From a virus, in the IMG/VR virus record IMGVR_UViG_3300042867_000552, positions 1 to 20,909 of that record: a stretch of DNA of 20,909 nucleotides; one strand, written 5' to 3'. Below the pieces are notes generated by a model. The model saw only the letters and a list, made by a program, of their open reading frames with translations, had not been told where the DNA came from and made no database searches. The translations under genes and the position numbers were made by a program. Of the stretch, positions 1 through 20,909 are shown one piece after another; within the stretch, counting starts at the first letter, position 1, and each line of letters opens with the position of its first letter.

Positions 1-538
1 TTTCGGACTCAAATAGAACCGCTGCGGCAGGTCTCCAGTCTCCAAGATATCCGATAAGAAAGACTCTTCTGCGTCTTTGTGCGACTCCAAAATGTTGAGC
101 GTCAAGAATTCTGTAGGCGAACCCATACCCGAGTTCCCCCAACGCCCCGAGGAGGGAACCAAAATCTTTTCCTCCGTTACTTGACAAGACCCCGGGGACA
201 TTTTCCCAAACAATCCACTGGGGTTTTGCCTTGTCAGCAATGCGACAGAATTCAAGGGCCAAGTTGCCACGAGAGTCTTCCATTCCTTTTCTGAGACCTG
301 CGACTGAGAATGATTGGCAGGGAGTTCCTCCAACAAGAACATCGATAGTTGTTTCATTAAATATAGGGTTTGAGTGAATTAAAGTCATGTCTCCAAGATT
401 TGGGGTTTGTGGGTAATGGTGTTGTAGCACAGCCGATGGGAAGGGTTCTATTTCTGAAAACCATTGTGCCTCCCACCCTAATGGATGCCAAGCCATTGTA
501 GCGGCTTCTATCCCCGAACATACTGACCCGTACCTCAT
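1..538 (-). CDS. C5-cytosine DNA methyltransferase, 3' end beyond the left edge
   Basis: Transfers a methyl group from S-adenosylmethionine to carbon 5 of cytosine in phage DNA, probably to evade host restriction. The 179 residues in the window hold motif I (VCSGIEAA, residues 6-13), the catalytic motif IV loop GGTPCQSFSVAG (residues 70-81, nucleophile Cys74), the ENV motif (residues 112-114) and the QRRRRVF motif (residues 154-160). The target-recognition domain and motifs IX and X lie outside the window, so sequence specificity cannot be judged. The ATG overlaps the stop of the upstream MazG-like gene as ATGA, which fixes the start and implies coupled translation. It is the last visible gene of the replication operon. 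No partner restriction enzyme is visible, so an orphan phage methyltransferase is most likely. Family assignment is very secure. Confidence 0.95.
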   Translation of the reverse strand, partial: MRYGSVCSGIEAATMAWHPLGWEAQWFSEIEPFPSAVLQHHYPQTPNLGDMTLIHSNPIFNETTIDVLVGGTPCQSFSVAGLRKGMEDSRGNLALEFCRIADKAKPQWIVWENVPGVLSSNGGKDFGSLLGALGELGYGFAYRILDAQHFGVAQRRRRVFLIGYLGDWRPAAAVLFESE

Positions 539-771
539 TTGTTTTTTATTTTTTCGATTGCACTTTTTAAATACACAGCCATGTCAAGGCACTCCTCGTA
601 GGCTTCCTGTAGCCACATGATATGGTCATAGTCAGTTCGGTCAACTGTTGTTCCGTACTGCAAGAAACCTTTCTTTTCTCTTTTTTTAAGGTCCTCAATT
701 AACTTGGTAAGTATCTTGGAGTCTTTAAGTTCGTAGTGAGGTTCCACGTTGTGGGTACTATTCTGCTCCAT
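535..771 (-). CDS. Small MazG-like all-alpha phage protein (putative NTP pyrophosphohydrolase family)
   Basis: A 78-residue, probably all-helical protein. Residues 28-70 contain a phrase common in small phage proteins: a charged helix, a KYG-like turn (QYGTT, residues 38-42), a D-x-T-D stretch, then a second helix with QEAYEECLDMAVYL (residues 55-68). The EExxD pattern (E59, E60, D63) resembles the metal-binding helix of MazG/dUTPase-type enzymes, so nucleotide clean-up is a fair guess, but the full catalytic set is not evident. I chose the internal ATG at 771 because the upstream in-frame ATG at 834 would overlap the preceding gene by 77 bases; the chosen start overlaps by only 14. Its TGA stop overlaps the methyltransferase ATG. 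Existence as a gene is likely; function is tentative. Confidence 0.7.
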   Translation of the reverse strand: MEQNSTHNVEPHYELKDSKILTKLIEDLKKREKKGFLQYGTTVDRTDYDHIMWLQEAYEECLDMAVYLKSAIEKIKNK

Positions 772-994
772 AAGTCTCGTAGTGTTTACGGATAATGTTC
801 TCAACGAACTTTTGCTTTGTTTCACTCCAATCACTTACATCCTCTTCATCTTTTGAAACACTGGCAGAAACCCCGTAGGTTGTTCCGGATGCGCTTACTA
901 CTTTCAATAAAATATATTCATATTTCATATCTAAAGTAATCTCTCCGTTAAAGTAATACTCTGTCTTGTGTGGCTTTTCGATTGTGATTTCCAT
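758..994 (-). CDS. Unknown 78-residue protein
   Basis: I do not recognise this protein. It is small and acidic. The first half has alternating hydrophobic residues, suggesting beta strands (EYILLKVVSASGTTYGVSAS, residues 26-45), and the last 25 residues look helical. It has no signal peptide, membrane segment or obvious catalytic motif. It lies in the replication operon, 7 bases downstream of the DnaA domain IV-like gene, and overlaps the MazG-like gene at its 3' end. The tight spacing and matching strand support it being a real gene. Adjacent replication genes suggest an early accessory role, but that is inference from position only. Confidence 0.65.
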   Translation of the reverse strand: MEITIEKPHKTEYYFNGEITLDMKYEYILLKVVSASGTTYGVSASVSKDEEDVSDWSETKQKFVENIIRKHYETYGAE

Positions 995-1001
995 TGTGTT
1001 T

Positions 1002-1511
1002 TTAGTGTTGAATGTTTAATTTAAAATATAACTCTCTGTATGCTTGTCTAGGTTGTGGGTATCCAAGCTCCTCCATCCTCTCAACAAAGTATTGGATAAC
1101 CATCCTATCTTTCCAAGATGTCTCCATCGTATTTTCAAACATCTTAATGCCGTGTAAAACAGTCCCATGTTTTTTATTTCCAAACTCATTACCAATACCC
1201 TCTAATGTTACAGGTAGTGTTTTATACATTATCCAATACACCAATTGCCTATAAAGGATATTTTCTCTCTTCCTGTTCTTTTCCCCTGTAGCGTTATAAA
1301 CTTTTACGGCAATATCTTTTACGAGGTCAATGTAGTTCCTCATGTTAGTGCCGATAGCAACATTGTGAATCACATGGCTAAATTTATCAGCCTCTTCTTT
1401 TAGGTGAGGGACATAAAGGATTAAATCACTAATGAATCTTTCCTTACGATCATTTGGCACGTACTCTAGGATGTCTCCAAAATGAATCTTTTTTTCCGCT
1501 TGAACTTCCAT
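1002..1511 (-). CDS. Stand-alone DnaA domain IV-like DNA-binding protein
   Basis: Probably binds DnaA-box-like DNA. Residues 58-150 follow the plan of the C-terminal DNA-binding domain of bacterial DnaA: a long helix (YIDLVKDIAVKVYNATG), a basic stretch with a helix (REN...LVYWIMYKTLP), then IGNEFGNKKHGTVLHGIKMF (residues 106-125). The last part matches the DnaA signature that reads GRDHTTVLHA in Escherichia coli, including the His-x-Thr-Val-Leu-His core (H115, T117-H120). The DnaA ATPase domain is absent: no Walker A or B occurs in its 169 residues. The first 55 residues are unrecognised. It lies between an unknown gene and two small genes in the operon of the primase-helicase and initiator, so it may recruit the replisome to the phage origin, compete for host DnaA boxes, or act as a repressor. 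The fold call is good; the role is inferred. Confidence 0.8.
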   Translation of the reverse strand: MEVQAEKKIHFGDILEYVPNDRKERFISDLILYVPHLKEEADKFSHVIHNVAIGTNMRNYIDLVKDIAVKVYNATGEKNRKRENILYRQLVYWIMYKTLPVTLEGIGNEFGNKKHGTVLHGIKMFENTMETSWKDRMVIQYFVERMEELGYPQPRQAYRELYFKLNIQH

Positions 1512-1525
1512 TTTTGTTTTTGTTA

Positions 1526-1945
1526 TTATTTGAGGTTATTAAAAATTTCTTGAACTTGTTCTAGTGTGTGTCGTTGAATAAAGTCCCAGTAAACGAACTT
1601 GTACAGATTTTGAAAATATTTGTTCTTGTAACTTTGAGAGTTGACCGGCTTGTCGATGCCAAGTTCTTTACAAGTCCTCTTACTCGCTTTAGTTTTAATT
1701 TCATCACTTACTTCTTTATTGATAATGTTATTGTTTCGCAAATATCTAACATTCTTTTCACAAAATCCAAATAAAACTTCAACTATTTCAACATATTTTT
1801 TATCAACACAGATATAAACAGCCTCAATGTTTTCGTAAAAGTCTTGTTTTGAACCTGTTAACTCCCCATCCTTCAGTTTAGTAATTGCAACTTGTCGAAG
1901 GCCATATTGAAAAGTGGGGTCAGAATGGTATGTCTTCGTCTTCAT
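1526..1945 (-). CDS. Unknown 139-residue replication-module protein
   Basis: Not recognised. It is a basic, Asn/Lys-rich soluble protein. Residues 20-65 are probably mixed helix and strand (YENIEAVYICVDKKYVEIVE) and the rest is helical, ending in a short amphipathic helix. Two cysteines near the middle (FCEKN, KRTCKE) do not form a visible zinc site. The start at 1945 overlaps the end of the primase-helicase gene by 26 bases in another frame, and the stop lies 14 bases before the DnaA-like gene, so it is embedded in the replication operon. An alternative start further in is possible but less well spaced. A helicase loader or other replisome accessory role is possible from position alone. Confidence 0.7.
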   Translation of the reverse strand: MKTKTYHSDPTFQYGLRQVAITKLKDGELTGSKQDFYENIEAVYICVDKKYVEIVEVLFGFCEKNVRYLRNNNIINKEVSDEIKTKASKRTCKELGIDKPVNSQSYKNKYFQNLYKFVYWDFIQRHTLEQVQEIFNNLK

Positions 1946-3665
1946 ATTCGTGTTGTCTTGTTTCGTACTCGTCTAATAATATTCCCTTACTATCATCTCC
2001 AATCTCTGAAAATCTTTTTGTCTTCACGTCATAAACAAAAGGAACTTCCCCAACTCGACCAATGAAGGACCAACGTATTTTCTGAATGTTGATGAGGGTT
2101 TGACCAGACACATAGTCTCTGTAAGCAACGAACCCATTGTCGCACTTGTTAAAGAAGTGAGCAGACCCTGCTATGTCGTAAAGTGTTGGCATAACATACA
2201 CTCCATTCTCCTTCCTGATCTTTGTAGGGTGTGCAATAACAAACACATGGACTCCGTATCTATCCTTGAATCGTTTAACCTTGGTGAGAGCCTCTGAGAT
2301 GTATTGAGTCTCACTCATGCCCTTCGGAACTTGGTGTTCAACATAGTTCCAAGGATCTATCACAAGGCAGTTGATTCCGCTTCTCTTTACAAGTTCTGCG
2401 GCTTTGTCTAGGATGCCGTCAATTGTTACATCCATCTCATCAATCTTCATGAAGTAGAAGAACTCTTCAACAAAGTCTCTTGCCTTATCAACTTCCTCTT
2501 GACTCATCTTTGCGGTAGGCACAAAAGAGAAGAATGGCTTCCCAATAAATATTTCAGCAAGTTCAGAAAAAAGTATCTCTGTGGGTTGCTTTTCTGGGGA
2601 AAACATTGCTATCTTCCACGAATGTTTCGCAGACAATCTGACAAGTAAATTGTTCAGAAAAGTTGACTTTCCTGCGTTGGGTGTTCCTGTGATAATAGTG
2701 AACTCTGAGCCTCGAAACGAGATATGCTCATCAAACTGATTAAAACCTGCTTTCAACCCATGAGGAAACCCGTTAAGATATATGTCCGTTATTTTTTCCT
2801 TTACGTCATTTACCTTCTCAATGCCTTCTATTGGTATTTGGTAGGCTTCGGCTACAACCTTCTGAAGAAGCTCTACTCCGTAATTAACTAGAATTTCATT
2901 AGCGTCCTTGCATCCATCAGGTATATTAACATACCAAATCTTTTCTCTTCCCAGTCTTCGGGTTAACTCCTCACGAAGAGATAAACCTGCGGAGTCATTA
3001 TCTGTAAAAATGATTACCTTATCCTTGTCGGCAAATGCGTCAATGCAGTTGTCTAAATATTTTAGGTTCTGATTTCCTTTCGTTGCCCCGTTAGGAACGC
3101 TTACGACAGGGTAAATTTGAGCTTCCTCCAAAGAGAGGGTGTCCATTTCACCTTCAACGATTACACACCAATCATAGCCCTCTATGGAGTTCAGGTTATA
3201 GAGTATCAACTCAGCATCCTTCACCATACGAAAGTTCTTTGCCGCATCTCTGTACTTGATGTTAACCAAGTCACCTCCTCGGAAGTAATTAAAACATATG
3301 GCGTTTCTGTTCTCTCCAGCTTGTGGGAAAAAACATTCCTCCTCAGTAACTTTAAGTTTCAACAAAGTGTTGTTAGAGATGCCCCTCTTCTCGAACCAAG
3401 AGAGGACCTTGTCGCTCACCTTCTGAAGTTTTGATACAGGAACAAAGTATTCAACCTTTCGGTCCGACTTGTTCACGCTCTTTCCCATGAAGGATTCACA
3501 GTTTGGGTAGTGGCACTTGTACACTCCTAACTCGACATTTACAGAAAGACTCTTGTCCTTCTTGTTGCTTCTCGTGTCTTTGCAGAACGGACAGTTTACT
3601 TTTTGTTGTGCCGAGGTATCCTTGCAGACAATTCCAAGGGCAGATAATTTTTGGTAGTTGCTCAT
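1920..3665 (-). CDS. Primase-helicase, T7 gp4/Twinkle type
   Basis: Unwinds the replication fork and probably synthesises primers. The 581-residue protein has a zinc-finger region (C25-x2-C28, then C51, H52, C56), a TOPRIM primase core with VIVEGEMD (residues 168-175, E171) and FTDNDSAG (residues 220-227, D222, D224), and a RecA-like hexameric helicase. Helicase motifs are Walker A GTPNAGKST (327-335, K333), Walker B LVIDPWN (434-440, D437) and the sensor-like VFVIAHP (474-480), followed by a typical DIAGSAHFFNKCDN stretch (497-510). The acidic C-terminus ends in EDEDIPF, very like the tip of bacterial SSB and functionally comparable to the acidic, Phe-ended tail of T7 gp4. The ATG overlaps the initiator's TGA as ATGA. 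Function is secure; whether the primase is active cannot be judged by eye. Confidence 0.95.
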   Translation of the reverse strand: MSNYQKLSALGIVCKDTSAQQKVNCPFCKDTRSNKKDKSLSVNVELGVYKCHYPNCESFMGKSVNKSDRKVEYFVPVSKLQKVSDKVLSWFEKRGISNNTLLKLKVTEEECFFPQAGENRNAICFNYFRGGDLVNIKYRDAAKNFRMVKDAELILYNLNSIEGYDWCVIVEGEMDTLSLEEAQIYPVVSVPNGATKGNQNLKYLDNCIDAFADKDKVIIFTDNDSAGLSLREELTRRLGREKIWYVNIPDGCKDANEILVNYGVELLQKVVAEAYQIPIEGIEKVNDVKEKITDIYLNGFPHGLKAGFNQFDEHISFRGSEFTIITGTPNAGKSTFLNNLLVRLSAKHSWKIAMFSPEKQPTEILFSELAEIFIGKPFFSFVPTAKMSQEEVDKARDFVEEFFYFMKIDEMDVTIDGILDKAAELVKRSGINCLVIDPWNYVEHQVPKGMSETQYISEALTKVKRFKDRYGVHVFVIAHPTKIRKENGVYVMPTLYDIAGSAHFFNKCDNGFVAYRDYVSGQTLINIQKIRWSFIGRVGEVPFVYDVKTKRFSEIGDDSKGILLDEYETRQHEYEDEDIPF

Positions 3666-4396
3666 ATTTTATTGAAAAATCCTTTTTCAGCTTTGTTTAT
3701 TTCCTCTTGAGTTTTGAAGTGTGTGCTTCCGAATACATCTCTAACTTTAATTTTCTCTTCTTGAATTTTATATCCATCCTTAAACCAAACGTGCATCTTG
3801 AGTCTCCAATTCCTTACTGGAGATCCACTCTTGTCATGCCAGTTCCCATCGGTGTAATAATTAAACGCTTTGATGGCGGCATCCTCTCTAAAACCTTTAT
3901 CTCTAAAAAACACCTTCACTTCTTCCAAGGTAGGCGGCACAAAACTATTTTTCGGTTTTTTTGCCAATGTAGTAGTGTTAGTATTTGTATTAATATTAGT
4001 ATTTGTATTAGTGTGTCTTTGTATAGGCATACTCTGACCGAGGTCGGCAAATCCCGATGTCGGCTTTTCCCTAATGTCGGATAACTCTAATGTCGGCTCT
4101 TCGTATACAATATGATTCCACCCCTTGAATACTTTTGTCTGTGGGTCAATAACTTTCACGCTAAGTATATAACCCTTCTGCTGAAGTTGTTTAAACACAC
4201 GATCTATAGCACCCTTAGACTCATTTGTTTTTTCGGGAAGACTTTTTTTATAAAGCACCCAATCAGTGGGCAGGCTTAATAGATAAACAAGTAATCCCTT
4301 CTCTTCAATTGTTATGGAGCAATCTTGTAACAACTTGTTGCTTAACATGGTGAAGGCTTTCTCAGATTTAGCTCTAACGATTTGTCCTGTGTTCAT
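3662..4396 (-). CDS. Replication initiator/replisome organiser with winged helix and C-terminal NW motif
   Basis: Likely binds the phage origin and recruits the primase-helicase encoded directly downstream. Residues 25-95 form a helix-turn-helix/winged-helix region (EEKGLLVYLLSLP; KGAIDRVFKQLQQKGYI) typical of phage initiator proteins. Residues 152-207 contain FVPPTLEEVKVFF...AFNYYTDGNWHD...PVRNWRLKMHVW, a DnaD-like C-terminal phrase common in such proteins. Between them lies a flexible Asn-Thr repeat (residues 129-143) encoded by AT-rich direct repeats. First gene after the promoter at 4501-4530, with about 100 bases of structured leader. Its TGA overlaps the helicase ATG, suggesting coupled and balanced synthesis. 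Initiator identity is inferred from domain layout and context; a transcriptional regulator is a weaker alternative. Confidence 0.82.
   Translation of the reverse strand: MNTGQIVRAKSEKAFTMLSNKLLQDCSITIEEKGLLVYLLSLPTDWVLYKKSLPEKTNESKGAIDRVFKQLQQKGYILSVKVIDPQTKVFKGWNHIVYEEPTLELSDIREKPTSGFADLGQSMPIQRHTNTNTNINTNTNTTTLAKKPKNSFVPPTLEEVKVFFRDKGFREDAAIKAFNYYTDGNWHDKSGSPVRNWRLKMHVWFKDGYKIQEEKIKVRDVFGSTHFKTQEEINKAEKGFFNKI
3971..4016. repeat. AT-rich direct repeats in the initiator gene (candidate iterons/origin)
   Basis: Two perfect 15-base copies of TTAGTATTTGTATTA (3978-3992 and 3996-4010) are spaced 18 bases apart, flanked by partial copies (GTAGTAGTGTTAG on one side, ATTAGTGTG on the other). They encode the Asn-Thr linker of the initiator. 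Lambda places its origin repeats inside gene O in the same way, so an origin here is plausible. The repeats could instead be only the by-product of a simple linker sequence. Confidence 0.45.
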
Positions 4397-4493
4397 AATA
4401 TTTTAGTGATAAAAATGCCCCGAAGAACAGGGAGGTAGAGGACTCACCTATTCAACAGGGCTAGTATTTGTTTATTTTGTCGGCCTCTACTCC
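4397..4493 (-). promoter_or_regulatory. Structured 5' leader of the replication operon
   Basis: The mRNA predicted from the promoter at 4501-4530 starts near 4494. Its first ten bases, GGAGTAGAGG (4493-4484), can pair with CCTCTACCTCC (4441-4431), leaving a single bulged base, which closes a loop of about 42 bases. Directly after this, CCCTG-TTCTT-CGGGG (4430-4416) can form a five-pair hairpin followed by CATTTTTATC, which resembles a weak attenuator. The initiator ATG follows 20 bases later. Pairing is seen in the sequence; attenuation, RNA stabilisation or protein binding are inferences. Confidence 0.5.
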
Positions 4494-4500
4494 AACGAAA

Positions 4501-4530
4501 CAAAGATAATAAAATTACGCTGCTCTCCAA
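4501..4530 (-). promoter_or_regulatory. Bacteroidota-type promoter of the replication operon
   Basis: On the minus strand TTG (4530-4528, within GTTTGG) is followed after 19 bases by TATCTTTG (4508-4501). This matches the Bacteroidota consensus of TTTG or TTG, 19-22 bases, TAnnTTTG. The -33 element lies in the 3' end of the small gene at 4515-4730. Transcription would start near 4494 and run into the initiator, helicase and downstream genes. Confidence 0.8.
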
Positions 4531-4730
4531 ACACGAACTCCACCATCCGTTGATCGGGCAGTTAGTTCGTATTTCTTTTTCTTCTTTTGGTAGAAAAGTT
4601 TAGCAAGGTACTTTGATGTTTCTCCAGGAACAAAGAAAGAGTCTCCTACTTCCATCTCCGGTAAAACATATTCGGTTTTTCTACCTCTCCCACTTGTGCT
4701 TGGGATTGGTATATTTTTATCTACGTTCAT
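4515..4730 (-). CDS. Small DUF7303-like phage protein
   Basis: A basic 71-residue protein that begins MNVDKNIPIPSTSGRGRK, continues with LPEMEVGDSFFVP (residues 23-35), then has a lysine-rich stretch and ends in GGVRVWRAA. This plan (short N-terminal peptide, 'MxVGDSF' beta turn, basic helix, 'VRVWR' strand near the C-terminus) is shared by many small early phage proteins grouped as DUF7303-like; their function is not known to me. The basic charge fits nucleic-acid binding. It is the first minus-strand gene next to the divergent spacer, and the promoter for the next gene lies in its 3' end, so it may be transcribed both alone and with the operon. Gene reality is likely; function unknown. Confidence 0.75.
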   Translation of the reverse strand: MNVDKNIPIPSTSGRGRKTEYVLPEMEVGDSFFVPGETSKYLAKLFYQKKKKKYELTARSTDGGVRVWRAA

Positions 4731-4866
4731 TTTTGTTGTGTGTTAATTCTTCGCAAATATACATTATACAAATCAAAATCCTAATAATATTTTATAAACA
4801 ACAATGTTAAAAACTATTTGAAGAACCTTTCAATATAATTTATACATTTGTGAAAATTATATAACA
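4731..4866. promoter_or_regulatory. Divergent AT-rich control region between early minus and plus genes
   Basis: A 136-base spacer without a convincing gene separates the minus-strand replication module from the plus-strand genes. It holds the plus promoter at 4817-4850 and a minus-strand TATATTTG (4761-4754) 23 bases before the ATG at 4730. The latter has no TTG at the usual upstream distance, so it is a weaker candidate. The central part (about 4780-4815) is very AT-rich, could melt easily, and might also serve as a regulator or replication site. Confidence 0.5.
4817..4850 (+). promoter_or_regulatory. Promoter of the SSB-like gene
   Basis: TTTG (4817-4820) and TACATTTG (4843-4850) are separated by 22 bases, fitting the Bacteroidota -33/-7 pattern. 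The -7 element ends 16 bases before the ATG at 4867, so the leader would be only about ten bases, A-rich and without a Shine-Dalgarno sequence. Confidence 0.75.
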
Positions 4867-5205
4867 ATGAACATTAAAGGAAAAATCAAATCGGTAGGCA
4901 GCACCGAACAAAAGAGTGCCAAATTTTCTGTTAGAACATTTGTCCTAGAACTAGAGGGTAAGTACCCGGAGTTAGTAGAGTTCCAATTAGTAAATGACAA
5001 CACACTCCTAATCAACCCATTCTCATCAGGGGACGAAATCGAAGTCGAGTTCAACCTGAAAGGAAGGGAGTACAACGGAAGAGTATACAACTCTCTTCAA
5101 GTTTGGAAAATATCAGGGGAGACAAAACTAAAAAATGAACCCACACCACAAACAGAAACTCCGCAGGGAGAGTCTAAGGAATCCAAAGACGACCTCCCGT
5201 TCTAA
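4867..5205 (+). CDS. SSB-like OB-fold protein, DUF3127 family
   Basis: Probably coats single-stranded DNA during phage replication. The 112 residues match the DUF3127 layout common in Bacteroidota and their phages: an N-terminal beta strand (MNIKGKIKSVG), a middle strand pair (FVLELEGKYPELVEFQLV), a GDEIEVEFNLKGREYNGRVY stretch (residues 55-74) and a closing NSLQVWKI strand (75-82). This is an OB-fold pattern. A 30-residue disordered Pro/Thr/Glu-rich linker leads to the acidic tip ESKDDLPF, which matches the partner-binding tip of bacterial SSB (DDDIPF in Escherichia coli). The primase-helicase on the other strand carries a very similar end. Placed first after a plus-strand promoter and followed by a strong terminator, it is probably an early, independently expressed gene. 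Confidence 0.85.
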   Translation: MNIKGKIKSVGSTEQKSAKFSVRTFVLELEGKYPELVEFQLVNDNTLLINPFSSGDEIEVEFNLKGREYNGRVYNSLQVWKISGETKLKNEPTPQTETPQGESKESKDDLPF

Positions 5206-5214
5206 TATAAAAAC

Positions 5215-5243
5215 AAAGTCCCCCTTATTTAGGGGGATTTTTG
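5215..5243 (+). terminator. Intrinsic terminator after the SSB-like gene
   Basis: TCCCCCT (5219-5225), loop TATTT, AGGGGGA (5231-5237) form a seven-pair, GC-rich stem, extended by a G-T pair and three A-T pairs outside it, and followed by TTTTTG. It lies ten bases after the stop codon. The hairpin runs directly into the next promoter-like element. Confidence 0.85.
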
Positions 5244-5251
5244 TATTTTTG
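5244..5251 (+). promoter_or_regulatory. Promoter -7 element directly after the terminator
   Basis: TATTTTTG matches TAnnTTTG and ends 15 bases before the ATG at 5267, the same geometry as the SSB promoter. No TTG lies at the usual -33 distance because that stretch is the terminator stem, so it may be weak or activator-dependent. Confidence 0.5.
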
Positions 5252-5266
5252 GATAAAATTAACAAT

Positions 5267-5620
5267 ATGTTCTTTAAGTCCAAGAAAAGAAGAGAAGAGG
5301 AAGAGGATGATAAAAAACCTCTTCCAGTGCTTTGCAGTACCGTCTGCGTAGTATGGAACACCGAAGAAGAAATTGAAGGCAACCCTGGTCAAGGGCTATA
5401 CGCTGAATATGTGCCTATAATATTTGATATAACCAAAGTTGCTGCTATACAAGCAGACGTGGAGTTTCGTAACGATGGTTCAGCGTCTATAGGTTCAAGA
5501 ACTTTAGTGTACATTATTGGATCAACAGACCCTTTGATTATTGACGCTCCGTATAAATCGTTTTTAGAATATTTTACACTTTTAAAATCTAACGAGTTTC
5601 ATAACAACGCAAACTACTAA
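5267..5620 (+). CDS. Unknown 117-residue acidic/basic-start phage protein
   Basis: Not assigned to a named family. It begins with a charged tail (MFFKSKKRREEEEDDKK), then has a compact domain with likely beta strands: VPIIFDITKVAAIQADVEF, GSRTLVYIIG and LIIDAPYKSFLEYFTLL. The plan 'FDIxxVxA ... TLVYI ... IDxPYxxFLxxF' recurs in small phage proteins of unknown function. I start it at 5267, 16 bases after a TAnnTTTG element; the longer frame from 5135 would read through the SSB gene and terminator. It is followed after 17 bases by the phosphoesterase gene, probably in the same transcript. Gene reality is likely; role unknown. Confidence 0.7.
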   Translation: MFFKSKKRREEEEDDKKPLPVLCSTVCVVWNTEEEIEGNPGQGLYAEYVPIIFDITKVAAIQADVEFRNDGSASIGSRTLVYIIGSTDPLIIDAPYKSFLEYFTLLKSNEFHNNANY

Positions 5621-5637
5621 GTCTTTAAATCAGCTAT

Positions 5638-6795
5638 ATGACAATCCAAAAACTAGTACAGATACTCCACGCTAGACCAGGTTACTTAAAGTCAGGTCCA
5701 AGTTATATAGCAAGAAAATTTAAGGTTAGTCTACAAGATGCTACCGCAGCTTTAAAAGCTGCAAGAGTAGATAGAAAACAAGTTAATAGAAAGGTTGTAA
5801 AGGTTGAGTTGTCCAATGATTCTGATAATGTTATAACCGAGTTCGAACAGTATTTAGATAAAAATGGTATTGACCACTCGATGGTTAATTCTGTTAAATA
5901 CTGGCAAAATATGAAAGGAGAACAAAGGTTCTCTGTAGTAACCAAAAGTGACAGAAGAGCAGAAGAGATTCAAAAAGACATTGAAGAGTTTGCGGCTAGT
6001 TATAGTCCTAAAGCTAGAGTAATAACTAAAGGCAGAAGACCTGACTACAAAGTGAAGTCAACTTTAGAAATTTCTCTTCCCGATATTCACTATGGAAAGT
6101 TAACCGATATCACCTTAGAAGAAATGGAAAAACAATTCCTTGATACAATTGAGGACTTAGTTAATAAGGGAAGAGGTTTAAATATTGAAAGAGTTCTGCT
6201 ACCAATCGGAAACGATGGAATGAATACAGATGGCATGAGAATGGCTACAACAAAAGGCACTCCTCAGCATGATGTAATCGGATGGAAAGAATCATTTAAA
6301 GGTTACTGGACTTTAATAGTTAGAGCAGTAGATTTCTTAAAAGATGTAGCTCCAGTTGATATAATTGTTGTATCGGGGAACCATGACTACGAAAGAATGT
6401 TTTATGCCGGAGATGTTTTAGCAGGTTGGTATCGTAATGATCCAAATGTTTCTGTAGACAACTCCACAATGCCTAGAAAATATTATAAGTACGGAAAAAA
6501 CATGATAATGTTTACTCATGGAGATAATGAGAAGCCTTCTGATATGCCACTAATAATGGCTACCGAGCAACCGGAAATGTTTGCGTCAACTGAGTTTAGA
6601 GAAGCTCATTGTGGTCATTACCATAAAGAACAAGTAAACGAATACCGAGGTGTTAAGGTGAGATTCCTCCCTTCAATATGTGCGTTAGATGAATGGCATA
6701 AAAAAATGGGTTACCAGGCGTTAAGAACAGCCCAGGCGTTTATTTGGAATCATGACGAGGGTCTTGAAGGATATTTACAAAGCAATGTTAGATAA
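5638..6795 (+). CDS. Calcineurin-like metallophosphoesterase with N-terminal helix-turn-helix
   Basis: A 385-residue dimetal phosphoesterase. The visible metal motifs are LPDIHYG (D149, H151), IGNDGMNTDG (N192, D193; a variant of GDxxD), VSGNHDYE (G247-D250), FTHGDN (H294, D296) and HCGHYH (H327, H329). The set fits a working calcineurin-type site for hydrolysing phosphomonoesters, phosphodiesters or nucleotides. The first 45 residues resemble a helix-turn-helix (YIARKFKVSLQDATAALKAAR), so it may act on DNA or at DNA. A linker with a possible alpha/beta domain (50-130) precedes the catalytic core. It lies between SSB-like and GroES-like genes, before packaging genes; DNA repair, nuclease or nucleotide processing in late replication are possible. 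Family certain, substrate unknown. Confidence 0.88.
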   Translation: MTIQKLVQILHARPGYLKSGPSYIARKFKVSLQDATAALKAARVDRKQVNRKVVKVELSNDSDNVITEFEQYLDKNGIDHSMVNSVKYWQNMKGEQRFSVVTKSDRRAEEIQKDIEEFAASYSPKARVITKGRRPDYKVKSTLEISLPDIHYGKLTDITLEEMEKQFLDTIEDLVNKGRGLNIERVLLPIGNDGMNTDGMRMATTKGTPQHDVIGWKESFKGYWTLIVRAVDFLKDVAPVDIIVVSGNHDYERMFYAGDVLAGWYRNDPNVSVDNSTMPRKYYKYGKNMIMFTHGDNEKPSDMPLIMATEQPEMFASTEFREAHCGHYHKEQVNEYRGVKVRFLPSICALDEWHKKMGYQALRTAQAFIWNHDEGLEGYLQSNVR

Positions 6796-6799
6796 AATT

Positions 6800-6901
6800 A
6801 TGAATTTATACATTTTGTCATTTGATACTGCCTATGCGACAGAAAAAAAGAGAGGGGCAATGTTATTGCTCGCCAAGTTTACACAAGTACGAGATCACTA
6901 A
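6800..6901 (+). CDS. Possible 33-residue small protein
   Basis: An ATG four bases after the phosphoesterase stop opens a 33-codon frame beginning MNLYILSFDTAYATEK and containing a hydrophobic piece (GAMLLLAKF, residues 20-28). The TAA at 6899-6901 lies three bases before a hairpin that looks like a terminator, so the ORF fits neatly between a gene and a transcript end. It has no recognisable family. The same stretch can fold into a seven-pair hairpin (6855-6861 with 6865-6871), so a non-coding or regulatory explanation is also open. Confidence 0.35.
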   Translation: MNLYILSFDTAYATEKKRGAMLLLAKFTQVRDH

Positions 6902-6904
6902 CAA

Positions 6905-6930
6905 AAAATGGGAACCGTTGTCCCCATTTT
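6905..6930 (+). terminator. Candidate terminator before the GroES-like gene
   Basis: AAAATGGG (6905-6912) pairs perfectly with CCCATTTT (6923-6930) across a ten-base loop. The T run is within the stem and there is no further T tract, so it is a weaker terminator than the one at 5215. Because the arms are complementary AAAA/TTTT, it might also work on the minus strand. Confidence 0.5.
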
Positions 6931-7033
6931 CTGCACACAAATAAAGAACACAATAACAAAAATCAAGCATCAGAACGATGCCGTACAAAAGTACATCAAT
7001 TCACACACAAAAAATACACTTAATATTTTCAAA
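6931..7033 (+). promoter_or_regulatory. A/C-rich leader of the GroES-like gene
   Basis: About 100 bases with mostly A and C, few G, and little structure except GTAC-AAAA-GTAC (6983-6994). I found no TAnnTTTG element in it. It resembles the unstructured A-rich leaders that help translation in Bacteroidota, where Shine-Dalgarno pairing is weak. Confidence 0.35.
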
Positions 7034-7660
7034 ATGAAGTATTTGAATTATTTGCCAGTAGTTATGAAGTCAAAAGATCATCTCGCTGATGGAGTTGATA
7101 TTGGAGATAAAAGAATTCACATGGTTATTAGAATAGCTTCCGAGGAGGCTGACTATTGGACAAACACAGATTGTGTTGTTTTTGAAGACTTTGGTAAGTG
7201 GAAAAAAGGAGACGAGGTGTTTGTTAAATACGTTGAGATTAGAGAAGTTGTTGGGGCATATAGCGAGGGAAAAAACAAGCGTGTTATTGATGTTGGTAAT
7301 CAGGAAGTTTTATTAGTTAGACCCGACCTTGTGTATTTAACGATGAGAGATGGTGAATTCATTCCTCAAGATGGATGGTGTTTAATTAAAAGAGTTCTTG
7401 AGAAACCTAAGACATCTTTACTTATTGTGCCAGAAATGTATGACGAGAAGTATAAAGAAAATGAGTGGGAAATAATTGCCGTTGGTGGACCTTCTCCTGA
7501 AAGTGAGCGTGCATACGGAAAGGATGCCTTACCTCCTATAGGTAAAATTATATTAGGAAAGGATAGTGCTGGAATTCCATTAGAGGCAGGACTAAACAAA
7601 AAGTTGAAAGAAGAGTATCATCTTATCAGACACAATGAAATATTAGCGTATGAAGTTTGA
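7034..7660 (+). CDS. GroES-like co-chaperonin, apparently two tandem domains
   Basis: Likely helps the host GroEL fold the capsid protein, as T4 gp31 does. The C-terminal half (residues 108-208) follows GroES: FIPQDGWCLIKRVLE, a loop with the hydrophobic group SLLIV (128-132) like the IVL of the GroES mobile loop, the strand EWEIIAVGG (144-152), PPIGKIILG (167-175), and an end EYHLIRHNEILAYEV resembling GroES EEVLIMSESDILAIVE. The N-terminal half ends with a similar series: KKGDEVFVKY (58-66) and QEVLLVRPDLVYLTM (90-104). It therefore looks like a duplication. I start it at 7034; an upstream ATG at 6908 would place the terminator-like hairpin in the coding region. Its end overlaps the next gene. 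The GroES-like call is by eye and moderately firm. Confidence 0.7.
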   Translation: MKYLNYLPVVMKSKDHLADGVDIGDKRIHMVIRIASEEADYWTNTDCVVFEDFGKWKKGDEVFVKYVEIREVVGAYSEGKNKRVIDVGNQEVLLVRPDLVYLTMRDGEFIPQDGWCLIKRVLEKPKTSLLIVPEMYDEKYKENEWEIIAVGGPSPESERAYGKDALPPIGKIILGKDSAGIPLEAGLNKKLKEEYHLIRHNEILAYEV

Positions 7661-8315
7661 ACATAATGAGTTTAACAAACTAAAATACCCGATTCATAAA
7701 ATACCATTAGGCACACCTGTGCTTTTTGAGTTCTCTGACTTATCTAAGTTCTCCATAATATTTGCGGCAAACGATTTACCTAAGAAGTTAGATCCCGATA
7801 TTGTTATGCGGTACTTGATTTATATGTACGACTTAGGTTCTCCAGGTCAGGGTATTCCTGATTTGAAGAGAAGAAAAGTGTGGGCATTGCAATGTTTAAA
7901 CCTTGAGCCTCCATACGATGATGTGATTAAGGATATGCTCAACTGGAAAATTAAGGGGGTAAATAGAAGGGCAATATATTTCCTTATGTTGATGGGTGGT
8001 GAGCAATACATGGTTTGGAAGTCTGCTGAAGAGGCTCTCTTGCGTTATACAGAATTAGAGATTAAATTAGAGGCTGAAGATGAAGTTGCTCAAGCTAAAA
8101 TAGTTCAGGCAGAAAAGACTCGAAGAGAAATTATTAATATGACCATGAGTCAAATTACAGCTTCAAAGACTCAATTCCTACAAGGTGAAAAGAGTAAGGA
8201 ACTAGAGGAAGAGTTGACCGAGTTTACTTTACTAGACTCTTTAGGCATAAGACCTGAAGAGTATATTCGTGAATTTGAACAAAATGGTGATGTATTCCCA
8301 GAGATAGATGCGTGA
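7650..8315 (+). CDS. Putative small terminase subunit (position-based)
   Basis: A 221-residue, largely helical protein that overlaps the large terminase start by 8 bases and the GroES-like stop by 11 bases. The middle (residues 45-125) has several helices with basic positions (PDLKRRKVWALQCL; KIKGVNRRAIYFLML). Residues 125-190 form a long charged helix that may be a coiled coil (LEIKLEAEDEVAQAKIVQAE), and the C-terminus is acidic. DNA-binding helices followed by a coiled coil just before the large terminase fits a small terminase, which recognises the packaging site and assembles as a ring. No clear family motif confirms it; an alternative is a head assembly or terminase accessory protein. 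Confidence 0.45.
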   Translation: MKFEHNEFNKLKYPIHKIPLGTPVLFEFSDLSKFSIIFAANDLPKKLDPDIVMRYLIYMYDLGSPGQGIPDLKRRKVWALQCLNLEPPYDDVIKDMLNWKIKGVNRRAIYFLMLMGGEQYMVWKSAEEALLRYTELEIKLEAEDEVAQAKIVQAEKTRREIINMTMSQITASKTQFLQGEKSKELEEELTEFTLLDSLGIRPEEYIREFEQNGDVFPEIDA

Positions 8316-10716
8316 AGTAAAATATAAATACAACCGACCCGAAGAGTTCATTGTTGTTAATAACGATGATGAGGACTTGTACCCAACAAAAATAAAAGTC
8401 CCCACTCTTGAGGAGTATTATAAATTACCTTACGAAGAGGCAATAAAAAAAGTTGAAGGGTATGGACTTCCTCCCGAAAAGCAGAAGTTTACATACCAGG
8501 ATATGCCGTCAAAGTTAGTAGAGATTGAATCTATTATCCGTAGAAAGAAACAGATGAAGCCTAAGGATGTTGTGAAGTTAGAGGATATTGATGAGGAGTT
8601 ATTTAACGATGTTTCCCATTATTCAAAAGAAATAAATTGGATTAAGAGACAAATCAAAAGGCACTACAAGGGTTATTTCTTTTTCAATAATGGCACCCCA
8701 ACATATATGCCTGGGTGTCAGTACACATATCTAAACTATTGGCCAATTGGTAACGGAAGAAATACAAAGGGATTAGCGGAATATAGAGACAGGGATAGGA
8801 AGTGGTTCTTGACTGTTATGTATGCGTACACAACGCAAGAGGCTTTCTATAAGTTTAAGGTTGTTTACCTTGAAAAGAAAAAGAGTTATGTTCGTTATTT
8901 CAATATGCAAAAAAGTGTGGATGAGTTTAAAGAAAAGCATCCTGATTGTTATGTAGAAAAAGGAGAGTACACGATAGACACAGGCGAGAGAACAACTTAC
9001 GGAGTAATCTACCCAAAACACCGAAGAGAGGGGGCAACCTCTCGTGCAGGTTTTATGAATTGGTATGTGACGGCAACCCTAGGTATACAAAGATTTGGAG
9101 GTATACAGAGTATGTCCGACTACCACTCTACTCAAGTGTTTGTGGACCACATTGCAAAGCGTCTCCGTAGAATGCCCTTCTTCTTTAAATTAATGACTGA
9201 AGGATCTTCTGTTCCAAAGGAAGCGATACAATTTACAGCACCTGCAAATAGAACGGCAGGCGGTGTTGGAACAACTTCTCTACCTCCACACGAGGGTTGG
9301 ATAAATCACCGACCATCTGGAGAGAGAGCTTATGACATGGAAAAACTTCACTTTATTCACCACGATGAGGTTGGAAAGATTGACCCCAAAGCAGGTATTA
9401 ACATTAATGTTGTTGATAGATGGAGAGTTGTTATGAAGTGTCTCGCACAGGGACCATACATTCATGGCATCGGTCTCCTCACCTCGACATTAGGTGAGAT
9501 GGAAAAGGGTGGTGGTGAGCAAATGAAAAAACTTATTTTAGGATCTCGCTTTAACGAAAGGAACGACAACGGGCAAACAATGACAGGACTTCTCACTCTA
9601 TTCTTTCCTGCCCATGATGGTTTGGATGGTTTTATTGACGAGTTCGGAAACTCTATTATTGAAGACCCGGAGAAGCCAACAAAGAATGTTGATGGAAAAT
9701 TTGTTTCGATGGGAGCAAAAACTTATCTCCAAAATAAACGAAGAGCGTTTGAAATGAACGGAGACCAAACAGGGCTTATTGAAGAGATGCAAAACTTTCC
9801 AATGAACTTAAAGGAGTGCTTCATGTCAGCATCGAAAGACTCTTCTTTCCCTGTCCTCAAGATAAGAAAAAGAATTACAGAGTTGACTTTTGAAAAACAC
9901 AAAACTCGTAGGTACAACTTTGAGTGGGAAAATGGAAGATGCTCAAAAGTAAAACTTGTTGAAGATGATGAGGGTAAGTTTATCATCTCATATCTTCCTC
10001 CATCAGGGGCAAGAAACCTGAAAGAGTGGGACTCTGACTTAGAGTCTTGGAAGCCAGCTTGGACTGTTATGAGTAAGTTTGTGATGGGGGCTGACCCTGC
10101 TAAATACGAATCCCATGAAGTAAGCGGTAAGAAAAAGTCTTACAACGCAGGCGCAATGTATTACAAGAAAGATGATCACCTTGACGGAGATACAGGTCTG
10201 CTTATTAAGCCAAGAGGAATGTGGGCATCCGATAAGTTTGTCCTCACTTATAAACAAAGAGATGTTGGAAGAGAGGAATATTGCGATGATATGGCAAAGG
10301 CTTGTATGTTTTTTGGCGCAATGTTATACCCCGAGATGAATATTACCTTCCTTTACGAAAAGTTTTTAGAGTGGGGTTTAAGAGGGTATCTCTTATACGA
10401 CATGGATGAAAATGGATTCAGAAAGCCACTTCCAGGAAGGATAACTACAGACGGCTCAAGTAATTCTGCAAAGCAAGACATCTTTGATTGTTGGGAACAT
10501 TACTTAAAAAATGGCGTTGAAGGAGAGAACCACATTGAGGTTTTAGAGGAGTGTGCTAACATTGACGGCAAGCAAGAAATGACAAAATACGATTTATTTG
10601 CTGCTGGAGGCTATGCACTTTTGGGAAGTAAGTCAGTTTACCCTAAATTTGTAGAATTAAATGAGCAGTCTATGAATATAGATTCAAAACTTTTTGATAC
10701 ATTTGATTATTATTAA
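8308..10716 (+). CDS. terL: Terminase large subunit
   Basis: The packaging motor, which pumps DNA into the prohead using ATP and cuts concatemers. The ATPase half (about residues 160-500) has a deviant Walker A, KHRREGATSRAG (237-248), lacking the usual GK[ST], a Walker B LHFIHHDEVG (347-356, D353, E354) and a coupling motif LLTSTLGE (390-397). The nuclease half has an RNase H-like acidic set: FVMGADPA (591-598, D595), PEMNITFLYEK (675-685, E676) and MTKYDLFAAG (758-767, D762). At 802 residues it is long for the family; the first 110 residues are an extra N-terminal region. The portal gene follows after three bases, as usual. The call rests on motifs plus context and is firm. Confidence 0.9.
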   Translation: MREVKYKYNRPEEFIVVNNDDEDLYPTKIKVPTLEEYYKLPYEEAIKKVEGYGLPPEKQKFTYQDMPSKLVEIESIIRRKKQMKPKDVVKLEDIDEELFNDVSHYSKEINWIKRQIKRHYKGYFFFNNGTPTYMPGCQYTYLNYWPIGNGRNTKGLAEYRDRDRKWFLTVMYAYTTQEAFYKFKVVYLEKKKSYVRYFNMQKSVDEFKEKHPDCYVEKGEYTIDTGERTTYGVIYPKHRREGATSRAGFMNWYVTATLGIQRFGGIQSMSDYHSTQVFVDHIAKRLRRMPFFFKLMTEGSSVPKEAIQFTAPANRTAGGVGTTSLPPHEGWINHRPSGERAYDMEKLHFIHHDEVGKIDPKAGININVVDRWRVVMKCLAQGPYIHGIGLLTSTLGEMEKGGGEQMKKLILGSRFNERNDNGQTMTGLLTLFFPAHDGLDGFIDEFGNSIIEDPEKPTKNVDGKFVSMGAKTYLQNKRRAFEMNGDQTGLIEEMQNFPMNLKECFMSASKDSSFPVLKIRKRITELTFEKHKTRRYNFEWENGRCSKVKLVEDDEGKFIISYLPPSGARNLKEWDSDLESWKPAWTVMSKFVMGADPAKYESHEVSGKKKSYNAGAMYYKKDDHLDGDTGLLIKPRGMWASDKFVLTYKQRDVGREEYCDDMAKACMFFGAMLYPEMNITFLYEKFLEWGLRGYLLYDMDENGFRKPLPGRITTDGSSNSAKQDIFDCWEHYLKNGVEGENHIEVLEECANIDGKQEMTKYDLFAAGGYALLGSKSVYPKFVELNEQSMNIDSKLFDTFDYY

Positions 10717-10719
10717 AGT

Positions 10720-13053
10720 ATGAGCGAATATACAATCTTGTGGCCAAAGGATGATATTGATCCTAAAAAGAAAGACAACAACTGGTTGTCTCAAATTGGC
10801 CGTGCCATTTTTTATCGTTACGAAAATAACAAAACTTATTTTGGCCGACAAGATATTGCTCGTTTATTTGAGATAAGAAACTACTCTGAAGGAAGACAAA
10901 ATCAACAGAAGTATATTGATATGTGGATTCAGCGAGGGGAAGAAAAGACAAGTCTATCAAGCCCTAACGCACAAGCTCAACGTATTCGTAGAAAAGGTTA
11001 CGCAAATATGAACTTTGAGATTTTCTCAATAGCACCTGAGTTAAAGAGAGTTATTCATTCTGTAATAGGTACTGATAATCAGCGTGTTCAAGTTGATTGT
11101 ATTAACCCGGAGATTAAAAATAAGAAAGCGTTAGATAAGGCAACCCTTTACGTTAAGTCGAAGATGGAGCCTTTAATGAAAGATTTAGGAATGCCGCAAG
11201 TTGGCGAGGGAGAGTTTCTACCTCAGAACCCTGGCGAGTTAGATGTATTCGAAAGTCTTGGTGGGTTTAAACAAAATTTAGAAATTACTTTAGAGAAGTT
11301 AATAGAGTTAGGTTTTACAAATAGTGATTGGGGAAAGATAGAGCGTCAGTTAAAAGATGATGCCATCAACTTCAACTTTATGGTTTGTAAAGACTACACA
11401 GACGCTCATACGGGCATGGCAAAGGTTAAGTATGTAGACGTAACTAAGTTTATTTGTGCTTGGACGGATGACTCTCAAGGAGACAATACCCCATTTGCAG
11501 GACACTTTGAAAAATATAGCATTCCTCAAATTAGAGACTTGCTCATCCAAAATGGATGGACTGAGGAGGATACCGAAAGACAAGTTAACAGAATTGCTAA
11601 GTGGGCGTTTGATTTAACTTATTCAAACGATAGATACGGATGGTCTTGGTATTGTCAAAGAGATACTATCACGGATCGTATGCGTTACGATGATTTCTTT
11701 GTGGACGTTCTTGAGTTCGAATATATTTCGAAGGATACTCAGTTCTACAAAAAGAAAGATCGTGATGGTATTCACACATTCTACTCAGACAAGTTTGGGG
11801 AATATGTAAATACAGATAAGAAGAAAACAGTTATTGTAGACGCTCACGTTATTTACGAGGGGTACTTTATCCCAGGAGCAAACATCACAGTAGGTGGTAA
11901 GCAGAAGAACATGAAGAGAGTGAGCAAGCAAAAGCCTCAAATCTCTTACCGCTTTGAAAGAGTACCGGGAAAGGCTATCACAGAAACAGCCATACCTATT
12001 TACGACTCTCTTCAAATCAATCATTTGAAATTACAAGCAGCAAAATTAGCTGCTGCTCCAAAGGGTATTGCGATTGACATCGGGGCATTAAACATTAATA
12101 GTATTGCAGGTTCGATGTACACCCCATTTGACCTTGTTCAAGTATATTCTCATACGGGTAATTTCTTTTACAGATCCTCTCTATTAGGAGGTAAGGTAAA
12201 TACAAATAAAACCTTTGACGAATTAGAGGGTGGTATAGGTAAACAATTATCCGAATGGATTTTAGCCTACCAACATGACGTGGAAAAATTACTACAGATT
12301 ACAGGAATCACTCCAACTATGGCAGGCTCTCCTGCAAAGGGTGATAAGTTGGTTGGTATTGCCGAGATGGAAGTTGAGGCGACTAACAATGCTCTTTGGC
12401 CACTACAGCAAGCATTAGAGCGTTTAAAGGTTAAGATGGGTCAGAACATTGCTTTGCGTGCTATGACAACAATGCGCTTTGACAGCGAAGTGAAGGACTA
12501 CTATGCGGAAGTATTTGGCAAAACATCAATCGATTACTTATTACCTGCGGCTGACTTTACGCTAGACGAGTTAGGTATATCCCTCAGCAACAAGATATCA
12601 GCGACTCAGAAGTTTAAAATTGCAGAAGCCGCTGAGACCGCATTAAAAGTTGGTCGTAACGGAATGCCTGAGATAGAACTCTCTGACTACACCATGATTC
12701 TTGAAATGTTGGAGAAGGGGCGTTTAAAAGAAGCAACTTGGTACTTGACATACAAGAGCAGTAAGAAACGTCAGTACAACGACCAGATGGCTGCTCAGAA
12801 CCAACAAGCACAGGCTCAATCTCTACAAGAGTTAGAGTTGATGAAGCAGAAAGGTGAGATGGAGTTAATGCAGATGAAGGCTAAGATAGAGGTTGAAAAA
12901 GAGGCAGCCCTCTCTAACATTAGAGTTAAAGAAAAACAAATGATTATTGCCGCTGAAACTCAAGGAACAATTGAGGAGATTAAAGCAGAGGCATACTTAC
13001 AAGAACAGACAGGTGCTGAAATCACAGGTAAGTTCCGTAAACCAAGCGCATAA
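10720..13053 (+). CDS. Portal protein
   Basis: Forms the dodecameric ring at the capsid vertex through which DNA passes. The 777-residue protein starts right after the large terminase and precedes the scaffold-like and capsid genes, the standard position. Residues 100-125 (ELKRVIHSVIGTDNQRVQV) and 410-470 (RFERVPGKAITETAIPIYDSL, then NHLKLQAAKLAAAPKG) have the portal clip/wing and stem pattern, and residues 525-560 (QITGITPTMAGSPAKGD) match the conserved region of Bacteroidota podovirus portals. The last 90 residues (690-765) are a long Gln/Glu/Lys-rich coiled coil, consistent with the barrel that extends into the capsid in podovirus portals. Identification is by context and pattern rather than by a single motif. 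Confidence 0.85.
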   Translation: MSEYTILWPKDDIDPKKKDNNWLSQIGRAIFYRYENNKTYFGRQDIARLFEIRNYSEGRQNQQKYIDMWIQRGEEKTSLSSPNAQAQRIRRKGYANMNFEIFSIAPELKRVIHSVIGTDNQRVQVDCINPEIKNKKALDKATLYVKSKMEPLMKDLGMPQVGEGEFLPQNPGELDVFESLGGFKQNLEITLEKLIELGFTNSDWGKIERQLKDDAINFNFMVCKDYTDAHTGMAKVKYVDVTKFICAWTDDSQGDNTPFAGHFEKYSIPQIRDLLIQNGWTEEDTERQVNRIAKWAFDLTYSNDRYGWSWYCQRDTITDRMRYDDFFVDVLEFEYISKDTQFYKKKDRDGIHTFYSDKFGEYVNTDKKKTVIVDAHVIYEGYFIPGANITVGGKQKNMKRVSKQKPQISYRFERVPGKAITETAIPIYDSLQINHLKLQAAKLAAAPKGIAIDIGALNINSIAGSMYTPFDLVQVYSHTGNFFYRSSLLGGKVNTNKTFDELEGGIGKQLSEWILAYQHDVEKLLQITGITPTMAGSPAKGDKLVGIAEMEVEATNNALWPLQQALERLKVKMGQNIALRAMTTMRFDSEVKDYYAEVFGKTSIDYLLPAADFTLDELGISLSNKISATQKFKIAEAAETALKVGRNGMPEIELSDYTMILEMLEKGRLKEATWYLTYKSSKKRQYNDQMAAQNQQAQAQSLQELELMKQKGEMELMQMKAKIEVEKEAALSNIRVKEKQMIIAAETQGTIEEIKAEAYLQEQTGAEITGKFRKPSA

Positions 13054-13071
13054 ACACAAAAACAACACATA

Positions 13072-14175
13072 ATGGAAAATCAAGAACAAGCTACGCCTAC
13101 AAGCATTTTTAGTGCCTTAGGTTTGGAGAACCCGACTCCTACACCGGTGGAAATTTCAGAAGAGCCAACGCCTTCTTTTGAGCCGACAGCAACTCCTGAT
13201 GGTGGTGAACCTGCTCCAATAGTAGACACTACTATTAACGATGACACCACCTTCAAGGCATCTGACCTAAGAGCAATTTTCGGAGACTTTGAGTCTATTG
13301 ATTCTATTAAACAAAAGTATTCTGGCTTTGAAGAAAGAGCAAAGAAATACGATGAGTTTGAGCCTTTAATATCTCAGCAGGAGAGTTTAATGAAAGAGTT
13401 AGAGTCTCCATTTGCAAACGAAAAACTCGCAGGGCTTAATTCATTTATCAGAAACACAGGAATTAACGACTTAGATGTTGCTAGTAAATTTGTTGGAAAA
13501 ACATCCGAAGAGATTAAACAAACTCCAATTCAAGTCATGGCACTTGCTCAAGTTATTCAAGAGCCAGACTTGTTAAACAATATGTCTTTTGAAGACCTAT
13601 GCGAGGCAATTGCAGACGAGAACAGCACTTACGCTGATGTTACTTTTGAAGACGCTCCAAAGGTGATGAAGATGAAAATTGGAAAAAACATTGCTATAGT
13701 CGAAGAAAAATTACAAAATATAGGACAGAATAAAGATTTTGTTGCATCTTTGCGTAACCAATATAACGAGTCTAAAGAGACTGTTGCGAAGGCGGTTCAG
13801 GAATGGAAGCCTACAATTGAAAAACTGACTGATTTGAAAGAGGTGGAGTATGACCTTGAGGGGTATAAAGTAAAGGCGCAGGTGTCTGCGGAGACCCGAA
13901 CTCAGCTCCAAAAAGAGATTACAAATATCATCGCTTCAAATCCATCTTTACCAGATGACCAAAGTATTGAGCTTATAAACACATATGTTCGGAGCCGAAT
14001 AGAAAATTTAGAAGCAGCCAATATTTATAAATCTCTTATATCAGCCGCTAAAGGGGAGGCCCTTGAAAAATCGGTTAAAGAGTTTCATAACGGATCGTCT
14101 GTTGCTAGACCGGAAAAGCAGGGTGGAACTAATGAGAAGAGTCAATTGTTGCAATACTTCGAAGGACAGATTTAA
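13072..14175 (+). CDS. Capsid scaffolding-like protein
   Basis: Likely guides assembly of the major capsid protein and is then removed or retained in the prohead. It is an acidic 367-residue protein between portal and capsid genes, the usual position. The first 55 residues are Pro/Thr/Glu-rich and disordered (repeats of TPT, EPTP, APIV). Residues 60-370 are helical with several coiled-coil pieces (FEERAKKYDEFEPLISQQESLMKELE; TRTQLQKEITNIIASN; RIENLEAANIYKSLI). No protease motif is visible. The leader ACACAAAAACAACACATA is A/C-rich. Scaffold function is inferred from position and composition; a helical capsid accessory or cargo protein is an alternative. Confidence 0.7.
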   Translation: MENQEQATPTSIFSALGLENPTPTPVEISEEPTPSFEPTATPDGGEPAPIVDTTINDDTTFKASDLRAIFGDFESIDSIKQKYSGFEERAKKYDEFEPLISQQESLMKELESPFANEKLAGLNSFIRNTGINDLDVASKFVGKTSEEIKQTPIQVMALAQVIQEPDLLNNMSFEDLCEAIADENSTYADVTFEDAPKVMKMKIGKNIAIVEEKLQNIGQNKDFVASLRNQYNESKETVAKAVQEWKPTIEKLTDLKEVEYDLEGYKVKAQVSAETRTQLQKEITNIIASNPSLPDDQSIELINTYVRSRIENLEAANIYKSLISAAKGEALEKSVKEFHNGSSVARPEKQGGTNEKSQLLQYFEGQI

Positions 14176-14215
14176 GGAAAAAATAAATTTTTTTATTAAT
14201 TAATACTTTACCAAA

Positions 14216-15736
14216 ATGGCTTTTGGAACAGCTTCAAATAATGCGGTAGCAGCACCTGGCGGTCTTAATGGCTCCCTCTTATCGCTCTTTGACGCAAGTT
14301 ATACAACAGGCTTATTAGTGCCTCACTACTTGCGTACACTTAAAAACAAATTCGGAGACAACGGTCTTTCTGACTTCCAACTTTTGATGGGATTAGGAAT
14401 GAAGCGTGGTGTTCAGAACATCACAGGATGGCACTGGGAGAAGGGTCTTTATGACGCTCCAGTTATTTCTACTGGTGCTGTAGCAACACCAGCGGCAGGT
14501 GCTACGATTCAAATCACTTCTGACACTGTTGCAGGTGGTGGTCAAGTTCCTACTGTTGCTTCTACAAACCCACTTACTTTCTTGGGTAACAACGCAGGAG
14601 CGACTGTGGCTAACGGACAGGCTTACCTTGAGCAACCTTCTGCATTTACATATGCAAAAGTTGGTCAGATTTTGATGAACACTAGCAACGCTAATCTTCC
14701 TCAATACTTGGTTACAGCGGTTAACAACTCAACTAACGTAGTTGACTTGAAGCCAGTTTTAGCGGTTACTGCTGAGGCTGTTGTTGCAGGTGACATCTTC
14801 GTTGTAGTTGGTTCTGCATGGGACGAAGGAACAGACCAACCAATGTCTTCTCAATCTTTCTGGACTAAGTACAACTGGAAGACTCAAATCTTCAAAGAAA
14901 CTTACCAACTTTCTGGTACTCAAAAAACTAACGCCCCACAGTGGATGGAAGTTGAGTACGGAGATGGCAAGACTAAGAAAATGAACGGATTCTTCTACGA
15001 AGGTCAAGATGAGGCTGAATATCGTTTGATTAAGCAAATCGCTTTGTCAATGATTTTTGGCACTTCTTCTACCAACACAGGTGTTCCTCAAACATTCTCT
15101 GGTCTTGATAACGAGATTGCTTCTCGTGGATATTCTCACTCAGCAGGTGCAGGTTTTGATGTTTCTGACTTGCGTACCGTTGCTAACGTAATGAGCCGTA
15201 GATATTCAAGTAACTTGTTCTTGGCTTGGTTGACTAATGAGTTGTATAGCAAGTTGAATACTAGCTTAAACAACATGACTAGTAACAACTACCAAAACGC
15301 TAACTTGGTTAACGCTACTACTCAGAACATGGCTGACGTATTCTTCGGTGGTAACATGGAGCAGACTGAGACTTTGTTCTCTACCTTCTCTTGGCAGGCA
15401 TTAAATGTTGACGGATACAACTTCGCTTTGAAACAAGCTCGTTTCATGCAAGATCCTGCAACTACTGCTGCTAACTATGGTGCTACTGCTCCTCTTCGTA
15501 ACCGTGGATGGATCATCCCATTGAACAAAGTTCAAGACGCTGAAGGGGTTCTTCGTAACCGTATCGAGTTAGTTTACAAGGAGATGGACGGATATAGCCG
15601 CTTCATGGAAATCACAGACGATGGACGTGCTTCTGCTCGTAAAATCGGACCAAGTGACGTTGCTCGTCTATACTTGTCATCTGACCTTGGATTTGACTTC
15701 TTCACATTGGAGCAATTCACTCGTATCGTAGCCTAA
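14216..15736 (+). CDS. Major capsid protein
   Basis: Probably the main shell protein. The 506-residue protein follows the scaffold-like gene and its codons differ from its neighbours: arginine is almost always CGT or CGC here (about 16 CGY to one AGA by my reading) while the early genes mainly use AGA, and AAC, GGT and TTG are favoured. This marks very high expression. No cysteine is visible. Residues 1-80 look helical (N-arm and early domain), 82-205 are a beta-rich Ala/Thr/Val-rich insertion, perhaps a surface domain, and the rest resembles HK97-fold segments (YRLIKQIALSMIFG; GRASARKIGPSDVARLYLSSDL). The leader is AT-rich (TTTTTTTATTAATTAATAC). The fold cannot be verified by eye, but role is well supported by place and codon bias. 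Confidence 0.82.
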   Translation: MAFGTASNNAVAAPGGLNGSLLSLFDASYTTGLLVPHYLRTLKNKFGDNGLSDFQLLMGLGMKRGVQNITGWHWEKGLYDAPVISTGAVATPAAGATIQITSDTVAGGGQVPTVASTNPLTFLGNNAGATVANGQAYLEQPSAFTYAKVGQILMNTSNANLPQYLVTAVNNSTNVVDLKPVLAVTAEAVVAGDIFVVVGSAWDEGTDQPMSSQSFWTKYNWKTQIFKETYQLSGTQKTNAPQWMEVEYGDGKTKKMNGFFYEGQDEAEYRLIKQIALSMIFGTSSTNTGVPQTFSGLDNEIASRGYSHSAGAGFDVSDLRTVANVMSRRYSSNLFLAWLTNELYSKLNTSLNNMTSNNYQNANLVNATTQNMADVFFGGNMEQTETLFSTFSWQALNVDGYNFALKQARFMQDPATTAANYGATAPLRNRGWIIPLNKVQDAEGVLRNRIELVYKEMDGYSRFMEITDDGRASARKIGPSDVARLYLSSDLGFDFFTLEQFTRIVA

Positions 15737-15764
15737 CCTTAGGTTATCTTATACTGTAATAAAA

Positions 15765-15786
15765 GGGGGAGGGGAAACTCTCCCCC
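15765..15786 (+). terminator. GC-rich hairpin after the capsid gene
   Basis: GGGGGAG (15765-15771) pairs with CTCCCCC (15780-15786) around the loop GGGGAAACT-like bases (15772-15779). No T run follows on the plus strand, so it may stabilise the 3' end of the capsid mRNA or slow transcription rather than be a classic terminator. On the minus strand the stem is followed by TTTTATTA, so it could stop antisense transcription. Confidence 0.5.
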
Positions 15787-15835
15787 CTAATTACAAAAAC
15801 ACACACAAAATAAAAACAATAATAAATTTACAACT
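15787..15835 (+). promoter_or_regulatory. A/C-rich unstructured leader
   Basis: The 49 bases after the capsid hairpin are almost only A, C and T (acaaaaacacacacaaaat is typical) and lead to the ATG at 15836. No TAnnTTTG promoter is seen, so the gene is probably read through from the capsid transcript, with the leader acting in translation. Confidence 0.35.
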
Positions 15836-16702
15836 ATGCTATTTCAAGATGGCCAAAAATTCATTTTAGATCAAGAGGATATTGACGAGTTGACCTCGGT
15901 TTTTCCTGAGTACATGACTAAGAAAAAAGCTGTTCGTATTACTTACAACGCTAATGTTGTGCAAAAGATTGAAACAAACAATCCTGCCGCACCTTTTGTA
16001 TTTTCGAAACCTACTTTCAGTATAAATCTTTCTAACACTTGGATAGACTATAACACAGGTGAGCAAAGAGAAATTCGTTTCTCATACCTTCCTGCAAGGT
16101 ATCGTTCTGACGGCTCTTCTTACTTTGAGGACAATCACATTATTGTAGACCACTCTTTTGTATTTAAGCCAGGGGAAGACATGGAACTACTTTGGTTCTG
16201 TTACAACTTCAGCAAGTTGTTTAAAAACTCAAAGATTGGCCAAACATCATCTCCTTTCCAATTTATCATCCAACATAAACTTGTTGAGCAGAAGACTAGC
16301 ACAACTATGTCAGAGGCAAAGACTAAGGTTGCTTTAGGCGAATTGCCAAGTGATAAGTTGATTGCTTTTGCTAAGACATTTATGGTTGTTGATGAGGATG
16401 ATACTCAAGATGTTATCTTGGCAAAAATCTTCAGCACTATGGACACAAATGCTGAGTTTAAGAAGTTTTTGATTTCCAAGTTTGACAAAGACGCTGTAGA
16501 TGAGGATGTTGTTTCTCTCGTAGAAAAAGCAATCTCAACAGGTTTGTTGAAGTCTAACGAGGATGGAGACCAGGTACTTATGGTGCTTAACGGCAAAGAA
16601 ACCATGGTTGCTGACATCCCGTTTGACGCAAAAGGACTTCTAATCGCCTACGTTTCTAAGGAGAAAAAGCTATACGCTCAGTTGAAGAAGGCTTTGTCTT
16701 AA
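15836..16702 (+). CDS. Unknown virion-module protein (288 residues)
   Basis: Not recognised. The first 130 residues look beta-rich (AVRITYNANVVQKIET; TFSINLSNTWIDY; REIRFSYLPARY) and then an aromatic stretch MELLWFCYNFSKLFKNS (residues 117-133). Residues 150-280 are helical and acidic, with repeated turns of the type 'hydrophobic-FxKxF...DED' (SDKLIAFAKTFMVVDEDD; AEFKKFLISKFDKDAVDEDVV). No membrane segment or enzyme motif is evident. It is directly behind the capsid gene and ahead of a terminator, so a capsid decoration, minor capsid or internal protein is likely. Its codon use includes CGT and AAC but is less extreme than the capsid gene. Confidence 0.65.
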   Translation: MLFQDGQKFILDQEDIDELTSVFPEYMTKKKAVRITYNANVVQKIETNNPAAPFVFSKPTFSINLSNTWIDYNTGEQREIRFSYLPARYRSDGSSYFEDNHIIVDHSFVFKPGEDMELLWFCYNFSKLFKNSKIGQTSSPFQFIIQHKLVEQKTSTTMSEAKTKVALGELPSDKLIAFAKTFMVVDEDDTQDVILAKIFSTMDTNAEFKKFLISKFDKDAVDEDVVSLVEKAISTGLLKSNEDGDQVLMVLNGKETMVADIPFDAKGLLIAYVSKEKKLYAQLKKALS

Positions 16703-16726
16703 ACAAAAGATACAAATAATCTGAAA

Positions 16727-16754
16727 TGGGGTACTTTTGTACCCTATTTTTTTT
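16727..16754 (+). terminator. Strong intrinsic terminator
   Basis: TGGGGTAC (16727-16734), loop TTTT, GTACCCTA (16739-16746) pair over eight positions including one G-T, followed by eight T residues (16747-16754). This ends the capsid-side transcript 25 bases after the 288-residue gene's stop. Its last T is the first base of the next promoter element. Confidence 0.92.
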
Positions 16755-16761
16755 ATCTTTG
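16754..16761 (+). promoter_or_regulatory. Promoter -7 element for the cysteine-rich virion gene
   Basis: TATCTTTG matches TAnnTTTG exactly and ends 18 bases before the ATG at 16780. A TTG in the terminator loop (16737-16739) is only 14 bases upstream, shorter than normal, so a full -33 element is missing. The same element sequence occurs in the replication promoter at 4501-4508. The leader is A-rich (ATTAAAAGAAA). Confidence 0.6.
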
Positions 16762-16779
16762 TGTATAAATTAAAAGAAA

Positions 16780-18039
16780 ATGCCTACTACTCTAAGTTTT
16801 AACGTATCCACAAAAAAATACCAAGGAACAGCTACTCCATCAGCAACTGTTTACGCAAAGTTGACTGACCCGTCAGGTAATCTAATTTTGAATAAGAGTA
16901 CCGCTGGTAATGCTTTTATTACAGCTTCGACTACTTCCGCTTTGTACAACCTGCCCTTAGACACCTCGTCTAATGTTTTACAAGGCACATACACATTTGA
17001 GTATGGTGCAGTCGCAGGAATGGGTGTTGGAACTACCACTACAGTTTTGTACACTTACTCGGGTGTTAATATTGCTTGCCAAGAATTCAACGTAACTAAT
17101 GATTGCAACTTTTATCCTAACGGACAAATTACTGCAACAGATTCTACGAGTTACGGACTTTGGACAGTTTCGAGTAAGAGTATTCGTTTATACTTTCCTA
17201 TCGGACTTACTCCTGCTCCTGTCGTTCCATACTACGAAACAACAACAGCATCAACCCTTGTGGTTAACACATTGGCTACAGGAATGTGGACAGCGATATT
17301 AACAGCAAATTTAACAATCACTCAAGTTGATGGTTTAACAGTAGTTGCTGTTCTAACAAAAACATTAAATCATAACGTAGCGTGTAATTCTCAATTATGT
17401 AGTGTTAACTCTGCACTTGACCAAATTACTGCGGCATATGCAGCTGACGTGGCTTGTGGATCTACAACTCCTCGTTACGCTCAAGAATTAACTTTAGCCA
17501 ATGCTTACTACACCCAATACCAAATTGAAAGATCTTGCGGAGACACTCTTGCGGCAGATAGGTATGCTGATAAAATCACTTCGCTTCTTGGCGAGTCGAG
17601 TTCTTCTTGCGGTAGTTCTTGCGGTTGTAGTGACTCTAGTTGCTCTTGCGATACTTCTTGTGGTTGTAGTGGAGAAAACATTACACCTGAGTGGGTTAAC
17701 AACACGTCAAGCGAGTCGGGATATAAATCATATGTAGCCTTAATGTCTCAAACAGGAACTGCTGCACCTACTGCTGTTGAGTTAGAAAATAGTTTAGGAA
17801 ATATTGTTTGGACTCGCTCTAGCGCAGGTATATACAACGGAACATTATCTGGAGCTTTCCCAATTACAAAAACATTTGCTCTCTCTATTCAAGCAGGTGG
17901 GTACGATACAGACGTATTGAATGGTGGCGGTGGAGATATTTATAATTTAGTTAGATTAAATGATAATGTTTTAGTTTTATCTACAACGGGAGATACTATT
18001 TTAAATTACTCTCCAATAGAAATCAGAGTTTATAACTAA
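16780..18039 (+). CDS. Beta-rich virion protein with a CxC cysteine cluster (candidate head fibre or decoration)
   Basis: A 419-residue, Thr/Ser/Gly/Val-rich protein. Residues 1-100 and 120-200 look like beta-sandwich (Ig-like) domains with alternating hydrophobics (TATPSATVYAKLTDPSGN; WTAILTANLTITQVDG). Residues 200-270 are a helical, Cys-containing section (C202, C207, C226, C253). Residues 277-296 hold seven cysteines (277, 281, 283, 288, 290, 294, 296) in Ser/Gly-rich CxC units, like a metal-binding or disulfide knot. Residues 300-419 are again beta-rich (EIRVYN end). It has its own promoter-like element behind a strong terminator. No signal peptide is seen. I infer a surface fibre or decoration protein; the cluster may bind a metal. 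The function is not shown. Confidence 0.6.
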   Translation: MPTTLSFNVSTKKYQGTATPSATVYAKLTDPSGNLILNKSTAGNAFITASTTSALYNLPLDTSSNVLQGTYTFEYGAVAGMGVGTTTTVLYTYSGVNIACQEFNVTNDCNFYPNGQITATDSTSYGLWTVSSKSIRLYFPIGLTPAPVVPYYETTTASTLVVNTLATGMWTAILTANLTITQVDGLTVVAVLTKTLNHNVACNSQLCSVNSALDQITAAYAADVACGSTTPRYAQELTLANAYYTQYQIERSCGDTLAADRYADKITSLLGESSSSCGSSCGCSDSSCSCDTSCGCSGENITPEWVNNTSSESGYKSYVALMSQTGTAAPTAVELENSLGNIVWTRSSAGIYNGTLSGAFPITKTFALSIQAGGYDTDVLNGGGGDIYNLVRLNDNVLVLSTTGDTILNYSPIEIRVYN

Positions 18040-18048
18040 TAGAAGATT

Positions 18049-18798
18049 ATGAATCTTAACGACATACTAAATCAGGTTTACAACAAGATAGGTAAGGATG
18101 CTTATGGCAACCTTATTACCCCCGATATTTATAACGAGGCTATTGAGTATGTCAACATAGATAAGATTAACGACTTCTTAGAGGTGTACGAAGAGAACCA
18201 AGAGATTACCGACAACCTTCGTCCTTTCATAGTTACGCTTGGGGATAACGGAATTACTCCATTACCCCTCGATTCTTACGGATACGGCATTCTTCCCTCT
18301 GATTATTTAAGGTATGGAAGGGCGAGTCGTTATGACTACGAGAACACTTCTACCGGATCTAATCAAATCTATCGTCACGTTGAGATGTTGTCGAACAAGG
18401 ATTTTTCTTACAGGCTTTCCACATCTCTATTCTCTCCGAGTTTAGCGAGACCTGTGGCGACAATTCAAAACCAAAAGATTTTAGTTAGACCACAAGGCAT
18501 ACCAACAATTAATTTAACCTACGTTAGATTTCCAAACCAACCTGTGTTTGACTACGATATTATTACAGCATCGGGGATGCCATACTACTTAGCCCCAGGA
18601 ACTACTCATAGCAACTCTGCAACTCTAACTTGTAATCCAAACTTTGTCCCTGGAGACCCAAGTATAAGTGTTGAGTTTGAGTACACAGACGATGTGTTGA
18701 ACGACATTATAAACGAGTTGACTAAATACTTCATGATTAACTTAAAGGATCTTAACTCACTTGCAGTTATAGACATTGAAAAAGGATTAACGCCATGA
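18049..18798 (+). CDS. Connector/ring protein candidate 1
   Basis: Probably part of the head-to-tail connector. The 249-residue protein starts with helices (NLNDILNQVYNKIGKDAYG; AIEYVNIDKINDFLEVYEEN) followed by beta-rich stretches. A phrase ILPSDYLRYGRASRYDY (residues 81-97) resembles LPADYMRYSKIALNY in the protein encoded at 19388-20134, suggesting related ring proteins. Similar 'LPxDY' phrases occur in the ring proteins of crAss-like phages, as I recall. Its TGA overlaps the next ATG as ATGA, so it is coupled to the second ring candidate. Exact role cannot be settled by eye. Confidence 0.6.
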   Translation: MNLNDILNQVYNKIGKDAYGNLITPDIYNEAIEYVNIDKINDFLEVYEENQEITDNLRPFIVTLGDNGITPLPLDSYGYGILPSDYLRYGRASRYDYENTSTGSNQIYRHVEMLSNKDFSYRLSTSLFSPSLARPVATIQNQKILVRPQGIPTINLTYVRFPNQPVFDYDIITASGMPYYLAPGTTHSNSATLTCNPNFVPGDPSISVEFEYTDDVLNDIINELTKYFMINLKDLNSLAVIDIEKGLTP

Positions 18799-19388
18799 CG
18801 AAAAGACAACTTATAGAATTAATACAGGAGCGTCTTGCTTCGGGTGATGTGCCTAACGATATCTTAGGTCGCTACAAGTATAACACTATTGCTGCTCTTT
18901 TGGACATTGTGTTCCAAGAGGCTTCAACTGCCGACAATGAGTTGACTCAGAACATGGCGGTACCTTATGTTGTTAGTGTAACTTGTGCAAATGGTAAGTA
19001 CACAAGCACTTTACCAGTCTCTCCTATTGCAGGAAACAAGAGCGTGAAGTATGCTACAGACGATTGTTGCAACAACTACTTTGCTCGTCAGACTGAGGAC
19101 CAAAATATTTTCTTGGGAACAATCAAGAGAATGGCAAAGGCTGAGTTTTATGTTCGTGGTAAGCAGGTGAATTGGACAGCGCAGCCCCTAAGTGATAGTA
19201 TTACTTTTTATATTATCCCTTCTTTTCTAGACTCGGCAGAAGATGACGAGGTTGTTATGCCAACAACTGTAGGTCCTATCTTTGCAAGAATAATTGAGTT
19301 GATTAAGTCTACAGACGTAAGACCACAAGAAGTTATTAACAATACGGTTCAGGACAATGTCCCTCGCCCTACTAATTACTCCTCATAA
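18795..19388 (+). CDS. Connector/adaptor protein candidate 2
   Basis: A 197-residue protein with an N-terminal helical part (TKRQLIELIQERLASGDVP; YNTIAALLDIVFQEAS) and a beta-rich middle. There is a Cys pair DDCCNNYFAR (residues 92-101). It is embedded between the two LPxDY proteins with ATGA and TAATG overlaps. Gene order (capsid, fibre, three small proteins, tail hub) suggests a head completion or tail adaptor. I recognise no family. The name is by position. Confidence 0.55.
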   Translation: MTKRQLIELIQERLASGDVPNDILGRYKYNTIAALLDIVFQEASTADNELTQNMAVPYVVSVTCANGKYTSTLPVSPIAGNKSVKYATDDCCNNYFARQTEDQNIFLGTIKRMAKAEFYVRGKQVNWTAQPLSDSITFYIIPSFLDSAEDDEVVMPTTVGPIFARIIELIKSTDVRPQEVINNTVQDNVPRPTNYSS

Positions 19389-20134
19389 TGGAAGGAACTC
19401 CAATTAAAAATATTGAATACGTTGTTCAGTCATCTTTAAATAGGGTGAAGGGACAGACCGCTGAAATCCCTCGTGTGGAGCAAATTGCTATAGAGTGGAT
19501 GACAGAGGTGGTGAGAGGGACAACCCCTTTTCCTTGCATGAAGGTTGCTCACTTAAAGGTTAATAGTTTAATGCAAGCGGCCTTGCCTGCTGACTACATG
19601 AGATACTCAAAGATTGCCCTCAACTACGGAGGTCGATTAATCACCTTGGGTTTGGATGTGAACATGAACATCCCAACTACTATGCAAGCCACAAATTTTG
19701 AACAAGTAAATAACGATGAGGCATCTACTAACCAAGGCGTTTTCTTTATTAACCACACTTGGAGGGGAACTTATTACCCTGCTCTATTCGCATTGGGAGG
19801 TGGCTTTAATCAGGCTTATTATAGAATTGACCCTACTAATACTTTCATACAGTTAAGCAATGGAGTAGATGGCAGCGATGTTGTTTTGGAATATTTAAGC
19901 ACAGGGATAGACGTAAATTCTCAAACCCTTGTTCCCCCATACTACTTAGAGCCGATGAGGAACTATATCATTTGGCAACTTGCTGAATTTGAACCTCAAA
20001 AATATCCTGTTAATCCTCAAAATAGAGAAAGAATTTATACCGAGTCTATGGCTGAAGCCGCAATGGCCCAAGGTAATACAATTGATGAGATTTTGGACGC
20101 ATACTATTCTGCTCCTGGACTAAAACTACGATAA
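19388..20134 (+). CDS. Connector/ring protein candidate 3
   Basis: A 248-residue protein with an N-terminal helical region (IEYVVQSSLNRVKGQTAEIPRV; QIAIEWMTEVVRG) and the phrase ALPADYMRYSKIALNYGGRLITLGLDVNMN, split here as ALPADYMRYSKIALNY (residues 65-80) and GGRLITLGLD (81-90). I associate these phrases with ring/tail-stabilising proteins of crAss-like podoviruses. The rest is beta-rich with an end of helices (YIIWQLAEFEPQKYP; ESMAEAAMAQGNTIDEILDAYY). It starts on the last base of the previous stop (TAATG) and precedes the tail hub gene by three bases. Probably a head-tail connector ring. Confidence 0.6.
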   Translation: MEGTPIKNIEYVVQSSLNRVKGQTAEIPRVEQIAIEWMTEVVRGTTPFPCMKVAHLKVNSLMQAALPADYMRYSKIALNYGGRLITLGLDVNMNIPTTMQATNFEQVNNDEASTNQGVFFINHTWRGTYYPALFALGGGFNQAYYRIDPTNTFIQLSNGVDGSDVVLEYLSTGIDVNSQTLVPPYYLEPMRNYIIWQLAEFEPQKYPVNPQNRERIYTESMAEAAMAQGNTIDEILDAYYSAPGLKLR

Positions 20135-20137
20135 GAT

Positions 20138-20909
20138 ATGTACCAACAAGGTGTCTTTTTTTACGGAGGTATGAATACTGACGATGAGGATCGTCTTATT
20201 ACAAATGGTGACTATCGAAGTGCTACATTCTCTCGGAACTATGGGGTGAACGCTCCTTCCGAAGGTGCTTTGCAATCAATGACAGGCAACCTTTTACAAA
20301 ATAACACAAAACTACCAGGAGGTGTTAATATTTTGATAGGTGCTTGCGAAGATGTTGAGTATAAGGCATTAATTCTCTTTGTTTTCAATGACCTTGGTCA
20401 GCATACAATTTGGAGGTACACTGTTGAAGATGCACAATATGAATTGATTCTTCAAAATTCAATTTTGAATTTTAAAAAGACAAACCAAATATACCATGCC
20501 AATGTAGTCAACAACTTGCTGTATTGGACAGATAATTATTTTAATAGCTACACCGCTAATAATTTCAATCCTCCTCGTAAGATTAATATCCAAAAGGCAA
20601 TCCTTTACACTCAGTCAGCAGGAACAAACCCTGACGGATATTCAGAGATTACTTTCAATAATTTAGATTGGATTAAACACCCACCTCTATTTTCCCCGAC
20701 TTTTGTATACGACTCAGACACCACGGAAAACTCCAATAATTTAAAGAACAAATTATTTCAGTTTCGTTACCAGTATGTGTATGACGATAACGAAGAGTCG
20801 GCATGGTCTCCAATTTCAGAGATGACTTTGCCTACCGCATCCGAATACATTGGTCAGACAGTTAACATTAATCCGTATATTGACAACACTATTGAATTAC
20901 AGATAAGCA
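20138..20909 (+). CDS. Tail hub/muzzle-like protein, 3' end beyond the right edge
   Basis: The 257 residues in view (open to the right end) start MYQQGVFFYGGMNTDDEDRL and contain phrases I associate with the large tail hub protein of crAss-like and related podoviruses: LLYWTDNYFN (residues 127-136), NPPRKINI (144-151), FQFRYQYVYDDNEESAW (207-223) and SPIS (224-227). These are beta-propeller-like or repeated beta segments that form the tail nozzle ('muzzle', tail stabilisation protein). The start is three bases after the previous stop and the order (rings, then hub) fits. It has many Asn, Tyr and Thr. No signal peptide. Family assignment is from memory of conserved phrases and is moderately firm. 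Confidence 0.7.
   Translation, partial: MYQQGVFFYGGMNTDDEDRLITNGDYRSATFSRNYGVNAPSEGALQSMTGNLLQNNTKLPGGVNILIGACEDVEYKALILFVFNDLGQHTIWRYTVEDAQYELILQNSILNFKKTNQIYHANVVNNLLYWTDNYFNSYTANNFNPPRKINIQKAILYTQSAGTNPDGYSEITFNNLDWIKHPPLFSPTFVYDSDTTENSNNLKNKLFQFRYQYVYDDNEESAWSPISEMTLPTASEYIGQTVNINPYIDNTIELQIS

Follow-up and report, generated by a model that had tools for sequence, protein, structure and literature searches.

A stand-alone DnaA domain IV protein with a conserved N-terminal module in the replication operon of a phage

What might a phage do with the DNA-binding domain of DnaA when the rest of the initiator is missing? The question is raised by a gene in 20,909 nucleotides of viral DNA (positions 1 to 20,909 of IMG/VR record IMGVR_UViG_3300042867_000552), called the window here. 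A preliminary description of this DNA had proposed a phage-encoded DnaA domain IV without the ATPase, which would mark the phage origin, mask host DnaA boxes or repress transcription. The gene, DnaA-IV in the following, lies on the minus strand, with its ATG at 1511 and its stop codon at 1002-1004, and encodes 169 aa. The plus-strand reading of 1002-1511 is interrupted by stops and offers no open frame. The gene and its parts are:

1002-1511, minus strand: stand-alone DnaA domain IV protein, 169 aa (PF08299, 6.3e-10; fold Z 12 to 1J1V/3PVP; dN/dS 0.05-0.11)
1344-1511, minus strand: N-terminal module, residues 1-56 (core 9-56), putative partner-binding part (conservation; model confidence about 60)
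1062-1343, minus strand: DnaA domain IV, residues 57-150 (VIA-align Z 12.0-12.2, rmsd 1.7-1.8, 90-91 residues)
1266-1292, minus strand: basic loop, residues 74-82 (ATGEKNRKR), Arg80 corresponding to E. coli Arg399 (ungapped alignment to 1J1V)
1119-1205, minus strand: helix-turn-helix, residues 103-131, with the recognition helix region NKKHGTVLHGIK (DSSP on the model, residue table)
1005-1118, minus strand: C-terminal part, residues 132-169, with the last domain IV helix and an extra helix 153-164 (model)

The product is a genuine DnaA domain IV. The Pfam family Bac_DnaA_C (PF08299) matched residues 77-123 with an E-value of 6.3e-10 and 39.4 bits (curated cut-off 31.5), and it matched all 32 aligned members of the family. 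The NCBIfam DnaA model TIGR00362 was matched in its domain IV part only (E 2.5e-8, 33.4 bits against a full-length cut-off of 343.9). With a profile made from 76 Bacteroidales DnaA domain IV sequences, the protein scored 37.9 bits and 2000 shuffled copies reached at most 9.6, so the match is not a chance event. In the AlphaFold2 model, DSSP assigned a helix at 57-71, the basic loop, a helix at 82-98, the helix-turn-helix (helices 103-108 and 115-131) and a helix at 133-148. Mean pLDDT was 69 with 28 aligned sequences and 79 with 32, after a diverged lineage had been added; it was about 83-94 over residues 61-160. Residues 59-150 are the segment that aligns to solved DnaA domain IV, both to the E. 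coli domain on DNA (1J1V; Z 12.0, rmsd 1.8 Å, 90 of 94 residues) and to the M. tuberculosis domain on DNA (3PVP; Z 12.2, rmsd 1.7 Å, 91 residues). The top unrelated chain in the structure comparison was sigma region 4, at Z 5.3. Walker A (P-loop) and Walker B patterns were absent from all 32 members. The profile match, the helix-turn-helix and the basic loop, on which the preliminary description had staked its reading, are thus all present, and a domain IV without the ATPase is what the phage encodes. The protein is not a bare domain, as domain IV is preceded by a strongly conserved N-terminal module (residues 9-56) and followed by an extra helix.

This N-terminal module is lineage-specific, and residues 10-56 form the most conserved region of the protein, with an entropy of 0.21 bits per column compared to 0.49 in the rest of domain IV. 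Its core motif (residues 9-56) can be written as FxDILEYVP...K..FI.DL...PH...EA.K...V..G. In the A2 alignment, 20 of the 42 invariant columns fall within residues 11-54, and the module is recognisable in a third lineage as well. Residues 1-56, predicted to be helical at a pLDDT of about 60, gave no significant family match in the Pfam scan. We found no convincing structural neighbour of the module either; the helical model is of low confidence, so this result excludes nothing.

In IMG/VR, tblastn confirmed 42 relatives, at 74–99% identity (99% for the protein of contig IMGVR_UViG_3300009183_000003), and INPHARED gave one weak domain match. A pattern-based scan of 84,980 cellular species, in which absence is weak evidence, returned no cellular homologue of the whole family, and PADLOC matched nothing for the protein. 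Searching via the neighbouring primase-helicase, and so independently of the DnaA-IV gene, we found the gene in 46 of 46 informative IMG/VR contigs (those with a close primase-helicase and sufficient downstream DNA), always 373-401 nt downstream of the primase. The single contig with sufficient DNA that lacks it has a primase of only 40% identity. The dN/dS ratio was 0.045-0.114, and the corresponding primases gave 0.012-0.030; the gene is intact and under purifying selection. Homology to host DnaA might suggest a decaying, functionless fragment of a host dnaA gene. That explanation is hardly credible given the dN/dS values, the retention in every informative contig and the lineage-wide N-terminal module, and a fragment or pseudogene of a full dnaA is ruled out by synteny and selection. 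A Bacteroidota host is likely, since phages of Flavobacterium, Cellulophaga, Tenacibaculum and Maribacter supply the closest annotated matches to the primase and, above all, to the terminase. All of 99 Bacteroidota genomes encode a full-length DnaA, and only three have an extra short domain IV ORF (149-216 aa).

The gene had been described as sitting with initiator and primase-helicase genes, and this placement is borne out (phrog_186, 1e-14; phrog_239, 2e-94). The leftward operon runs from a DUF7303-like gene through Rep, the primase-helicase, a 139-aa gene, DnaA-IV and two small genes to a cytosine methylase, and only 14 nt separate DnaA-IV from its upstream 139-aa neighbour:

4515-4730, minus strand: first gene of the leftward operon, DUF7303-like, 71 aa (PF23978, 2.5e-6)
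3662-4396, minus strand: Rep / DnaD-like replication initiation protein, 244 aa (phrog_186, 1.2e-14; phrog_428, 4.4e-12)
1920-3665, minus strand: primase-helicase (TOPRIM and DnaB_C), 581 aa (phrog_239, 2e-94; DnaB_C, 3.7e-13)
1526-1945, minus strand: co-oriented gene upstream of DnaA-IV, 139 aa (ORF6C, 0.0044, sub-threshold; conserved synteny between primase and DnaA-IV)
758-994, minus strand: co-oriented gene downstream of DnaA-IV, 78 aa (synteny in relatives)
535-771, minus strand: co-oriented downstream gene, 78 aa in relatives, start possibly at 834 (phrog_11184, 9e-16; synteny)
2-538, minus strand: C5-cytosine DNA methyltransferase, 5' part, truncated by the window end (PF00145, 1.4e-45)
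4731-4866, no strand: divergent intergenic region that separates the replication operon from the ssb/structural genes on its right, which run rightward (alignment of 17 sequences)
4867-5205, plus strand: single-strand DNA-binding protein (phrog_4932, 1.8e-25; PF11325, 6e-23)

Several further features of this neighbourhood may be recorded. The 78-aa gene at 758-994 varies between 60 and 95% identity independently of its neighbours and is another exchanged gene of the operon. Near the methylase, two relatives encode a protein of 277-285 aa (L071:1403-2236 and L214:7370) with an N-terminal SGGKTSS, which by eye resembles a PP-loop/PAPS-reductase-like ATPase. Between the operons, Bacteroidota-style -7 elements face left (TATATTTG, 4753-4760) and right (TACATTTG, 4845-4852), and the GC skew changes sign close to this region. 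An AT-rich palindrome at 4833-4862 (ATATAATTTATACA/TGTGAAAATTATAT) overlaps the Bacteroidota-type TAnnTTTG promoter element before ssb; it is conserved in the window's clade and is a candidate operator. The ssb gene and the next ORF (161 aa, 5135-5620) share about 70 bases, which they read in different frames, an arrangement conserved in two relatives (G001 and G003).

We then compared the DNA-reading residues with those of DnaA, numbering them by the ungapped alignment to 1J1V (offset 319, Arg80 being Arg399). E. coli DnaA contacts bases through positions 399, 423, 432-435 and 438-439 (PMC5043019). Arg80, Arg88 and Thr117 (E. coli Arg399, Arg407 and Thr436) are invariant in the 32 members, and Gln89 (Gln408) is kept in 26 of 28. 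The basic loop RKRE is shared with most Bacteroidales DnaAs. Where readers of the DnaA box have Asp433-His434-Thr/Ala435, the window carries Lys114-His115-Gly116. Asp433 is present in 70 of 71 Bacteroidales DnaAs, the remaining one having Asn; all 28 aligned members of clades 1 and 2, the window's lineages, have Asn, His, Lys, Thr or Arg instead. Position 434 is Tyr in four of these members, and position 435 is Gly or Ala, Ala being the Bacteroidales norm as well. The third lineage (clade 3; primase about 77% and DnaA-IV about 41% identical) retains KDHST. Sub-threshold Phage_pRha matches in this clade (E 0.005-0.02) overlap the DnaA helix-turn-helix and were read as a cross-match. Judging from these replacements, the canonical DnaA box (TTATCCACA) is probably not what the window's lineages read, most clearly so for the Lys, His and Tyr variants; our confidence is only moderate because of the one Bacteroidales DnaA with Asn at position 433. 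The helix-turn-helix region had the top replacement rate in most pairs. Mean entropy in the base-contact columns was 0.77 compared to 0.49 bits, at P 0.11 against random columns, and faster evolution of these columns is therefore not claimed.

The same residues bear on the proposal that the protein masks host DnaA boxes (at oriC and in the dnaA promoter) and thereby stops host initiation. A dominant-negative action is conceivable for a domain IV that lacks AAA+, and the RKRE loop suggests descent from a Bacteroidota-type DnaA. However, the reading residues should be retained in a protein that competes for an unchanging host site, and in the window's lineages Asp433 is replaced throughout and His434 has become Tyr in four members. 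Masking is thus disfavoured and appears improbable, the least likely of the three roles originally put forward, although clade 3 with its KDHST keeps it viable there.

The window contains two DnaA boxes (TTWTNCACA; 3.1 expected) and 11 boxes with one mismatch (6.7 expected, a count reached by 7 of 100 shuffles), without a cluster. DnaA boxes are not over-represented in four of five relatives of 58-68 kb; the other, G002, has 12 (8 expected) and eight copies of TTATNCACA (3 expected), but these are scattered. Boxes are neither enriched nor clustered in the window, nor in the large relatives taken together, and a search for iterons around the replication operon gave no recognisable array.

The Rep gene is a swap site. 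At this one locus (3662-4396 in the window, and in L004, L007, L024, L025, L028, L033 and L043), at least four unrelated N-terminal halves occur among phages with 97–99% identical primases (79% in a sister clade). Among the 17 loci compared, L007 and L024 share a Rep type, as do L004 and L025, but the recognition helices of their DnaA-IV proteins differ. Conversely, the window and L007 have unrelated Reps although their DnaA-IV proteins are 94% identical. The distances of the two proteins are uncorrelated (Spearman -0.07 for the 17 loci, -0.12 inside one primase clade). It is usually the winged-helix half of Rep-type proteins that reads the origin. If this applies here, DnaA-IV is unlikely to be the specific reader of the Rep origin, since Rep is swapped independently of it; it may bind another phage site. 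The idea that the protein marks the phage origin is weakened, as far as a Rep-specific origin is concerned, by this independent swapping and by the lack of a DnaA-box cluster.

Unrelated phages of Bacteroidota and Pelagibacter repeatedly encode a DnaA domain IV on its own, and such proteins are annotated as 'DnaA'. Entries named 'DnaA C-terminal' or 'DnaA protein', mostly of 97-211 aa, dominate the viral structure matches. Examples come from uncultured Caudovirales, Cellulophaga phi19:3 (gp13) and phi10:1 (gp34), whose depositor already named PF08299 in a note, Tenacibaculum Gundel_1 (gp36), an Octadecabacter virus, Leeuwenhoekiella Arctus_1, and Pelagibacter Skadi-4 and HTVC203P (gp22). A DnaA protein is also listed in all HTVC010P-related SAR11-phage genomes (PMC6811365) and in Polaribacter phages (PMC4615864). 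The novelty implied by the preliminary description was thus overstated. Like the window protein, these are short domain IV proteins with small extensions and no AAA+, encoded in replication/recombination modules, and one of them (A0A6J5N8M6) aligns over its full length (TM 0.64, 22% identity). In Gundel_1 the gene directly precedes a 'replication protein' and a 'DNA replication protein' and lies beside NinB; in Arctus_1 it directly follows a 'DNA replication protein'; in Skadi-4 and HTVC203P its neighbourhood includes a nuclease and a single-strand annealing protein. Among nine such proteins that we compared, seven keep the Asp433-His434 pair that is replaced in the window's lineages, and the N-terminal module of the window's family is seen in none. 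Compared to host DnaA of Bacteroidota, the window protein shares the domain IV fold, the RKRE loop and the equivalents of Arg407, Gln408 and Thr436; it differs by the absence of domains I-III and the ATPase, the replaced Asp433, the extra N-terminal module and the C-terminal helix. What is new here is the invariant N-terminal module, the recognition helix without Asp433 in the window's lineages and the independence from the swapped Rep.

The recombination genes near some of these homologues (NinB, RecT, single-strand annealing protein), together with the cytosine methylase later in the window's own operon, could hint at a different DNA transaction served by the same DNA-binding module, such as recombination, packaging, or targeting of a phage nucleoid or of methylation. 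Nothing specific speaks against these, except that the gene lies in the replication operon and not with the terminase; we consider them slightly less probable than masking.

The only DnaA-IV analogues that we found to be experimentally studied are transcription activators. In Caulobacter, the stand-alone domain IV homologue GafY (= HdaB) binds promoters of the gene-transfer-agent cluster and interacts with RpoD (PMC9632790, PMC11150451). The DnaA-like N-terminal DNA-binding domain of Rhodobacter GafA is likely essential for activation of the RcGTA promoter (PMC9638019), and both proteins activate gene-transfer-agent promoters (PMC9632790, PMC11150451, PMC9638019, PMC6363796). An earlier proposal, that HdaB targets RIDA and stimulates initiation in the host, was later revised by the GafY authors (PMC9632790). 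In the literature searched, the coverage of which is incomplete, we found no functional test of a stand-alone DnaA-IV protein in a phage. The window protein has in common with GafY and the GafA domain a stand-alone or separable DnaA-IV-like domain that serves a phage-derived element. Unlike it, these are alphaproteobacterial activators with GafZ or a sigma-like partner, and GafA has Glu8 at the position of Arg399 (PMC9638019), where the window protein keeps Arg80.

By analogy, the protein might bind phage promoters through domain IV and touch RNA polymerase or a sigma factor through its N-terminal module, acting as an early-to-late or early autoregulatory switch. Such a role would suit the independence from Rep swapping, and the replication operon does face the ssb/structural operon across a divergent promoter region. 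However, this region is nearly constant in the window's clade despite differing recognition helices, with no co-variation visible by eye, and the ten neighbouring proteins scanned gave no GafZ/DUF6456 or sigma-like Pfam match. The gene is also part of a replication operon, and its counterparts in other phages tend to sit in replication modules. A transcriptional role, suggested earlier in the form of repression, is possible and has an experimental precedent in the activators GafY and GafA; we hold it to be somewhat less likely than a role in replication.

We slightly favour a role in replication over GafY-like control of transcription. The tentative main reading (probability roughly 0.42) is that of a sequence-specific DNA adaptor of the early replication operon, which would recruit a partner to phage DNA early in infection. 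Domain IV would grip duplex DNA as in DnaA, with Arg80 (Arg399) in the minor groove and helix 115-131 in the major groove, and would read sites on the phage DNA that have departed from the canonical DnaA box. A partner that stays the same, most probably either the phage's own primase-helicase or a replication factor of the host, would be recruited by the invariant N-terminal module, and this recruitment would help replication of the phage DNA. In favour of this reading are the domain IV fold and family match, the invariant Arg80, Arg88 and Thr117, the tight operon with Rep and the primase-helicase, and the fixed distance to the primase in the informative contigs. A conserved N-terminal module beside a variable recognition helix is what one would expect if the partner remains constant and the sites change, and the DnaA-C proteins of unrelated phages also belong to replication/recombination modules. 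Against this adaptor stand the absence of a cluster of DnaA boxes or other sites in the window and the five large relatives, the divergence of DnaA-IV that does not track Rep, the presumed origin reader, and the activator function of GafY and GafA. A more specific version, in which a host-type domain IV with a reading head that ignores DnaA boxes and an invariant N-terminal recruiter form a replication helper for interchangeable Rep/origin modules, is rather unlikely.

The protein is conserved, its recognition helix varies and the initiator is swapped independently of it; the family thus constitutes a natural experiment, so that an origin marker, a transcription activator and a blocker of the host origin should be separable by simple binding assays. 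It also calls for caution, as phage genes that bear the name DnaA do not encode initiators in the ATPase sense. Some database records need care for another reason: MT839132 (INPHARED, L095), a phage-labelled contig of 4.5 kb, carries a full-length bacterial-type DnaA (468-aa frame) and is probably bacterial contamination, which is likely for several fecal 'Bacteriophage sp.' records with DnaA as well. In MW202828, a podovirus that shares the terminase lineage (26% identity), two different genes (L105:2034-2336 and 11108-11677) each encode a DnaA domain IV on its own.
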